A DNA stretch of 64,000 bases from Acidobacteriota bacterium (GTDB lineage Bacteria; Acidobacteriota; Holophagae; Acanthopleuribacterales; Acanthopleuribacteraceae). A model generated the notes under the pieces. It saw nothing but the letters and a program-made list of their open reading frames with translations. It was not told where the DNA came from and searched no databases. Positions 1 through 64,000 of the stretch are shown here, one piece after another (position 1 is the stretch's first letter; the number at the start of each line of letters is the position of its first letter). The DNA is taken from the NCBI GenBank assembly GCA_020439745.1, contig JAGQSC010000015.1, forward strand, positions 248,001-312,000, written 5' to 3'. Both the position numbers and the translations under genes were made by a program.

Positions 1-1
1 T

Positions 2-955
2 GGCGTGACAGCCAGAAACTCCTGGGCCCGCAATGTCCCTGAATTCCCCGAATATGCGAATCTACCAGCTAACAATCGGCCCGGCTCCGCTGTGTCCGGT
101 GAAGAAGCCTCCGTGTCGACGCTGATTAACGTGGATCTGAGTGAGTCGGACCTGGTGCCCTGGCCATCGAGAAAAGCTGAGCTTTTTGTCCAACCTGAAT
201 TGGTGAAAGCGGTATTCTCGGATGTGATTACCATGAGCGATCCAAACGAGATTGCATCAACTCAGGAAATGGCGATGTTCGACAACTGCACCACCAACGG
301 TAGAGTAACCAATCTATGCGCATTCCCTGGAGGACCCGGAATAGATGTGACATACTCGCCCAACAGTGAACTATGCAAACCTGCAACCGGTGAATTGGTT
401 TACCTTGAGACTGAAATCACCTTGTCGTTTCCCTCGTCTTGCTGGTACCGGAGTGCCCAACTGATGCTGGAAATAGATCCTGGCAGCGCATACGGATTTG
501 AAACAGAGAGCTTAATCAGTGACCCAACACCAACGGACCTGTTTGAATGGTGGGGCAACGATCCCTTTGCAATGACACGTGAGATTTATCCCGTTCCAGG
601 CGTTTCAGTGCTTGGTTCACCCTCGCTTGACGCCTATGCGCCTTTAGATGCGCCATTCATCACGACATCGCATGGTGATCGACTGTCAAAACAACTCATT
701 ATTGAATACGACCGATTCACATGGTCACCAAGTCTGCAAATCCAGTTTCGTCTGGCTCAAAGCTACTTAGCGCTTCCTTCGGCTGCTGAAATACACGTGG
801 CGTATGGCCATTCCTCCAACAGTGTCAGTGACTGGATTGGTGAAACTCCGTTTTCACATGCTCAAGACGGAGCGCCGCCCATCATGATTCAGGCAACAGA
901 GCAAACCATCACAACGGGTTCTTGGATTCCTTGCTCAGGAGGTGGCAAGCAATGA
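2..955 (+). CDS. hypothetical protein, 5' end cut by the window
   Basis: The frame is open from the first bases, so the gene probably begins upstream. A GTG at 5 is the first possible start but has no visible Shine-Dalgarno and no signal peptide follows it. About 316 residues are visible, rich in Ser, Pro and aromatic residues and low in Lys, with beta-type composition typical of exported surface or periplasmic proteins. I recognise no domain. The stop overlaps the next start as ATGA, so the two genes are translationally coupled and probably work together. Function unknown. Confidence 0.6.
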   Translation, partial: GVTARNSWARNVPEFPEYANLPANNRPGSAVSGEEASVSTLINVDLSESDLVPWPSRKAELFVQPELVKAVFSDVITMSDPNEIASTQEMAMFDNCTTNGRVTNLCAFPGGPGIDVTYSPNSELCKPATGELVYLETEITLSFPSSCWYRSAQLMLEIDPGSAYGFETESLISDPTPTDLFEWWGNDPFAMTREIYPVPGVSVLGSPSLDAYAPLDAPFITTSHGDRLSKQLIIEYDRFTWSPSLQIQFRLAQSYLALPSAAEIHVAYGHSSNSVSDWIGETPFSHAQDGAPPIMIQATEQTITTGSWIPCSGGGKQ

Positions 956-1695
956 ATTTCATCCTCATGGCAGCAGTTTTCTTGGTTTCCGATTGGTTTT
1001 CAAACAAAAAGCCTTTACCCGCAAACGCAACCTACGCTGAGCTTGGTGCCGTTCGTCTTCTGATAGATCAGAATTCCTTTGGAATAGTTGGGAATGACGT
1101 TGTATTTGACGTTCGGCTGAAATTCACCGATGGCGCGATACTCAGCGAAACCTTTGTCGACATTGAGGGTAGCCCCCTGGGCCATCAACCGATCCATTTG
1201 GCAGTATTCACATCATCCGCAACGGATTGCCTGGTCACGGCACCATTCGATGCGGTTTCGATCGTGAGGTGGCGAGCTGGTGAGTCTGAAATCTGGGTGC
1301 GAATATCGCAGCCTTCTTCTGACTGGGTGGAGGTTTCAGGCGTCAGCAGTCCTCCAACAATTGTCTGCAATGTTTCTTGGTCTATCGGCCTGGGAGAGCC
1401 AGTAAACACCGGATTTCTGCTCCCAAAGTTCCTTCAATCCTTGTCCAATTTGTCGGGCAACTCAAGAAACGGAATAGATCCTATTGCATTGCCAATCCAG
1501 GTAAATACAATTGGATTGCCTGAAAGTGCCCGTATCGAATTGGCGACTACATGGATGATCAATTCTCAAGGCGTCACTACCGCAGCTTCAACTGCGGGCA
1601 TCGTACTTGGTGACCAGATTCACATGGGCGCAAGTAAATCCAGTTGCATGAATGCTGGGCTACTGCTCGGAGTCATCGATTCAAGTTTCGAATGA
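952..1695 (+). CDS. hypothetical secreted protein
   Basis: 247 residues. The ATG at 952 is chosen over an in-frame TTG at 922 because AGGAGGT (937-943) lies 8 bases before it and a signal peptide starts there (MNFILMAAVFLVSDW). The ATG overlaps the preceding stop by 4 nt (ATGA). The mature part is Ser/Val/Ile rich with scattered Cys and no recognised motif. With its coupled neighbour it forms a pair of probably exported, beta-rich proteins. No function can be assigned. Confidence 0.65.
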   Translation: MNFILMAAVFLVSDWFSNKKPLPANATYAELGAVRLLIDQNSFGIVGNDVVFDVRLKFTDGAILSETFVDIEGSPLGHQPIHLAVFTSSATDCLVTAPFDAVSIVRWRAGESEIWVRISQPSSDWVEVSGVSSPPTIVCNVSWSIGLGEPVNTGFLLPKFLQSLSNLSGNSRNGIDPIALPIQVNTIGLPESARIELATTWMINSQGVTTAASTAGIVLGDQIHMGASKSSCMNAGLLLGVIDSSFE

Positions 1696-1867
1696 ATCCT
1701 TGCTGACAAGATTTTGAAAAAGCGGGAAGGTTCGATTTGAACGTCACACCTTTTACAGGGAATAAAAACTGGATCGCGCATCGTGTACAAAGATACGATT
1801 CAACGCAGAACGCAGCGCGTGATGCGCCTCGTCCCTTTACCAGAAATTGAATCACCAGGAGGCATGA

Positions 1868-2233
1868 ATGTATTGGATCTCGATGGCCTGGCTCTTACTA
1901 CCGGCACTGCAGGACCATTCGCACGAGTTGCATTTGAACGAGGGACAGAAGTGGACGGCCAATCAAGCCACCCACGACGGAATGATTCAGCTACTCGCGC
2001 TGATTAATCAAGAAGACGTGCCAGAAAGCCTGCAAAGCGACATGGATACCGTCATCAAAGGCATCATTACACAGTGCGACATGACCGGCGAGGCCCACGA
2101 TCAGTTACACATCGTCCTTGTACCCATCATCGAAGCTGTAAATGCTATGAACACATCTGAGGCCACTGCAGAACACCTCAACAACATTAGGCATCAACTG
2201 GATCAGTATTTCGCTCATTTTCAAGCGCCGTAG
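1868..2233 (+). CDS. small exported conserved hypothetical protein
   Basis: 121 residues. The start at 1868 has AGGAGG at 1857-1862; a closer ATG at 1864 is out of frame. An N-terminal hydrophobic stretch (MYWISMAWLLLPAL) is a likely signal peptide. The mature part is helical, with the phrases LNEGQKWTAN and TGEAHDQLHIVLVPII. From memory these resemble a family of small periplasmic or lipoprotein-like proteins of marine Bacteroidetes (LNNGKKW, SHDELH), whose function I do not know. The conserved His residues could bind a metal, but that is speculation. It stands alone, 172 bp after the previous gene. Confidence 0.6.
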   Translation: MYWISMAWLLLPALQDHSHELHLNEGQKWTANQATHDGMIQLLALINQEDVPESLQSDMDTVIKGIITQCDMTGEAHDQLHIVLVPIIEAVNAMNTSEATAEHLNNIRHQLDQYFAHFQAP

Positions 2234-2314
2234 CTCCAGCCTGCGGATTTTTGAGTGCAGCGGCCTTTCAGGGCTCGGCTTTCATTAGAATTCTCAACCC
2301 AGGGCTGCCATATT

Positions 2315-2330
2315 TGGCCCTTCAGGGCCA
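2315..2330. repeat. intergenic hairpin between convergent genes
   Basis: A perfect 6-bp inverted repeat, TGGCCC-TTCA-GGGCCA, lies between the end of the small exported gene (2233) and the end of pheA (2379). It could act as a bidirectional terminator, but no T-run follows on either strand. The surrounding 145 bp hold nothing else I can identify. Confidence 0.35.
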
Positions 2331-2378
2331 CCAATCGGCATTAGCTGAGCCACAATCAGGATCGTGGTGAACAGCGCA

Positions 2379-3443
2379 TTACCGAGATCGGGGGTAGGAA
2401 CCCAGGACTTTTAGGAAGCTACATAAAGGTTTCAGCTCACCGATTGCCTCAGCCAGCTTGGGTTGGGCCACATGGCCTTCCACATCCAGAAAGAACATGT
2501 ACTCCCACATGCTGCCCTTCATGGGCCGGCTCTCGATTTTCATCAGGTTCAAGCCACGGTAGCGGAAGGGTTCCAACATCTTACTCAGGATGCCCGCCTC
2601 GTCGCGGAAGCTGAACAGCAGGCTGGTTCGGTCACTGGCGCTGGGGTCCGGCATTTTTTCGCCGATCACCAAGAACCGTGTGAAGTTGTTGTGATGATCC
2701 TCAATCTTATTGGCAATCACCTGTAATCCGTACAGGTTGGTGGCCTGACCGCATGCCACAGCAGCCACAGATTCATCTTCGGCAGCTATTTGAGCCGCGC
2801 GTGCGGTGCTGGCCACCTCAATGCGAGGGATCTCCGAAAAATGTTCATCGAGCCAACGTCTGCACTGCGCCAAGGCTTGGGTATGCGACACAATCGAACG
2901 AATATCTTGTGTCCTTCCAGTCCTGGAAAGCAGGTCGTGCGAAATCTCCAAATAATTCTCGGCAATGATCTGTAGCGGCGACTCCATGAACATGTCCAGC
3001 GTGTGCGTTACGGCACCTTCGTTGGAGTTCTCAATGGGCACCACCCCGAACTTCGCACGCCCGCACATGACTTCTTCGAAGATGGCAGGGATACTTTTGG
3101 CAGGAACCAGCATGGCTGAATGGCCGAACTGCTGCATGGCAGCTACATGGGTGAATGTGGCACGCGGTCCTAGAAACACCACTTTGATGGGATGTTCCAG
3201 GCTCAACGAGGCCGAAATGATTTCGCGAAACACTTTGCGGATGGAGTCGTTGGGAAAGGGACCGGGATTTGTACTGCTCAAGCGCTCGAAAATCGTGCGT
3301 TCACGGCTGGGTACGTACAATTCCTGTTGGGCCTTGGTCTTGATCTTCCCCACTTCAATGACGATTCCTGCGCGCTGATTTAGCAGGTCCAAAATACGGT
3401 CGTCGATGTCATCTATTTTTTGACGCAGTTCCGCAATGCTCAT
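2379..3443 (-). CDS. pheA: bifunctional chorismate mutase / prephenate dehydratase
   Basis: Converts chorismate to prephenate and then to phenylpyruvate in phenylalanine synthesis. 354 residues. Residues 1-85 are an AroQ-type chorismate mutase (ELRQKIDDIDDRILDLLNQR). Next comes the prephenate dehydratase domain, with FLGPRATFTH, VVPIENSNEG and the catalytic TRF motif (NNFTRFLVIG). A C-terminal ACT domain carries ESRP, the usual Phe-binding motif, so feedback inhibition is expected. The start at 3443 is chosen because GGAGGGTG precedes it and it overlaps the upstream stop as ATGA; an in-frame start 48 bases earlier would extend into that gene. Last gene of the metG operon. Confidence 0.95.
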   Translation of the reverse strand: MSIAELRQKIDDIDDRILDLLNQRAGIVIEVGKIKTKAQQELYVPSRERTIFERLSSTNPGPFPNDSIRKVFREIISASLSLEHPIKVVFLGPRATFTHVAAMQQFGHSAMLVPAKSIPAIFEEVMCGRAKFGVVPIENSNEGAVTHTLDMFMESPLQIIAENYLEISHDLLSRTGRTQDIRSIVSHTQALAQCRRWLDEHFSEIPRIEVASTARAAQIAAEDESVAAVACGQATNLYGLQVIANKIEDHHNNFTRFLVIGEKMPDPSASDRTSLLFSFRDEAGILSKMLEPFRYRGLNLMKIESRPMKGSMWEYMFFLDVEGHVAQPKLAEAIGELKPLCSFLKVLGSYPRSR

Positions 3444-4183
3444 GAAGCACCCTCCAGCCGACTTGTGATGTGGTAACCGGCAATCGCGCATGCGGCCGCC
3501 ACATTCATCGAATACTTATTTCCATGCATTGGGATGGCCACATGCTCGGCGCAAAGCGCGAGTATGGCATCCGAGATGCCGTGTTCTTCATGGCCCACTA
3601 CCAAGGAAAGTGGCGCCTTGGGGGTCCATTCCCGCAGAGGCACCATGGCCCCGCCCAATTCCAGAGCAGCCACATGTCTTCCACAGGATGCCAAATAATC
3701 TGGGAGATTTGGCTGATAGGCCAATGGAATCCAACGCTCAGAGCCTCGTGCGGTTTTTCGAAAACGCGGATGGTCTAAAGGAAACCAGGCGTGGCCATAG
3801 ACCAATCGTTCAAATCCCAGATTGTCGATCAACCGCACCAGGCTACCCAGATTGTAAGGACTCCTTACTTGATCAACCACCAATTCCACGGGATATTTGG
3901 GCTGCCAGGCGAGGTGGTGTTCGTTGGATTCATCGTCGGCCAATCCAGCAGCCAACCGGTGGAACCGGGCGAAAGAATCGAGCTGTTCTGCATCGTCCAG
4001 CCAAACTGGAGCCTGATACCGATCCAGCGATACACCCTCAAGTAGTTCGTGGTAGCGAGCCAGAAAGCCATCCAGCGAACCCTGTGCCCATTCCAGGGCC
4101 AGGGCCATGAGGACCTTGTGTTGTTGGCGCGCACTTAGCTTGCGAAATTTATACAGCGCAATGCGATTAGCGGACTTTTCCAT
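3440..4183 (-). CDS. TrmH/SpoU-family RNA 2'-O-methyltransferase
   Basis: 247 residues. The C-terminal half carries the three SpoU motifs of the knotted SPOUT fold: motif 1 RSPYNLGSLVRLIDNLG, motif 2 LVVGHEEHGIS and motif 3 IPMHGNKYSMNVAAACAI. These enzymes methylate ribose 2'-OH in rRNA or tRNA using SAM. The substrate cannot be told from sequence. The first 95 residues are a family-specific extension without a recognisable domain. It overlaps the end of metG by 17 bp and the start of pheA by 4 bp, so it is co-translated between a tRNA synthetase and an amino-acid gene. Confidence 0.85.
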   Translation of the reverse strand: MEKSANRIALYKFRKLSARQQHKVLMALALEWAQGSLDGFLARYHELLEGVSLDRYQAPVWLDDAEQLDSFARFHRLAAGLADDESNEHHLAWQPKYPVELVVDQVRSPYNLGSLVRLIDNLGFERLVYGHAWFPLDHPRFRKTARGSERWIPLAYQPNLPDYLASCGRHVAALELGGAMVPLREWTPKAPLSLVVGHEEHGISDAILALCAEHVAIPMHGNKYSMNVAAACAIAGYHITSRLEGAS

Positions 4184-6278
4184 GGTCCAAATTCACAGTC
4201 TTGATGGGCTCACCGCCCAACATGGGAGCCATGTCCTCGCATAGAAGTTGTCCATCTTTAACCGACAACGGCAGGCTGGAAAATGTTTCGAACGTGATTT
4301 GAGCGACCGGCTCACCGCCTAGGGAGACCCGAGTACCGGGTAAATATCGGTCCAAATCGAACAGATCCAACACTTTCTTGCGCTCAGCGGTCAAGACCAT
4401 ACCTTCAGAAACCACACCGCGCAGGTCTGCAGGAGCCAGGTTCGCGACGATCAACAAGTTCCGATTCATAAGGTCGTCGGCACGGTAGTGGGAAACCAGA
4501 CCCGCTACAATCGTACGCTCCTTTGACTCCCCTAGATCCACGTTCAGCACGTACAGACGATCTGCATGGGGATGGGGCGACACCTTCGTGACGCGTCCCA
4601 CGCGCAGATCAACCAACGACGGATTCACCCACTCACCGCCAAACCGTTTCCGCCATTTCTCGGCATCTTTGGGGTCGAGTTTGGGAAAGAGGATCTCCGG
4701 ATCCCCAATCACATGCCCATCGACGAGGACTTGGGGAATCTGCCAGTGGGTGATATCGCTGTTGAGCATGCCGCTCAGCCTGTCGCTAGTGCGAGGCATG
4801 AAGGCCTGCAACATCACGGCAATCTTGTGTACCGCGTGCGCCAGAACGGATACGGTTGCTTGCGCCCTTTCTGGACTGGTTTTGATCTGCTCCCACGGTG
4901 CCATGTCTTGAAAGAATTTGTTGGCGCGGTTTCCGAGTGCCAGAATGCCGCGCAGGGCTTCCCGCAACCGCACCGCTTCCATTTGCGCGGTCACTTCTTG
5001 AAACGCTTTATCTACCTCGTCCATGAACGTCTTGTGCGGATCATCAGCGGCCGACATATCCACCACACCTTGGAAATTTCGTTTTAAATAGACCAGGGTC
5101 CGGTTCACCAAGTTGCCGATGTTGTCGATGAACTCAGAGTTCACCTTCTCAAAGAAATCGCTCCAAACGAACGCCGAATCATTGCGTTCAGGCCGAATGG
5201 ATACGAGATAGAAGCGCCACAGATCAATGTCGATTCCGGTCGTTTGTACATCAGTCCCAAACACACCAATATTGCGTGACTTGGAGAACTTGGTGTCCTC
5301 GTAGTTGAGGTATTCGGTGGAATTGATGTGGTGTAGAAGGGTCCATTCTTTGCCCGTTCCAATCAACGAGGCGGGAAACACCACCGTATGAAAGGGAATG
5401 TTGTCTTTGGCCATAAACTGATAAAGCGCCACGTTACTGGGATTCAACCACCAATCCTGCCAATCTGGACGCTCCTTAGCGGTAATCGAGATGTAGCCAA
5501 TGGGCGCATCGAACCATACATAAAAGACCTTATCCTCAAAGCCGGGTTTAGGGACTGGAATTCCCCATTTCAAGTCACGGGTGATAGGTCGGGGTGCCAG
5601 GCCTTTTTCCAGCCAACTCTGAGTAGTTTGAACCGCGTTTCGTGTCCACGCGCCTTCGTCGCTAGCCTTTTCAAACCAAGTTGCCAATCGCGGCTGAATG
5701 CGGTCGAGGTCCAAGTACAGGTGTTTGGTTTCTTTCAAACCGGGTGGATTGCCACAGAGCTTACAGCGCGCGTTGAGCAACGATTCCGGGTCCAACAACT
5801 TGCCGCACTTGTCGCACTGGTCGCCGCGCGCATCTTCATAGCTGCAATGGGGACAGGTGCCTTCTACATAGCGATCGGCTAGGAACATCTGGTCGTGTTG
5901 ACAATAGGTGCGCTGGGACGTCTGTTCCGAGATCAGGCCCTGACGATCCAAGTCGTTAAAAATGCCTTGTGCAATTTGAGTCTGCTCAGGCGTGGAGGTA
6001 CGTCCAAAAATATCAAATGAGATCTGAAACGCGTCGTAGATATCTCGATGAATGACATGATATTTGTCGCAAATTTCACGAGGCGTTAGCCCCTCTTCGC
6101 GGGCCTTGTTTTCTGTCGCAGTTCCGTATTCATCTGTGCCACAGACATAAAGCGTCTCGTAACCTCGAGCGCGACAAAAACGCGCATACACATCCGCAGA
6201 AAGCACGCAGCCGATGATGTTTCCCAGGTGGGGCACGTTGTTGACATACGGCAGAGCCGATGTAATGAGCTTACGCAT
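4167..6278 (-). CDS. metG: methionyl-tRNA synthetase
   Basis: Charges tRNA-Met in the cytoplasm. 703 residues. The class I signatures are HLGN (17-20) and KFSKS (330-334). A double-knuckle zinc site uses Cys142/145/155/158/172/175, as in the E. coli-like two-zinc type. The last ~130 residues are the EMAP-II-like tRNA-binding and dimerisation domain (VDLRVGRVTKV, HPHADRL). The start has a strong GGGAGGT 4 bases upstream. A TATAGT-like -10 lies at 6306-6311 in the 59-bp leader, with no convincing -35. First gene of the metG - methyltransferase - pheA operon. Confidence 0.96.
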   Translation of the reverse strand: MRKLITSALPYVNNVPHLGNIIGCVLSADVYARFCRARGYETLYVCGTDEYGTATENKAREEGLTPREICDKYHVIHRDIYDAFQISFDIFGRTSTPEQTQIAQGIFNDLDRQGLISEQTSQRTYCQHDQMFLADRYVEGTCPHCSYEDARGDQCDKCGKLLDPESLLNARCKLCGNPPGLKETKHLYLDLDRIQPRLATWFEKASDEGAWTRNAVQTTQSWLEKGLAPRPITRDLKWGIPVPKPGFEDKVFYVWFDAPIGYISITAKERPDWQDWWLNPSNVALYQFMAKDNIPFHTVVFPASLIGTGKEWTLLHHINSTEYLNYEDTKFSKSRNIGVFGTDVQTTGIDIDLWRFYLVSIRPERNDSAFVWSDFFEKVNSEFIDNIGNLVNRTLVYLKRNFQGVVDMSAADDPHKTFMDEVDKAFQEVTAQMEAVRLREALRGILALGNRANKFFQDMAPWEQIKTSPERAQATVSVLAHAVHKIAVMLQAFMPRTSDRLSGMLNSDITHWQIPQVLVDGHVIGDPEILFPKLDPKDAEKWRKRFGGEWVNPSLVDLRVGRVTKVSPHPHADRLYVLNVDLGESKERTIVAGLVSHYRADDLMNRNLLIVANLAPADLRGVVSEGMVLTAERKKVLDLFDLDRYLPGTRVSLGGEPVAQITFETFSSLPLSVKDGQLLCEDMAPMLGGEPIKTVNLDHGKVR

Positions 6279-6337
6279 CCTACCTCCCGAAAGCGTAAAC
6301 CCAAGACTATATCAAGAGATGAGGCCAGAGGACAGTG

Positions 6338-6790
6338 CTATTGATCGCTGTGTGCGCAGCAACCGTCTTCCGGGTGCAGCCACTCTGTCTCACCATCTTC
6401 GTAATATTCCTTCTTCCAAATAGGCACGCGCTGTTTCAGTGTGTCGATCACAAACCGCAAGGCTGCGAACGCTTCCGGGCGGTGAGGTGCGCCGATGGCA
6501 ATGAACACGCTTGACTCACCCACGGGCATTTCCCCCAGTCGATGAACGGCCAGGCACGTCCGCAATGAAGGCCATTGCTGGCAAGCTTCCGTGACGACCC
6601 TGGACAACTCGGCCTGTGCCATATCCTCGTAGGCTTGGTAACCCAACTTAACGACCTTCCGTGAACCTTGATGATTGCGCACCGTCCCTGAAAAGGTGAC
6701 CACGGCACCACACTCTGGATGGTTGGCACGATGAGTAAGTGCGGCAATATCTATCTCTTCGCGCACTAACTGCACCCAAACCTCAGCCAC
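6338..6790 (-). CDS. moaE: molybdopterin synthase catalytic subunit
   Basis: Transfers two sulfurs from MoaD thiocarboxylate to precursor Z (cPMP) to make molybdopterin. 150 residues, normal for the family. The two catalytic lysines fall at the E. coli positions, Lys119 (TLK) and Lys126 (IWKKE), and the NHQGSRKV and HRLGEMPVGE blocks are present. It starts with GTG and overlaps moaD by 8 bp. The C-terminal tail ends in a Cys pair (GCCAHSDQ). No other molybdenum cofactor gene is in the window. Confidence 0.95.
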   Translation of the reverse strand: MAEVWVQLVREEIDIAALTHRANHPECGAVVTFSGTVRNHQGSRKVVKLGYQAYEDMAQAELSRVVTEACQQWPSLRTCLAVHRLGEMPVGESSVFIAIGAPHRPEAFAALRFVIDTLKQRVPIWKKEYYEDGETEWLHPEDGCCAHSDQ

Positions 6791-7031
6791 CGGACACCGG
6801 CGGAATCAGCGCCAACTCGTCGTTCGAGGAACAAACAGCATCTGGACCCACAAACTGTCGGTTCAACGCCAACCGACTGATGCTGCGGTACTTTGCCAGA
6901 TGGGGGTGGCGCTCAAAAAAGCGATCCAACAGTTCACCTGCCATAGCCTGATCTGGGCCTTCCAAGTCGATTACCTCTTGGTTCAGCTGTTCTCGAAAGA
7001 ATGCGAACAAACGCAATTGATAAAGAGCCAT
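6783..7031 (-). CDS. moaD: molybdopterin synthase sulfur-carrier subunit
   Basis: Ubiquitin-fold sulfur carrier, 82 residues, ending in the required Gly-Gly (PPVSGG) that is adenylated and thiocarboxylated. The start at 7031 (MALYQLRLF) is preferred: GGGAGG lies about 11 bases upstream. The next in-frame ATG at 7058 overlaps a TAGAAT hexamer that may be the promoter -10, so it may not even be transcribed. Divergent from pdxS with 139 bp between the two starts. Confidence 0.92.
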   Translation of the reverse strand: MALYQLRLFAFFREQLNQEVIDLEGPDQAMAGELLDRFFERHPHLAKYRSISRLALNRQFVGPDAVCSSNDELALIPPVSGG

Positions 7032-7097
7032 GATTTCAGGCTTCCTCCCACGAAACATTCTAACGCGAAAAGCCGATCACAGGTCCAGCGGGGACAG

Positions 7098-7126
7098 TTG
7101 CAACCCGTGCCCTTTCACGCGATAAT
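7098..7126 (+). promoter_or_regulatory. sigma-70-type promoter of the pdxS operon
   Basis: TTGCAA (7098-7103) and GATAAT (7121-7126) are separated by exactly 17 bp, 45 bp before the pdxS start. The -10 matches 5 of 6 and the -35 matches 4 of 6 consensus bases. The only other candidates in the gap point toward moaD. Confidence 0.6.
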
Positions 7127-7170
7127 GTGCGGCCCAGCGCAGGAAGGGCATAGCCCAACGGAGGTAAGCC

Positions 7171-8055
7171 TTGAAAATAACCGGAACATTAGAAGTAAAA
7201 ACAGGACTCTCAGAAATGCTAAAAGGCGGCGTGATCATGGATGTCGTCACCGCCGATCAAGCAAAAATTGCCGAAGACGCTGGGGCCACGGCAGTTATGG
7301 CATTAGAACGCGTGCCAGCAGACATCCGAGCACACGGTGGTGTCGCACGTATGTCACCGCCAGAGTTGATTTACGCCATCAAGGAAGCCGTGACGATTCC
7401 CGTCATGGCAAAAGTGCGCATCGGCCATTTCGTCGAGGCCCAATTACTGGAATCCATTGGCATTGATTTCATTGACGAAAGCGAAGTGCTAACGCCAGCC
7501 GATGAGCATCACCACATTTGGAAATACGATTTCAAGACACCTTTTGTCTGCGGCTGCAAGAACCTGGGAGAGGCGTTACGACGCATTGGTGAAGGTGCTG
7601 CCTTGGTTCGCACGAAAGGTGAACCCGGTACCGGCAATATCGTCGAGGCCGTGCGGCACATGCGTCAGGTGAATCGCGAAATCAAGATGCTGCAATCGCT
7701 GCGCAACGATGAACTCATGACTGTGGCCAAAGAACACGGCGCACCCTTTGAGCTGGTGTCATGGGTGGCCAAACAGGGCAAGCTGCCCGTCCCTAACTTT
7801 GCTGCTGGTGGTATTGCAACGCCTGCAGACGCTGCGCTGATGATGCAGTTAGGTGCCGAAGCGGTATTTGTGGGCTCCGGCATTTTCAAATCCGGTGATG
7901 CGGCCCGGCGCGCGCAAGCGATTGTCAAGGCCACCACGCATTACACCGATGCAGCCATTCTCGTGGAAGTGTCACGCGATCTCGGCGAACCTATGGTGGG
8001 CATAGACGTACACGAGATACCGCAAAACGAGATCATGGCCGATCGGGGCTGGTAA
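7171..8055 (+). CDS. pdxS: pyridoxal 5'-phosphate synthase, lyase subunit
   Basis: DXP-independent vitamin B6 synthesis: condenses ribose 5-phosphate, glyceraldehyde 3-phosphate and ammonia to PLP. 294 residues, a (beta/alpha)8 barrel. Visible hallmarks are MDVVTADQA, the substrate lysine in VMAKVRIGH, the second lysine in [10 protein letters not shown] and the C-terminal phosphate loop IATPADAA...[10 protein letters not shown]. The TTG start at 7171 is supported by GGAGGT at 7160-7165 and by the family N-terminus. pdxT follows without a gap, giving the 12+12 synthase complex. Confidence 0.97.
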
Positions 8056-8625
8056 ATGATCGGCGTTCTAGCGCTACAAGGCGGCTACGAACGGCACGGT
8101 AAAGTCTTGGAGAAGTTGGGTGTAGCCTACCGCTATGTCAAGTTGCCCCATCAACTGGAAGGCCTTGATGGCTTGATCATGCCCGGTGGTGAATCCACCA
8201 CCATGCTCAAGCTGGCCAACACGTTCTCCTTGATGGAGCCCTTGCGCGCATGCATTCAAACCGGATTGCCGGTATTCGCGACTTGTGCGGGCTCCATTTT
8301 GCTGTGTGACACCGTGTTGCACCCTAGTCAGCAGAGTCTTGGCGTATTGCCGGCCACCATTGAACGAAACGCGTACGGCTCCCAGCGCGAGAGTTTCTAT
8401 GCGGAAATTGACGTGGAGCCCTGGGGCCTGGAACAAGTGGGCGTTTATTTCATACGGGCGCCAAGATTTGTGGCCCATGAACCACAGGTACAAGTTCTTT
8501 GTCGGTTCAATCAGGACATCATCGGAGTCCAGTGGCGACATATCACAGCGGTTACGTTCCACCCGGAACTTGCCGATCACACCGTGATGCATCGTGCATG
8601 GTTGCATCAGCAGGCGTTGGTCTAA
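8056..8625 (+). CDS. pdxT: pyridoxal 5'-phosphate synthase, glutaminase subunit
   Basis: Class I glutamine amidotransferase that feeds ammonia to PdxS. 189 residues. The triad is visible: Cys77 in FATCAGS, and His169 and Glu171 in TFHPEL; MPGGESTTM is the oxyanion and substrate loop. The start directly abuts the pdxS stop. It shares the operon with the five downstream metabolic genes. Confidence 0.97.
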   Translation: MIGVLALQGGYERHGKVLEKLGVAYRYVKLPHQLEGLDGLIMPGGESTTMLKLANTFSLMEPLRACIQTGLPVFATCAGSILLCDTVLHPSQQSLGVLPATIERNAYGSQRESFYAEIDVEPWGLEQVGVYFIRAPRFVAHEPQVQVLCRFNQDIIGVQWRHITAVTFHPELADHTVMHRAWLHQQALV

Positions 8626-8634
8626 GGAGCACCA

Positions 8635-9474
8635 TTGCCAACACTAACGCATGAACAAGGCATCGATTTGGGTCAACAGACTTGCCTGCAGTTTCAGGGC
8701 CCAGACGTTTTGCAGTACTTGCAAGGACTTGTGACGCAAGATGTCCGGCAACTCAAAGCAGATCAATGCCTTGCCACATGTGTCCTTAACCCACGAGGCG
8801 GTCTCATTGCCTATGGCTTCATGTGGCAAAATGCTGACTGCATTTTTCTTCATGTTCAGGCCGTAGACACCGCAGCGGTTAAGAGCCATTTTGATCGCTA
8901 CCATATTGCTGATCGGCTTGACATAACCATCACACAACCTAAACGACTGGTTCACTTCCCCTACCTGGAAACATGCGAGGATAGGTCGGATTCTGCCATT
9001 GGGTGTCATCGATATGGAATCCCTGGCCTGGATGTATGGATGGATGAACCGTTTGACTTTATCCCAATCGACACGGACCAACTGGAAGTTTCACGCATCA
9101 AACGAGGGGTACCTGTTTTTGGACAAGACATGTTCCCCGATGATAATCCATTGATCTATGGATTGGCCGATGCCATAAGTAAGCACAAAGGGTGCTATAT
9201 TGGCCAAGAAACGGTGGCTATGACCCGAGACCGTGGCCGACCGCCACGTAGATTAGTGGTCTGTCGGAGCCAAGGTGTTCAAGCAGTCAAGGGACCCGTT
9301 CGATATGATAAGGACACTGTAGGCGACCTGTCATCTGTGGCCATGGATGGGGAAATCGCCCATGGGTTGGCAACCGTGAAGTATTCCGTCGCTCAACGAG
9401 AAAACATTTTGGTGGATGCATTGAATCAAAGCTGGACCATTATCCAAGTAGCCGACTACGGGAAACCGTCATGA
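8635..9474 (+). CDS. ygfZ: YgfZ/GcvT-like folate-binding protein
   Basis: 279 residues, aminomethyltransferase (GcvT) fold. The YgfZ signature KGCYIGQE lies at 185-192, its Cys187 being the conserved residue implicated with tetrahydrofolate in Fe-S enzyme maturation (IBA57/YgfZ group). It starts with TTG at 8635 after AAGGA at 8624-8628. It sits 9 bp after pdxT and overlaps the next gene by 4 bp. Its folate dependence fits the pterin-type gene that follows, though the link is inference. Confidence 0.88.
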   Translation: MPTLTHEQGIDLGQQTCLQFQGPDVLQYLQGLVTQDVRQLKADQCLATCVLNPRGGLIAYGFMWQNADCIFLHVQAVDTAAVKSHFDRYHIADRLDITITQPKRLVHFPYLETCEDRSDSAIGCHRYGIPGLDVWMDEPFDFIPIDTDQLEVSRIKRGVPVFGQDMFPDDNPLIYGLADAISKHKGCYIGQETVAMTRDRGRPPRRLVVCRSQGVQAVKGPVRYDKDTVGDLSSVAMDGEIAHGLATVKYSVAQRENILVDALNQSWTIIQVADYGKPS

Positions 9475-9923
9475 TGGTTCACGGGACGGCCTATGAAATC
9501 GACGTGACGGTGACGCAACATTTTCGAGCGGCGCACAGCCTGCCCATGCGCCCGGAGTTACACCACCACGACTGGGAAGTGGAATTCACGATTTCCGGAA
9601 AGATCAATCCCGCCACAGGAATGGTCTGCGACATGCTAGAGCTGGCAGAGTTCTTCAAACCGTTTGTGAGTACATTAGACAATACCGTGCTGCACGACGT
9701 GGATGTATTTTCTGAATCTGAGCCGCTTATTGCGCTGACGGCTAAATACCCGACTTGCGACACGCTGGCCCATTACTTTATGTGGAAGACGGTACCCGCG
9801 TTTCGGGACCAAGTTCGGTTTGAAGGCCTGACCATTTCCAAAATTATGGTGAAGATTGCCGAACCCGACCAGCATGAGCCTTGGGGATGGGCCATTATTC
9901 GAGCGGAGGGAGTCGCACCATGA
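9471..9923 (+). CDS. 6-pyruvoyl-tetrahydropterin synthase / QueD-family protein
   Basis: 150 residues, T-fold. A zinc-binding His set is visible: FRAAHSLP (His22) and HHHDWEVEF (His31/His33), in place of the usual HGHxY/F. The pocket glutamate lies toward the C-terminus (KIAEPDQHEP or nearby). The Cys expected a few residues before HxH in QueD is absent; that stretch reads MRPEL. The substrate is therefore uncertain: queuosine, folate-type (PTPS-III-like) or another pterin. The start overlaps the ygfZ stop as ATGA, and the second codon is also ATG. A Nudix gene is coupled downstream. Confidence 0.8.
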   Translation: MMVHGTAYEIDVTVTQHFRAAHSLPMRPELHHHDWEVEFTISGKINPATGMVCDMLELAEFFKPFVSTLDNTVLHDVDVFSESEPLIALTAKYPTCDTLAHYFMWKTVPAFRDQVRFEGLTISKIMVKIAEPDQHEPWGWAIIRAEGVAP

Positions 9924-10354
9924 CACGTGTTAGGGCATCGGGCATATTGACCAGGGGCGGAACCGTCCTCACGCTCCAGTACAGGTATTCCCAAGGACTG
10001 GTATATGGATTTCCGGGCGGAGGCAATCACGACGGCGAAACGCTCAGCCAAACGGTGGTGCGTGAGTTCCAGGAAGAACTAAACCTGAATGTGGCAGTGA
10101 AAGGCGTGGTATTCGTGGGTAACGCCCCGGCTCAACCGACCATTCCCGCAACCTTACATGTTGTCTTTGAAGTGAGTAGTCATGAAGATCCGGTGCTGAA
10201 CCCGCAACATACAAGCGCCGCAGGGTTTGCGTGGCTGGACCAATGGCAATTGGAAAATCTGAATCTCTATCCGGCCATTGACCCTCAGGCACTGTTTTCA
10301 GCCGCACACTATGCGCCCTACTCGGAAAACTGTCTCAATCGAGATTGGCTATAA
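9920..10354 (+). CDS. Nudix hydrolase
   Basis: 144 residues. The Nudix box spans about residues 34-56 and fits GX5EX7REUXEEXGU (GGNHDGET...REFQEELNL, Leu replacing the last Gly). It hydrolyses a nucleoside or pterin diphosphate-X bond with Mg2+. The ATG at 9920 overlaps the preceding stop as ATGA after GGAGGGAGT; an in-frame GTG-type start at 9881 is unlikely. Coupling to a pterin-synthase homologue suggests dihydroneopterin triphosphate as one possible substrate, which is inference only. Confidence 0.85.
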   Translation: MTRVRASGILTRGGTVLTLQYRYSQGLVYGFPGGGNHDGETLSQTVVREFQEELNLNVAVKGVVFVGNAPAQPTIPATLHVVFEVSSHEDPVLNPQHTSAAGFAWLDQWQLENLNLYPAIDPQALFSAAHYAPYSENCLNRDWL

Positions 10355-10363
10355 GGAATCAAC

Positions 10364-11509
10364 ATGAAGTTTGGAATTTTTGGGCAAACAGTCATCATAG
10401 GCGTCTCTTGTGTCGTGCTGGGTGTTCTCAATAACTTGAGATCCAGCAAACCCCTTGAGTGGGTGAAGGATTGGCCCAGTTATGAAGCTCTTCATGAAGA
10501 AGTTGAGGAACCCTCATCGCCTGCACTCGATCCCTCGGAAATCATGAACCAAGTGATTTCGAACCAGGGCATCACCGATATCGGTATTGATCGGGCTGCT
10601 CAGATTCACAGCCATGCAAGTGATCTGACGGTTTGGATCGATGCGCGAGATCAGGAGCTCTACGAAAAAGGTCACATACTCGGTGCTTTGCATTTGGATT
10701 TTTACAATCAGGACGAAACACTGTCAGAAGTTCAAGCTGAGATCGAGATGCGGGCGCCTGCAGCCCTCGTCGTGTACTGCAAAGGCAAAGAGTGCACCGA
10801 TTCGCATTTTCTGGCGGAAGACCTGATGGCATTTGGATACACAAACATCTTTGTCTACAAAGACGGCTTTGACGACTGGCTTCAGGCCGGCTATCCAATT
10901 GAAGGCGAATTGGCATCTACGCCACAAACACAGTCGGAACCCGAAACACTTGCGGAGAAACCTCCGGGTATGTACTTGGAACATATCGTTCGCGACCTGG
11001 TGCCTTTTCTGCTTGGTATCTTGATGTTGGTCAACTGGAAGACGATGCGTTCCAGAAAAAGTGCAACTGCATTGGCATGCATCATCGCCGGCTTGTTCTT
11101 CGTCTGGGCAGGTGTGCCCAAGATCTTGAACCCCCTCATGTTTGCCAAATCGATTTGGAACTACGACATCGCGCCCCCCGAAACTATCAACATAGCTGCC
11201 CTAGTCATGCCGTGGCTTGAAGTGATTGGTGGTTTCTGCCTTATCTTTGGGGTGTTTCGTCGAGGCGGAGCCTTGATCATTACCTCGTTGCTGTTCCTGT
11301 TTATTCTCGCTGTAGGCTTCAATGTGCTGCGCGGGCACGAGTTCAATTGCGGATGTGTGAGCACCGCCACCGTTATTACTGACCTCTACCTGCCTGGCTG
11401 GAACGACAAGTATCTTCTGCTCTTACGCGATGTGGGTTTGGTCGTCATGTCTATTCTGGGCCTTTACAAACCCAGTACCGACTCACCCTTGATCTGGCCC
11501 AAGCCATAA
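10364..11509 (+). CDS. membrane protein: rhodanese domain fused to MauE/DoxX-like domain
   Basis: 381 residues. An N-terminal membrane segment (about 7-23) is followed by a rhodanese domain (about 75-182) with active-site Cys139 in VVYCKGKEC. Then come about four membrane segments (about 210-370) of the MauE/DoxX type, with a vicinal FNCGC pair (Cys329, Cys331). Rhodaneses carry sulfur as persulfide; MauE-like proteins are thiol/disulfide-linked membrane partners. A membrane-bound sulfur or redox relay is a reasonable inference. It lies 9 bp after the Nudix gene in the pdxS operon. Confidence 0.8.
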   Translation: MKFGIFGQTVIIGVSCVVLGVLNNLRSSKPLEWVKDWPSYEALHEEVEEPSSPALDPSEIMNQVISNQGITDIGIDRAAQIHSHASDLTVWIDARDQELYEKGHILGALHLDFYNQDETLSEVQAEIEMRAPAALVVYCKGKECTDSHFLAEDLMAFGYTNIFVYKDGFDDWLQAGYPIEGELASTPQTQSEPETLAEKPPGMYLEHIVRDLVPFLLGILMLVNWKTMRSRKSATALACIIAGLFFVWAGVPKILNPLMFAKSIWNYDIAPPETINIAALVMPWLEVIGGFCLIFGVFRRGGALIITSLLFLFILAVGFNVLRGHEFNCGCVSTATVITDLYLPGWNDKYLLLLRDVGLVVMSILGLYKPSTDSPLIWPKP

Positions 11510-11519
11510 GACCGACGCC

Positions 11520-12947
11520 ATGGATTCGGCTCATTGGACGGTGTTGATTACGCTGATCGCCTACAAACTGGCGTTGATTGCAATCGGCATATGGGCAAAC
11601 AAGAAGACCAAACACGCCGATGATTTCTTTCTGGGCGGCAGGCAGTTGGGTCCGTGGGTGGCTGCCATTAGTGCATCGGCCAGTTCGTCCAGCGCCTGGA
11701 CACTGATGGGTGTGAGCGGTGCAGCCTACGCCTGGGGACTGAGCGCCATTTGGCTCCTGCCTGCTTGTATTGGAGGCTTCGCCCTCAATTGGTTCATCAT
11801 TGCACCGCGACTGCAGAAATTCAGTAGCGACCACCAAACACTCACACTCACGGAGACCCTGTTTTTCGGCACTGAGCGGCAAATCCAGCGGAAACTTTTG
11901 CTTTCCGCTTCCGCCATTGTGCTGTTTTCTTTGGTGTTCTATGTGGCCTCTCAGTTTCAAGGCTCAGGCAAAACGTTTGTGTCCACCTTTGGTTTTCCAC
12001 TAACTGGAAGCGTGGTTGTGGGTGGTTTGATTGTCCTCCTCTACACGGTTATCGGAGGCTTTTGGGCCGTAAGTGTCACCGACACCTTGCAAGGCTTACT
12101 GATGGCGGCCACCGCGATTCTCATTCCGGGCGCTCTGATCATCCAATTGGGCTGGCCCCACACCTGGATTGATCCACTGAGTCACATCGAGGGTTATTCC
12201 GACCTACTGCGCTATGGGTGGTCGTCTGCGGGTGTCGGTTTTGTCGTGGGACTCTTGGGTATTGGCTTGGGTTATCCGGGACAACCTCATGTGGTCAACC
12301 GTTTCATGGCCGTTGGCCATGAGGCCGATCTCAAAAAGGCGCGTCGCATTGCCATGAGTTGGGCGTTTATCCTATATCCCGGCATGTTGATTACGGGATG
12401 GGGAGGGCGCATGCTGTTCCATCTAGGTGACAGCGAAACTGTATTCATTGAAGTGGCTAACACGCTGTTTCACCCCGTAATCGCCGGAATCCTGATCGCC
12501 GCAGTCCTTTCGGCGATCATGTCAACCGCCGACAGTCAATTGCTGGTGGCTGCCTCTGCATTGACCACCGACTTGGAACCGCTGCGAGAGGAAAAGAAAC
12601 CAATCGACGTGCTTTGGCGATCGCGCATGGTCGTGGTTCTCCTTTGCGTCGTGGCTATTCTGTTGGCTTTGACGGGCAGCAAGCGCATTTTTGACAAGGT
12701 CCTGTTTGCCTGGTCAGCCATGGGTGCAGCTTTCGGACCGCTGCTCATGGTTCGCCTATGGAAAGGCACGATCAAAGGAAGCTATATGTTGGCTGCTATG
12801 TGGGTAGGCTTCATATCCAGTGTGGTCGCCTACAACCTGCTTTCGGGTTCATGGAAAGCCCACTACGGCGGCGTCCTGGAACGCTGTATGCCCATCGTCC
12901 TGGCCTTGGGTATCGCCTGGTTAGGCGCCCGGGCGGCCAGAAAGTGA
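11520..12947 (+). CDS. sodium:solute symporter, PutP-like
   Basis: 475 residues, about 12-13 membrane helices, SSS family. The early SASASSSSAWTLMG motif and GPWVAAISA match the Na+ site region of proline symporters, and GLGYPGQPHVVNRFMA is typical of PutP. Proline or a related amino acid is the likely substrate, but specificity is not certain from sequence. It is 10 bp after the rhodanese gene, and its TGA overlaps the next GTG by 4 nt. Confidence 0.88.
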   Translation: MDSAHWTVLITLIAYKLALIAIGIWANKKTKHADDFFLGGRQLGPWVAAISASASSSSAWTLMGVSGAAYAWGLSAIWLLPACIGGFALNWFIIAPRLQKFSSDHQTLTLTETLFFGTERQIQRKLLLSASAIVLFSLVFYVASQFQGSGKTFVSTFGFPLTGSVVVGGLIVLLYTVIGGFWAVSVTDTLQGLLMAATAILIPGALIIQLGWPHTWIDPLSHIEGYSDLLRYGWSSAGVGFVVGLLGIGLGYPGQPHVVNRFMAVGHEADLKKARRIAMSWAFILYPGMLITGWGGRMLFHLGDSETVFIEVANTLFHPVIAGILIAAVLSAIMSTADSQLLVAASALTTDLEPLREEKKPIDVLWRSRMVVVLLCVVAILLALTGSKRIFDKVLFAWSAMGAAFGPLLMVRLWKGTIKGSYMLAAMWVGFISSVVAYNLLSGSWKAHYGGVLERCMPIVLALGIAWLGARAARK

Positions 12948-13471
12948 TAAAAAACGAAGAACTGCCAAATAGGAGACGGCCAGTCATACAGACAGGATCC
13001 AATTGGCTGGGCTGGGTCAAATGCCCTTCTTGCGAAAAACGTTTCTTGTTGAGAGATAGAAACCGCTGGAATGGTAGACGTCATTTGACTTGCGGCCAGC
13101 GTCTGGAAGTTTCAGGCGACACTACACGCCGTGAGATTTATTGCGTAGTGGGAACCATCATTCAAGACGGAGACAAGACAAACAAGCATTTTCGGACCGG
13201 CGCCAAGGTTTATTGTTACCCGCCTTTGTGGGGTGACGGATACCAGAAGATAAAAGTGATTGGTCGCCCTAAAGGGTCGAATGGCAAGTACTTTGTAGAA
13301 CTTGTCCTGGACGCGAAATGGATAGGCAATGCCCGTGTTGAGCTAGTGTACGAGCCGTTTGTAATTGATAGCATGTCACCTTTGTGGAAAGGAGATAGGG
13401 CGTCCGAGTCTTTGGCTCAAAAACTGGTAGACATGCTGAATCAACGTATTAACGCGTCTCAGAAAAACTAA
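12944..13471 (+). CDS. hypothetical Cys-containing protein
   Basis: 175 residues from a GTG that overlaps the symporter stop (GTGA). The frame stays open about 190 bp further upstream, but that part is antiparallel in phase to the symporter and is discarded. Near the N-terminus CPSC (KCPSCEKRF) and a later LTCGQ look like a partial zinc knuckle. The rest is a basic beta-rich domain (GAKVYCYPPLWGDGYQKIKVIG) that I do not recognise. It may bind nucleic acid or be a small regulator. Its stop overlaps the convergent gene's stop in CTAA. Confidence 0.55.
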   Translation: MIKNEELPNRRRPVIQTGSNWLGWVKCPSCEKRFLLRDRNRWNGRRHLTCGQRLEVSGDTTRREIYCVVGTIIQDGDKTNKHFRTGAKVYCYPPLWGDGYQKIKVIGRPKGSNGKYFVELVLDAKWIGNARVELVYEPFVIDSMSPLWKGDRASESLAQKLVDMLNQRINASQKN

Positions 13472-13950
13472 TCTGCTCGTTTGAATACTTGATGGTTACC
13501 GGGAAGCCAGGTATTACCGCCATCTGAGGTGATTTCCATGCGGGATTCGAACTGGTCTGCGGTCACATTGAAACGCGTGAAGCGAAGCTGGCGCGTGGTT
13601 CCGTCTTCGGACTGGTAGGGTTCCGTCATGCGCGTATCACCACCTAATGGTCCAGTCATGATCCAAAGTTTCCCGTCCTTGCCCACGGAAACCATCTGGA
13701 TGTCGCGCTCGTTGACATAGAACAGAATGGCCGAAACCATCTCGAGCTCAGGAATACTGGTTTTGCCAGAAAGGACATGATCTTCAATCACCCATTCAAA
13801 CTCATAGGTACCCTGAAACGTGGCCGCAACGCTACCGTCGCCATTGAGAAACTCCGTGGTCACCTGCCAGGTGCCCACGACATCCCTCAATTCCTGGACT
13901 GATGATTCTTTTGGGGATGGAACCTGCAAGAACAAACAGAGTAACCACAT
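13468..13950 (-). CDS. secreted hypothetical protein, DUF1579-like
   Basis: 160 residues. The ATG at 13950 is preferred over the preceding GTG because AAGGAG lies 6 bases away. A short signal peptide (MWLLCLFLQVPSP) precedes a domain beginning VVGTWQVTTEFLNG, with alternating beta strands (FEWVIEDHVLSGKT, GGDTRMTEPYQ). This is the look of DUF1579 or lipocalin-type proteins that open with a G-W motif. No enzymatic residues stand out. It lies just downstream of the riboflavin operon, separated by a weak hairpin. Confidence 0.6.
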   Translation of the reverse strand: MWLLCLFLQVPSPKESSVQELRDVVGTWQVTTEFLNGDGSVAATFQGTYEFEWVIEDHVLSGKTSIPELEMVSAILFYVNERDIQMVSVGKDGKLWIMTGPLGGDTRMTEPYQSEDGTTRQLRFTRFNVTADQFESRMEITSDGGNTWLPGNHQVFKRAD

Positions 13951-13986
13951 CACATGCTCCTTTTTTTATTCCGTCATACGTTTGAA

Positions 13987-14000
13987 AACCTAACCAGGTT
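13987..14000 (-). terminator. possible weak terminator of the rib operon
   Basis: Read on the minus strand, AACCT-GGTT-AGGTT forms a 5-bp hairpin followed by TTC, 37 bp after the phosphatase stop. The T-run is short, so termination may be partial and Rho may be involved. Confidence 0.35.
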
Positions 14001-14036
14001 ATGCGGAACAAGAAGTGGCGCGTCTATTCGCTCAAT

Positions 14037-14639
14037 TCAACGGCAACTCAGATGGGTCAGCGCCGCGCGTTCTGGACTCAACTCGACGCGCGCATAGGTA
14101 GCTGTTTGCAGACGATAGGGCCAACGATTGGCCAGCGGCGTGTTCAGTAACTGGCATAACATCACGCCTAAAATCCCGCCGTGCGCCACTAAGATCACAC
14201 AATCATCAGGTGAATGTCGCAACCTCAACCGCTCCAGGAACTCCGATGCTCGGTGTGCCACCTGATTCAGCGTTTCGCCATTGGGAGGGGCCACCAGGCT
14301 GTCGCCGTGGAGCCAGTTTTGGAAGTCAGGTGTTTGGCTTACCTGCTTAATGGGGTGTCCATCCCAATCTCCGTAGTCCTGTTCGATCAGTAACGACTCC
14401 GTCTGGGTGTCCAGGCAATTGACCTCGGAAATGATGGCGGCGGTTTGCTGTGCCCGCTTTAGGGGTGAGGTGTACAGGTGACTCGGCTTGAATCGCGTGA
14501 GATTCGTCGCGAGCTGGTGAACGTCAGCGCGACCCTGATCCGTTAAGCCCACATCCATTCGACCCGCAAAACATCCGCGGGCATTGGATTCGGACTGTCC
14601 ATGACGTACCAGAAACAGCGTCGTTGTGGACTGAAACAC
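14037..14639 (-). CDS. histidine phosphatase (CobC/GpmB-like)
   Basis: 200 residues of the branch-1 histidine phosphatase family. The phosphorylated His is in FLVRHGQSESN (about residue 13). The later acid/base region is EQDYGDWDG and the second His is in VAHGGIL. It resembles alpha-ribazole phosphatase and broad sugar-phosphate phosphatases rather than glycolytic mutase. It starts with GTG only 2 nt after the ribH stop, so it is the last gene of the riboflavin operon. This makes it a good candidate for dephosphorylating 5-amino-6-ribitylamino-uracil 5'-phosphate, the step between RibD and RibH. That role is inference. Confidence 0.85.
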   Translation of the reverse strand: MFQSTTTLFLVRHGQSESNARGCFAGRMDVGLTDQGRADVHQLATNLTRFKPSHLYTSPLKRAQQTAAIISEVNCLDTQTESLLIEQDYGDWDGHPIKQVSQTPDFQNWLHGDSLVAPPNGETLNQVAHRASEFLERLRLRHSPDDCVILVAHGGILGVMLCQLLNTPLANRWPYRLQTATYARVELSPERAALTHLSCR

Positions 14640-14641
14640 GA

Positions 14642-15109
14642 TTAACTGAGGCTTTTCATCAGGTTGGCCATCTCAATGGCGGCCAGCGCGGCTTCGGCGC
14701 CCTTGTTGCCGGCCTTGGTTCCGGCCCGCTCGACGGCTTGTTCGATGGTCTCCGTCGTCAACACCCCAAACGTCACAGGAACGCCACTTTCGTGAGTCAC
14801 CTGCGCAATGCCTTTTGTTACCTCGGATGCAATCAAATCGAAGTGAATCGTACCGCCGCGAATCAGGGCACCCAAACAAACCACCGCGTTGTAGCCACCT
14901 TTAGCAACAAGTGTCTTTGCGGCCAAGGGGATTTCGAAACTCCCCGGAACTTGAACGACGTCAATGCGGCTCTCGTCCACGCCGTGTCGAATGAGGCAGT
15001 CCACGGCACCTTCCAGAAGTTTTCCTGAAATGAAGTCATTAAAACGAGCCTGAACAATGCCGATTCGTAAACCATTTCCGATGTAATTGCCCGAAAAAGT
15101 AGTGACCAT
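14642..15109 (-). CDS. ribH: 6,7-dimethyl-8-ribityllumazine synthase
   Basis: Penultimate step of riboflavin synthesis: joins 5-amino-6-ribitylaminouracil with 3,4-dihydroxy-2-butanone 4-phosphate. 155 residues, the size of capsid-forming lumazine synthases. [33 protein letters not shown] and [11 protein letters not shown] are all present, including the catalytic His region. It is 3 bp after ribBA and 2 bp before the phosphatase. Confidence 0.97.
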
Positions 15110-15112
15110 CTT

Positions 15113-16339
15113 TTAACTCCCTAAGTCGCCATGCAAACTGGGTTGATTCATCAGATGCCCCAGCCGTTCAATTTTCGTCTTCAAATAGCGCCTGTTGTCG
15201 TTGGTTTCTTCCACTTGATGGGCCAAACGCGCATCCACTTTGACGCCACATGCTTCTAACTCAGCTATTTTCATGGGGTTATTGGTCATCAATCTGACGG
15301 AGGCGATACCCATGTCGCGCAGAATCGCTGCGCCTACGTCGTAGGTGCGCGCATCGTCGGGCAAACCGAGTCGCCTATTGGCTTCCACGGTGTCCATCCC
15401 TTTTTCTTGCAACGCATAAGCACGAATTTTGTTGGCCAGTCCGATTCCTCGTCCCTCTTGGCGCAGGTAGATGAGCACGCCAGAGCCTTCATCGGAAATC
15501 GACGCCAATGCTCGATCCAACTGCTCGCCGCAATCGCAACGGCGGGAACCAAAAACATCTCCTGTCAGGCATTCTGAGTGCAGTCGGGTCAAGACACCGT
15601 TCTTGCCTGGCGTTCCCATGACGATAGCCAGATGTTCCAATCCGCGATGGTCCATATAGGCGACAGCACGCATCGATCCATATTCCGTAGGGATGGTGGC
15701 CGATTCAACGCGTTGTACGATGTCTTCGTGTTGATGGCGGTAGGCAGCCAGATCGGCAATGCTGACGATGGAAAGTTGGTGCTTTCGCGCAAAAATGTCC
15801 AGATCGGCGCGACGAGCCATGGTCCCATCTTCATTCATCACTTCGCAAATCACACCTGCGGGGGTAAAACCTGCCAATCGAGCCAGGTCCACAGCAGCTT
15901 CCGTATGACCTCTGCGCCTCAAGACACCACCTGTTTGCGCCTTTAAGGGAAAAATGTGACCAGGCATACTCAAATCACTGGGAACAGATTGAGGGTTGGC
16001 AAGTACCTCCACGGTTTTGGCTCGATCAAAAGCCGAAATACCCGTGGTCACACCTTTGGCAGCACCTACGGATACGCCAAACCCCGTTTGGAATTTGGAG
16101 GTGTTGCGTTCTGGTCGCACCATCATCGGTATGTTCAAGCGCGTGAAGATATCCTCGTGAAGCGCCGCACAAATAAGGCCTCTCCCATATCGCGACATGA
16201 AGTTGATGTGCTCGGGACTAATGCAGGCGGCTGGTATGTAGAGGTCCCCCTCATTCTCCCGATCGTCGTCGTCAACCACGATCAACATCTGACCTTTACG
16301 CACCAATTCCAGTGCCTGTTCGATACTCACCAACGTCAT
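15113..16339 (-). CDS. ribBA: bifunctional DHBP synthase / GTP cyclohydrolase II
   Basis: Makes both precursors of riboflavin. 408 residues. The N-terminal half is 3,4-dihydroxy-2-butanone 4-phosphate synthase, with the acidic loop [21 protein letters not shown] and [12 protein letters not shown]. The C-terminal half is GTP cyclohydrolase II, with the zinc motif [19 protein letters not shown] and [11 protein letters not shown]. The start at 16339 is chosen for GGGAG about 6 bases upstream and the family N-terminus; a start 33 bases earlier is possible but weaker. It follows ribE after about 87 bp. Confidence 0.97.
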
Positions 16340-16426
16340 GAATACTCCCAAAAAACGCCTGTGGTCCCCCATTCACCCAACAGGTGGCCCAAAGTATAAC
16401 GCGAAACGCCGAAATGGCGCGAGAAT

Positions 16427-17047
16427 TCAGGTGAATCCTCCCTGACTCAACTTGTCCATCAAATCTGACTGGCCAGACTTGAAGATCTTCTCTACGTACT
16501 TGCCAAGGATGTCCACTTCAATGTTGACCAGGTCGCCGATGTGTTTGTGCGGCAAGGTCACATGCGATTGCGTATAGGTCACCAACATCAGGCTAAAAGC
16601 GCTATCAGACACATCCACCACCGTCAAGCTGATGCCATCCACACAAATGAAGCCCTTGGGGACCACATAGCGCATCAGTTCTGGATCAAGGCGAAACCTG
16701 AGCCATAGAGCGTCGCCTTCCGGACGTTTCTCCGCGATTGTTGCTGTTGCATCCACGTGCCCTTGCACGAAGTGACCACCCATTCTGGTGGAAGGCGTCA
16801 ACGCGCGTTCCAAATTCACGCGATCACCAGGTTTGAGTCGGCCCAAATTGGTTTTGCGATAGGTTTCCGGCGCCACGCCTACCCAAAACTTATCGAGCTG
16901 GATTTGAGTTACCGTGAGACATACGCCGTTCACTGCGATGCTGTCTCCCAACCGTGTACCCTCGACAACACATGGATCCTCAATTACCAGCTCGCCCTTT
17001 CTTGCTGACGATACAATCCCCACAGATTCGACGATCCCCGTAAACAC
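16427..17047 (-). CDS. ribE: riboflavin synthase, alpha chain
   Basis: Dismutates two 6,7-dimethyl-8-ribityllumazine molecules to riboflavin. 206 residues in two similar lumazine-binding halves, each with a GxVNxE-type segment (RVNLERAL; LVNIEVDILGKYVEKI), and the diagnostic N-terminus MFTGIVESVG. It starts with GTG; GGAGGA lies within the last codons of ribD and the genes abut. Its place in the ribD-ribE-ribBA-ribH order is the classical one. Confidence 0.96.
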   Translation of the reverse strand: MFTGIVESVGIVSSARKGELVIEDPCVVEGTRLGDSIAVNGVCLTVTQIQLDKFWVGVAPETYRKTNLGRLKPGDRVNLERALTPSTRMGGHFVQGHVDATATIAEKRPEGDALWLRFRLDPELMRYVVPKGFICVDGISLTVVDVSDSAFSLMLVTYTQSHVTLPHKHIGDLVNIEVDILGKYVEKIFKSGQSDLMDKLSQGGFT

Positions 17048-18139
17048 TTATCCTCCTCCAACCACACGCGCTCGCAGCCATACATCTGTGCCAAAACGCT
17101 GCACATCTAGCCATTTGAGTTTTGTTGCAATCGCCAGGTCGGCAACACCAACGCCATCACACATGGTTGTTGCCTCGGCTCCGCCCACAATCACCGGTGC
17201 GACAAAAGTCCATACTTCCTGAACTAAGCCCTGACGAAACAGGGATTCGTTGACTGTCCCGCCAGATTCACTCATCACGTGAAGGATTCCCCGCTGATAC
17301 AAATCGTGCATCAGGCGATCCAGAGGAATCTCCGAAGATGCGGGATAACACATCACCTCTATGCCTTGTTCCTCTGCCTCCCGACGAAGGGTGGGTTCTT
17401 GACCGGTCACCCAGATAGCGCGACCATCCGGGCGAAACACCTTGTGACCCAAGTCCAGAGAGGTTTTGCTATCCAAGACAATTCGTCGTGGGTGTCGGTC
17501 GCTTGACTCCTCTAGGCGTACGTCCAACGACGGGTCATCTGTGCGCACCGTTCCCGCGCCAACCAGGATGGCATCCACTTCCCTGCGCAATTGATGCACC
17601 TTGCTACGTGATTCCGGCCCGGTGATCCAGCGACTCATGCCTGTTCTGGTGGCAATCTTCCCATCTAAAGACATACCTACTTTCACGGTGACAAAGGGTC
17701 TCTGTGCGGTGATGGCAAAAAGAAACGAGCGATTCAGATCATTGGCCTCGTTTTCCAATACACCCTGCTCAACGACAATCCCCGCCTCGCGTAGCTGCCG
17801 CGCTCCGCCGCCAGACACTCGAGGATTGGGGTCGTGCGATGCGTAAACCACCCGGCTGATGCCTGCCCGGATCACTGCTTCTGTGCATGGAGGCGTGCGT
17901 CCCGAATGGCAGCAAGGCTCCAAGTTGACAAACAAAGTTGCGTCTTTGGGATCTGTCCGACACGCACGGAGCGCCATGACCTCAGCGTGGGGCTCCCCGG
18001 CCCTGTGATGATAACCCTCCCCAATCGTCTCGCCTTCCTTGACCACCACGCAGCCCACCATGGGGTTCGGCGACGTGTTGCCTACACCTTTATATGCTAA
18101 TTCAAGGGCCCTGGCCATAAAGGCCGCGTCGTTGGTCAA
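17048..18139 (-). CDS. ribD: bifunctional riboflavin deaminase-reductase
   Basis: Deaminates 2,5-diamino-6-ribosylamino-pyrimidinone phosphate and reduces the ribosyl chain. 363 residues. The deaminase zinc site is HAEVMAL plus EPCCHSGRTPPC. The reductase half has KVGMSLDGKIATRTG and ILVGAGTVRTDDPSL. The product still carries a 5'-phosphate that must be removed. It starts with TTG overlapping the preceding stop (TTGA). No space exists for an FMN riboswitch ahead of it, so flavin control, if any, lies elsewhere. Confidence 0.96.
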   Translation of the reverse strand: MTNDAAFMARALELAYKGVGNTSPNPMVGCVVVKEGETIGEGYHHRAGEPHAEVMALRACRTDPKDATLFVNLEPCCHSGRTPPCTEAVIRAGISRVVYASHDPNPRVSGGGARQLREAGIVVEQGVLENEANDLNRSFLFAITAQRPFVTVKVGMSLDGKIATRTGMSRWITGPESRSKVHQLRREVDAILVGAGTVRTDDPSLDVRLEESSDRHPRRIVLDSKTSLDLGHKVFRPDGRAIWVTGQEPTLRREAEEQGIEVMCYPASSEIPLDRLMHDLYQRGILHVMSESGGTVNESLFRQGLVQEVWTFVAPVIVGGAEATTMCDGVGVADLAIATKLKWLDVQRFGTDVWLRARVVGGG

Positions 18140-18576
18140 ATGAACCGACCTCTAAAGACCATGGCGGCAGTCAACATGGTCAAAGACGTGTGGTGCACGA
18201 TCGAAAAGACCACGATGCGCTTGCGGAGCGATTCAAACGCATCACCCTCCATCATTTTTCGGACGGTTGCCAATCCGCGCTCCAAGCCAAAGAACAGGTT
18301 CGCGCCCACCAAAGCAGCTAGAAAAATGACGCCATGTCGCCAAAGGGAACTATAAAGACCCACGACTGGCATGAGCAAATAGAGACCCGTACCAAGGTTG
18401 AGCATCCAGGCTAAATACAAGTACCGATGAGTGAGTAGTCGCAGCGTATCGCATATAGCAGCGGCATCGCGTACACCCAGTTTCAAATTAACGCTTAAGA
18501 ACCGGCCAAACGCCAAAGGCAGTCCAAACAACACCATGGCGCTGATGACATGTAGAAAAACAACGGGTTCGCGCAT
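18136..18576 (-). CDS. small integral membrane protein
   Basis: 146 residues, four hydrophobic segments with conserved-looking His residues (FLHVISAMVLFG near the start, SIVHHTSLTML near the end). The arrangement resembles DUF2269 or haem-type four-helix membrane proteins. The ATG at 18576 forms TGATG with the permease stop; a TTG one codon earlier would overlap it as TTGA. It lies between an ABC-2 exporter and ribD, so an accessory to either is possible. Function unknown. Confidence 0.7.
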   Translation of the reverse strand: MREPVVFLHVISAMVLFGLPLAFGRFLSVNLKLGVRDAAAICDTLRLLTHRYLYLAWMLNLGTGLYLLMPVVGLYSSLWRHGVIFLAALVGANLFFGLERGLATVRKMMEGDAFESLRKRIVVFSIVHHTSLTMLTAAMVFRGRFI

Positions 18577-19385
18577 CAATTGAGTTTTCTCTTGATTACC
18601 GCGGCGGCGAGCAAACTAACCACAACTTGCAAAACCACCAGAGCCACCAGGCATCCAGCCACACTGAAATCGACAAATGGCGAGTCGTAGATCACCGTTT
18701 GCCACGTCCAGTCCGCTTGCAGACTCACCGCCCGAATGGGTTCGACGGCCAGGGTCACAGGATTCAGAGATACCAATACCTTGAGCCAACCGGGCATGAA
18801 TTCGACTGGAGCAAACGCTGTGGACAGGAACAGGATGGGTAGCGAGACAATCATGACGATTGCCAAGAGCTCAAAGTGGTAGCGTAAAGCAAATGCCAAC
18901 ATCAAGCTGAAGGTTGTGAAGATCGCTGTGATGAACACCAACGTGAGGCACACCACCAAGAGACCGCTCAAACCGCCTGCAAATGAAACGCCCATCAACG
19001 TGGTGACGACCAGGATTACCACACACTGAAGAACGGTCATGGCGAAGATATGAATGCCTGTGGACCATACAATGGAGAAGCGGGACACCAATGGGGCCAC
19101 CAACATCCGATCCAGGAAGCCCTGTTCACGGTCAAAAAGGATGGGCACACCCCCGTTCAGAGCCCCGGAAAAGGCGGTGAACACAAGGGCACCGGGCGTA
19201 ATGAAGGCAAGATACGAAGCAGCGCCATGTAACTGTGCAAGCGGACTGTTCTTAAACACGGCAGAAAAGAGGAACAACCAAACGAACGGCTGGATTAATC
19301 CCGAAAACAACACAATCGGTCGGCGCTTGGTTTGAATGAACCAGCGACCTGTCAAGGCACGCACTTCTAGCCACCGATCAATCAC
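18576..19385 (-). CDS. ABC-2 type transporter permease
   Basis: 269 residues, six membrane segments, DrrB/ABC-2 exporter type. The hallmark region is GLIQPFVWLFLF near the first helix and the late ILFLSTAFAPVEFMPGWLK, followed by LNPVTLAVEPIRAV. The GTG start at 19385 is chosen because GGGAGGTG precedes it; a TTG at 19403 is the alternative. It overlaps the ATPase gene by 8 bp, forming one exporter with it. Substrate unknown. Confidence 0.85.
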   Translation of the reverse strand: MIDRWLEVRALTGRWFIQTKRRPIVLFSGLIQPFVWLFLFSAVFKNSPLAQLHGAASYLAFITPGALVFTAFSGALNGGVPILFDREQGFLDRMLVAPLVSRFSIVWSTGIHIFAMTVLQCVVILVVTTLMGVSFAGGLSGLLVVCLTLVFITAIFTTFSLMLAFALRYHFELLAIVMIVSLPILFLSTAFAPVEFMPGWLKVLVSLNPVTLAVEPIRAVSLQADWTWQTVIYDSPFVDFSVAGCLVALVVLQVVVSLLAAAVIKRKLN

Positions 19386-20328
19386 GACCACCTCCCACTG
19401 CAAACCGATAAACGTCTTCGACTGTGGGTTTCTGCACGCGCAGAGAATTCAACGATATGCCTTTCTTTGAAAAGTGATCGCTAATCAGATGTTGTGCCTG
19501 GTCCAATTCCCCAGTCCCCCGCAACGTGAATTGCACCGAATCCTCCATATTCAGTGATTCGCCAAACCCGTCCAATGTCGTTAACGCAGCGTTAATCTCT
19601 GTTTTTCGAGCATCTTGCATGATTTCTTCCGCGCGTATTTGAGCCACGAAGTCCCCGAGTCCAGCCTTCAATTGTTCCAATGGACCCAACTTCAAAGTCT
19701 TTCCGTCGTCCATGACCAAAACCAAATCCGCCAACGCGGCCACTTCGCTAAAGTCATGGGAGGCTAATAATACAGAGCCTCCGCCAGCCTTAAATTCCCG
19801 GACAAGAGACCAGATTTGTTCGCGCCCCTCGACATCCAAGCCGCTGGTCGGTTCATCCAAAATCAATAATTTCGGCTGGTTCAACAAAGCCGCAGCCAGG
19901 TCCAATCGACGTTTCATTCCACCAGAATAGGTTTGAATACGGTCGTTAATCACGGCACTAAGGGACACAGCATCAAGCAATTGAGCGGCTCTCTCTCGCA
20001 CCTCTCTCCAGCGCAAATGATAGAGTCCGGCATGGAATTTCATGAACTCAACTGCGGTAAGTGTCTTATCCAAGGCTAGTTCTTGGGACACATAACCCAC
20101 CAGTTGACGCAACCTCTTTGTTTGACCAAACAGGTTCACGCCTTCATATAGGAAGGCACCTTGATCCGATTGCAAAAGCGACGTCAGCATGCGAATGGTC
20201 GTCGATTTTCCAGCGCCATTTCTACCTAAGAGCGCCAGGCACTGTCCTTGTTCGAGATCGAAGTGAAGCTGGTCCACGACGCAGCGATCTTCGTATCGTT
20301 TGATAAGCTGTTCAACCTTCCACGACAT
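19378..20328 (-). CDS. ABC transporter ATP-binding protein
   Basis: 316 residues, DrrA-type. Walker A GRNGAGKST, signature YSGGMKRRLD, Walker B LLILDEPTSGLD and H-loop LLASHDFSE are all intact. About 90 residues after the nucleotide-binding domain form the usual DrrA C-terminal extension. The start has GGAGGAT 3-4 bases upstream. It opens a tightly coupled series (exporter, membrane protein, rib genes), with 62 bp to the preceding gene. Confidence 0.93.
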   Translation of the reverse strand: MSWKVEQLIKRYEDRCVVDQLHFDLEQGQCLALLGRNGAGKSTTIRMLTSLLQSDQGAFLYEGVNLFGQTKRLRQLVGYVSQELALDKTLTAVEFMKFHAGLYHLRWREVRERAAQLLDAVSLSAVINDRIQTYSGGMKRRLDLAAALLNQPKLLILDEPTSGLDVEGREQIWSLVREFKAGGGSVLLASHDFSEVAALADLVLVMDDGKTLKLGPLEQLKAGLGDFVAQIRAEEIMQDARKTEINAALTTLDGFGESLNMEDSVQFTLRGTGELDQAQHLISDHFSKKGISLNSLRVQKPTVEDVYRFAVGGGRD

Positions 20329-20390
20329 GTATCCTCCGCACCAGCGCGGATCATAGCACCCTTAAATGATTGATCGAACACCCACATTAA

Positions 20391-20999
20391 TCAGGAGGTG
20401 TCGTCCATACTGCCAGACATGCGCGCATATCGCCTGAACACGCGCCAAAGAAACGTTAGATTGGTGACCAGGAACAGTAATGCCAAACCAACGGCCCAGC
20501 TGGCAGGTACCTTCGGCGGCTCATTTTGAGGTGCCACGGTTGTGAACGCATCCGCCGTGGCTTTGAAGTCGCGCTCAGCAGCCTCCACCTGTGTTTTGTT
20601 GCCAATCAGAAAAAAATGAACGGGGATATCAGACGATGTACGCTTCAGCCAGACCACCTGAGTGGTCATGGGATTGGAACCATATTCCTGTATCACCACC
20701 GATCTGGACACACCTTCTCCAACGAACTGCATTTCCTCCTCACCAAGAAAAGGGAGAAGTTCTTTAACGGGATCAAATGCCTCACGGCGATACACTTCGT
20801 CCATAACCGCGATGAAACGCACGCCCTCTTTCGATCGCCCCTCCACCACCAATCTCCCAGGTTGCTGTTCAACCACCTCGATGGTTTTGAACGTAGGCGT
20901 GGCAATGACAGATGCTCGGTTCTCCAGAACAATCTGTGTTTGGGACCAAGCCAAGCTAGACAAAACTAGTGTGGCGAATGGACCGAAGTGCCTCCACAA
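20391..20999 (-). CDS. secreted protein with a C-terminal membrane anchor, hypothetical
   Basis: 202 residues from TTG at 20999, supported by GGAG about 8 bases upstream. An N-terminal signal peptide (FATLVLSSLAWS) and one C-terminal helix (WAVGLALLFLVTNLTFLW) followed by Arg-rich residues place the middle domain outside the membrane. The body (IVLENRASVIATPTFKTIEVV...) is beta-rich and not recognised. It overlaps the preceding gene by 44 bp, unusually long, so the two are strongly coupled. Function unknown. Confidence 0.65.
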   Translation of the reverse strand: MWRHFGPFATLVLSSLAWSQTQIVLENRASVIATPTFKTIEVVEQQPGRLVVEGRSKEGVRFIAVMDEVYRREAFDPVKELLPFLGEEEMQFVGEGVSRSVVIQEYGSNPMTTQVVWLKRTSSDIPVHFFLIGNKTQVEAAERDFKATADAFTTVAPQNEPPKVPASWAVGLALLFLVTNLTFLWRVFRRYARMSGSMDDTS

Positions 21000-21999
21000 A
21001 TTCAGACTCCGTTATGTGATGAGACTGCCGCGAAGGATAGCTGGATTCCATCACTTCGTCCACCAGGATTCGTGACAGATGCTCGTATTCGCGAAAGGTG
21101 ATATCGTACATTCGCGCTCGCGATTGAAGACTCTCTTGCCGGGCATCTCGCAGTTGGCTGTGAAACGCGCCGAACATCTTTGCAGGACCCTGCTCTGGCA
21201 CTTGGTCTGCCTGCTCACCCACTAACGCTGCAACACTTACCTCCAACGCAAAACACAAGCGATGAATGGCATCCAGTCCTGGGTTGATCATCTGTTCAAG
21301 CTGTCGGAAATTCAAAGAGATATCACCGATCTCATCCGGACGATAACGCTCAAAAACCGCTTTCAAATCGGACTGTTGCATCTCCCACATACGGATTTGG
21401 TCGGGAACGAGTCCAGCCCTTGTTGCAAGTGCCTCTTCACTTAGTTTTCGCTCTTCTCGCAGTTGACGTAATCTTGCGCCCAATTCCCAATGAGGTATGG
21501 AAGACACCTCCGATCGGTTCAGTTGTTCAATGACTGCTGCCACAAGAGGTAACAGTTCCTGCTTCAGATCGCGCCATTCTCGGTAGCTGATGAAATAGCG
21601 CGTGTTTTGACGGGTTGCATTGACGGGCGTACCGATTAGGAAACGAGAAAGTTGGGATTCCCGCGAGAAGAAGATGACGGGTTTTCCCAATGACGTGGCC
21701 AACTCAACCTCACCGCCAATACCGAAACTTGTTCGGTCGGCAACCACCAACAAGAAATCAGCTTCTACGATGCGAATGCGATCAAGTAAATAGACATGCT
21801 CAGCTGTCATGTCCGAACGTTTTTCCGGCGACGTAACCAGTGACGGCACATAGACGCTTGTTTCAAAGGGCGGCGCGATCAAAGTGCTTCTGATTTTTTG
21901 CACCAGGGTTTGAATGCGTCCCTTTTCCCGCTGTGGGCATCGGGTAATCGGTTCACTCAAGTAGGCGCGGTACCGCGCCGGCTCATAGGCAGATGCCAT
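20956..21999 (-). CDS. nucleoside deoxyribosyltransferase-like domain fused to an XRE-type HTH
   Basis: 347 residues. Residues ~10-135 look like the nucleoside 2-deoxyribosyltransferase superfamily: VYVPS, IVEADFLLVVADRTSFGIGGE and ELATSLGKPVIFF. The Glu of GGEVELA sits where the catalytic Glu is found. Around 175-270 is an XRE-type helix-turn-helix (LGARLRQLREERKLSEEALATRAGL), with a further helical tail. It may be a nucleotide-sensing regulator or an enzyme with its own DNA-binding part. The ATG at 21999 has GAGGGA upstream and a palindrome-rich 93-bp promoter region shared with comF. Confidence 0.7.
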   Translation of the reverse strand: MASAYEPARYRAYLSEPITRCPQREKGRIQTLVQKIRSTLIAPPFETSVYVPSLVTSPEKRSDMTAEHVYLLDRIRIVEADFLLVVADRTSFGIGGEVELATSLGKPVIFFSRESQLSRFLIGTPVNATRQNTRYFISYREWRDLKQELLPLVAAVIEQLNRSEVSSIPHWELGARLRQLREERKLSEEALATRAGLVPDQIRMWEMQQSDLKAVFERYRPDEIGDISLNFRQLEQMINPGLDAIHRLCFALEVSVAALVGEQADQVPEQGPAKMFGAFHSQLRDARQESLQSRARMYDITFREYEHLSRILVDEVMESSYPSRQSHHITESEFVEALRSIRHTSFV

Positions 22000-22022
22000 G
22001 GGTTCCCTCACCGCTGACGCTT

Positions 22023-22066
22023 ATCTATGCATAAGATGAAATAATGCGATTCACATACAGTATACT
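22023..22066. promoter_or_regulatory. palindromes in the divergent HTH/comF promoter region
   Basis: ATCT-ATGCATA-AGAT (22023-22037, around the palindrome TATGCATA 22026-22033) and the palindrome AGTATACT (22059-22066) lie 93-bp-gap central between two divergent starts. TATACT could also be a -10 for comF. They are plausible operator sites for the HTH protein encoded next to them. No footprint data, so this is inference from symmetry and position. Confidence 0.35.
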
Positions 22067-22104
22067 CTGGAAGTGGGTTAATAGTATCGGTAAGGGCATA
22101 AAAA

Positions 22105-22818
22105 TTGAGTCCAGTGAAGACTTTCTTTAATTTTGTGAGGAGATCCAACCCGCTTAATCTGATCATTCCGCCACATTGTCTTACGTGCCAAAGCGAGAGC
22201 GCTCAACCTGTTTGCAGTAGCTGCCTGACCGCCCTTGAGATCCCGAGACCTGGATGCCGTATCTGCGCAAACCCACACGCTGCGACGGCCTTGTTTCAAT
22301 GTGAATGGTGTGAGCGACTGCGCGTGAAGCCCGATTGGATTTGGACCCCTATCGCTTACCGCAACACGGGCCGAGACGTCTATCAACGGATCAAATTTCA
22401 GGGGTATTGGCGGCTCATTCCGCTGTTGTTGTCGGAAGCCCTAAGGCGAGCACCCTTGGAGCCCAAGTTCTGGGATTTTGAATGTTTGACCTCGGTTCCA
22501 GAAGTTTTTTTGAGCAAAGTACACCGGGCATTCAATCCCTCCGATCAAATTGCCAAGAACTTGTCTTTTCAAACGGGCGTGGAACACAAATGGCTGCTCA
22601 AGACCCGGCTATTCGGACGACACCAAGTGGGTCTTGGTTTTAAGGAACGTAGAAGCAACATGAAGAACAGGTTTCGTTGCACGAAAGATATCCCGAAAAG
22701 CGTCATCATCGTGGACGACGTGCTAACCACAGGTGCAACCTTGGAAGCCGCAACTTTGGCCTTAAGACGCGCAGGCGCTCAAAGGGTGGGATGGTTGACG
22801 CTGCTTCGGACCATCTGA
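22105..22818 (+). CDS. ComF-family phosphoribosyltransferase-like protein
   Basis: 237 residues. The N-terminal zinc motif has four CxxC pairs (CLTC, CSSC, CRIC, CEWC). The C-terminal phosphoribosyltransferase fold has the PRPP loop VIIVDDVLTTGATL. In competent bacteria ComF takes part in DNA uptake; in others the role is unclear. The start is TTG at 22105 after TAAGGG; a GTG three codons later is possible. It is the only competence-type gene in the window. Confidence 0.88.
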   Translation: MSPVKTFFNFVRRSNPLNLIIPPHCLTCQSESAQPVCSSCLTALEIPRPGCRICANPHAATALFQCEWCERLRVKPDWIWTPIAYRNTGRDVYQRIKFQGYWRLIPLLLSEALRRAPLEPKFWDFECLTSVPEVFLSKVHRAFNPSDQIAKNLSFQTGVEHKWLLKTRLFGRHQVGLGFKERRSNMKNRFRCTKDIPKSVIIVDDVLTTGATLEAATLALRRAGAQRVGWLTLLRTI

Positions 22819-22907
22819 ATGGCAACCTCGTCCCCAACAAAGTGCCTTGGTAATGTGTACCGCGAGTGATATAACCGAAGCAACACATTACTGTTTTCGG
22901 GGATCCC

Positions 22908-23222
22908 ATGAGTTCGTATGTCCAAGTATTCAATCCCGTGATCAACCAAAAGGTGAAAAAAGACAAGATCAACGTCATGGGTCGCGTTACCACCAAAGAT
23001 GTCAAGAGTTTGGGCGTGTACCTGAATAACTACCTTGTTCGGCGCGTCAAACCTTCCGCTACCGGTGCCTTTGAATGTCACCTTGATCTTTCATCCTTGG
23101 AAGAGGGTGAACATCAAATTGAAATACGCGCCATCATCAAACATTCGACGCAACGCCAGCGGATTCCATTTCGTCGCATTCTCACAGGTCCCGATGACGA
23201 AGAACCAGAAGGCGAAAGCTAA
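22908..23222 (+). CDS. small protein with an Ig-like beta domain, hypothetical
   Basis: 104 residues. The sequence has alternating strands (INVMGRVTTKDVKSLGVYLN, LSSLEEGEHQIEIRA) like bacterial Ig-like or Big domains, with an acidic tail (PDDEEPEGES) and no signal peptide. It may be cytoplasmic or a truncated adhesin-type module. The start at 22908 has GGGGATC upstream. It ends in the same CTAA tetranucleotide that closes the convergent HEAT protein gene. Not assignable to a known family. Confidence 0.55.
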   Translation: MSSYVQVFNPVINQKVKKDKINVMGRVTTKDVKSLGVYLNNYLVRRVKPSATGAFECHLDLSSLEEGEHQIEIRAIIKHSTQRQRIPFRRILTGPDDEEPEGES

Positions 23223-24910
23223 CGCGATACACGCATGGCGATCTCTTTGACACCTTTGTCCTTATCATTCACGTACCGTGAAAGAATTGCTGAGCACTTT
23301 GAGTTTCGTGACTGTAATAGGGATTCTGCGGCCAGCAGACGCATGCTGTTGTTCAGTTTGTTCATCAAGCTGAATCCACTAGCCAAAAGAGCGGCCAAGA
23401 ATTCGTTCCCGACATGGGTGTCCAGTCGCGCAAGTGCCTGAATGGCCGCGCGTTTTACCGCCTCAGATGTGTCGCCCTCCACTAATGAGATCAGTAATCC
23501 CGCATAAGCCTTCACGCCACCGCCACTGATGTAGTTGATGAATCTGACAACATGCTCTTCCGAGGCACGCCCGACCAGTCCACAACCTACCTTGAATGCA
23601 TGTTGATCATTGATCGCAAATAGACAGCGCAAGATGAGGTCCTGCACCTTGGCATTTGGTTCGTGGAGATTACTTTCAAGAATGGGTACAAGCGCTGCCG
23701 GTGGATCTTGCGACAAGAGTTGAAGCAGATTGCGTTTGATGTACCAAGGCCGGTCGCGTGCAAATGCATCGCGCAGGTCTTCAATCAGCTCGGGATATAT
23801 TACGGGTCCCAGCGATCCGAGCACGGAAATGAGTCCGCGTCGCAGATGACGATCTTTCGTCTCGTAAAGAATGTTGAGCATGGGCTGCAAAAAAAGGTCG
23901 CCGCAGGAACCTAAAAGCTTGGCGAAATGCGGTTTGTGGGGCGTGTTGTGTTCCTGATTCTCAATGATGATCTTAATGCACTGATCATCAAAAACCTTCA
24001 CGATATGGTGGCGGGCTAGGTCTGCGCGCATAGCGTGCGCGGTCTTAGTCCACTTCGATAAGCTCAGCAACCCAAATGCCAAGGCGCCGGCGTGTTTCTG
24101 GCCGCGGCAATAGCACAGTATCTCGACAGCTGTCTCCATGTGATAGCTAAAGGCGTCCAGGTCTTCCAGGCCTTCCAAATCACCAATCGCCGAACGTAAT
24201 ATCTGGTGCAACGCCTTGTTTTGTTGCTCTTCGATCAGCACATTGACGACGGTCCGATAACTAGGCAAGGCCAACTCAATCGAGGCACGATCGCCCTGCA
24301 AATCTGCATTGATCATGTTCAGACTTTCCGCAACCAATGCCATTTGACCCGATCTAATTTTTGCGGTTACGTCACGACGCAACGCTTCTCGATCTTCCAT
24401 GGGTAGCTGGAATTCGTATTCCATCTTTCGCAATACGTCGATGAGCTTCGGTTCGTCGGCTGGTTCTTCCTCCTTCACCGTTTGGGGAACCACCGGGACA
24501 GAACTGTTGATCTTAATGCCACCTACACCCTTCTCGGCTAGCATTCGGGGTGCGTCAGCGGGCGAGAAGAATTCATGTGGCATCTGGTTGAGCAATATTG
24601 CCAAGTGCTGGATCTCGAGCCTCGAGACGCCCATCTCGAACGAAATACGTGCGATCTTCCGCTCATACGTGAGTTTCTGAAACCACTGAACAATGGGCAG
24701 ACGCGTCATTCGATCGTTTACGACTTCCCCATTTACGACGATCAAGGCGTCGCGCATCTGGATTGAATAAGCACCCACGCCCGACATGGCGCTTTGAACC
24801 GTCTGGTGGAACTGGTTTAGCTGGCGCTCGACCATGGGGTTGCCGGGCGGATACAAACTGAGACTATCAACGCACGACTTAAACGAATTAGCAAAATAGG
24901 AGAAGTCCAT
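23219..24910 (-). CDS. HEAT-repeat protein
   Basis: 563 residues. The C-terminal ~250 residues are degenerate HEAT-type helical repeats (HLRRGLISVLGSLGP, WYIKRNLLQLLSQ, AVKRAAIQALARLDTH). The N-terminal ~200 residues include a segment like the start of Acidobacteria/Myxobacteria HEAT proteins (VNGEVVNDRMTRLPIVQW). Such proteins are protein-interaction scaffolds. The ATG at 24910 is preferred; an extension to a TTG at 24973 lacks a Shine-Dalgarno. Divergent from the gene at 25097. Confidence 0.8.
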   Translation of the reverse strand: MDFSYFANSFKSCVDSLSLYPPGNPMVERQLNQFHQTVQSAMSGVGAYSIQMRDALIVVNGEVVNDRMTRLPIVQWFQKLTYERKIARISFEMGVSRLEIQHLAILLNQMPHEFFSPADAPRMLAEKGVGGIKINSSVPVVPQTVKEEEPADEPKLIDVLRKMEYEFQLPMEDREALRRDVTAKIRSGQMALVAESLNMINADLQGDRASIELALPSYRTVVNVLIEEQQNKALHQILRSAIGDLEGLEDLDAFSYHMETAVEILCYCRGQKHAGALAFGLLSLSKWTKTAHAMRADLARHHIVKVFDDQCIKIIIENQEHNTPHKPHFAKLLGSCGDLFLQPMLNILYETKDRHLRRGLISVLGSLGPVIYPELIEDLRDAFARDRPWYIKRNLLQLLSQDPPAALVPILESNLHEPNAKVQDLILRCLFAINDQHAFKVGCGLVGRASEEHVVRFINYISGGGVKAYAGLLISLVEGDTSEAVKRAAIQALARLDTHVGNEFLAALLASGFSLMNKLNNSMRLLAAESLLQSRNSKCSAILSRYVNDKDKGVKEIAMRVSR

Positions 24911-25031
24911 GGCTAAGCCAAATGCAGATGTATCAAAGTGAGAATACCAGATAGTAACACAGTTCCGTATCAAGGTCTTAAGCGTGCATCACGTGGGGCG
25001 AACCATATACAGACAATCCCATGTTTGCTAC

Positions 25032-25057
25032 CTGTAATCGCGTATAACGTGTTACAG
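25032..25057. promoter_or_regulatory. inverted repeat in a divergent promoter region
   Basis: CTGTAA (25032-25037) and TTACAG (25052-25057) flank a 14-bp core that reads TATA near its centre. It lies between the HEAT gene and the membrane-protein gene. A regulator site is possible, but the arms are only 6 bp. Confidence 0.3.
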
Positions 25058-25096
25058 AATTGAGCGTATGACACCTGATAAACAGGGAGAGTTCCA

Positions 25097-25519
25097 TTGA
25101 ACGCAGCAAAAGTACTTAAGATCCTTCTCACTTTGGCAGGAAGCGTCATGTCCCTGGCCATCGTAGCGGCCATGATGCCAACTGAATGGATGGCCATTTC
25201 GCACACCTTGTTGGGCATGGGCGAGTTTCCCAATGCGCCCGTCACCATTTACCTCGCACGATCGGCTTCGTGTTTGTATGCAATACACGGCTTCATTTAT
25301 CTGACATTAGCCCGAGATGTCCCGCGTTATCTGCCCATTATCCACCTGCTTGGATGGCTCGATGTCCTGTTCGGTTTTGCTGTAGTAGCTATCGGAATTT
25401 CGGCGCAGTTACCCGCATATTGGGTCGCCGGTGAAGGGCCACCCGTGATCGTGTTTGGTCTTGTCTTGGTTGGATTGTGTCGAAAACAAGGCCGAAGTGA
25501 CGTCGATCACGTCCCCTGA
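25097..25519 (+). CDS. four-helix membrane protein, hypothetical
   Basis: 140 residues from TTG at 25097, with AGGGAG upstream. Four hydrophobic segments (ILLTLAGSVMSLAIVAAM; SCLYAIHGFIYLTLA; YLPIIHLLGWLDVLFGFAVVA; PPVIVFGLVLVGLC). The pattern resembles small uncharacterised membrane proteins of Planctomycetes and Acidobacteria. No catalytic or metal-binding pattern is clear. Next gene begins 44 bp downstream. Confidence 0.65.
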   Translation: MNAAKVLKILLTLAGSVMSLAIVAAMMPTEWMAISHTLLGMGEFPNAPVTIYLARSASCLYAIHGFIYLTLARDVPRYLPIIHLLGWLDVLFGFAVVAIGISAQLPAYWVAGEGPPVIVFGLVLVGLCRKQGRSDVDHVP

Positions 25520-25563
25520 CTCACGCTAAACTCGCGAACCCTCCTGAACGACAAGGAGGCATT

Positions 25564-26040
25564 ATGTTTCGCGTGTTGAAATTCGAGACCCAAGACTACC
25601 GCCAATACACGATCTTCTTCAGGAAATCGTGCGTCCACTGTGGCCAATCAACCACACAACTGTGCCTGGCCAAAAACCAGCCAGGATCCATGATGGTAGA
25701 GACCATCTCATTAGCCCATGCCTGGGCCAGCGTGAAGAGTTATCTGAGCAGGTATGGCCTGTGCACCAACGACGGCAGCAAGATGCTATGTCAACATTGT
25801 CACGCCGAAATTGACACCGAAACGCTTTCCACTTTGATCGGCCACCCGAGTTTGACACCGCTTTCATTGCCAGGACTGGCCTTTGTGGACGAGAACGGTG
25901 GTTTGAACTGGTTTGGCTCAGTGGCCGAAAGTGATCTAGAGCCTTACGTGGAGCATTGGTACGAAGCCACAGCGCCGCTATTCCAGCGGTCAGTGTCCGC
26001 CGTGCAGTATTCAAAACGAACACGGACGACCACAGACTGA
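25564..26040 (+). CDS. hypothetical protein with two CxxC motifs
   Basis: 158 residues with a strong AGGAGG Shine-Dalgarno. CVHC and CQHCH (about residues 21-24 and 79-83) could bind one zinc. The rest is unrecognised. The last ~8 codons (encoding RTRTTTD) lie inside a GTCCGTG-type repeat, so the C-terminus and stop codon may have been supplied by a repeat insertion. Homologues with a different C-terminus would confirm that. Confidence 0.6.
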   Translation: MFRVLKFETQDYRQYTIFFRKSCVHCGQSTTQLCLAKNQPGSMMVETISLAHAWASVKSYLSRYGLCTNDGSKMLCQHCHAEIDTETLSTLIGHPSLTPLSLPGLAFVDENGGLNWFGSVAESDLEPYVEHWYEATAPLFQRSVSAVQYSKRTRTTTD

Positions 26041-26110
26041 CAAGGACCTACTCAGGAACAGTCAGCTTCCGTCCGTGATCGTCCGTGTTTGTCCGTGTTC
26101 CGTGTCTGTC
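26021..26110. repeat. GTCCGTG direct and inverted repeat
   Basis: Three 10-bp units GTCCGTG-NNN start at 26071, 26081 and 26091, and a degenerate fourth follows. An inverted copy (CACGGACGACCAC, 26021-26033) pairs with 26075-26087 at 12 of 13 positions, enclosing a 41-bp loop. The left arm is inside the 3' end of the preceding gene. Similar CACGGACA-type repeats are common in Planctomycetes/Lentisphaerae/Acidobacteria genomes, from memory. The 142 bp between the genes hold nothing else I recognise. Confidence 0.6.
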
Positions 26111-26182
26111 TCTCTCAAGACGGAAACTAGCAGCCAATCACCATCAGCGATAGAATGACTTAACTGTTGCTGGGAGGGTAGG

Positions 26183-27487
26183 ATGGTGATCTGGTTGATT
26201 CTGATTGCTAATTGGCCGTGTTTTCGGGGACCAGAGGCTTCCGGAGTCGCCGATGGTGAGAAGTTGCCTACCTCATGGGACTTGGAGTCGGGTTCAAACA
26301 TCGCTTGGAAAATGCCCATCGAAGGTCTAGCCCACGCGAGTCCTATTGTCTGGGGCGAACAGATCATTGTGGCTACGGCTGTCAGCAGTCAAGGCCGTGC
26401 CTATCTGAAACACGGATTGTATGGAAGTGGTGATGCCGATTCCGACCGGTCCAAACACCAGTGGCTGTTGTTGTCTTTTAACCTGCAGAATGGAGAACCG
26501 CTGTGGCGCAGGGTAATCACCGAAGGTGAGCCGATCGACAAACGTCATATCAAAGCCACGTATGCCAATAGCACTCCGGCAACCGATGGATTGCACGTGG
26601 TTGTGCTATTTGGTTCACAGGGGCTGTTCTGCACGGACATGCAGGGCACGCTCATTTGGAAAAAAGATTTGGGCCGCATGGATATGGGCGCCTATGACGC
26701 ACCCACCTACGAATGGGGACCTGCCTCTTCCCCCATCATCTTCAAAGACATGGTCATCGTTCAATGTGACACACAAGCTGAGGATTTCATTGCTGCTTTT
26801 GACGTGAACACAGGCCGAGAGCTGTGGCGAACGGCTCGGGACGAATTACCTTCATGGGGCACACCCAACGTCTTCTCACATGCGAATCAACCCGAGTTAG
26901 TAGCGAACGGCTCCAACTTCATCATGGGCTATGACCCAACCACAGGCAAAGAACTTTGGCGTCTAGGTGGCAGTTCTCAAATCACAGCTCCTACACCAGT
27001 TTTCAATAAATCATTGATCATTGTGACCAGCGGTCGAAGACCCGAAAAGCCCATTTTTGCGCTACGCCCGGGCGCACGAGGCGACCTAACTCTAACGGAA
27101 ACCCGTCCTACGAACGACTATGTCGCGTGGCACGAACAGGGCAGCGGCCCATACATGCCCACCCCGCTCATCTATGGCGAATACCTGTATTGCCTGCAGA
27201 ATCAAGGCATATTGGACTGCTACGCGATCGAAACGGGGGAACGTCTTTATCGAACACGCTTGCAACATGGTGGCGGAGGCTTCAGTGCTTCACCTGTAGC
27301 CTCTGACAATCACCTCTATTTGAGTGGCGAAGACGGCGATGTTTTTGTCGTAAAGGCGGGCGCAGAATACGAATGGTTGAGTGTGCAAAGTTTGGGCGAG
27401 GTCATCATGGCGACACCAGCGATTGCCAAAAACACATTGATCATTCGCGGCAGAGACCACCTATTCGCCATTCGGGCATCTGAGTAG
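26183..27487 (+). CDS. PQQ-like beta-propeller repeat protein, exported
   Basis: 434 residues. A short hydrophobic N-terminus (MVIWLILIANWP) leads into CFRGPEASGVADGEKLPTSW, the outer-membrane-propeller opening commonly seen as WPQFRGP in this family. Repeating W-x-x-G and SSPI/TPVF-type blades follow (GYDPTTGKELWRLGG, DVNTGRELWRTA). The catalytic residues of true quinoprotein dehydrogenases are not evident, so it is probably a binding or scaffold propeller. GGGAGGG precedes the ATG. Confidence 0.8.
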   Translation: MVIWLILIANWPCFRGPEASGVADGEKLPTSWDLESGSNIAWKMPIEGLAHASPIVWGEQIIVATAVSSQGRAYLKHGLYGSGDADSDRSKHQWLLLSFNLQNGEPLWRRVITEGEPIDKRHIKATYANSTPATDGLHVVVLFGSQGLFCTDMQGTLIWKKDLGRMDMGAYDAPTYEWGPASSPIIFKDMVIVQCDTQAEDFIAAFDVNTGRELWRTARDELPSWGTPNVFSHANQPELVANGSNFIMGYDPTTGKELWRLGGSSQITAPTPVFNKSLIIVTSGRRPEKPIFALRPGARGDLTLTETRPTNDYVAWHEQGSGPYMPTPLIYGEYLYCLQNQGILDCYAIETGERLYRTRLQHGGGGFSASPVASDNHLYLSGEDGDVFVVKAGAEYEWLSVQSLGEVIMATPAIAKNTLIIRGRDHLFAIRASE

Positions 27488-27501
27488 CAATAACGCTGAA
27501 G

Positions 27502-27693
27502 TCAGGTAGCCACAGTCTGACGGTCGTCTTGGGGGCTCAGCAATTCTTTCAACCCGTTCTGCCAAATCTTTACGGCTACTTGGTATGGGTCGCGATCATA
27601 TTTTCCTGAGCCATACTCTTCCGCGATGATTTCTACGCGGTTCCTCTTCGGCAATGGAAATTTGAGAATCTGAGATCGGTCAATGGCATCCAT
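27502..27693 (-). CDS. small hypothetical protein
   Basis: 63 residues from ATG at 27693 (an in-frame GTG sits three codons upstream). The composition is ordinary for a soluble protein (VEIIAEEYGSGKYDRDPYQVAVKIWQ split by charged residues). No domain is recognised. It lies 14 bp from the convergent propeller gene and about 90 bp after the kinase gene. Could be spurious. Confidence 0.4.
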   Translation of the reverse strand: MDAIDRSQILKFPLPKRNRVEIIAEEYGSGKYDRDPYQVAVKIWQNGLKELLSPQDDRQTVAT

Positions 27694-27786
27694 TTTTTGC
27701 ACCCAATCGCCTTACCTAGTACCAATATCGGACCATTAAACCCAAAGCATAAGACTTTTTTGAATAAAGAAGCCAAGAATCAAAGA

Positions 27787-30390
27787 CTAACCTGTGAGCC
27801 TACTTAACCGTTCCACTTGTGTGCGGTAATCGGACCTTTCAATTGTGTGTAATAGTCTTACCATCGATTCTCTTAATTGGCTCACTTCCGGACCCAGCTC
27901 TTCGAGCTGCGTCAGGAGGCTGTCCAAATCAGCAGGTAGTTTGTCTCTGACGCCTTCGGCTAAGTCCAACTCAAGGAGCAGAATACGACAATCCAAAGTC
28001 AAAGCGTTATTGGGCCCTAACGACTTCATTTGCACCTCAAAGGCTTGTTGAGCCTCAACTCTTGACTCGCTTATTCGGCCCATAAGCATGAGTGTCACAG
28101 CCATTCCCCGTCTCACTTCCCCGCTAAAATAATGATCCGGACCTGCCACTTCCTCAGCCAACCTGATGGCAACCGAATAAAGGGATTTGGCTTCCTGTAG
28201 TCGTCCCGACATTCGGCATAATTCAGCAAGATTGTTTCGGTTCAAAACCCAATCCAAACTGGGCGACATACGTTGTAGAGCATCCCAAATCTCAACATAC
28301 AGCGACTCGGCCTCTTGGTACCTACCTGTTGCAAGGTATATGTTGGCGAGATTGCCTTGAGCACGCACGGCACTGTCACCAATCAAGGAACGCAATTGCT
28401 GATCCGTCAAAACACTCAGAAGCGTCCTTTCAGCATTTTCGAAATCACCTTGCTCACGCTGCATCGAACTGAGATTAATAAGAGCCAATGCGTACTCATT
28501 GGTGTTGTTGGCACCCATGCCATTCAAGATTCGTATGCAATCTTCCGAAATACGCACCGCTTCTTCGTATTGGCCAATACGCGAAAGAATGGACGTATAC
28601 CGAAGTCGACTTATGACTGTTTCTATATGTTTCTCACCCAGAGCTTTGATCTTGAGTGCAATAGACTTTTCAACCAAATCTCTGGCTTCGTCAACGCGCC
28701 CCTCAGTAAAAAGAAGCTGGCCCAATTCGCTCATGTAAATGGCGCGACTCACGTAATCCAGGTGTGGAGAAAGACGGTTTAGCTCGATCGCCTCGCGCAA
28801 CAATGATTTTGCTTTTTCATAGTCACTGAGCTTTGCGCGTGCTGTAGCCAATTCAAAAAGCGCATCGGTGTAGAACACGTTTAATCGATTTGTCGGATCG
28901 ACTGTGGCACCAGCAGCTTCGGCTCTATTGGCAAATTTCAGTGCTTCAACCAGGTCGTTTTTTCGGCATTTGAGGTCCGCCATACTCGACAAAGCACCGA
29001 ATAAGCGTTCATGACCTGGCGGTAAGTGCTTTTCACAATAATCAAGGTAGTGACTCAAGTATTTTTCCGCTTTTGCATGATCCCGTTGGGAGCTGGAACA
29101 CAACGCCAATTGATTCCAGGTTTCGGCGACTTCAAAGTCTTGGTCGCCCAACATTCTTCTTCGAATGTCTAATGCTTCAACCAGCAATTCTTCCGCGCGA
29201 TCATAGTCACCTAGCATTCGATAGGTACCACCGATCGCAGACAACAATCGTGCCCGGGCTACCGGATCATTGGGCAATGTATCTTGAATCTGTCTTGAAC
29301 CCAGGTCCAACATTTCACGAGCGGTCACAGGACGATCAAAATTTTCGTTGGGCCCCGCAAAACGAAATAGATTGCGCATGAACTGATTGATCTCGTTGGC
29401 GGATTGAGCCTCTCGATTAGCGCGCTTGGCTTCGAGATGAAGTCGCCAAGACAAAAACGCGAAACCTGCTGCAACACCAGCAAGAAGCAAGACGCCCGCC
29501 CATCGCAGCCGGTTGCGAAACCTACGTGCTGGCCTCGACTGCAACCAATCTATTTGGCGTAGGCATTCAGACGCGGTAGGCCGCCTGGCGGCGTCCTTGT
29601 CCTTCATCGACTCGATCAATGAAGCCAATTCTATATCAGCGTGCGAAAACGTCGGCACTTCTCCAGCCTGACGCCTAAACATCAGCTCAGGAAGGCTCGC
29701 TTCATTTTTCCAAACCGACCCACCCCCAAACAGCTCGTGAAGGGTCAAACCCAATGAAAACACATCGCTCGCAGTGGTCAATGGTTCACCGCGCATTTGT
29801 TCAGGGCTCATGTATGCGGGTGTACCTACCATCTCACCGGTGATTGTAGCCGTCACGGTCTCCGCCGCGGTAGCTGGCGTATCACCGAGATGTTCCGAGT
29901 AATCTGGCGAGCCGTGCGCCGTTCTCGAGATTCCAAAATCCAAGACGCTCACTCGGTTACCGGCCGAGACCATGATGTTCTCGGGCTTCACGTCACGGTG
30001 GACAATGCCACGCTCATGAGCCGCACTGAGAGCTGTACAAATCTGCCTGGATATGGAAAAGCAGGTCTCGATGTCTGGCGGTTCGCGTTGGATCAGGCTT
30101 TTTAGGGTTTCACCCTCGACGAATTCCAGTACCAAGTAATCGGCATCCGGCCGCTCCAAATACTCAAAAACACGACAAATATGGGGATGATCAAGGCTTG
30201 AGAGAATTCGTGCCTCTCTCAAGAATCTCACTTTCCAGGTGGGCGACCAATCACGCGCATGACGGATCGTCTTGATGGCAACCTGTCTTCCAAGACGGGT
30301 GTCACGGGCTAGATACACCTCACCCATGCCACCCCGACCCAATTCGGCCAAGATCTCAAAATGCTCGATTCGATCGCCCGGCTTAATCAT
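27787..30390 (-). CDS. Pkn-type Ser/Thr kinase with TM helix and TPR domain
   Basis: 867 residues. The N-terminal kinase domain (about 10-290) has the glycine loop LGRGGMGEVYLA, catalytic Lys40, HRDVKPEN (131-138) and DFG (151-153), so it should be active. One membrane helix (about 298-316) is followed by about 550 residues of TPR repeats (RLLSAIGGTYRMLGDYDRAEELL and similar). This architecture is abundant in Acidobacteria, where TPRs outside the membrane may sense or dock partners. It stands alone, 106 bp downstream of the DUF1501 terminator. Confidence 0.93.
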   Translation of the reverse strand: MIKPGDRIEHFEILAELGRGGMGEVYLARDTRLGRQVAIKTIRHARDWSPTWKVRFLREARILSSLDHPHICRVFEYLERPDADYLVLEFVEGETLKSLIQREPPDIETCFSISRQICTALSAAHERGIVHRDVKPENIMVSAGNRVSVLDFGISRTAHGSPDYSEHLGDTPATAAETVTATITGEMVGTPAYMSPEQMRGEPLTTASDVFSLGLTLHELFGGGSVWKNEASLPELMFRRQAGEVPTFSHADIELASLIESMKDKDAARRPTASECLRQIDWLQSRPARRFRNRLRWAGVLLLAGVAAGFAFLSWRLHLEAKRANREAQSANEINQFMRNLFRFAGPNENFDRPVTAREMLDLGSRQIQDTLPNDPVARARLLSAIGGTYRMLGDYDRAEELLVEALDIRRRMLGDQDFEVAETWNQLALCSSSQRDHAKAEKYLSHYLDYCEKHLPPGHERLFGALSSMADLKCRKNDLVEALKFANRAEAAGATVDPTNRLNVFYTDALFELATARAKLSDYEKAKSLLREAIELNRLSPHLDYVSRAIYMSELGQLLFTEGRVDEARDLVEKSIALKIKALGEKHIETVISRLRYTSILSRIGQYEEAVRISEDCIRILNGMGANNTNEYALALINLSSMQREQGDFENAERTLLSVLTDQQLRSLIGDSAVRAQGNLANIYLATGRYQEAESLYVEIWDALQRMSPSLDWVLNRNNLAELCRMSGRLQEAKSLYSVAIRLAEEVAGPDHYFSGEVRRGMAVTLMLMGRISESRVEAQQAFEVQMKSLGPNNALTLDCRILLLELDLAEGVRDKLPADLDSLLTQLEELGPEVSQLRESMVRLLHTIERSDYRTQVERLSRLTG

Positions 30391-30459
30391 CGAGAACCTT
30401 CATCGTACCATCATACGCGATAGAAGGTGCATCGACCTGGATCAACGTTTCATTGTGCA

Positions 30460-30489
30460 AAACAAAAAATAGGCCCCGCTTCGGGGGCC
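30460..30489 (-). terminator. Rho-independent terminator of the DUF1501 operon
   Basis: On the minus strand, GGCCCC-cgaagc-GGGGCC pairs (30489 to 30472) and is followed by TATTTTTTG. It lies 8 nt past the DUF1501 stop codon. A GC-rich stem plus a six-T run make this the clearest terminator in the window. Confidence 0.85.
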
Positions 30490-30496
30490 ATTGCAC

Positions 30497-31840
30497 TTAT
30501 CCAAACATCTCGAACACGTCGTCGTAGTAACCCGCCACCCCATTGACTTTGGGCGTGTACTCGAATACCCGTCCCGATGGTGTGTCCAGGATCTCCTTCG
30601 ACCAGTCCACGCCCATGGAGGAATAGATGGTTGCGATCAAGTCGTTGATGTGAATGTTCCGGCCACGATTCCAAAAGGGATCCTGAATGAACCATCCTTC
30701 AGGGTCTGTGGCACCAAATGCCTGGTTGGGTACGACTCCGCCACCCGCCATCAGTGCTGACCAAGCGTATTGATAGTGATTACGGCCGTCATTGGTGGAA
30801 AGCGGACCGGGCGTCCGACCAAATTCACCGGTTACAACGACCAGCGTTTCATCCAGCAAGGTACCTCCCCAAGCGCCCGGCAGGCTCGCAAGATCTTCCA
30901 ACATGGCTGCTAACGCTATGTCCAGTTGTGACGTCGTGTCGTAAAGGTTGCTATTCACGTTCTTGTCGTAGATGTCGTAGTGTTGGTCCCAACCGCCCTG
31001 AGTCACCTGAACCACACGAGTGCCCCGGTTCTTGGCAAGGATCTTTACAGCCAACGCACATCCCGAACCCACATCGCCCGATCCATAGCGGGCCAAATCA
31101 TTCTCGGTCAGGTTGAACGCTTCGGTCACATCGGCCTCATACATCATCTGTTCACCCGATATGTAGAAATGGTGGTAATCGGATACTTGGCTTCCCAATG
31201 CCGATGGATTCAGCCGGTCGTTGCCATCGAGCTTCATCAACGAATTCCAACGCTGATTGAACAGCGACTCGCCATCGGGATGCACTAAGCCTGGCAGACC
31301 CTCTTGACCGTTGAACCTTAGGGCGGCGTAGGTTGAAGCAAGCATACCGGGACCCTGAATTGAACTTGTGTTGTTGATGGCCACAAACCCTGGGAGGATG
31401 TCCGTAGCCGCCCGTTCGCTTTCCAATTCATAGGCCAGCAGACTGCCTAGATGAGGTTGCTCCTGAGAAAAGACCGGATTGAATGTGTGACAGGTCTGCA
31501 ATTGGTAACTGGCCCGCTGATGGACGGCTTCCTTGCCTTCCATGGCACGCAGAATCGAGAACTTGTCGGTGTGCTGGACCAGATTGGGAAACAGGCCTGC
31601 GGGCATGTAAAGGTTCCCAAACGTACCCGGTTCAAAGTCACTGGGCGTCCAGTTCCCAACTTTTAAGTCGAACGTATCGACGTGGCTCTGACCACCGGCC
31701 AAAAAAACAAGAATCACATTCTTTGCGGACTTGCGCGGTTGAACGGTCTTACTGCTGGGCAGCACCTGAGTCCGGGCTTTTAATTGGGCCACCGTCAGTG
31801 CGCCCACTCCGGTTAATTGGATAAACTTTCTTCTTAACAT
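30497..31840 (-). CDS. DUF1501 family protein, Tat-exported
   Basis: 447 residues. An RR-containing N-terminus (RRKFIQLTGVGAL) fits a Tat signal, and VILVFLAGGQSHVDTFDLK begins the DUF1501 (sulfatase/phosphatase-like) fold. ETLVVVTGEFGRTP, typical of the family, lies near the C-terminal third. Family members occur in tandem with DUF1549/DUF1553 proteins; their reaction is unproven. It starts 9 bp after its DUF1549 partner and ends at a strong terminator. GAGGTGATCCC precedes the ATG. Confidence 0.88.
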   Translation of the reverse strand: MLRRKFIQLTGVGALTVAQLKARTQVLPSSKTVQPRKSAKNVILVFLAGGQSHVDTFDLKVGNWTPSDFEPGTFGNLYMPAGLFPNLVQHTDKFSILRAMEGKEAVHQRASYQLQTCHTFNPVFSQEQPHLGSLLAYELESERAATDILPGFVAINNTSSIQGPGMLASTYAALRFNGQEGLPGLVHPDGESLFNQRWNSLMKLDGNDRLNPSALGSQVSDYHHFYISGEQMMYEADVTEAFNLTENDLARYGSGDVGSGCALAVKILAKNRGTRVVQVTQGGWDQHYDIYDKNVNSNLYDTTSQLDIALAAMLEDLASLPGAWGGTLLDETLVVVTGEFGRTPGPLSTNDGRNHYQYAWSALMAGGGVVPNQAFGATDPEGWFIQDPFWNRGRNIHINDLIATIYSSMGVDWSKEILDTPSGRVFEYTPKVNGVAGYYDDVFEMFG

Positions 31841-31849
31841 GGGATCACC

Positions 31850-33649
31850 TCAATAGATGTGGACGAATTCGAGCTTGTTTGCCATCAGCCATAAGGCCGT
31901 TCGTGCTTGCTCGGTAATGGAACCGTAGGATCCCAGTTCAGTGACCATGGCCTGCCGTTCCTCTTCCGTGGCCCGACGGCACAGAAAGTCGAGATAAAGT
32001 TCGTCGACAATCTGGGAAATGGTCATGTTGGCGTTGAGGTAATTCGTCAAACGGCCCTGGCCCTGATTGACACGACGCAAGGTGACATCCGAATTCATTA
32101 ACTGCAGCGCTTGAGCGATGCCGCCGTCTTCTGTACGAGGTACATCAAAGCGATTGCCCCGCCCGAACGCGTCAAGGAATGTGCGAATGGCGGCTTGCGT
32201 GTCATCACGGCCGGTAGGCTGATTCAAATCATCTAGTTCGTGGGCATAGGTGACATTAGTAGGCGTGGTGTTGCGGTCCTGTTGCCTGATGGTCACAGCC
32301 ACACCGGTTGCTTGAACCAACGAGTCGTAAACCATCTCCGCCGTCATGCGTCGCGCCATGTACCGAGTGTAATAAGGAGTGTAATTAGCATTCCAAGACG
32401 TAGGGAATTTGGCAGCCATTTGGAACGTTGCTGAATTGCAGATATAACGAAGCGTCGCGCGTAAGTCGTAACCCATCGCGAGCACCTGGTCGGCCATGTG
32501 TTCCAACAAGGCGATGTCGTAAGACTGGTATTCCCAGCCATCAGGTAATTCAAAAGTGGGATCGATGCGATATAAATCAAAACTATCGATTGGTTCCACC
32601 ATGCCGATGCCGAACGCATGGGCCCATAACCTGTTCGCGAAGTTACGGGCAAATTGGCGGTCAGACACCACGTAAGTTGCTAGACTGTCTAGAAAACCCA
32701 GATTGGCATCCACACCGCGGCCATCGAACATGTACACCGGCTCAATCAGGCCACCCGCGCGTTCTGGCCGGTCACCACTATCTGTGTCGGCCAGGTATCC
32801 TTCTACGGCTCTGGGGTTCTTGTAAATATCGATACTTAGAACCAGGTTTCCGGTTATGGTGGCCGGTCTACGATTCAACTCGGCAAAAAAGGCGGCCAAC
32901 CCCCAGAGATCCTCTCGTTTGCGCTCCGCCAAATAGAGGTTGATGTCCTCTAGGTGATAAGCACCGTCATGACAAGAGACGCATTCAGTACGGACACCTA
33001 GGAACTTCTCCGTGGTAAATACGGCAGAATTGTCCCAAAAGTCCTGCGCCAATCGTGACATTTCGGCTGCGCGTGCATAGTAGTTGGGTTCGGCCACTTG
33101 GTCCGTGATGCCCAAGTTAGTCAAAAGCTCATAGGCCATTTGGTCGAACGGTTTGTTTTCAGCCACAGCCTGATCGAAATATTCGTTGTAGAGCACCCGA
33201 CCCACTCGAAGAATACGTGCGGTCGATTCAAACATCTCTTGATACCAAAAGGCCCAATGCGTGTTAAAGCCATCTGATTGCAGTAAAGTGTCGATCAGAA
33301 TAGCGCGTTTGTCCTCACTATTTGAGGCAAGAAAACTGCGAGTAAGTTCTGGATCCGGCAGCCGACCGGTTAGGACAAGGCTACTGCGGCGAAGGAACGT
33401 TGCGTCGTCGCACAATTGATTGATGGGAATGCGGTTGGCTTCCAACGTGGCAAACACGTAGTCATCAATTTCATTGAGCGGCTCGGCTGGGCGCCAAAGG
33501 GGATTGGGCGCGGCGCGGTCTGGATCATCAAACAAGCGTTCCGTGGTTTGGTTCAACTGGCTGATGCGCAGATCACTAGCACAGGCTTGAGTTGCGGCAT
33601 CTTGGTGGGGGACAAAAATCCAAAGGAATAAGAGACTAAGGTGGCACAT
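31850..33649 (-). CDS. DUF1549/DUF1553 (planctomycete-cytochrome type) protein
   Basis: 599 residues, with a signal-like N-terminus. DUF1549 begins about residue 58 (EIDDYVFATLE); FLGVRTECVSCHD carries a CxxCH haem-c type motif at 223-227, as in family members. DUF1553 follows (FANRLWAHAFGIGMVEPIDSFD). The family is thought to be periplasmic and partners DUF1501 proteins, possibly in polysaccharide or sulfatase-linked oxidation, which is unproven. GGAGGA precedes the ATG. It is co-transcribed with the DUF1501 gene. Confidence 0.88.
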   Translation of the reverse strand: MCHLSLLFLWIFVPHQDAATQACASDLRISQLNQTTERLFDDPDRAAPNPLWRPAEPLNEIDDYVFATLEANRIPINQLCDDATFLRRSSLVLTGRLPDPELTRSFLASNSEDKRAILIDTLLQSDGFNTHWAFWYQEMFESTARILRVGRVLYNEYFDQAVAENKPFDQMAYELLTNLGITDQVAEPNYYARAAEMSRLAQDFWDNSAVFTTEKFLGVRTECVSCHDGAYHLEDINLYLAERKREDLWGLAAFFAELNRRPATITGNLVLSIDIYKNPRAVEGYLADTDSGDRPERAGGLIEPVYMFDGRGVDANLGFLDSLATYVVSDRQFARNFANRLWAHAFGIGMVEPIDSFDLYRIDPTFELPDGWEYQSYDIALLEHMADQVLAMGYDLRATLRYICNSATFQMAAKFPTSWNANYTPYYTRYMARRMTAEMVYDSLVQATGVAVTIRQQDRNTTPTNVTYAHELDDLNQPTGRDDTQAAIRTFLDAFGRGNRFDVPRTEDGGIAQALQLMNSDVTLRRVNQGQGRLTNYLNANMTISQIVDELYLDFLCRRATEEERQAMVTELGSYGSITEQARTALWLMANKLEFVHIY

Positions 33650-33735
33650 GGTTCCTCCTGGGAAGGCTACCTATCTCGACAAACCAGGATCCTTATCGGT
33701 TTAATGTGCGTCCGAAGATGTGACCTGAATCACTT

Positions 33736-35736
33736 TCAAGGGGCGGTCATGGTCAAGCTACTCCCCCAATAATTGGTTTCAAAGAAAGCGGTATAGTCCT
33801 TCTTGGTGATGTGGTTCAGTAAGCTGACCACATCCTTGGTCGTACCGTATTTCCACGCAAAAAGACCTTGGTAGGAACGCAAGAACGTCAGGAAATCATC
33901 GTCTCCAAGTTCCTGATGCAGTTGATACAAGAGATAGGCACCCTTGTCATACACGAGTGCAGTTCGATTGCGAAACCGCTCAATTGAATCTTTGCCACTG
34001 AGCCGATTGGCGGTAGGAATACTGGCAGCATCTACGGCTGTCATCGTGCGAGCGAGCCAACCTTGTACCATCCGACGATAGGCATCATCACCTTTCAGGT
34101 ACTTAATAAAAAGCGACGAAGAATACTCAGCAAACGACTCCGTGAGCCATTGTTCTTCATAGCCACCCATTTTGATGACATGGCCCCAGTACTGATGGGC
34201 AATCTCATGGGCATACCGATGGTTGGCCCCTTGTGAAAAGACGCTGGAGACGGCATCGGAAAGCGGCTCAAAAGCTTCTTTGGTGATGAACATAGTACCT
34301 GGAGGCGCTTGCCCGTAACCATAGGCGTTGATTTCCAAGACATTCAACTCGGGGAACGGAAAGGGGCCAAGCCATGGTTCGTAGAAATCAATAATGGAAA
34401 CCGCAAGACGGGCCAGTTGAGAAGCAGCCCGCTTTTTCTTCATGCCATATGAAGCCACACGAACCGTGAGTCCCTCCCTCGTCACTTCCTCCACGTAGTA
34501 TTTACCTGCATGGATCACCATAAACTGAACCGGCTTGTCGATCTGCGTTTCCAAGTAATTGAAATCGCCCATTTTCTCGCGTCGCAGTGTTTTTCCCGGC
34601 GCAAAAGCAATAAATGGGTCCTCTACGCTCACCTTGCAATGCACCGTCATATACTGTCCGTTCAATTCCGGTATGGGGAACCATGGTGCCACGCCCAATT
34701 GCCAGAAATTGTCATTGTTGGGACGGATGAGGAAATCTCCCTCAATGGCGAAATGGAGCTTTACTTCCTGACCAGCGACGGCAGGTTCTTCCAGGTCCAC
34801 GAGCAATTGATCCTTGGCATGATGGAATGACAGCTCTTTTCCTGCCGCATTGCGAACATGTTTCACACGCGTCGTTCGCGTTTTGAAGCTGTCATCCGAT
34901 TGCTCGGAAAACAGATTGAACCGGAAAATACGCTGATTGCGATCCATGGGAAGTAGTGTTTCCACCACCTCCAAATTGGCATCACCTTTCTTAGGTGCAT
35001 TCAGGGTAAGATCCACGTGGGTTAATAGAAACGGCGGATTCAGGAAGTCCTGCCAGTTCCTTTCCCAGGGAACCTCGGAGACCGAAATGCCATAACGAGC
35101 ATTCTTCAGATGGCCGGGCACTTGCCCCATAAATCCACGCAACACGTAGAGTTGCTCCGTATGCGACTCCAAGGGATCGATCATGTGCACCACATCTTCT
35201 TTTCCACCACCTAGCTCAATACGCGAATAGGGGCTGGCAGGCATATCAAAGATCTGTTTGACGAAGCGATGCGCAGCTACGGAGCTCACGTCGCCCGCAA
35301 AATCAGTGCGATGTTTCTCAAAAGAAGAAACAAGATCAGGGGCACCAAAATCACTAGGCCCCGGTAGGGGTTCAAAAGATCCATACAAAAAGAGGCTCCT
35401 GAAATCACCAGAGACGTGTCGGCCGTCGTCCTTGGATTCCAACGCCAGACCTGTTGCTTTGTCCACATTGTTTCGCAACACAGCCGCTTCAACCCTATCT
35501 GATGACACGTATTCGAAGCTGCCCGTGCCCTTGAAGAAGACACCTACATCCTGGCCAAACAGTTGTACAGGGGCAATGCTGCCTTGATCCAAGGTCACCT
35601 TCAAGTGTCCCTTCTTGATCTGTGTCGAGAAGATGGGCACTGCCCGTCCTAATGTGGCCTGGTCATAGGCCTGCACAATATCTGTGAGTTTGGGACCATC
35701 CTGAAAGGCAAATAGACACACCAACAGTAGACTCAT
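33736..35736 (-). CDS. M1-family (gluzincin) metallopeptidase, secreted
   Basis: 666 residues. A short signal (MSLLLVCLFAFQ) precedes long beta-rich domains. The zinc motif is HEIAH (510-514) with the third ligand Glu533 exactly 18 residues later (WLTESFAEY). ALVYDKGAYLLYQL holds the expected transition-state Tyr. It has no clear GAMEN substrate motif, so specificity is uncertain. The start has GGGGGGTT nearby. It lies 41 bp downstream of the glutamate dehydrogenase gene. Confidence 0.85.
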   Translation of the reverse strand: MSLLLVCLFAFQDGPKLTDIVQAYDQATLGRAVPIFSTQIKKGHLKVTLDQGSIAPVQLFGQDVGVFFKGTGSFEYVSSDRVEAAVLRNNVDKATGLALESKDDGRHVSGDFRSLFLYGSFEPLPGPSDFGAPDLVSSFEKHRTDFAGDVSSVAAHRFVKQIFDMPASPYSRIELGGGKEDVVHMIDPLESHTEQLYVLRGFMGQVPGHLKNARYGISVSEVPWERNWQDFLNPPFLLTHVDLTLNAPKKGDANLEVVETLLPMDRNQRIFRFNLFSEQSDDSFKTRTTRVKHVRNAAGKELSFHHAKDQLLVDLEEPAVAGQEVKLHFAIEGDFLIRPNNDNFWQLGVAPWFPIPELNGQYMTVHCKVSVEDPFIAFAPGKTLRREKMGDFNYLETQIDKPVQFMVIHAGKYYVEEVTREGLTVRVASYGMKKKRAASQLARLAVSIIDFYEPWLGPFPFPELNVLEINAYGYGQAPPGTMFITKEAFEPLSDAVSSVFSQGANHRYAHEIAHQYWGHVIKMGGYEEQWLTESFAEYSSSLFIKYLKGDDAYRRMVQGWLARTMTAVDAASIPTANRLSGKDSIERFRNRTALVYDKGAYLLYQLHQELGDDDFLTFLRSYQGLFAWKYGTTKDVVSLLNHITKKDYTAFFETNYWGSSLTMTAP

Positions 35737-35777
35737 TGATTAACCCCCCAGTTCTTTACATGCTCTTTAACAGAGCT

Positions 35778-38700
35778 CTATTCGGGTCGCGTCAGACGTG
35801 TCAACGTGCGCGCCCCCGCGGTTTGCAGAATCAGAGCAATGTCGTCCTTGTTCTTCAACTTGCTCTTGCCAATTGATTTCAATAGTTCCATCACATGGCG
35901 TTGTTTTTCCATATAGGTCAAAACCGTAGCCACAATGCGTTCGTCTGGTAAGTGCTCCAACCAAGATACGCCTTCTGTATAGACCAATCTCGAAGCGATA
36001 TCGGCCGAGATAATGGCCGCACGATAGCTGCGTGGAATGAGTGTTTGCAAACGTTCCCCATATTTTTCGGCCAAAACTTCGGGTGCGTATTCATGGACCA
36101 ACTGGTCGAAGAGCGAGTCACGAAGGTCGTTGTCGGCCATGGTTTCCAGATGGGCCGCCACCAAGTCAGTCACTCGGTTGATCACTGAGCTAATGATTTT
36201 CGAGAGCTCAACCAGATTGGTTTTGCGACCGCGTTCATGAAATTCACGTAGCAAGAGCTTGGCCTCGGCATCCGCTTTCAGATGCAGTCTGTCAATCACC
36301 TGAGTGACGTACTCTTCTTTGATCTCCAGGAACTCATCGGGCGACAACACCAGCGATGAAAGAATTTCAAATGATGAAGAAATCACGCCACATTTGTTGG
36401 CTGAGCTATCTTTGAATATGAGCACGCCTTTTTCTTGTAGGCGCTCTCGCGCTTCATCGGTAAAGAAAATATTTGCCCCTTCTACGATGCCGCGGGCCGA
36501 TGGCGTGCCATCGGGCTGTAGAAACAGCTGCCAATTATCACTATTCACAGTATATGGCCGACCACCAGCTGGGATGAAGATATCTGCAACGGCTTTCGCA
36601 TAGAGCGTGTTACGCATCTTGATATGCTCATTGGTGTCAGCTGTAATGACAAAGGCGCCCTTCGCCTTGGAGAGCTGCTTTGCATCGAAGTGATTAATGG
36701 GCAAGCCTTCTCGGAACAAGCGCAAGAGCTCCGGCCAGGCAAGTCCCTCGGGATCAAACGCTGCACCGTAGCCATCCCCAACGGCGACGACTTTGGCACG
36801 CTTACCGTATTCTCGGTGAAGGATATTCAGCTCATTGCCAGCCACATCTCCGTCCGGTCCCCCAGTCATCTTTACCGTGAACGACTGCTTGCGGGGATTG
36901 ATTTGCAGTTCGGTAAGCAGATTATCGAGAAACACGTTGACGCCTTCAGAGGTCACACCATACTGCTTGTGGTTGATTCCATTCTTTGGTTTTGAGGACA
37001 TGAACGCATTGGCGTAGCGGTAGCCCTGGTTGGAGGCAATTTCGATGAACTTCTCGATTAGCTCGTTGGTACAGTTTTCGTCAGGTCCCAGATAGACATA
37101 CTCTTCTTTGCCAAAGTAATCGATGATGGTGGGATCCAACTTGTGATTGTCTGGATTAACGGTGATCAGATTGAGCAACGAGTCCACAGCACCAATGGCA
37201 CAGGCCTCGCGATCGGCCCCAGGCGATAACACCAGCACGGCCTTTGCACCGCCTTCGGGAATGTCTTTGTTTTTCAATTGCTGGGCGTAGGAAAGGCCAA
37301 TCACTTCATCGAAGATACCAGCCAAAGATGCCTCGTATTGGCTGGTGTCTTTCGGCATCAAAATACGCAAGCCGCCTCGTGCCGTGTCGCGGAATCGAAC
37401 CTGAAAACCGCGATAGTTGCGCCCCACCATGTAGAAAAAACCAAACGGCTTGTTGGGGTAATGTTTGGGATTCAGGCAGTCGGGATTCAGGCGAAACGAT
37501 AGACCCGTTTTGCGCGGGAAATAGTAGTTGGTCTTCAGAATATGGGAAATGAAGTTGAAGCTCTCAAGCATAATGTCGTGTTGAATGCGATTGTCAATAT
37601 CGGCAATGGCCTCGACCACCTTGGCCTTCATTTCTTCGGCCCGTTTTTCGCGATCCTTGGCTTCTCGGGGATCAAACTTGATTCTGAAGTATCGGATGAT
37701 GTCGTGCAGCAGTACCGGGTGACGGATGTAGGTTTTTCGAATGCGCTCTTCAGAATAGTAGTAAGGATTGATCTTCGACAAGAAAACCTGAACCCAATCC
37801 GAAGTAGCGCGAATCAGGTTGATCTCGTTGAGTGAATAGGGCGCAACACCCGACGCCTGAGGTTTCAGGAACTGGTCGTAGTTGTCGTTGTCCACCCATT
37901 TCAGGGTCTTCACCGCCTTGTTCACTTTCAGGAACGGTACGAAGCGATCGTGAATCGCGTCCCCAGTTTCATGATCGATGATAAACGTGAGAATACCGCA
38001 GGGCATTTTGGTATGTTGATTGACATGGGTGATCATGAATCGAGAGACTTGAAATCCATACCGTTCAAACAAAGCGAGAATACTGACCAGTGTCCTCGCG
38101 CCATGCATGCTCTTATAGGCCACATCAAAACGTGCGGAACTTCCCTGGTAATTGGGAATCATATGCGTGAATACATCTTCTCGATTCCGCACCACTCTCG
38201 ACAACCGGAAAAGACGAGCCAACCGCGAATGGGTGGCATGGATCACGGTTTCATTATCCAGGTTGGTCAAAAAGTCTTCGACTTCAAGGGGATCGTCTTC
38301 ATTCAAGAGTTCTCGCGCCCGCTGGATCTTGTCCATGTTCTTAGAGTTGTTGACGTCTACTTTTTGATAGTCAGACGTAAAGAAACTAGCGATTAGGAGC
38401 AACTGATCGTTGGAAGTAAAGGCATATCCATTCTTGATACTCAATGAGCTCACGGAGTTAGCTACATCGAGAAAGATCGAATTGTCCGTACCCGGTGCCA
38501 AAAATGTGGTTTTGGATTTGTCGCGGTTCCACAACTGCAGTTTTTGCTTGCTCTCAAAAATGTGGCCAGTGATCACGGCGTGAAGGTCGCGCACCTTTTC
38601 GTCGCGCGGTGTCATCTGGTAGTAGAACTGAGGCATGTTGGAGAAGAACCACGGCGTCAAAATAGAAATCGCCTGATCCATAGAGACGCGTACGCTTTCG

Positions 38701-38861
38701 GCAATGTCGGCAACGTAGTTCTCTAGATCACGTCCGCGCTTACGTTCATTGACATTGAATGCATCGTCACCAAAAAGCGCGCCTGCTACATGCCAATCGT
38801 CAATCTCAGATTCGTGAATCATGCGTAATTCACTGTCTTCAGCTTGGGTCTTCTTCGACAT
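35778..38861 (-). CDS. NAD-glutamate dehydrogenase, large (about 115-kDa) type
   Basis: 1027 residues; oxidatively deaminates glutamate to 2-oxoglutarate with NAD+. The catalytic GGLRILMPKDTSQYEAS and KNKDIPEGGAKAVL segments lie at about 515-540, TGGPDGDVAGNE at about 667 and GDGYGAAFDPEG at about 695. The N-terminal ~450 residues are the regulatory region of large GDHs. It is shorter than the 180-kDa bacterial enzymes (~1600 aa) and closer to the 115-kDa class. The start at 38861 has GGAGATAG upstream; a start 39 bases earlier is possible. Confidence 0.9.
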   Translation of the reverse strand: MSKKTQAEDSELRMIHESEIDDWHVAGALFGDDAFNVNERKRGRDLENYVADIAESVRVSMDQAISILTPWFFSNMPQFYYQMTPRDEKVRDLHAVITGHIFESKQKLQLWNRDKSKTTFLAPGTDNSIFLDVANSVSSLSIKNGYAFTSNDQLLLIASFFTSDYQKVDVNNSKNMDKIQRARELLNEDDPLEVEDFLTNLDNETVIHATHSRLARLFRLSRVVRNREDVFTHMIPNYQGSSARFDVAYKSMHGARTLVSILALFERYGFQVSRFMITHVNQHTKMPCGILTFIIDHETGDAIHDRFVPFLKVNKAVKTLKWVDNDNYDQFLKPQASGVAPYSLNEINLIRATSDWVQVFLSKINPYYYSEERIRKTYIRHPVLLHDIIRYFRIKFDPREAKDREKRAEEMKAKVVEAIADIDNRIQHDIMLESFNFISHILKTNYYFPRKTGLSFRLNPDCLNPKHYPNKPFGFFYMVGRNYRGFQVRFRDTARGGLRILMPKDTSQYEASLAGIFDEVIGLSYAQQLKNKDIPEGGAKAVLVLSPGADREACAIGAVDSLLNLITVNPDNHKLDPTIIDYFGKEEYVYLGPDENCTNELIEKFIEIASNQGYRYANAFMSSKPKNGINHKQYGVTSEGVNVFLDNLLTELQINPRKQSFTVKMTGGPDGDVAGNELNILHREYGKRAKVVAVGDGYGAAFDPEGLAWPELLRLFREGLPINHFDAKQLSKAKGAFVITADTNEHIKMRNTLYAKAVADIFIPAGGRPYTVNSDNWQLFLQPDGTPSARGIVEGANIFFTDEARERLQEKGVLIFKDSSANKCGVISSSFEILSSLVLSPDEFLEIKEEYVTQVIDRLHLKADAEAKLLLREFHERGRKTNLVELSKIISSVINRVTDLVAAHLETMADNDLRDSLFDQLVHEYAPEVLAEKYGERLQTLIPRSYRAAIISADIASRLVYTEGVSWLEHLPDERIVATVLTYMEKQRHVMELLKSIGKSKLKNKDDIALILQTAGARTLTRLTRPE

Positions 38862-38899
38862 CGCTGCTATCTCCTCGCTTGATCTGCCTCGAACCCGCA

Positions 38900-38925
38900 A
38901 TTATATCTACTTTTCGCGTAAAAGT
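38900..38925 (-). promoter_or_regulatory. promoter and inverted repeat of the glutamate dehydrogenase gene
   Basis: A perfect -10 TATAAT (38905 to 38900, minus strand) lies about 39 bp before the start codon. Immediately upstream is a perfect inverted repeat ACTTTT-N5-AAAAGT (38925 to 38909) overlapping the spacer. No good -35 is visible, which fits an activator- or repressor-controlled promoter. The whole gap is only 76 bp. Confidence 0.5.
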
Positions 38926-38937
38926 GGCGATTGCAAC

Positions 38938-39684
38938 TTACTTTCTGAAGGTCCAGGAGTCGCTGGCATACTGGATTTCCAACGCATCGAGACGGTCTTT
39001 GCCTGTCAACTCCAGCCGCTGGAAGTGCACTGTAAAAGTTTGCTCAAATGCCGCAATCAGGCGGTCAGCCAAAACCTCCGTTGATGGGATTGATGCACCT
39101 CGAAGTCTACAGATGTCTTCTACGGTGACCATGAACCGCGATAGGTCCAAGGGAGAACGCGTCAATCGCTGTAGTTCTAACGAATGATTGTAAACAGGGA
39201 TGCTCCCATGCTGCAAAAAACCGCCTCGACCCAGTTTCTGCGAGCTACCGATCATTTTTCGGTTACCCTCGGCAATTTCCGAATTCGATATCGACGCAAA
39301 ACACGGCAGAGCACCACTCGGCCGGACCGTTTCTGATCCGTTAGGTGGCGCAATGGAAATGCCGCCACTCAATGACCGCGAAAACACAGCAAGTGCGTCC
39401 GCGATGACCCCATAGTTATCCGAAATGCGATCCGTGAATTCACCGCGCGTGGGTGCCACTACGCTATAAGTCACTTCGCGGTCATGCAATACCGCTCGGC
39501 CACCCGTCGGCCGTCGCACGATCGCAACGCCCATCTCCGCTGCCAAATCTCGGTCTACCGCCCGGTCAGCCCGCTGGTGGTAACCCAAGCTCAGGGTGGG
39601 CACGTCCCATCCATAAACGCGCAGAACAGGGCGATCAATAGCGCCCTGCTCCACCTGTTCCAATAACCAATGGTCGCGCGCCAT
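38938..39684 (-). CDS. lipoate-protein ligase / octanoyltransferase (LipM-like)
   Basis: 248 residues of the BPL/LplA/LipB fold. It has RRPTGGRAVLHDREVTYSV and KMIGSSQKLGRGGFLQHGSI; both are typical of LipM/LplA. A CF pair (LPCFAS) corresponds to the reactive Cys of LipM-type octanoyltransferases, though the surrounding bases differ. It transfers octanoate or lipoate to lipoyl domains; which one is not settled. Short N-terminus matches family members starting just before the first conserved block. Follows ald by 46 bp. Confidence 0.8.
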   Translation of the reverse strand: MARDHWLLEQVEQGAIDRPVLRVYGWDVPTLSLGYHQRADRAVDRDLAAEMGVAIVRRPTGGRAVLHDREVTYSVVAPTRGEFTDRISDNYGVIADALAVFSRSLSGGISIAPPNGSETVRPSGALPCFASISNSEIAEGNRKMIGSSQKLGRGGFLQHGSIPVYNHSLELQRLTRSPLDLSRFMVTVEDICRLRGASIPSTEVLADRLIAAFEQTFTVHFQRLELTGKDRLDALEIQYASDSWTFRK

Positions 39685-39730
39685 ATTCCTGGCACCCGAC
39701 TGAGGTGCATCTGTTAGAAGGAACCAGTTA

Positions 39731-40849
39731 TTAATGGATCAATTCATCCAAGGGTGTATATTCCAGGTTCTGAGCCTCGGCAACGGCGCGGTAGGTAATG
39801 GCACCGCGATACACATTGACGCCCGCCTTCAGATGCGCGTCATTTTTCACCGCGTTAACAGCGCCCTGATTGGCTAACTTAAGGGCGTACGGCAAAGTGA
39901 CGTTGGTCAAAGCGATCGTGGAGGTTCGCGGGACCGCACCAGGCATATTCGCCACACAATAATGAGTGACGTCACCCACCTTGAACACGGGGTCATCGTG
40001 CGTTGTGGCACGAGTGGTTTCCAAACAGCCGCCCTGATCCACCGCGACATCCACGATCACCGAGCCCGGTTTCATAAGCGTGGTGATCTGTTGCTTGTTA
40101 ATCAGTTTGGGCGCGCTGGCACCGGGGATCAATACAGCCCCCACCACGAGGTCAGAGACTTTGAGGCGTGCTTCGATGTTGTATGGGTTGCTGGATAGAC
40201 AGGTGATTCGGGCACCAAAAACATCGTCCAAATAACGCATGCGATGTGCTGACGTCTCCAATATGGTGACGCGAGCACCCATGCCCACCGCCATCTTTGC
40301 GGCATTCAGTCCTACAATACCGCCACCTACAATCAGAACTTCAGCAGGCGCGACCCCAGGAACACCGCCCAGAAGCAGGCCCAGGCCACCGTGCGTACGT
40401 TGCAAATAAAAAGCACCCACTTGGATGGACATGCGTCCGGCAACTTCACTCATGGGCGTCAACAATGGCAAGCTGTTGTACTGGTCGGTAATAGTTTCAT
40501 AGGCGATACACGTAGCCCGGGACTTCACCAATCCCGTGGTTTGGGCCGGGTCCGGTGCTAGGTGAAGATAAGTGAATAGGATTTGATCCTCGCGCAGCAT
40601 CTCATATTCGACGCGTTGGGGCTCCTTAACCTTAATGATCATGTCGGATTGTTCAAACACTTCCGCTGCTGTGCCTACGATTTCAGCACCAGCCTTGCGG
40701 TATTCCTCATCCGTGAATCCACTGCCCAGACCAGCGCCTGCCTCTATCAGAACGCGGTGGCCATTCAAAACCAGCGTATGTGCCCCTGAAGGAATCAAAC
40801 CTACCCGGTATTCCTGGTTTTTTATTTCTTTAGGTGTCCCAATGATCAT
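39731..40849 (-). CDS. ald: alanine dehydrogenase
   Basis: 372 residues; reversible NAD-dependent oxidation of L-alanine to pyruvate and ammonia. The N-terminus [18 protein letters not shown] is diagnostic, and the Rossmann fold [20 protein letters not shown] is intact at about 170. It also has KVKEPQ with a catalytic Lys and the TYLHLAPD His region. It lies 13 bp after the bactofilin gene, so they share a transcript. Confidence 0.95.
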
Positions 40850-40862
40850 ATGAATATCTCAC

Positions 40863-41330
40863 TCACTTGTTTTTACCCTTTTCCTTGGGTTCGTTGGATA
40901 CATTTGGCTTCTTTTCGTCTGTCAACATGTGCGAGTAGCCTTCGAAAAATCCGCCCGGCTGATTGATGAACGTTTTGGCTGTTATGTCTCCGGTTAACCT
41001 TCCGGTCGACTCAATAGTGACTGATGAATCAGCCACAATATTGCCGAACACGTCTCCCTCGATCGTAATGGAGTTACAGGTCACGTCCGCACGGATAACA
41101 CCCGTCTTACCCACCGTAACCAGACCTTGGCAAACTACCTTGCCCTTCACAGTGCCATCGATCACCAAGTCTTCGTTGCCCTCGGCCAACCCATCAATGG
41201 TCATTTGAGGGCCAATACGTGTAGATCCTGAACTCGAGGGTTTTCGAGGCTCGACGGGCCTGGTCACCATAGGCGCTGCCTGGGGGCGGTCGTCTGTCTT
41301 TTCTTTGGGTTTACTGTCAAAAAATCCCAT
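40863..41330 (-). CDS. bactofilin (polymer-forming cytoskeletal protein)
   Basis: 155 residues. The core (about 42-130) is a right-handed beta-helix of short repeats (GTVKGKVVCQGLVTVGKTG, ADVTCNSITIEGDVFGNIV, TGRLTGDITAKTF), flanked by charged disordered tails. Bactofilins form filaments that place cell-envelope enzymes. Its neighbour on the other side of the tRNA is a peptidoglycan transglycosylase, which fits. AAAGGGG precedes the start. Confidence 0.92.
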   Translation of the reverse strand: MGFFDSKPKEKTDDRPQAAPMVTRPVEPRKPSSSGSTRIGPQMTIDGLAEGNEDLVIDGTVKGKVVCQGLVTVGKTGVIRADVTCNSITIEGDVFGNIVADSSVTIESTGRLTGDITAKTFINQPGGFFEGYSHMLTDEKKPNVSNEPKEKGKNK

Positions 41331-41414
41331 GCCAGCCCCTTTCAGCTCACGATTCGTTATTGAGTTGATGGCCGCAAACAGCTAATTAGGCCACCTCTGC
41401 TCCAACGGTGGGTC

Positions 41415-41490
41415 TGGAGCGGGCGACGAGGTTCGAACTCGCGACACCAAGCTTGGGAAGCTTGTACTCTACCAGCTGAGCTACGCCCGC
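41415..41490 (-). tRNA. tRNA-Gly (CCC anticodon)
   Basis: 76 nt on the minus strand. The acceptor stem GCGGGCG pairs fully with CGCCCGC; the D stem is GCTC/GAGT; the anticodon stem CAAGC/GCTTG encloses TTCCCAA, giving anticodon CCC (codon GGG). T arm GCGAG-TTCGAAC-CTCGT; discriminator T, as expected for Gly; the CCA end is encoded. It lies between bactofilin and transglycosylase genes. Confidence 0.96.
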
Positions 41491-41501
41491 AACCAACTGG
41501 A

Positions 41502-41530
41502 ACCTAACATCGATCAAAAGCTCAGGTCAA
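41502..41530 (-). promoter_or_regulatory. probable promoter of tRNA-Gly
   Basis: TTGACC (41530 to 41525, minus strand), a 17-bp spacer and TTAGGT (41507 to 41502) sit about 12 bp before the tRNA 5' end. The -35 matches 5 of 6; the -10 is poor, which lowers confidence. Confidence 0.45.
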
Positions 41531-41549
41531 GTAGCGCTTCAACGTCCCA

Positions 41550-43265
41550 TCATTGAGGAATCTTTAGCCTCTGGCCAATTGAGATCACATCCGCAGATTC
41601 CAGCCTGTTAAACCGGACCAACGCAGAGACTGTTGTACGAAATCTGCGCGAAATTCCGGCCAAGGTATCGCCGGGCATTACGACATACTCAGTGGCCTTG
41701 TTGGAGGATTTACTGCCTTGAAGCACAGCAATGCGTTGCCCGACTTGCAGTCGTTCCGGTTGAATGCCCGGGTTTTGAGCGGTCAACGATGCCACCGAAG
41801 TCTGATACGTCATTGCAATAGACGATAGGGTGTCTCCTCGGCGAACGCGATGGGTCAACATGCGTTGCGGCAGCCGCTCCCTTCGGAAACGCTCCAATTC
41901 GTAAGTCCCATTGGGGTCCAAAGGAATCATGAGTTCCTGGCCTACAGATAACCGGTGGACATTGCGGATCCTGTTGGCGGACTGGATAGCTGCAACCGAA
42001 ACACGATGACGACTGGCAATTTTTGAGAGGGTATCGCCTCGTCTCACTTTATAGATCGTTAAGCGGATACGGTCTTCTTGAGGAATACTGGCCAAGGCCT
42101 TTTTCGCCTCATTTAAGTGATCGGGCGGCACGCGCAGCTCATAACGGCTGCCGTCCATCGGTGTAATACCGCGGAGCAAGGAGGGATTCAAGGCCAACAA
42201 CACATCCACACTCAGACCCATGTACTTGGACAGCACGTCCAGGTCAATGCCATAGCTAATAGGTACCGTCTCAAACACGTAGGGATCCTGCGGTTCTAAC
42301 TCAAATCCGAAGTGACTGGGATCATCGGCGATTTCAAGTGCCGCGAGAAAGGCCGGAATGTATCCAATCGTCTCCCGGGGGAACAACCGTTTCCGAGCAA
42401 GACTCCAAAAATCACGGGATTTGCCACGTCGAATCGCTGACCGTACTCGACCGGGCCCCGCGTTATAGGCTGCCAAGGCCAAATACCAGTCTCCGAACAT
42501 TTCGTGGAGCGACTTCAAATAGGCCGCCGCAGCATGAGTGGCTAGGACTGGATCCAAGCGCTCATCGATCCATCCATCCACTGTCAAGTTATAGTCACGC
42601 GCGGTACCTTTCATGAATTGCCACATGCCATAAGCACTTGCACGCGACCGGGCGTCCATTTGGTAGCCCGACTCAATCAAAGGTAAATACGCCAAGGATT
42701 GCGGCAATTCATATTGGACAAGGATCTCTTGGATCATGGCCACGTAACGCGTGGAGCGATTGAGAGATCGAGCAATCACCTCTCTCCGCTGACTTGTGAA
42801 TACTTCCACAAATCGATCCACCGCCTTGTTGCGGACAATAGGAAACGCCGCTGCAGCATCTACAACCTCGGTCTCTTCACCGATATGTTCAATATCGCCT
42901 TCATCGAGCCCGCCTTCCAATAATCGCTCCAAGGTGGCCGCGCTGAACGTTTCGTGAGGCACATGCTGAACCTGACTCGCATCTTGAACCTGATCCAATA
43001 AAAATGAGTAATGTGACTCAAGCACTGGGTATTGTTGCCGATAGGTAAGTACTAACCAAACTGATTCATCAAAGCTCTTGAAGGCCTGTGCCACGGAGCC
43101 TTGTTGGATCTTAGCCAACCCGTCATCGTATAAATCACAGCTGGCGTCCACAATCCACTCTGATAGGGGCGGCAGCTCTTCGCGTTGGGCCGTGGGTTTC
43201 TGAACCACCTTCTTGGCGCAAGATACAGACCACAAAGCAAAGGGAACCATCCACCAGCATTTCAT
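41550..43265 (-). CDS. MltD-like lytic transglycosylase with three LysM repeats
   Basis: 571 residues. The N-terminus is short and hydrophobic with a Cys (SVSC at 13-16), so it may be lipidated, though the lipobox is imperfect. The SLT catalytic domain has Glu198 in PLIESGYQ and AYGMWQFM, AAYNAGPGRV. Three LysM domains follow at about 404-448, 471-514 and 526-570 and bind glycan. Cleaves peptidoglycan in the periplasm, making anhydro-muropeptides. Closest described type: E. coli MltD, with 2 LysM domains. Confidence 0.93.
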   Translation of the reverse strand: MKCWWMVPFALWSVSCAKKVVQKPTAQREELPPLSEWIVDASCDLYDDGLAKIQQGSVAQAFKSFDESVWLVLTYRQQYPVLESHYSFLLDQVQDASQVQHVPHETFSAATLERLLEGGLDEGDIEHIGEETEVVDAAAAFPIVRNKAVDRFVEVFTSQRREVIARSLNRSTRYVAMIQEILVQYELPQSLAYLPLIESGYQMDARSRASAYGMWQFMKGTARDYNLTVDGWIDERLDPVLATHAAAAYLKSLHEMFGDWYLALAAYNAGPGRVRSAIRRGKSRDFWSLARKRLFPRETIGYIPAFLAALEIADDPSHFGFELEPQDPYVFETVPISYGIDLDVLSKYMGLSVDVLLALNPSLLRGITPMDGSRYELRVPPDHLNEAKKALASIPQEDRIRLTIYKVRRGDTLSKIASRHRVSVAAIQSANRIRNVHRLSVGQELMIPLDPNGTYELERFRRERLPQRMLTHRVRRGDTLSSIAMTYQTSVASLTAQNPGIQPERLQVGQRIAVLQGSKSSNKATEYVVMPGDTLAGISRRFRTTVSALVRFNRLESADVISIGQRLKIPQ

Positions 43266-43332
43266 GTAGACTCTTTTACCACAGCCAGAGCAAACCTTGT
43301 TCGCAATCCAATCAAAAGGAACTCAAAATACC

Positions 43333-44082
43333 GTGATCCACGCCGCCAACCTGATCAAGAATTTCCAGTCATTTCGCGCCGTGAACGGCGTGTCTTTTGA
43401 TGTGCCAGCAGGTGTGGTTTACGCCTTCTTAGGACCCAACGGCGCCGGAAAGACTACGACCATTCGTATGTTGACCGGCATTTTGGAACCAGACGAAGGA
43501 CAATTGGAACTCTTTGGACTGAACTACCGCAAGCACCGCAATGAGATTCTCAATCTGATCGGTTACATACCGGACCGCCCCTTCCTTTACGGCAAGATGA
43601 CGGCCATTGAACTCCTGCGTTTCTTGGGTTCCTTACGGAAATTGGATCCCAACTATGTGAAACAACGGAGTATGGACCTCCTGGACAAATTCAGGCTGGC
43701 CGATTTCGCTCATGAAATTGTGGAACGCTACTCCCACGGCATGCGCCAGAAACTGGTGATGGCCACCGCCCTGCTGCACAAACCGCAACTTCTGGTGGTG
43801 GACGAGCCCATGGTAGGTCTGGATCCAAGAGCTGCGCTGCAAATCAAGCAACTCATCACCGATTTTGCCAAATCGGGCCGCTCCGTGTTCATGTCCACCC
43901 ACACATTGGAAGTCGCCGCCCAACTCTGCGATCGGGTGGGGATCATCCACAAGGGCAGCGTGGTCGCCGACGAGAGCTTGGCCAGCCTCACCGAACGGAT
44001 GAAAACCAAGGATGGCGACCTGGAAGCCGTCTTTATGGCACTCACAGCCGACGGCCACGAACCGGAAGCCATTCCGGTATGA
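43333..44082 (+). CDS. ABC transporter ATP-binding protein
   Basis: 249 residues from GTG at 43333; an in-frame TTG at 43297 is an alternative. Walker A GPNGAGKTT, signature YSHGMRQKLV (SHGM instead of SGGQ), Walker B LLVVDEPMVGLD, H-loop MSTHTLE. It exports an unknown substrate together with the overlapping permease (ATGA). Divergent from the transglycosylase. Confidence 0.92.
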   Translation: MIHAANLIKNFQSFRAVNGVSFDVPAGVVYAFLGPNGAGKTTTIRMLTGILEPDEGQLELFGLNYRKHRNEILNLIGYIPDRPFLYGKMTAIELLRFLGSLRKLDPNYVKQRSMDLLDKFRLADFAHEIVERYSHGMRQKLVMATALLHKPQLLVVDEPMVGLDPRAALQIKQLITDFAKSGRSVFMSTHTLEVAAQLCDRVGIIHKGSVVADESLASLTERMKTKDGDLEAVFMALTADGHEPEAIPV

Positions 44083-45767
44083 TTCGCGATCTGTTCCTTC
44101 TATGGCGACTCTCGCTGGTTCAAGTCAAGAATCGACTGGTTGAGATGCAGCAGCGCCATCCAGTCATCCTCATCGCCATTGTGGCGGTGGGCGGATTCTT
44201 CTATTGGGGCTATATCAAACTGAGTGGTCTACTGATCGGGTTCATTTTTCAACAGGACGTTTTTGGCGTCATTCTTCTCACCAAGCTGATTCAGATCATG
44301 ATGATCATCGCCATTGGCGTGGCGGTCATGTCGGCATTGACAACCGCCATAGCTACCTTTTACATGAGCCAAGACCTGGAGTTCCAATTCTGTCTGCCTG
44401 TGAATTTCGACAGCTGGGTGTTTCACCGCTACGGTCAGGTATACATTCAGTCCTGCTGGATGATATTGGCCTTTGGAAGCCCGATCATATGGGAATTTCT
44501 TCGACTGAGCGAGGTCCCCCTTGGGGTGCAGATGATCAGCATCCTGGCCTTCATGATGATTTGTTCCATCCCTGTGTTTGCATCGACGGCTCTGAGCATG
44601 TTGTTGGTACGCGTCTTCCCTGCACGTAGGATGCATCAAGTACTGCTTGTTTTTACGCTGGTATTGATGTCGTTTCTGGTGTTTTTGTTCCGTTACTTGG
44701 AACCCGAGCAGTTTGTAGGACCGGGCGGGATTGATCGGTTCAGGGGTTATATGGATTTGGTGAACGTGAATCGCCAAACATGGAATCCCGCCATATGGGC
44801 AGCAGACTTCATTACCGCACTGAGCCAAAAGGAGTGGATGCAAAGCCTGCCCAATGCCGCCCGCATGGTGGCCTTGGTTTCGGCAATCCATGCCGCTTTG
44901 GCATTGGTGGCACGGCGCTTCTATAAGCCCAGCTGGGACCGCGCCTTGCAAGCCTTGAGCGGTGAAGTGCACGGCAGAACCAATCAGGTCAACGAGTCCA
45001 GGTTGAGCAAGCTTTTGGGAAGTCGGCGGTGGCACCATGTGGGGAGGGAGTTGTTGGTCCTGTTTCGAGATCCTTCTCAATGGTCACAGATCTTCGTGTT
45101 GATTTCGTTGCTGGCGTTGTATTTGTTTTCCATCACCAAGCTGCCGCTAACACCGTTTGGCGGAACTCGATACCAGTTAGCATTGGGTAACACGGCCTTT
45201 GTGGGGTTTGTGGCACTGTCTATCGCCTCGCGGTTCGTGTTCACCAGTTTCAGTGTGGAAGGGCCAGCCGTTTGGATTCTCAAAACTTCGCCCGAACGTT
45301 GGCGTTCGTGGATCATAGCCAAAACCCTCGTATATGGGTTGCCCACCGTTCTGTTCTCCATGGCACTGACCGTAGGGTCGGCCTTTTTACTCGAGCAAGA
45401 GGGTCACCGACTGCTGTTGTTGGTAGGTGCTGCGTTTTGGGATGGGTTGGTGATTGTTGGGATTGCATTGGCGTTGGGCCTAGTATTCATGAATCCCTAC
45501 ATCGAGAACCCCTTGAAGATGATGGTCTCGCCAGGTGGGTTCATGCTTATGGCTACAGGGTTAATCGTGGTGGCCCTGCACGTGATGTTGCGTCTAACCC
45601 ACGAGAGCGAATTCATGAATTATCTGATGCATCGCGTGGGTTGGCCCAACGTGCAAGGCATCCGCGGCTACATGTGGGGTGCGGGACTGGCCGTCGCGGA
45701 AACCACGGGCATCGTCATGCTCATGAAACGCGGTCTCAAAAGCCTACGGGCCGGCGAGTTTTTGTAA
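44079..45767 (+). CDS. large ABC transporter permease
   Basis: 562 residues, about 12-14 hydrophobic segments, with a long soluble loop after about residue 200. It is too large for a simple DrrB permease and resembles the putative ABC exporters with 16 TM or ABC_tran_2-like membrane parts. The ATG overlaps the ATPase stop as ATGA, so the two form one transporter. Substrate unknown; there are no biosynthetic genes nearby. Confidence 0.82.
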   Translation: MIRDLFLLWRLSLVQVKNRLVEMQQRHPVILIAIVAVGGFFYWGYIKLSGLLIGFIFQQDVFGVILLTKLIQIMMIIAIGVAVMSALTTAIATFYMSQDLEFQFCLPVNFDSWVFHRYGQVYIQSCWMILAFGSPIIWEFLRLSEVPLGVQMISILAFMMICSIPVFASTALSMLLVRVFPARRMHQVLLVFTLVLMSFLVFLFRYLEPEQFVGPGGIDRFRGYMDLVNVNRQTWNPAIWAADFITALSQKEWMQSLPNAARMVALVSAIHAALALVARRFYKPSWDRALQALSGEVHGRTNQVNESRLSKLLGSRRWHHVGRELLVLFRDPSQWSQIFVLISLLALYLFSITKLPLTPFGGTRYQLALGNTAFVGFVALSIASRFVFTSFSVEGPAVWILKTSPERWRSWIIAKTLVYGLPTVLFSMALTVGSAFLLEQEGHRLLLLVGAAFWDGLVIVGIALALGLVFMNPYIENPLKMMVSPGGFMLMATGLIVVALHVMLRLTHESEFMNYLMHRVGWPNVQGIRGYMWGAGLAVAETTGIVMLMKRGLKSLRAGEFL

Positions 45768-46001
45768 GTCCAGAAGCCGAAAAAAGCCGAAGTCCATCCC
45801 ATCGTGATGGCACGTTTCCAACGGTGCTCAAAGCGGGCCCCCGATCGGGTTCATCGCCCGTTATGCTGCGACCTGCGGTAGGCCCGCTGCGCGGTCCATC
45901 CGCAGGCTAGAATCAGGCCATCCCTAACGGGAAAAGATGTCATGTACACCAATTCAATTCTGGAGTTGTTCTGACGAATAAACGGGAGATCCAAACTCGG
46001 G
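45768..46001. other. 234-bp intergenic gap with a long inverted repeat
   Basis: No coding potential seen. The 7-bp arms CCTGCGG (45872-45878) and CCGCAGG (45900-45906) flank a GC-rich core. It sits between a plus-strand ABC permease and the convergent minus-strand cydB, so a terminator is plausible, but there is no T-run. Confidence 0.3.
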
Positions 46002-47006
46002 TCAGATGGGATTCTCCGCGCGGAAGACGTGGTACAGGTATCCCAGCAACGGCAGTACCAAAGCCAGCACGACGATCAAACCTAGGTTCAGCCAGTACAG
46101 TGTCACATCAGGCGCGTGGCAGTTCCAAATCGTCAGTTCCCGGCCATCTTCAAACCGCATGAAAACAGGGTACTGGGTGGAGAACCAGCCTCCCAAAATA
46201 AACATCATTTGCACGCCAGCCGTGACCCTCATGGCAGCGATACGCTCTTGCTTCAGGCTGCACCACATCCAAATTATTCCCATCGTAGCGATGGCCTGAG
46301 CCATCAACTGGATCGGATTCAATGCCTGCTGCCAGGAAACAGTTCCCGTTGCAGCTCCCATAGCCAAGACCACACCACCCGAAAGAAACGTGACGGCAAA
46401 AAACTGCATCACGCGTTGCCCGATCACCGCTCGGTCGGCCTTGTCCTGCACCTCGCCAAACAAAAAGACAGCAGCCACATAGCCAAACAAGGAAAACACA
46501 AAAACTGCACTGGCACCGCCCAACCAGGTGAACCAGGGAGCCACAAAAAGATCGGAAAACTCAGTGACATCCGATTCGAGTATCACCGGAAAAGGTGAAA
46601 GCAACGACGCGATGATCAACCCGTACATCAATGGCGTAAAGATGGAACTGGCCCTAAAGAGTAGGGTGTAGAATCCTCTCCGAATTTCCGGCTCCGGATC
46701 GTACTTACGGAAGGTGAAGAATGCACCGCGCAAAATGATCCCCAACAGCGCCAACAACAGCGGTACAAAGAGCATCGTCATCATCTCGGCGTACACAGCG
46801 GGGAAACCCACAAACAGGATCACGATCACGGCAATCAGCCACACATGGTTGGCTTCCCATACCGGCGCTAGCGTTTCTTGAATCTTCTCCTGAAGATGTG
46901 GGTGGCGACGTAGCGTCGCTTCTAGAATCCCGCCGCCAAAGTCGGCACCGCCCAACAACGCGTAGGCGCTAAGCGCTACGAGGAGAAAGATCAAGGTGAT
47001 CAGCAT
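46002..47006 (-). CDS. cydB: cytochrome bd oxidase subunit II
   Basis: 334 residues, about eight membrane helices, the usual length for CydB. GGADFGGGILE near the N-terminus, EANHVWLIAVIVILFVGFP and the segment TLLFRASSIFTP are typical. With CydA it forms the high-affinity quinol:O2 oxidase, conserving energy at low oxygen. GGGGAGAG precedes the start, inside a 47-bp spacer after cydA that also encodes an 18-codon frame. Confidence 0.95.
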   Translation of the reverse strand: MLITLIFLLVALSAYALLGGADFGGGILEATLRRHPHLQEKIQETLAPVWEANHVWLIAVIVILFVGFPAVYAEMMTMLFVPLLLALLGIILRGAFFTFRKYDPEPEIRRGFYTLLFRASSIFTPLMYGLIIASLLSPFPVILESDVTEFSDLFVAPWFTWLGGASAVFVFSLFGYVAAVFLFGEVQDKADRAVIGQRVMQFFAVTFLSGGVVLAMGAATGTVSWQQALNPIQLMAQAIATMGIIWMWCSLKQERIAAMRVTAGVQMMFILGGWFSTQYPVFMRFEDGRELTIWNCHAPDVTLYWLNLGLIVVLALVLPLLGYLYHVFRAENPI

Positions 47007-47052
47007 GAGATCATCTCTCCCCTTGAAGGCGTCTTTGTCAGCCGTGCCTTGG

Positions 47053-48366
47053 TCATGCTTCCCTGCTTACAATGGCAAACCAGCGTGACAACAAGTAGAA
47101 CGAAATCACGCCCAGCGACACGTACAGAACCACAATCATGGCAAAGGCCCACCCCAGTCCAGTCACCGGTGTCACTGCATCGGCCGTGCGCATCACGCGG
47201 TAGATGATCCAAGGCTGTCTTCCCACTTCGGTCACCACCCAACCCGCTTCAAGCGCCACGAACCCCAGCGGCATTGTGACCCTCAAGATCCACAGCCACC
47301 ATCGTTTGGCCAGCAAATCCACCTTGCGCCACCTGGCCATGAGGTAAACCACTGCCCAAAGAGCCAGCATCGAACCAATGCCCACCATCGTCTGAAATGC
47401 AAGATGGGTCACAAGGACTGGTGGCCATTCATCGCGTGGGAAGGCGTCCAAACCTGTCACCGCCGCAGAGAAGTCGCCGTGGGCCAGAAAGCTGAGCATG
47501 GCTGGCAGATAGAACCCATATTTCACGGTTTGCGTGGTTTCATCGGGCCAACCGCCCATCAGCAGCGGTGCCGGTGTTTCGCTGTGGAAGTGCGCTTCCA
47601 TGGCAGCCAACTTTTCGGGCTGGCGTTTGGCAATCGCCTTGGCACTCAAGTCGCCCACAAACGGCTGGATTAACGAGCTAATCGCAAGCAGCGGTAGCAA
47701 GTATTCCATTGCCCGACGGTGAAACGACAAAGCCTGACCCCGCAGTAGGCCGACTGCATGAAGTCCTGCCGCGGCCAAACAGGTTGCCTGGAACGCCGCG
47801 ATGAGCATGTGAATCGCCTGTAAAGGCCAGGCCTTGTTGAACATAGCAGCCCACGGATCGATGTTGATTGCCTGTCCGTGGACCCAGTCGAACCCTGCCG
47901 GGGCGTTCATCCAACCATTGGCAGCGATGACTAAGATACCCGAGGCCAACCCAAAAAGGCCTACCAGGAAGGCACATAAAAGGTGGAGGTGCGGAGACAG
48001 TCGGTTCCAACCATAGAGAAACAGACCAAGGAAGATGGCTTCGAGAAAGAACGCAGCCCCTTCGAGTGAGAAAGGCATGCCGAAAATGGGCCCGGCATGC
48101 TTCATAAAATGAGGCCAAAGCAGACCGAGTTGAAAGCTGAGGGCCGTCCCACTAACCGCACCCGTCGCAAACAAGATGGCCGTTCCCTTCATCCAGGCCT
48201 TGGTCAATCGGAGATCGATGGGATTGCCATGTTTGAGGTAGTTCCGATAGGCCAGAAACATCAAGAACGGCATCACCATCGAAATTGAGGCGAAGATGAT
48301 ATGGAAGCCCAGCGAAAACGCCATTTGGCCGCGGGCCAGTTCCAGATGAGACCATTCTGTGAGCAT
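47053..48366 (-). CDS. cydA: cytochrome bd oxidase subunit I
   Basis: 437 residues from ATG at 48366 with CGGAG 7 bases upstream; an ATG at 48384 is less likely. WSHLELARGQMAFSLGFHIIF begins the first helix with its haem His, and SLEGAAFFLEAIFLG carries the two proton-channel glutamates. NGWMNAPAGF is conserved. The length (vs ~520 in E. coli) points to the short-Q-loop class. Haem b595/d/b558 ligands appear retained. Confidence 0.94.
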   Translation of the reverse strand: MLTEWSHLELARGQMAFSLGFHIIFASISMVMPFLMFLAYRNYLKHGNPIDLRLTKAWMKGTAILFATGAVSGTALSFQLGLLWPHFMKHAGPIFGMPFSLEGAAFFLEAIFLGLFLYGWNRLSPHLHLLCAFLVGLFGLASGILVIAANGWMNAPAGFDWVHGQAINIDPWAAMFNKAWPLQAIHMLIAAFQATCLAAAGLHAVGLLRGQALSFHRRAMEYLLPLLAISSLIQPFVGDLSAKAIAKRQPEKLAAMEAHFHSETPAPLLMGGWPDETTQTVKYGFYLPAMLSFLAHGDFSAAVTGLDAFPRDEWPPVLVTHLAFQTMVGIGSMLALWAVVYLMARWRKVDLLAKRWWLWILRVTMPLGFVALEAGWVVTEVGRQPWIIYRVMRTADAVTPVTGLGWAFAMIVVLYVSLGVISFYLLSRWFAIVSREA

Positions 48367-48392
48367 GTACGACTCCGCGGCCATTATAGAGT

Positions 48393-48437
48393 TGGCCGAA
48401 CGGCCACGTGAATACGTCGAAACCTATTTTTTGTTAA
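48393..48437 (-). promoter_or_regulatory. candidate cydA promoter with a leader hairpin
   Basis: TTAACA (48437 to 48432) and TATTCA (48414 to 48409) on the minus strand are 17 bp apart, about 43 bp before the start codon. Downstream, TGGCC-GTTC-GGCCA (48406 to 48393) makes a hairpin in the 5' leader. The -10 is weak (3-4 of 6), so an activator is likely. Confidence 0.4.
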
Positions 48438-48524
48438 CGCAGATCTTTACCGACCAAGAAGTTGCTTCCAAAGATCCGACAAAGCCCGGTAAGGGACAAA
48501 TCATTCATGGCTGACGTGATGAGA

Positions 48525-48543
48525 ATTTGCAGGTAATGCAAAT
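48525..48543. promoter_or_regulatory. ATTTGCA-N5-TGCAAAT palindrome upstream of cydA
   Basis: A perfect 7-bp inverted repeat with 5-bp spacer, 31 bp past the methyltransferase stop and about 160 bp ahead of cydA. Its shape is that of a regulator-binding site; it lacks a T-run for a terminator. Which protein binds is unknown. Confidence 0.4.
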
Positions 48544-48573
48544 CACAATTGAGATCGCACCGTTATCGTAGTC

Positions 48574-49296
48574 TCAAGCCTTGCAGCACCAGCGCTGTCC
48601 TACAGCTGGAAAACTTCCGCGTTCTATGAGCCTAGACTCTAGGCGCTTGATTGACGTGACAAGTCTACGAGCGGTGCTGCCGCATCCGACGAGGTCTGCC
48701 ACATATCTGTAGAGATAGGGCACAGCATGGTGTTGAACTACCTGAAACGATTCTCGGATGGCGAGATTGAGCTCCCGAGCAGGGCGAATGTGGTCTTTGG
48801 GATGGTCTGCACACCAGGTTTCAACGGGAGCCTCAACTGGGCCGAATGGTACGCCACAAACTTCGGCTGCCACTGACATCACGTCAAATAGCCAGGTCGC
48901 TGCGGCTGCATCTACTAATTCGCGATCAAAATCTTCAACGAGCAGAGTGCCTTTAGGCTGCAGCAAACTTCGGGCGTGACGGACCGCATCTTTGGGATCC
49001 GGCATGTGATGGAGCGATCTGGAAAACAGAATTGCTTCCACGGCCGGGCTTGTGTATTTAATGAAGTCGGCACACACCGCGCTGACGCCGAGTTCCCGTG
49101 CCCTCACCACTACATTGGGGTCCGCATCGATGGCAGTCACCTGAAATCCCGCTTCGACGAGCAGGGCTGCAAGCGCACCATCACCACAGCCCACCTCCAG
49201 CAACCGGCACGGTCGCACAGAGCCACACACGAAATCGAACGTATGCCCGACACCAATCGAAAATCCGCCCACTTTGTCATGGTCTGTTTGTGCCAT
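48574..49296 (-). CDS. SAM-dependent methyltransferase
   Basis: 240 residues, class I fold. Motif I is LLEVGCGDG, motif II AIDADP and the acceptor region SLHHMPDPKDAVRHARSLL resembles methyltransferase type 11/25 (UbiE-like), so a small-molecule substrate is likely. The ATG at 49296 is taken; an extension to a TTG at 49317 is possible. It lies alone between the bd oxidase and the divergent serine hydrolase. Confidence 0.85.
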   Translation of the reverse strand: MAQTDHDKVGGFSIGVGHTFDFVCGSVRPCRLLEVGCGDGALAALLVEAGFQVTAIDADPNVVVRARELGVSAVCADFIKYTSPAVEAILFSRSLHHMPDPKDAVRHARSLLQPKGTLLVEDFDRELVDAAAATWLFDVMSVAAEVCGVPFGPVEAPVETWCADHPKDHIRPARELNLAIRESFQVVQHHAVPYLYRYVADLVGCGSTARRLVTSIKRLESRLIERGSFPAVGQRWCCKA

Positions 49297-49452
49297 GGAA
49301 TCCAATCCACATGCCAACGTATTCGGTTACTCAGCGAGAGCTTAGGTTTTCAGATCATACATCCATGGCTTTCGGTAAAGAACCCAAGTCACTTTCGTTC
49401 GTAAGCTGCTTTGGAAGTTTATCCACAACTGACTGAAAACAGGACCATTTCA

Positions 49453-50580
49453 TTGATTAATATTCTGCTGTTCGCAATATGCCAGATTCCGCTGACCCAT
49501 GAAGGCGACATTCAAGCCGTGACCGGAGACCGCGTCAAAGATCTCGATCAAGCGCTTCCCGCCATGATGAGTGAGTTACACATTAACACCGCCGGATTTG
49601 CGCTGATCAAGAGCCACCAGGTTCAATGGCAAAGACAATTTGGTCAACAATCACCAGGCGTAACTGCCGACGCAAAGACGCTCTTCAATGTGGCATCGAT
49701 CACCAAAACCGTCACGGCCGAGACAGTACTTCGCTTGGTGGCACAGGAGAAAATCTCACTTGATGAACCCATGTCAGCCTATTGGGTAGATCCCGACGTC
49801 GCAAACGACCCGCAACATGTCAAGTTAACTCCAAGGATGGCTCTCACCCACACCACCGGTTTCGCGAATTGGCGATACTTTTCCGATGATGGGAAGTTGA
49901 AATTCATCCACGAGCCTGGCACCACGTTCGGGTATTCGGGTGAAGGTATCCGTTACTTGACCACCTTTATTGAAAAGAAGCTCGGAGTCCGTTTCGAGGA
50001 ATTAGTGGTGTCGCTGGTTTTTGAGCCTCTCGGTATGCAAGACGCGTTTGTAAGTGTGCAAAAGGCAATCTTCCCCCGCATCGCCAAACCCTTGGATGCG
50101 GACGGAACCTTCTACGGATATTACTGTCACCCATCCGGGTACTGTCGCCAAGAGGGTGATTTTTCGCCCACGGGAGATATGGTCATCACCGTTTCTGACT
50201 ACGCCAAATTTTTCCTGGCTTCCATGCGCGGCGAAGGTCTATCACAGGAGCTCCAGGAGGCGCGGAACCGCATACACGTCACGGCATATGACATCGACTG
50301 CAAGGGTGCAAATGACGTCATTTGTCCCAAATCCGTGGGTTACGGTTTGGGTTGGAACCTATCCGAATGGGAAGGCGGTCGCTGCATCGGCCATTCTGGT
50401 TCCGATTGGTCCATGGTTTCGTTGGCGTATTACTATCAAAACAGCGGTGATGGACTAATCATCTTCTTCAACGCACCCAACAAGGCCGGCATCGCAGGTA
50501 TGGTCGAGGCGTTGAAGTTACTGGATCCCGATTCCCCAAAACTTCTGGAATACCTAGCCCGCCGAGATCGTGGAAACTAA
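49453..50580 (+). CDS. serine hydrolase, beta-lactamase (class C) family
   Basis: 375 residues from TTG at 49453, chosen because AGGA lies 8 bases before it and a signal-like segment (INILLFAICQIP) starts there; an upstream TTG at 49411 is the alternative. S82-x-x-K85 in VASITKTV and a Y-S-G-like segment (FGYSGEG) fit class-C beta-lactamase/penicillin-binding-type hydrolases or esterases. HSGSDWSMVS is a third family block. True lactamase activity cannot be inferred. Its stop shares CTAA with the next gene. Confidence 0.85.
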   Translation: MINILLFAICQIPLTHEGDIQAVTGDRVKDLDQALPAMMSELHINTAGFALIKSHQVQWQRQFGQQSPGVTADAKTLFNVASITKTVTAETVLRLVAQEKISLDEPMSAYWVDPDVANDPQHVKLTPRMALTHTTGFANWRYFSDDGKLKFIHEPGTTFGYSGEGIRYLTTFIEKKLGVRFEELVVSLVFEPLGMQDAFVSVQKAIFPRIAKPLDADGTFYGYYCHPSGYCRQEGDFSPTGDMVITVSDYAKFFLASMRGEGLSQELQEARNRIHVTAYDIDCKGANDVICPKSVGYGLGWNLSEWEGGRCIGHSGSDWSMVSLAYYYQNSGDGLIIFFNAPNKAGIAGMVEALKLLDPDSPKLLEYLARRDRGN

Positions 50581-50897
50581 CCTTTGAAACCACGATCTGG
50601 TTTTGTATTTGGTCTCGAAGCAGAATCTCGTCGGTTTGAAAGGAGCGTGACACTGATTGAAAGAGAAACAAACACGACCAGCGAGATAGGTAAGAACCAG
50701 CTCAAACCAGTTTCCACTACAGTGCCCCAGTCAGTACCACGTTCGCCGTGAAACAAACCACCGGGATTCAGTCGCCAGTCGAAGTACGTCACCCAAATGG
50801 AAACAATTAATCCCGCAATCGTACCTATCGCACCGCACCTTGCAACAATGCGAATTATTGAAGTCGTTGTATGAGGCAATGACTGTCTAATCTTCAC
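50577..50897 (-). CDS. small two-helix membrane protein, hypothetical
   Basis: 106 residues from GTG at 50897. Two hydrophobic stretches (IIRIVARCGAIGTIAGLIVSI, WFLPISLVVFVSLSISVTLL) separated by a Trp/Gly-rich loop. Convergent with the serine hydrolase and overlapping it by 4 bp. The 258 bp upstream hold no gene; only weak promoter-like hexamers are visible. Unrecognised. Confidence 0.55.
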   Translation of the reverse strand: MKIRQSLPHTTTSIIRIVARCGAIGTIAGLIVSIWVTYFDWRLNPGGLFHGERGTDWGTVVETGLSWFLPISLVVFVSLSISVTLLSNRRDSASRPNTKPDRGFKG

Positions 50898-51155
50898 ACC
50901 TACATATCGCCGTCTGCATTTTGTGTTACGTCAAGATGTGCATCAAGGTTCATTCCGACAAGATTCTTTGACGTCATTGTGAGATCGAGGGCCATCAAAA
51001 GATCATGAGTCTCAGGGATCATCGCAATTTTCGATCGACATCATGAATCCCAAGATCGGTTAACTCGGATTTGGATTCAAAGAAGCAATCTGTCGGTGGT
51101 GGATGTTTTATGATTTTGGCAGCCTGTTAGCCGCCAGCGTACAACCTACAATTGC

Positions 51156-51881
51156 TCATGCGGGCTGCCCAAATGCCTCAAGCAGTAGACGCGGTAGTGC
51201 TAATCGCGCAGGTTCGCGCAACACCAGGTGTGCCGAGGCGCTGAAGGGCGTGGGTTCCGGGTTGATTTCTACGGTAAAGGCTCCGAGTTCGCGGGCTTTG
51301 AACGGTAACATGGCGGCCGGCTGTACCAGAGTCGACGTACCTATAGACAAAAAAACATCGGCGGTTTCGCAGACCCGAAACGAAGCTTCCAAGGCTTCTC
51401 GCGGCAGTGACTCACCAAACCAAACCACGTCAGGACGCAAATAGGCGCCACACAAAGGACACGGCGGCGGGCTGTGATCGGGGAATTCCTCGCAAGGTTC
51501 ACCACATTCACTGCAGCGAATGCGGGTGATATTGCCGTGCAGTTCAATCACGGTTCGGCTGCCGGCACGATGGTGCAACCCATCCACGTTCTGCGTGATC
51601 AAGGTCATTTTTGGGATCTTCATTTCAAGCTCGGCAAGGGCTATATGGCCCTCATGGGGTGCCGCCTTTTGAACCAACCCTCTCCGCCAGGCATACCAAT
51701 CCCAGACACGGGATGGATGGGCTGCAAAGGCCTGCGGCGTGGCTAGATCCTCTGGCCTGAACTGGGCCCAAAGGCCAGTTTGGGCATCACGGAAGGTAGG
51801 CACGCCGCTTTCAGCTGACATGCCGGCCCCGGTAAAGACCACCAGGTGCTTGGCAGCCTTCAATCGTTCAATCAGATTCAT
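51156..51881 (-). CDS. cobB: Sir2-family NAD-dependent protein deacylase
   Basis: 241 residues. FTGAGMSAESGVPTFRD binds NAD; TQNVDGLH and the catalytic His115 (ELHGN) follow; the zinc uses Cys123, Cys126, Cys141 and Cys144. A Tyr63-x-x-Arg66 pair (WYAWRR) is the SIRT5/CobB-type signature for succinyl/malonyl lysine. The start at 51881 has AAGGA 8 bases upstream and overlaps the 5-oxoprolinase gene by 14 bp, so the two are coupled. Confidence 0.92.
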   Translation of the reverse strand: MNLIERLKAAKHLVVFTGAGMSAESGVPTFRDAQTGLWAQFRPEDLATPQAFAAHPSRVWDWYAWRRGLVQKAAPHEGHIALAELEMKIPKMTLITQNVDGLHHRAGSRTVIELHGNITRIRCSECGEPCEEFPDHSPPPCPLCGAYLRPDVVWFGESLPREALEASFRVCETADVFLSIGTSTLVQPAAMLPFKARELGAFTVEINPEPTPFSASAHLVLREPARLALPRLLLEAFGQPA

Positions 51882-54800
51882 TCGACCCGTCCTTCTCGCC
51901 AAAACCGCCACCGCCCGGTGTTTTGATCAATATGCGGTCTCCTTCTTGAACATCGACCTCATCACAGCCCTGCAGTGGCTGCCAAGTACCGTCCTTTGGC
52001 CGCCAACTATTTTGGCCGGGCAACCCATCCGAACCACCCATTATCCCGAAAGGTCGGGTTTTGCGGCGAGTCGTCAGTAGGCTGCAGGTCATCGGTCGCA
52101 GGAACATCAGTTCGCGGACGGCGCCATCGCCACCGCAGAACCGTCCCAAACCACCACTCCCCCGTCGAATCCCAAACTGGAGCAGACGGACGGGGAACAC
52201 ACGTTCTAGGATTTCTGGATCCGTGAGGCGAGAGTTGGTCATATGCGAATGGATAGCGTCGGCTCCGTGGAACCCAGGTCCAGCGCCCGTACCCCCGCAA
52301 ATAGTCTCGTAATACTGCAGCGTGCCATCCCCAAAACTGAAATTGTTCATGGTGCCTTGACTGGCCGCACAGGTGCCAAACGCCGCAAGTAACAGGTCGA
52401 CAATATGTTGGCTTGTCTCCACGTTTCCGGCCGCCACGGCGGCACCCGGTCCGGGATTTAGAACCGAACCCGCAGGTACACGTAAGCGCACAGGCTCCAT
52501 ACAACCCGCATTTAAGGGAATGGCCTCCGAAATCAATGTACGCAGCACATACAAAACAGCAGCACGGGTGATGGCAAGGGGGGCATTCATGTTGTCGTCG
52601 GTCTGGGCCGACGTGCCTTCAAAATCGATCGTCCAAAGGCCATCTGTTCTGCGCGAGATGTCCACGCTGATCACAGCCCCATTGTCCATAGCCAATGACC
52701 AACGGCTCGGCCGAATACCACAGAGCGCACGGCGAATGCTTGCGGCGGCATGGTTGCGAATATGAGTCATATAGGCGAGCAGGGATGCCCAACCCACTCG
52801 CTCAGCCCAAGCAAGTAAATCTCTGCGGCCCCGCATATTGGCCGCGATCTGTGCCTTCAAGTCGGACAGGTTCACCGAAGGGTTCCGAGCAGGGTAGCGA
52901 TGGCTGCTGAGATGTTCCCGTACCTCGTCCGAAAGAAAACGACCCTGTGACTTGATCAAAAACCCACTAAAGACCACGCCTTCTTCTTCGAGTGTCTTGC
53001 TTGCCGAAGGCATGGAGCCGGGAACCGTGCCGCCGATATCGGCATGATGACCGCGTGACGCCACGAAAAACGCCAAATCGCCTGCTACAAAGACGGCTGT
53101 GACCACCGTGATGTCGGGCAAATGGGTGCCCCCCATGGCTGGATCGTTGACCGCGTAACAATCCCCGTCCGAAAAGGGCGTTTCTCGTTCAATCAGCGCC
53201 TTGACGCACATGTCCATGGAACCAATGTGAACCGGCATATGCGGTGCATTGGCGATCAAACGACCCACCGAATCAAAAATGGCACAGGAAAAATCCAGTC
53301 GTTCTTTGATATTCACACTCATGGCCGTCTGTTTGAGGACGACGCCCATGGATTCTGCGACTTCCTGGAAACCATTTCGGTAAACCTCAAGTAGGACCGG
53401 GTCAATAGCCGTTTGAGTGTTCGTGCCTTTTCGGGCAGATACACGATGTAGATCGATCGAACCGTCACTCAGCAGCTGCGCTTGCCAGCCCGGATGTACC
53501 GAAACCGTGGTGTGCGTATCCACCAGCAATGCTGGACCGTCGATGACGGCACCAGATGCCAATCCCGCCGTCCAAACAACTCGGTATTCGTAGGTGTGCC
53601 CGTTGTAATAGACGGATCGATGGGAAGAATTGGGGGCCGATCCCTCGATCCTGATGGCGGGAATCAGATGCCCGATCCGTGCGTAATGGGACAAGCGAGC
53701 GTATTCAATCACCAACGGCCTGTGCTCGGATTCCAGTCCGTACCTCTGTTCATAGCCCCGTTCAAATTCATGCCGCAAGGTGGCTTCAGCGGAAAAGGGA
53801 ACTTCCACTACGTCATCCATACCATCAACGCGCAACCCCAACATCACTTCTTTCCTGCGGGAGTCGTCTGCAGCGATTTCTAATTCCCGATCCAAGTCGC
53901 CCTCGATCTGGTCACACCAACCTGAAATAGACTTCAGTGATGCCTGAGTAAGGGGCGTGCAAAAGGTCCGCTGTCGCGTGGCACTGATCTCAGCCTCGCT
54001 CATGCCCACAGCCGAAAGGAGACTGGCATGCGCAGGTACCATCACTCGATCCATGTCCATCTCATCGGCGATCATGGTGGCGTATTGGCCTGCGGCTCCC
54101 CCGAAACCCAGCAACACCAATTGGCGTGCATCCTGGCCACGTGCCAGAGTGACACGCCTGATCGCGCTGGCCATTTGGTGCACGGCGATCTGAACATAAC
54201 CAAATGCGAGCCGTTCCAAACTGTAGTCCTCATTGAGATCCGTCAATAGCTCGGCTAATGCCACCCTTGCCGCTTTTTCGTTCAGTGGTTGATCGGCATT
54301 GGGTCCAAAGCAGGCTGGAAAATGTTGGGCATCCAAGAAACCCAAAACAACCTGGCAATCCGTCAATGCGGCCGGACCGCCCCTGCCATAGCAAGCCGGA
54401 CCGGGATCGGCGCCAGCGGATTGGGGTCCGACTACCATACGACCATTTGTCGTCTTTAGGAGAGAACCGCCACCTGCCGCAATCGTGTGGATCATTAACG
54501 TCGGGCTGTGTACGCGAACGCCATCGATATCGGTTTCCAAGCGAATCTCAAAGCGGTCAGCAAAAGCGGCGACATCCGTGGAGGTTCCGCCCATGTCCAA
54601 CGACACAAATCCGCGGATGCCATGTCTTCTGGCAACTGCTGCAGTGCCCGCAACACCTCCCGCAGGACCTGACAAAAGACTTTCATGGGGCAAGAACCGC
54701 GATAGGCTCGTAAGTTCACCCCGCGACGTCATAGCCCAAGCACGTCCCTTCCCTATGGCTTGTTGCGTACGCCTGACGAATTCCATCAATTTGTTGCTCA

Positions 54801-55416
54801 AGTAAGCATTCAGGACGGCGGTGTCGCTGCGCGGCAACCATTTCACCATGCGACTTACATCCGTGGAACAGGTCACCCACTTGAAACCGAGATTCATGGC
54901 TATTTCCGCTGCACGTCGCTCATGGGAGGGATTGGCATAGGCATTGACAAATCCGATAGCCAGCACCGTGTATCCTTTTTCAAGTGCTGCAGTCAACGAG
55001 GCTTGTAGGCTGGGCTCGTCGAGTGGGTCTATTACGCGACCTTGCGCATCCATGCGCTCGCGGGCCTCAACCACTGAGTCATAGAGCGGTTGCGTCCTTT
55101 GGATATTCAGATCGAAGAGATCAGTTCGATGCTGGGTACCTATCAAAAGCGCGTCGGCGAAACCGGAGGTCGTCAGAAACAGCACCCTTTCGCCACGTCG
55201 CTCCAGCAATGCATTGGTTCCGACGGTGGTGCCTATCTTGAGTCCGGTCACGGGCGCCTCACCCGCCAATTGCTGAACAGCGCGAGTGATTGGATCCTTA
55301 CCCGCTAATGAGCGCGACGGGAGTTTTTCCAGGTGGATTCCGCCTTGTGGATCCATAGCCACCACATCGGTAAACGTACCGCCTTGATCGATCCAAAACC
55401 ACCATCCGCGATCCAT
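51868..55416 (-). CDS. 5-oxoprolinase, HyuA-HyuB fused (OPLAH type)
   Basis: 1182 residues; ATP-dependent opening of 5-oxoproline (or hydantoins) to glutamate. The N-terminal half (HyuA) has DQGGTFTDVV, GTTVGTNALLER and SLDMGGTSTDVA; the C-terminal half (HyuB) starts about residue 680 (PVLLEVYRNGFQEVAESMG) with GGTHLPDITV and GGDGAVRELMFL. The fused form is typical of eukaryotes and some bacteria. ATG at 55416 preferred; GTG two codons earlier is possible. Cytoplasmic. Confidence 0.93.
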   Translation of the reverse strand: MDRGWWFWIDQGGTFTDVVAMDPQGGIHLEKLPSRSLAGKDPITRAVQQLAGEAPVTGLKIGTTVGTNALLERRGERVLFLTTSGFADALLIGTQHRTDLFDLNIQRTQPLYDSVVEARERMDAQGRVIDPLDEPSLQASLTAALEKGYTVLAIGFVNAYANPSHERRAAEIAMNLGFKWVTCSTDVSRMVKWLPRSDTAVLNAYLSNKLMEFVRRTQQAIGKGRAWAMTSRGELTSLSRFLPHESLLSGPAGGVAGTAAVARRHGIRGFVSLDMGGTSTDVAAFADRFEIRLETDIDGVRVHSPTLMIHTIAAGGGSLLKTTNGRMVVGPQSAGADPGPACYGRGGPAALTDCQVVLGFLDAQHFPACFGPNADQPLNEKAARVALAELLTDLNEDYSLERLAFGYVQIAVHQMASAIRRVTLARGQDARQLVLLGFGGAAGQYATMIADEMDMDRVMVPAHASLLSAVGMSEAEISATRQRTFCTPLTQASLKSISGWCDQIEGDLDRELEIAADDSRRKEVMLGLRVDGMDDVVEVPFSAEATLRHEFERGYEQRYGLESEHRPLVIEYARLSHYARIGHLIPAIRIEGSAPNSSHRSVYYNGHTYEYRVVWTAGLASGAVIDGPALLVDTHTTVSVHPGWQAQLLSDGSIDLHRVSARKGTNTQTAIDPVLLEVYRNGFQEVAESMGVVLKQTAMSVNIKERLDFSCAIFDSVGRLIANAPHMPVHIGSMDMCVKALIERETPFSDGDCYAVNDPAMGGTHLPDITVVTAVFVAGDLAFFVASRGHHADIGGTVPGSMPSASKTLEEEGVVFSGFLIKSQGRFLSDEVREHLSSHRYPARNPSVNLSDLKAQIAANMRGRRDLLAWAERVGWASLLAYMTHIRNHAAASIRRALCGIRPSRWSLAMDNGAVISVDISRRTDGLWTIDFEGTSAQTDDNMNAPLAITRAAVLYVLRTLISEAIPLNAGCMEPVRLRVPAGSVLNPGPGAAVAAGNVETSQHIVDLLLAAFGTCAASQGTMNNFSFGDGTLQYYETICGGTGAGPGFHGADAIHSHMTNSRLTDPEILERVFPVRLLQFGIRRGSGGLGRFCGGDGAVRELMFLRPMTCSLLTTRRKTRPFGIMGGSDGLPGQNSWRPKDGTWQPLQGCDEVDVQEGDRILIKTPGGGGFGEKDGSNESD

Positions 55417-55492
55417 AACCACATTCTACTATGCGTCCATTATCAGCGGCTTGCGGTAGAATGACTGCCAAATCACTTCTAGAGGAACGCTC

Positions 55493-56257
55493 ATGGACCC
55501 CTCTCTTCCGCCGCTCCCCCCCGAGCACCCCTACGAACCCCAGAATACTTGGTCGTATTCCTCCCATGATCCCAATGAGCCGGAACCACCCATCGAGGAT
55601 CCTCATACAGCTTTGGGTACGGTTGCGGCGGTAGTCGAGACCATCAAACGCGTGCTCACCGGACCTAGCAAGTTCTTTGCGGGTATGCATGAGGACCGTT
55701 CAGCCACTGCTGCTGTGATTCTGGCACTTACCATCATATGCATTACACGAGTCATAGGATTGCTTGTCAGCATGATTTTGATGCAACTCTTTCCCCAAGC
55801 GGATTTCACCGAAGTGATTCGAGAAATGGTTGATCAACTGCAATTGGACATAGATCCAGAACAACTGACCCCTCTCTTCGATCCAACCTCGCCGGGATTC
55901 TTCCTTGCTCAAGCCTTCATGATCCCAGTATTTGCGGTCATTGGATTTTTCATATCCGTTTTGATTTACTACCTTTCAGCTTCGATTTGGCGGGCATTTG
56001 AGCCACGCTTCAGCGCATTTATCCGAGTCTACGCATTTGCACAAATCCCTCTGTTGATCGCCTGGATCCCTTATCTAGGCATCGCTGGATACATCTGGTC
56101 ACTGGTATTGCTGGGCTACGGTCTGGTCTTTTGCGGGAAGACCACACCCGGACGAGCTGCAGGCGCCGTGATATCACCGATCCTTTTCTGTTGCTTATGT
56201 ATGATGTGCCTGGTCTTTTTTGTCGCCACCATGATCGCAGGCGCGGCCGGAGCATAA
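55493..56257 (+). CDS. Yip1-domain membrane protein
   Basis: 254 residues. A Pro-rich cytoplasmic N-terminus (about 1-45) is followed by the VETIKRVLTGPSKFFAGM entry into five or so membrane helices of the Yip1/DUF1282 kind, including LLGYGLVFCGKTTPGRAAG. Bacterial members are uncharacterised. AGAGGAA precedes the ATG. It is coupled by 5 bp spacing to a DUF2752-like gene. Confidence 0.85.
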   Translation: MDPSLPPLPPEHPYEPQNTWSYSSHDPNEPEPPIEDPHTALGTVAAVVETIKRVLTGPSKFFAGMHEDRSATAAVILALTIICITRVIGLLVSMILMQLFPQADFTEVIREMVDQLQLDIDPEQLTPLFDPTSPGFFLAQAFMIPVFAVIGFFISVLIYYLSASIWRAFEPRFSAFIRVYAFAQIPLLIAWIPYLGIAGYIWSLVLLGYGLVFCGKTTPGRAAGAVISPILFCCLCMMCLVFFVATMIAGAAGA

Positions 56258-56262
56258 ACCAA

Positions 56263-56661
56263 GTGATCGAATTCAAGAAACGCCTGTCCTCAGATTTTGC
56301 GGTTGGTAAAGTCTATCTCACGCTCATGGCGGGTGGCTTGCTTATGGTTCGCCTATACGGCGGAACCGGTCTACCCTGCCTATTTAAGGCGTTCACACAC
56401 CTACCTTGTCTCACATGCGGCACAACCAGATCTCTGTTATCGTTCACACACTTCAATTGGCAGGCTGCAGTTGCATACAACCCTGGACTCATGCTGTTTG
56501 GTAGTCTTGCCGCGCTGTTCTTTGCGGCTGATGTGCTGGCCTCTTTTTTCGGTAAAAAAGCCGTTATTGACATCAACAAGGTCCCGCGGTCACTCGTCTT
56601 ATTATTGGTTGTGGTAGGAATGACCACCAACTGGGCGTACCTGATTTGGATGGGCATTTGA
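56263..56661 (+). CDS. DUF2752 family membrane protein
   Basis: 132 residues from GTG at 56263, 5 bp after the previous stop, with GGAG upstream. LPCLTCGTTRSLLSF is the diagnostic CxxCGxTRA-type motif of DUF2752, and three hydrophobic helices surround it. The open frame continues 130 bp upstream, but that part is the neighbouring gene in another phase. Function unknown. Confidence 0.88.
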   Translation: MIEFKKRLSSDFAVGKVYLTLMAGGLLMVRLYGGTGLPCLFKAFTHLPCLTCGTTRSLLSFTHFNWQAAVAYNPGLMLFGSLAALFFAADVLASFFGKKAVIDINKVPRSLVLLLVVVGMTTNWAYLIWMGI

Positions 56662-56692
56662 TGTCCGAAGTCACGAAACACGGAGCTCATGC

Positions 56693-57454
56693 ATGCGCGT
56701 ACTACTAGCTTTATGCCTTATCAATACGAGCCTAATTGGCCAGCAGCCTACCCAAAAACAGTCTTCTGGTTTGGGATTTACGCTGGCTTTGGATTACATG
56801 GACATGTACATGTTCCGGGGGAGAGTTTTGGATCCGGATACGTCTCTGCAGGGACGTTTTACCCTGGGCCTGGGTTCCTGGAGTTACAACCTGTTCCATC
56901 ATGCGGGGTCCAGCTCCACATCTGAGGTTCCCACTTTTGAGGCATTCGAAGAGTACACCCATTCTGTCGAATACACGACGGTACGTGGCAACGCGGTGAA
57001 CACGATGGGATACCGGCTCTACACGTATTCTGCCATGTGGCCTGACACCCAGGAGATTTTCTATCGCATCGCTCACTACAACCGATGGAACCCCAGTTAC
57101 GGCGTATCGTACGACATCGAGGCCTACCGCGGCACCTATATCGACTTTTCACTGTCGAGGTTCTTCCCGCTCTCCATTGCCAGTCGGTTGGAGTTTGACT
57201 TCGATTTGGGACTTTCCACAGGCATGGAAGAGAAAAGCAACCGTCAGGGCCAGATCTTCGAATACGGGCCCTATTCAGAAACGCTTAACCACGGATCGCT
57301 GGGCGTGAAATACCAGTGGGCCATTACGCCCAAATTGACGTTTCATGCAGGTTATATCTATCAACACGCTTTCGATGACAAGCTGAGGGATGATCCACTG
57401 ACCGGCGAACACAACGACTACTGGAGTGCTGGTTTACGGTTGTTGATGCCTTGA
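56693..57454 (+). CDS. TorF-like outer-membrane beta-barrel protein
   Basis: 253 residues. A signal peptide (MRVLLALCLINTSLIG) precedes an alternating-strand barrel: LDYMDMYMFRGRVLDPD and the C-terminal WSAGLRLLMP strand. The MYMFRG phrase and repeated YxxY strands match the family of TorF putative porins. Its TGA stop sits in TGATCA, directly abutting the reverse stop of the DUF92 gene. GGAG precedes the ATG. Confidence 0.75.
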   Translation: MRVLLALCLINTSLIGQQPTQKQSSGLGFTLALDYMDMYMFRGRVLDPDTSLQGRFTLGLGSWSYNLFHHAGSSSTSEVPTFEAFEEYTHSVEYTTVRGNAVNTMGYRLYTYSAMWPDTQEIFYRIAHYNRWNPSYGVSYDIEAYRGTYIDFSLSRFFPLSIASRLEFDFDLGLSTGMEEKSNRQGQIFEYGPYSETLNHGSLGVKYQWAITPKLTFHAGYIYQHAFDDKLRDDPLTGEHNDYWSAGLRLLMP

Positions 57455-58762
57455 TCAGATCAAAATGAACAGAGCCGCGAGACCCGCTGAAGCCGTATTG
57501 GCGAAGTTCACGCTATCGTTGGACATGGCGCCGGTTCGTTGAATGGTTGCGCCCAAGACCGAATCGACCAGGTTCCCAATGATGCCGGCAGCGGCTATGA
57601 CGCCGGCCGACTTCAGGTTGCCTGTCCAAGCGAGCCATACCAGGCCAACGATTAGCGCACCGAGCACCCCAAACAAGCTACCTTCCAAGCTGATCACCCC
57701 GTCTAGCCCTCTTTGTTCTTGTTTGAACGTGAGGATATTGACGTATCGCCTGCCGTAGACGTTACCCAACTCCGAAGACAGCGTGTCGGCTGTCGCCGAT
57801 GCTAGGCTTGCGGCCAGCATCACCTGACCCCATTCAGAAGGCATGGCCGCCAACCATACTGTCACACCGCACATCGCAGAGAATCCGCCATTGGCGAGCG
57901 CATGGCGAATGGATCTCCGGCCTTCATTTTCCTGCGCCAAGCCCGCAGCAGCCTTGGCTCTTTTGCCGAAAGAGGATGCAGTAGACCCCAACACAAAAAA
58001 GGTAAAAAGAACAGACAGACCCGCCAGCCCAGATCCCAAGAACACACAAGCTGCCAACAGTCCGCCGACGAGCCCACCCCAAAAGTCGATTTTCCGGGAG
58101 GCAATACTACCGATGACAAGCAGAATCACCAAACATGCGCCCCACAGCCAATCAGGTGGCAGCGTTGGTTGATGGGCAGAGGCAGCAAGCCAGCTTACCA
58201 ACGATGCGGTCAGGGGGACTGCCAGATTGTCGTCGATCAATCCGGGTAAGGTCTCGGCCCAGGCAGCAAAAACCATGGCACACACCACGGGGAACACCCA
58301 TCCCATCAGGGAGAGTCCAAGACGTGCATCTTCCGGCAAGCAGTAAAGCAAGAAAAGGGTGCCCAAAGATCCAAACGCGACAAACGCGAAGCTTCCTGTC
58401 ATCGATTTCTCAGGTCGCCAAGGCACAGGCAGTCGGCCAAAACGGGCACCCATGAGTCCGGCAAAACCATCACCGATGGCCATGGCACCCCATCCCACAG
58501 CCAAAAACACCTGAGCTCGATAAAAGATAAGGCTCAACAACAGCAGTACCGCAGGATAGAGGACAATTCCCAGTGCAAATCCACGTTGTCGATCCAGATC
58601 ACGCTCAAGCGATCGCCCGGTGATGAGAGGAAGCACAAAGAGATTGTTGATGAGCGCCAGGGCACAACACAAACAGATGGCCCAAGGCGGCACCCGACCA
58701 ATCAACAAGGCAAATGCAACCATGGAGATATGCACCAGCTTGCGTTTGATTTCTGTGCTCAA
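57455..58762 (-). CDS. polyprenol/phytol kinase-like domain fused to a DUF92 domain
   Basis: 435 residues, highly hydrophobic. Residues 1-200 are a CTP-dependent dolichol/phytol kinase-type domain (KRKLVHISMV, AIGDGFAGLMGARFGR, EKSMTGSFAFV), like VTE5. Residues from about 210 form a DUF92 (TMEM19/VTE6) domain (LASATADTLSSELGNVYGRR, DGVISLEGSLFGVLGAL, GIIGNLVDSVLGATIQR). In plants VTE5 and VTE6 act in sequence on phytol. The TTG at 58762 overlaps the lptD stop as TTGA; an ATG 54 bases earlier would add the shadow of lptD. Confidence 0.85.
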   Translation of the reverse strand: MSTEIKRKLVHISMVAFALLIGRVPPWAICLCCALALINNLFVLPLITGRSLERDLDRQRGFALGIVLYPAVLLLLSLIFYRAQVFLAVGWGAMAIGDGFAGLMGARFGRLPVPWRPEKSMTGSFAFVAFGSLGTLFLLYCLPEDARLGLSLMGWVFPVVCAMVFAAWAETLPGLIDDNLAVPLTASLVSWLAASAHQPTLPPDWLWGACLVILLVIGSIASRKIDFWGGLVGGLLAACVFLGSGLAGLSVLFTFFVLGSTASSFGKRAKAAAGLAQENEGRRSIRHALANGGFSAMCGVTVWLAAMPSEWGQVMLAASLASATADTLSSELGNVYGRRYVNILTFKQEQRGLDGVISLEGSLFGVLGALIVGLVWLAWTGNLKSAGVIAAAGIIGNLVDSVLGATIQRTGAMSNDSVNFANTASAGLAALFILI

Positions 58763-60819
58763 AGGCGAAACCCCAGTTCGCCCAAGTTGCGAAGCGTGAT
58801 GCCCAACTGAAGCCATTGGCGATCGGCCTCCACATCGGAGGTGAATGGTGTCTGAATAAAGCGAAACACCGAGCCAAGACAGGCCCCGTTATAGTTGAAC
58901 TGTATTTCCCGGCTCTTAAAGTCGCTGATACTGAAATCGTAGTCAAAGATGACGCGTATGTGTACGCGAGACTGGAGCAGTCTGAGGTCTGTGGCAGCAA
59001 GGAGACTGTCTTGCATCACGTCCGTCAAATCGCGACGAACGTACCCCATATAGCCTGAAAACTTGCCGCGCTTGACGGTGCCATACATGGTTGTGGTGGC
59101 GAACACGTCACGTTCCAAATCGTATTCAACAAGACCGTTCAGGTAGTAACCCTTGTTGTCGCCCAAGCGGAACGCCAACTCGATGGGTTGCTGATCGGAC
59201 CCTTCAAATAGCTGCTGACTCAGATCTACTTGTAGGTAAGGCAACATGACACCCGAAGAACCCACGAAGACTCTCGATTGGACAAACCAGGAGCCCTGCA
59301 GTCCAGACATTAATTGGCGATCCAACCTTAGGTCGAGTTCATGGATTTGAATCCCACGAAACAACCGCTCGGGATCTTCCTCGCCGTATTGAACGGTAAC
59401 ACCGTAGTCGATCAGGTGCGCAAACCCCCGGTCCTTTCCTTTGAGTTGGCGACCGAGGCGCGGACCCATCACTGTTGCAAACGCGTAGCCACCCTTGCGA
59501 TTGCGGCTGCCCGACTCTGAGCCTTCAAACAAAACGCCTCGGTAGCCAAGACCGTAGCGGCTATGAAGATAACGACCCAAGTGGTTGGCACGGCTGACTT
59601 CGGTTTCCAAGCCCAATCTCCAAGCATCATCGTTGAGCGCATCGGGGCCTAGATCCACAAAACGCACTTGATCCATATAAGAACGATGATTGAGATAGAA
59701 ACCCGCTCCCAGATGGGTCTCGGGTTGTATCAGGCGAACCGATGGCAAAAAGCGAATTTCGCTGATTCGATCGACATCGGAGAGGATGCGGCGGTTTTGT
59801 TGCAGGTCCAGCTGCAGGCTCATGAGTCCAATACGCTTCGAAAATCCGGCGTATGCATTGTAGTCCCGAACACGGGTGCGTTCCGTATCCACCAGATAAT
59901 CGCGATCGACCTGAAAATCTGACCCTTCATCCAGACGCAGGACCATCTGACCGCCCCAAGCCTTTTGGCGATGAGAGCCGTGTAAGCGATAGCGATTCTC
60001 GCTGATTTGTTCACCCGCCTCTGTAGGTTTGGTGTCGGCGTCTCCGATCACACCATCGCGCATGTATTGGCCTTCGAGAAAGCCCGACATGTCATGCGTG
60101 GGTGCGTAGCGGAACAGTGCATCGGCTCGCATGCCTGCCTTTTCCAGAACATACGGGGTCAAAGTCACATCAAAATCATCCCGCGGTGCCCAGTAAAAGG
60201 GCACGCCGGCGTAGATCCCGTTGCGGTCAGAAGCACCTGTCTCGGGCACAAGAATGCCGCTTCTTCGCTCTTGAAAGGCGGGCAACCACATGGCGGGAAA
60301 ATAAAGAAGTGGAATGTTCATGATGCGGAACGATGCATTCTTGACAAGGGCATAGCCCTCACGTTTCACGCGTGCGGAACCGATCTTCAGACTCCAGTGA
60401 TTGATGGGCTGGTTGCATGCCGTTAATACGCCACGGGTTATCTGTAATTGGTCACGGCTAAGAATGTCTAATCGATTGCCCACAAAAAAGAGTTCATTGC
60501 CCAATTGAACCGAAACATCTTCAAAAAATCCCGTTTGAGAACCGAGGTCGAACACGGCGTGTTGTGCAGCAATTTCCACCAGTCCCATGGAAGCCGTGTA
60601 GTCGATTTTGATGTTGCCATCTGCAATGACCGTTTGTTGTTGAGGATCGTATTCGGCGCGGTCAGCTGTCAGTAGAAACAGGTTTGGGCTTTCCATTTTG
60701 AAATAGGGCTCGTAGATAAACCGCCCATCGGGTAAGCGCCTGTTTTCCTTGGTGGTGATCGTCACTTGCACGTCTTGTAACCAAATCGACGTGCTGATGA
60801 GGGGTAGCAGCAACCACAT
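58759..60819 (-). CDS. lptD: LPS-assembly protein LptD (OstA-like)
   Basis: 686 residues; outer-membrane barrel that inserts lipopolysaccharide. A signal (MWLLLPLISTSIWL) is followed by an OstA-like beta-jellyroll (about 30-130: TADRAEYDPQQQTVIADGNI) and a long barrel ending FRL. QPINHWSLKIGSARVKREGYALVKNASFRI and PLLYFPAMWLPAFQERRSGIL (in pieces) are classic. Two bases after the upstream gene; coupled to the kinase fusion by TTGA. Confidence 0.92.
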   Translation of the reverse strand: MWLLLPLISTSIWLQDVQVTITTKENRRLPDGRFIYEPYFKMESPNLFLLTADRAEYDPQQQTVIADGNIKIDYTASMGLVEIAAQHAVFDLGSQTGFFEDVSVQLGNELFFVGNRLDILSRDQLQITRGVLTACNQPINHWSLKIGSARVKREGYALVKNASFRIMNIPLLYFPAMWLPAFQERRSGILVPETGASDRNGIYAGVPFYWAPRDDFDVTLTPYVLEKAGMRADALFRYAPTHDMSGFLEGQYMRDGVIGDADTKPTEAGEQISENRYRLHGSHRQKAWGGQMVLRLDEGSDFQVDRDYLVDTERTRVRDYNAYAGFSKRIGLMSLQLDLQQNRRILSDVDRISEIRFLPSVRLIQPETHLGAGFYLNHRSYMDQVRFVDLGPDALNDDAWRLGLETEVSRANHLGRYLHSRYGLGYRGVLFEGSESGSRNRKGGYAFATVMGPRLGRQLKGKDRGFAHLIDYGVTVQYGEEDPERLFRGIQIHELDLRLDRQLMSGLQGSWFVQSRVFVGSSGVMLPYLQVDLSQQLFEGSDQQPIELAFRLGDNKGYYLNGLVEYDLERDVFATTTMYGTVKRGKFSGYMGYVRRDLTDVMQDSLLAATDLRLLQSRVHIRVIFDYDFSISDFKSREIQFNYNGACLGSVFRFIQTPFTSDVEADRQWLQLGITLRNLGELGFRL

Positions 60820-60821
60820 GA

Positions 60822-61409
60822 TCAGCGCCCATGTCGCAAGGTGAAGAAGCCGCGAATCACATGTGCATCGATTCCGTAATAGATCTCATCCAGTACAAAT
60901 TCAAGCTGCCCCCGCGAGAATTTCCTCTTGCCAAATTCGGGCAGAAAGACCGCCAGCTGCCTTTCGGTCTGCCTGGGTTTCACGACTATTGAATACCGCG
61001 CCACAGCTTGAGCCAGTAATTCTTCGCCCGGTTCCGGAATTGGTTGTGCACCCGACATCAAATCTGTTGGCTGAACCAGCCGGGCCTTTGGTCGAATACC
61101 AGACCACAACATGGCACGGTCGCAATTGAAGTGCATATCTTGATCGCCCAAGTTGCGAACCCTCACTTCAAAAGGAGCCATAGCTGCCATGAGCTCACTG
61201 ATTTGAGGTCTTTTGAGGAACTCGTCTTCAACGCCGCGGGCAATGAGCCAGGCACGGAATTCGTCAGGCGCAAGTGGCCGAATGGTCACCTCAAAATCGA
61301 GCGACTCGAATACCAACGAGCCATCGCTGATTTGATAACCTTTGGTTTCCGAACGCGCCACATCGACCACGCTGACTTGCGCCAAGAGAAAAGACAATAT
61401 GATCGACAA
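60822..61409 (-). CDS. exported hypothetical protein upstream of lptD
   Basis: 195 residues from TTG at 61409, with GGGAG 8 bases upstream. A hydrophobic N-terminus (SIILSFLLAQVSVV) fits a signal peptide. The body (VTIRPLAPDEFRAWLIARG, FEVRVRNLGDQDMHFNCDRAML) is beta-rich with no known motif. It is directly coupled to lptD (2 nt), so a role in envelope assembly is a weak inference. First gene of that operon. Confidence 0.6.
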   Translation of the reverse strand: MSIILSFLLAQVSVVDVARSETKGYQISDGSLVFESLDFEVTIRPLAPDEFRAWLIARGVEDEFLKRPQISELMAAMAPFEVRVRNLGDQDMHFNCDRAMLWSGIRPKARLVQPTDLMSGAQPIPEPGEELLAQAVARYSIVVKPRQTERQLAVFLPEFGKRKFSRGQLEFVLDEIYYGIDAHVIRGFFTLRHGR

Positions 61410-61658
61410 TAGTAAGACTCCCTGAAGAACCCTGTTCCGAATGGCTTATATTACGCCAACCCATTTAGATGCTACAATGAATAGGGCATCTCAAGAATGA
61501 GTCCATGGGGTCGGCGTGAAGGCCTCGGGTACAGGGAAAATCCTGACCGTGGATCGAACATCGGCTTTTTACATCAACCCAAATATGTGGTAAGAATGGT
61601 AGCAAGTTCTCGAATGAGTATTTATTCGTATCTTTCGCACTTTCAATAGGTTGTATTG
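61410..61658 (+). other. 249-bp divergent region; possible structured leader
   Basis: A TACAAT hexamer (61473-61478) could be a -10 for the gene at 61659, with a weak TTACGC -35. Within the ~175-nt leader, CAGG (61532-61535) and CCTG (61542-61545) plus flanking GGT/ACC around a bulged A form a stable hairpin. No known riboswitch consensus was recognised by eye. Confidence 0.3.
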
Positions 61659-64000
61659 ATGAGCAACGCGAAGATTCTTGTAGCTGACTATGATGATAAG
61701 AGTTTAGCTACCATCGACGAAGCCCTTAAAGAGTCGGGCTGCGCCACGATTCTTGTGCGCAATGGCAAAGATGCACTTGAGAAGATCCAGTCAGAGAAAC
61801 CCGATCTGTGCATTATTGACCCCATGCTTCCAGGCATTAACGGCTTCATGCTCAGCCAAAAGGCCCGCGGCATCAACCCTCGATTGCCCATTGTGATATC
61901 CACGGCCGTCTACAAGGGCGATAAGTATCAGCGTGACGCGAAAACCAAGTACGGCGTCAACGCATACCTCGAGAAGCCTTATTCCAATCAGCAACTGGTT
62001 CAAACCGTACAAGACCTAATCGCCAAGAATGACGCTCCGGTAAAGGCCTTGGACGAGTCAATCGAAAAGAAACTGGGATCCACGCTCACGGAATTGAGTT
62101 CCAACAAACCGCGCAAGAAGAGCAAAATGGACGTAGAGGCTAACGTCGATAAGTTGCTGGAACACACACTGAGCGGTATTGAAATTGGCGGACGTTCCAA
62201 GAAAGTCACGGTTTCCGTCTCGCCCCCGAAGATTCCGGCACCCAAGAAACCGGCCTTAGCGCCCAATCCAGCCCATGCCGATGACAGTGCTACCATGCGC
62301 GTGAGTGCTGACGACCTGAAGCGCGAGATGGAAAAAATCAAACAGGCGTTACCACCCAGTGAGCCCGCTCCAGCGAAAGAAGTGTTGCCGTCATTGACGC
62401 AGCCACAGCGAACACTCGAGGAAAAACTCACCAGCAGCGACATTTTCGGGGCACTGATCGATGATATCGAGTCAGACGATGAACCCAATGCGCCAGCAGC
62501 TCCCAGCACACAGATACCGCCTCCCATCAGCCAAAAAGAGAAACCCGAAGTCAAGGTGACGGTTGCGCCTCCCAAGCCCCAGGCCCCGCCCCCTAAGCCA
62601 GCACCCCAAGCTGAACCGGTTCGTGCGGCGGTGGAACCGGCCAAACCGGCGGTTGAACCTGCAAAAGCGACCCCATCACCTGAACCCCCTTCGCCTTCCG
62701 AGCTACCCAAGACACAGTCCTCCAAAAAGCGCCCCGAACTCAGCAAGACCAATGAATACCAGTTGCTTTCCAAGATTGCGGCAGGCGGCATGGCAGAAGT
62801 GTGGAAAGCGCGACTGATCGGCGAAAAGGGATTTGAAAAAATTGTCGCAATCAAGAAGATCCTGCCCCATCTAAGCGATAACGATGAATTCATCACCATG
62901 TTCATCGACGAGGCAAAGGTAGCGGCCAACCTCACGCACCCTAATATTGCCCAGATTTACGAATTGGGGAAAATGGGCAACTCGTTCTTTATCGCAATGG
63001 AGTATGTGTCCGGGAACAACCTGCGTACCGTGATCAACCTCTGTAATGAATTGGGCGTCACCGTTCCTCCAGAAATAGCCAGTTTCATTGGCATGAAGTT
63101 ATGTTCGGCACTGAACTACGCCCACACCAAGAAAGACTTTGGCAATCGCGACTTAAACATCGTCCATCGGGATATCTCGCCTCAAAACATCTTGATCTCG
63201 TCCGAAGGCGAGATCAAATTAGTGGATTTTGGCATTGCCAAAGCGTCCATTAAGGCCTCGCAAACCGTAGCGGGTTCGTTAAAGGGCAAACTGCTTTATA
63301 TGTCTCCTGAACAGGCGGACGGCAAGCCCATTGATGCTCGATCCGACATTTTCAGTCTCGGCAATGTGATGTATGAGTGCCTGACCGGCAAGAAATTGAT
63401 AGCCGGCGACAGCGAACTGTCCATTCTCAAGAACGTTCGCGATGCGGTGTTCCCAAAACCGTCATCACTCAACCCCCGAATTGTGCCCCAGCTTGAGAAG
63501 ATCATGATGGTTGCCCTAGCCAAAGAAGTCGACGAACGATTTGCCACCGCCAAGGATATGGAAAAAGATCTGAAAGATTTCATGAAGGCGGGCAAGTACC
63601 ACATCAATGAATCCGATGTCGCAGATTTCATGAAATCACTGTTCGCTAAGGACATGAGCAAACTTTCAGTACCTGAAGCCAAGAAGGCAAAACCACAGCC
63701 AACGCCTAAGCCTGCCGTGATCATGCCGGACACCGGACAGATACGGGCTCACGAGGCCGGCCATCCCATACTCAGTAAGCCAGCAAAGCAGGAATCGGGC
63801 GGGAAAGGTTGGCTGTATGGATTGCTTGCGGCAGTGGCGATTGTTGTAGCCGTCTTGAGTTACATGTTCTGGCCCAAGGGCGAAACATCTGCACAACCCC
63901 CAGTGGTGCAACAGGACGAGCAGACACTGCCTTTGCCTCAAACCGATACAGGGGCCGATAAACCCGTCCTTGATGAAGCGACCATAGAATCCATTAGGCA
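61659..64000 (+). CDS. receiver domain fused to a Ser/Thr kinase, 3' end beyond window
   Basis: At least 780 residues; the gene runs off the window. Residues 1-125 are a two-component receiver: acidic VADYDD, phospho-acceptor Asp54 (CIIDPMLPG), Thr82 and Lys106 (LEKPY). A long Pro/Ala/Lys-rich linker (about 130-365) leads to a kinase domain (about 368-645): glycine loop IAAGGMAEVW, HRDISPQN (about 502) and DFGIAKA (about 522). A TM helix follows at about 717-738. Starting ATG at 61659. Such hybrids are uncommon; see findings. Confidence 0.88.
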   Translation, partial: MSNAKILVADYDDKSLATIDEALKESGCATILVRNGKDALEKIQSEKPDLCIIDPMLPGINGFMLSQKARGINPRLPIVISTAVYKGDKYQRDAKTKYGVNAYLEKPYSNQQLVQTVQDLIAKNDAPVKALDESIEKKLGSTLTELSSNKPRKKSKMDVEANVDKLLEHTLSGIEIGGRSKKVTVSVSPPKIPAPKKPALAPNPAHADDSATMRVSADDLKREMEKIKQALPPSEPAPAKEVLPSLTQPQRTLEEKLTSSDIFGALIDDIESDDEPNAPAAPSTQIPPPISQKEKPEVKVTVAPPKPQAPPPKPAPQAEPVRAAVEPAKPAVEPAKATPSPEPPSPSELPKTQSSKKRPELSKTNEYQLLSKIAAGGMAEVWKARLIGEKGFEKIVAIKKILPHLSDNDEFITMFIDEAKVAANLTHPNIAQIYELGKMGNSFFIAMEYVSGNNLRTVINLCNELGVTVPPEIASFIGMKLCSALNYAHTKKDFGNRDLNIVHRDISPQNILISSEGEIKLVDFGIAKASIKASQTVAGSLKGKLLYMSPEQADGKPIDARSDIFSLGNVMYECLTGKKLIAGDSELSILKNVRDAVFPKPSSLNPRIVPQLEKIMMVALAKEVDERFATAKDMEKDLKDFMKAGKYHINESDVADFMKSLFAKDMSKLSVPEAKKAKPQPTPKPAVIMPDTGQIRAHEAGHPILSKPAKQESGGKGWLYGLLAAVAIVVAVLSYMFWPKGETSAQPPVVQQDEQTLPLPQTDTGADKPVLDEATIESIR

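Follow-up and report, generated by a model that had tools for sequence, protein, structure and literature searches.

The window, a 64,000-nucleotide stretch of contig JAGQSC010000015.1 from a member of the Acanthopleuribacteraceae (Acidobacteriota; assembly GCA_020439745.1), carries a single open frame at 57455..58762 on the minus strand, which also carries the motifs, lptD and the 195-aa gene described below. It has a TTG start and encodes a two-domain membrane protein of 435 aa, with a VTE5/Sec59-like N half and a DUF92 (VTE6-like) C half, which we call the fusion hereafter. The gene upstream is lptD (58759..60819; PF19838 at E 1.7e-10, together with LptD NCBIfam matches). The TTG of the fusion (58762-58760) and the TGA stop of lptD (58761-58759) overlap by 4 bp (TTGA), and a similar 4-bp overlap is found in the sister genome (G001, locus L003), where the fusion starts at 2805 and lptD stops at 2802. 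An alternative ATG at 58816, which would extend the overlap with lptD to 58 bp, is less likely as the start. Both the frame, with two kinase-type halves in one chain, and its translational coupling to lptD had been proposed in the first-pass annotation of this DNA, and both are present. Directly upstream of lptD, a 195-aa protein is encoded (60822..61409); its relatives precede lptD in four loci (L038, L040, L043 and L046), it has been kept with lptD in the window's family, and it is possibly a member of the lptD operon.

The C half (residues 205-435; 57458..58150) belongs to DUF92 (PF01940, COG1836; VTE6 type), at E 6e-43 and 147 bits against the curated cut-off of 27.5, and is a predicted prenyl-phosphate kinase. 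Residue conservation was counted over 72 aligned rows, consisting of the window protein and 71 relatives with the N half aligned along its length. In the ADTLSSELG motif (A325-G333; 57764..57790), D326, T327, E331 and G333 are kept in all 72 rows; in GLDGVISLEGS (G352-S362; 57677..57709), G355 and G361 are kept in 72 and S358 in 71; and in N415-x-x-x-N419 (57506..57520), N419 is kept in 72 and N415 in 67.

The N half (residues 1-200; 58163..58762), which had no match when searched against Pfam, is predicted from its conserved residues and fold model to be a CTP-dependent prenol kinase. It contains a charged clamp, R7-K8-x-x-H11 (58730..58744), in which R and H are kept in 71/72 rows and K or R in 63/72; a nucleotide/metal motif, GDGFAGLMG (G97-G105; 58448..58474); and a second acidic motif, D177-D178-N179..P183 (58214..58234). 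G97, D98, G123, E170 and D178 are invariant (72/72 rows), and R7, H11 and K119 are each kept in 71. All elements of the VTE5/PolK/Sec59 prenol-kinase signature (R-K-x-x-H clamp, GDGxA...G, K..G and DDN..VP) are therefore present, and such a clamp has been described for Plasmodium PolK (PMC10849223). The N-half profile matched the N half of a Bacteroidota-group fusion (L147) at 4e-16, and the latter matched CTP_transf_1 (PF01148) at 8.7e-5 and 22.9 bits, just under the cut-off of 24. The earlier assignment of the two halves as VTE5-like and VTE6-like is supported by the signature of the one and the DUF92 match of the other. The putative catalytic residues are intact in both halves.

The AlphaFold2 model of the whole protein had a mean pLDDT of 94.6 and a pTM of 0.89, and the N half folded alone (205 aa) gave a pLDDT of 93. 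A sequence search of the PDB with the fusion profile as query found no match, and Foldseek with the whole model found no significant one. With the N-half model, Foldseek ranked CdsA 4q2g first (probability 0.85 but E 0.09), and VIA ranked CarS 5guf (Z 8.3) and CdsA 4q2e (Z 7.1) first. With the whole model, the best VIA match of the C half was again CarS 5guf (Z 7.7, residues 307-435). For helical proteins, Z values of this size are modest. The VIA lists also contained MATE and TRIC rows, which were read as a common helical arrangement. Judging from the models, the CTP-transferase fold of CdsA and CarS is likely the closest structural match for both halves. Aligned to the N half with hhalign, the C half scored 38 (E 4.9e-5), whereas none of 40 block-shuffled controls exceeded 24 and the reversed profile reached 17; the alignment pairs D98 with D326 and KSMTGS with SLEGS, and by this comparison the two halves look homologous to each other.

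Among 297 sampled Acidobacteriota genomes, DUF92 was found over the cut-off in 119, and a fusion-size DUF92 frame, taken from all DUF92 matches, in 89. Of the best 30 loci, 29 can be aligned with the window protein over its full or nearly full length. The phylum that holds the Ignavibacteria relative has DUF92 in 122 of 198 genomes, 78 of them with frames of at least 450 codons among the matches listed; in three of five such frames examined, the N half matches the N profile. Further relatives come from Omnitrophota and from single MAGs that carry other phylum labels. Conservation of the two-domain protein in several phyla, at 29-58% identity, cannot be due to chance. Archaeal Sec59-DUF92 two-domain proteins (arCOG02245, e.g. 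Mbar_A3310 of Methanosarcina barkeri) had already been published in 2015 (PMC5898192). The unusualness of the fusion that the first-pass annotation implied is not supported by this publication or by the survey, and the idea of a rare fusion was discarded. The tree places the window protein among 16 rows that form a clade (100/100), made up of Acanthopleuribacteraceae and of Kapabacteria, Ignavibacteria and Bacteroidetes MAGs. This clade of mixed phyla sits on a long branch apart from the other Acidobacteriota, which suggests transfer of the fusion gene between phyla. Two relatives in the window's family are, as identical rows show, Sulfidibacter corallicola and Acanthopleuribacter pedis.

In Acidobacteriota the fusion usually lies directly upstream of a gene for a UbiA prenyltransferase, and 50 of the 55 fusion/UbiA pairs on the same contig are less than 400 bp apart. 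A search of these 297 genomes with a profile of the neighbouring UbiA gave 83 strong matches: the clade is present in 78 of the 89 that carry a fusion-size DUF92 frame, compared with 5 of the 208 others (Fisher 8e-53, uncorrected for shared ancestry). Four of these five do match DUF92, though in a frame that is short or cut, and in one (G073) of the 11 fusion-only genomes the contig ends just past the fusion. Other short standalone DUF92 proteins occur without this UbiA. In the window's family, the fusion carriers (G000, G001 and G003-G006) all have UbiA, and G002 has neither. In the window genome (G000), UbiA (G000:C58:327510-328520) lies outside the window on the same strand as the fusion, 21 kb from it, where it divergently adjoins a polyprenyl synthetase; the distance in the sister genome is similar. 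Three Bacteroidota-group genomes of the window's clade have the fusion and lack this UbiA, indicating that the fusion functions in a different context as well.

UbiA is nearest to the C20-prenyl group (PRK12884, ChlG, homogentisate phytyltransferase and GGGP transferase). In the PDB it matches DGGGPS 6m31 at 1e-18 and chlorophyll synthase at 3e-17, and its NCBIfam scores are all far below the curated cut-offs. Its motifs NQxxDxxxDxxNKPxRPL and KDFxDxEGD are, we presume, reminiscent of homogentisate phytyltransferases. An archaeal-type ether lipid route was ruled out because a search of 19 genomes for PcrB/GGGP synthase gave no full match, short weak ones only, and a tocopherol route was set aside since no tocopherol cyclase was found in the 16 genomes searched. 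The window genome also encodes a UbiA protein with an N-terminal HAD-like part (L105:835-2301, at about 26-27 kb of G000:C9), and this gene is overlapped by one for an FAD-type oxidoreductase (L105:2223-3581); the pair presumably resembles the mycobacterial decaprenylphosphoryl-ribose/DprE1 gene pair.

In 11 of 20 fusion loci, chosen mostly one per family, lptD lies on the same strand upstream of the fusion, in one of these 11 directly (L107; lptD, fusion, ubiA). A frequent order in Acidobacteriota is lptD - sugar SDRs - fusion - ubiA, and the profile counts around 64 fusion loci, limited by flanks of up to 4 kb, were 41 for SDR, 31 for RmlD-like, 28 for UbiA and 20 for LptD. SDR neighbours are absent from the window clade; four further loci of the window's family (L038/L138, L040, L043 and L046) have lptD directly before the fusion, and in L039 the fusion locus adjoins enolase. 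Neighbours of the Bacteroidota-group fusions vary (Mla genes, Mur ligase, asparaginase). In a Kapabacteria locus (L042:1376-3923), the fusion comes after an Mla-type ABC transporter operon (ATPase, MlaD and auxiliary lipoprotein). The lptD link is real and widespread in Acidobacteriota, and by itself is no demonstration of envelope function. Of the tie to envelope building suggested in the first-pass annotation, the linkage holds; the envelope role was read from gene order, and UbiA is the stronger partner.

These data make it reasonably probable, in our judgment, that the fusion is a bifunctional CTP-dependent enzyme of prenol to prenyl-diphosphate salvage that feeds the dedicated UbiA, where we infer the activities, chain length, step order and use by UbiA. 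The N half would use CTP to phosphorylate a free isoprenoid alcohol, most probably one of C15-C20 (geranylgeraniol, for example), after which a second phosphate would be added by the DUF92 half to give the prenyl diphosphate. With both sites in one chain, the diphosphate could be made without obligatory release of the monophosphate. In Acidobacteriota the UbiA, normally encoded in the adjacent gene and here 21 kb away, would use it to prenylate an acceptor. VTE5/VTE6-type families fit such consecutive-step salvage (PMC9782597, PMC10849223), and the route suggested in the earlier annotation is consistent with the sequence families of both halves. We found no measured activity of a bacterial fusion in the literature consulted.

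Among the closest known systems is the archaeal Sec59-DUF92 protein, which likewise has a dolichol-kinase-like domain followed by DUF92/COG1836 in one chain; that study put DUF92 in the cytidylyltransferase family, noted conserved aspartates in both domains and proposed an isoprenoid kinase step (PMC5898192). The archaeal context is uppS, whereas here it is lptD, sugar SDRs and the UbiA clade. VTE5 (phytol kinase, plant/cyanobacterial) and plant VTE6 (phytyl-phosphate kinase) share the family types and the same two proposed steps, but are separate proteins in plants, and no chlorophyll-derived phytol is expected here. The Plasmodium farnesol/geranylgeraniol kinase PolK (PMC10849223), likened to the N half by its R-K-x-x-H clamp, corresponds to the first step of the proposed route only and, unlike the fusion, has a single domain. 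The protein is thus a further case of a published architecture, and its context of UbiA clade and lptD looks new; none of the papers found in our searches describes an acidobacterial fusion/UbiA/lptD gene cluster.

CdsA (4q2e/4q2g) and CarS (5guf), the closest solved folds, would allow one or both halves to be cytidylyltransferases making a CDP-activated lipid instead of kinases. Their motifs differ from those of the fusion, which are of the prenol-kinase and DUF92 branches, their products are CDP-lipids, and the lack of a full GGGP synthase match in the 19 genomes leaves no archaeal-lipid route, so that we regard this as very improbable. Recycling of a long-chain carrier, in which the N half phosphorylates undecaprenol in a dolichol-kinase role for O-antigen/LPS or rhamnose glycan assembly, has a somewhat better claim but is still unlikely. 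It would explain the lptD and dTDP-sugar-type SDR genes (RmlD/epimerase) before the fusion in many Acidobacteriota, and it accords with the resemblance of the N half to Sec59/dolichol kinase and with the uppS genes next to archaeal DUF92 genes (PMC5898192); however, carrier recycling does not call for polyprenyl diphosphate from a DUF92 half, the UbiA partner lies closest to the C20 group, and SDR neighbours are missing from the window clade.

In plants, VTE5, VTE6 and VTE2 act towards prenylated quinols and antioxidants, and by analogy the fusion and UbiA may make such a non-envelope product, with lptD a bystander kept by gene-order inertia. This is a serious possibility, though we would not favor it outright; it is compatible with prenol salvage and opposes the envelope claim only. 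The far tighter link to UbiA and the assumed likeness of its motifs to homogentisate phytyltransferases speak for it, while the same-strand lptD in 11 of the 20 family-spread loci, the 4-bp overlap in the window genus and the lack of a tocopherol cyclase in the 16 genomes searched speak against it. More tentatively, lptD, sugar SDRs, fusion and UbiA may form one Acidobacteriota pathway that recharges prenols and attaches them to a lipid acceptor of the envelope or outer membrane, its output being coupled to LPS export.

To our knowledge, few prenol-salvage genes have been assigned by experiment, and the fusion makes both kinase steps addressable in one gene. The UbiA partner and the lptD linkage point to a specific consumer of its product within a phylum that is large and poorly studied, and hint at an undescribed prenylated product in Acidobacteria.

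Three further observations concern the surroundings of the fusion in the window. A convergent gene for a 253-aa protein without Pfam match (56693-57454) ends at the base adjoining the fusion stop and is kept in the sister genome (L003). At 51156-55422, a SIR2 family gene overlaps by 44 bp the end of a fused hydantoinase A/B gene (5-oxoprolinase-like, 1184 aa). Divergent from the lptD operon, the gene at 61656-63998 appears to encode a response-regulator receiver domain joined to a Ser/Thr protein kinase, and its relatives occupy the same place in L038, L040, L043 and L046.
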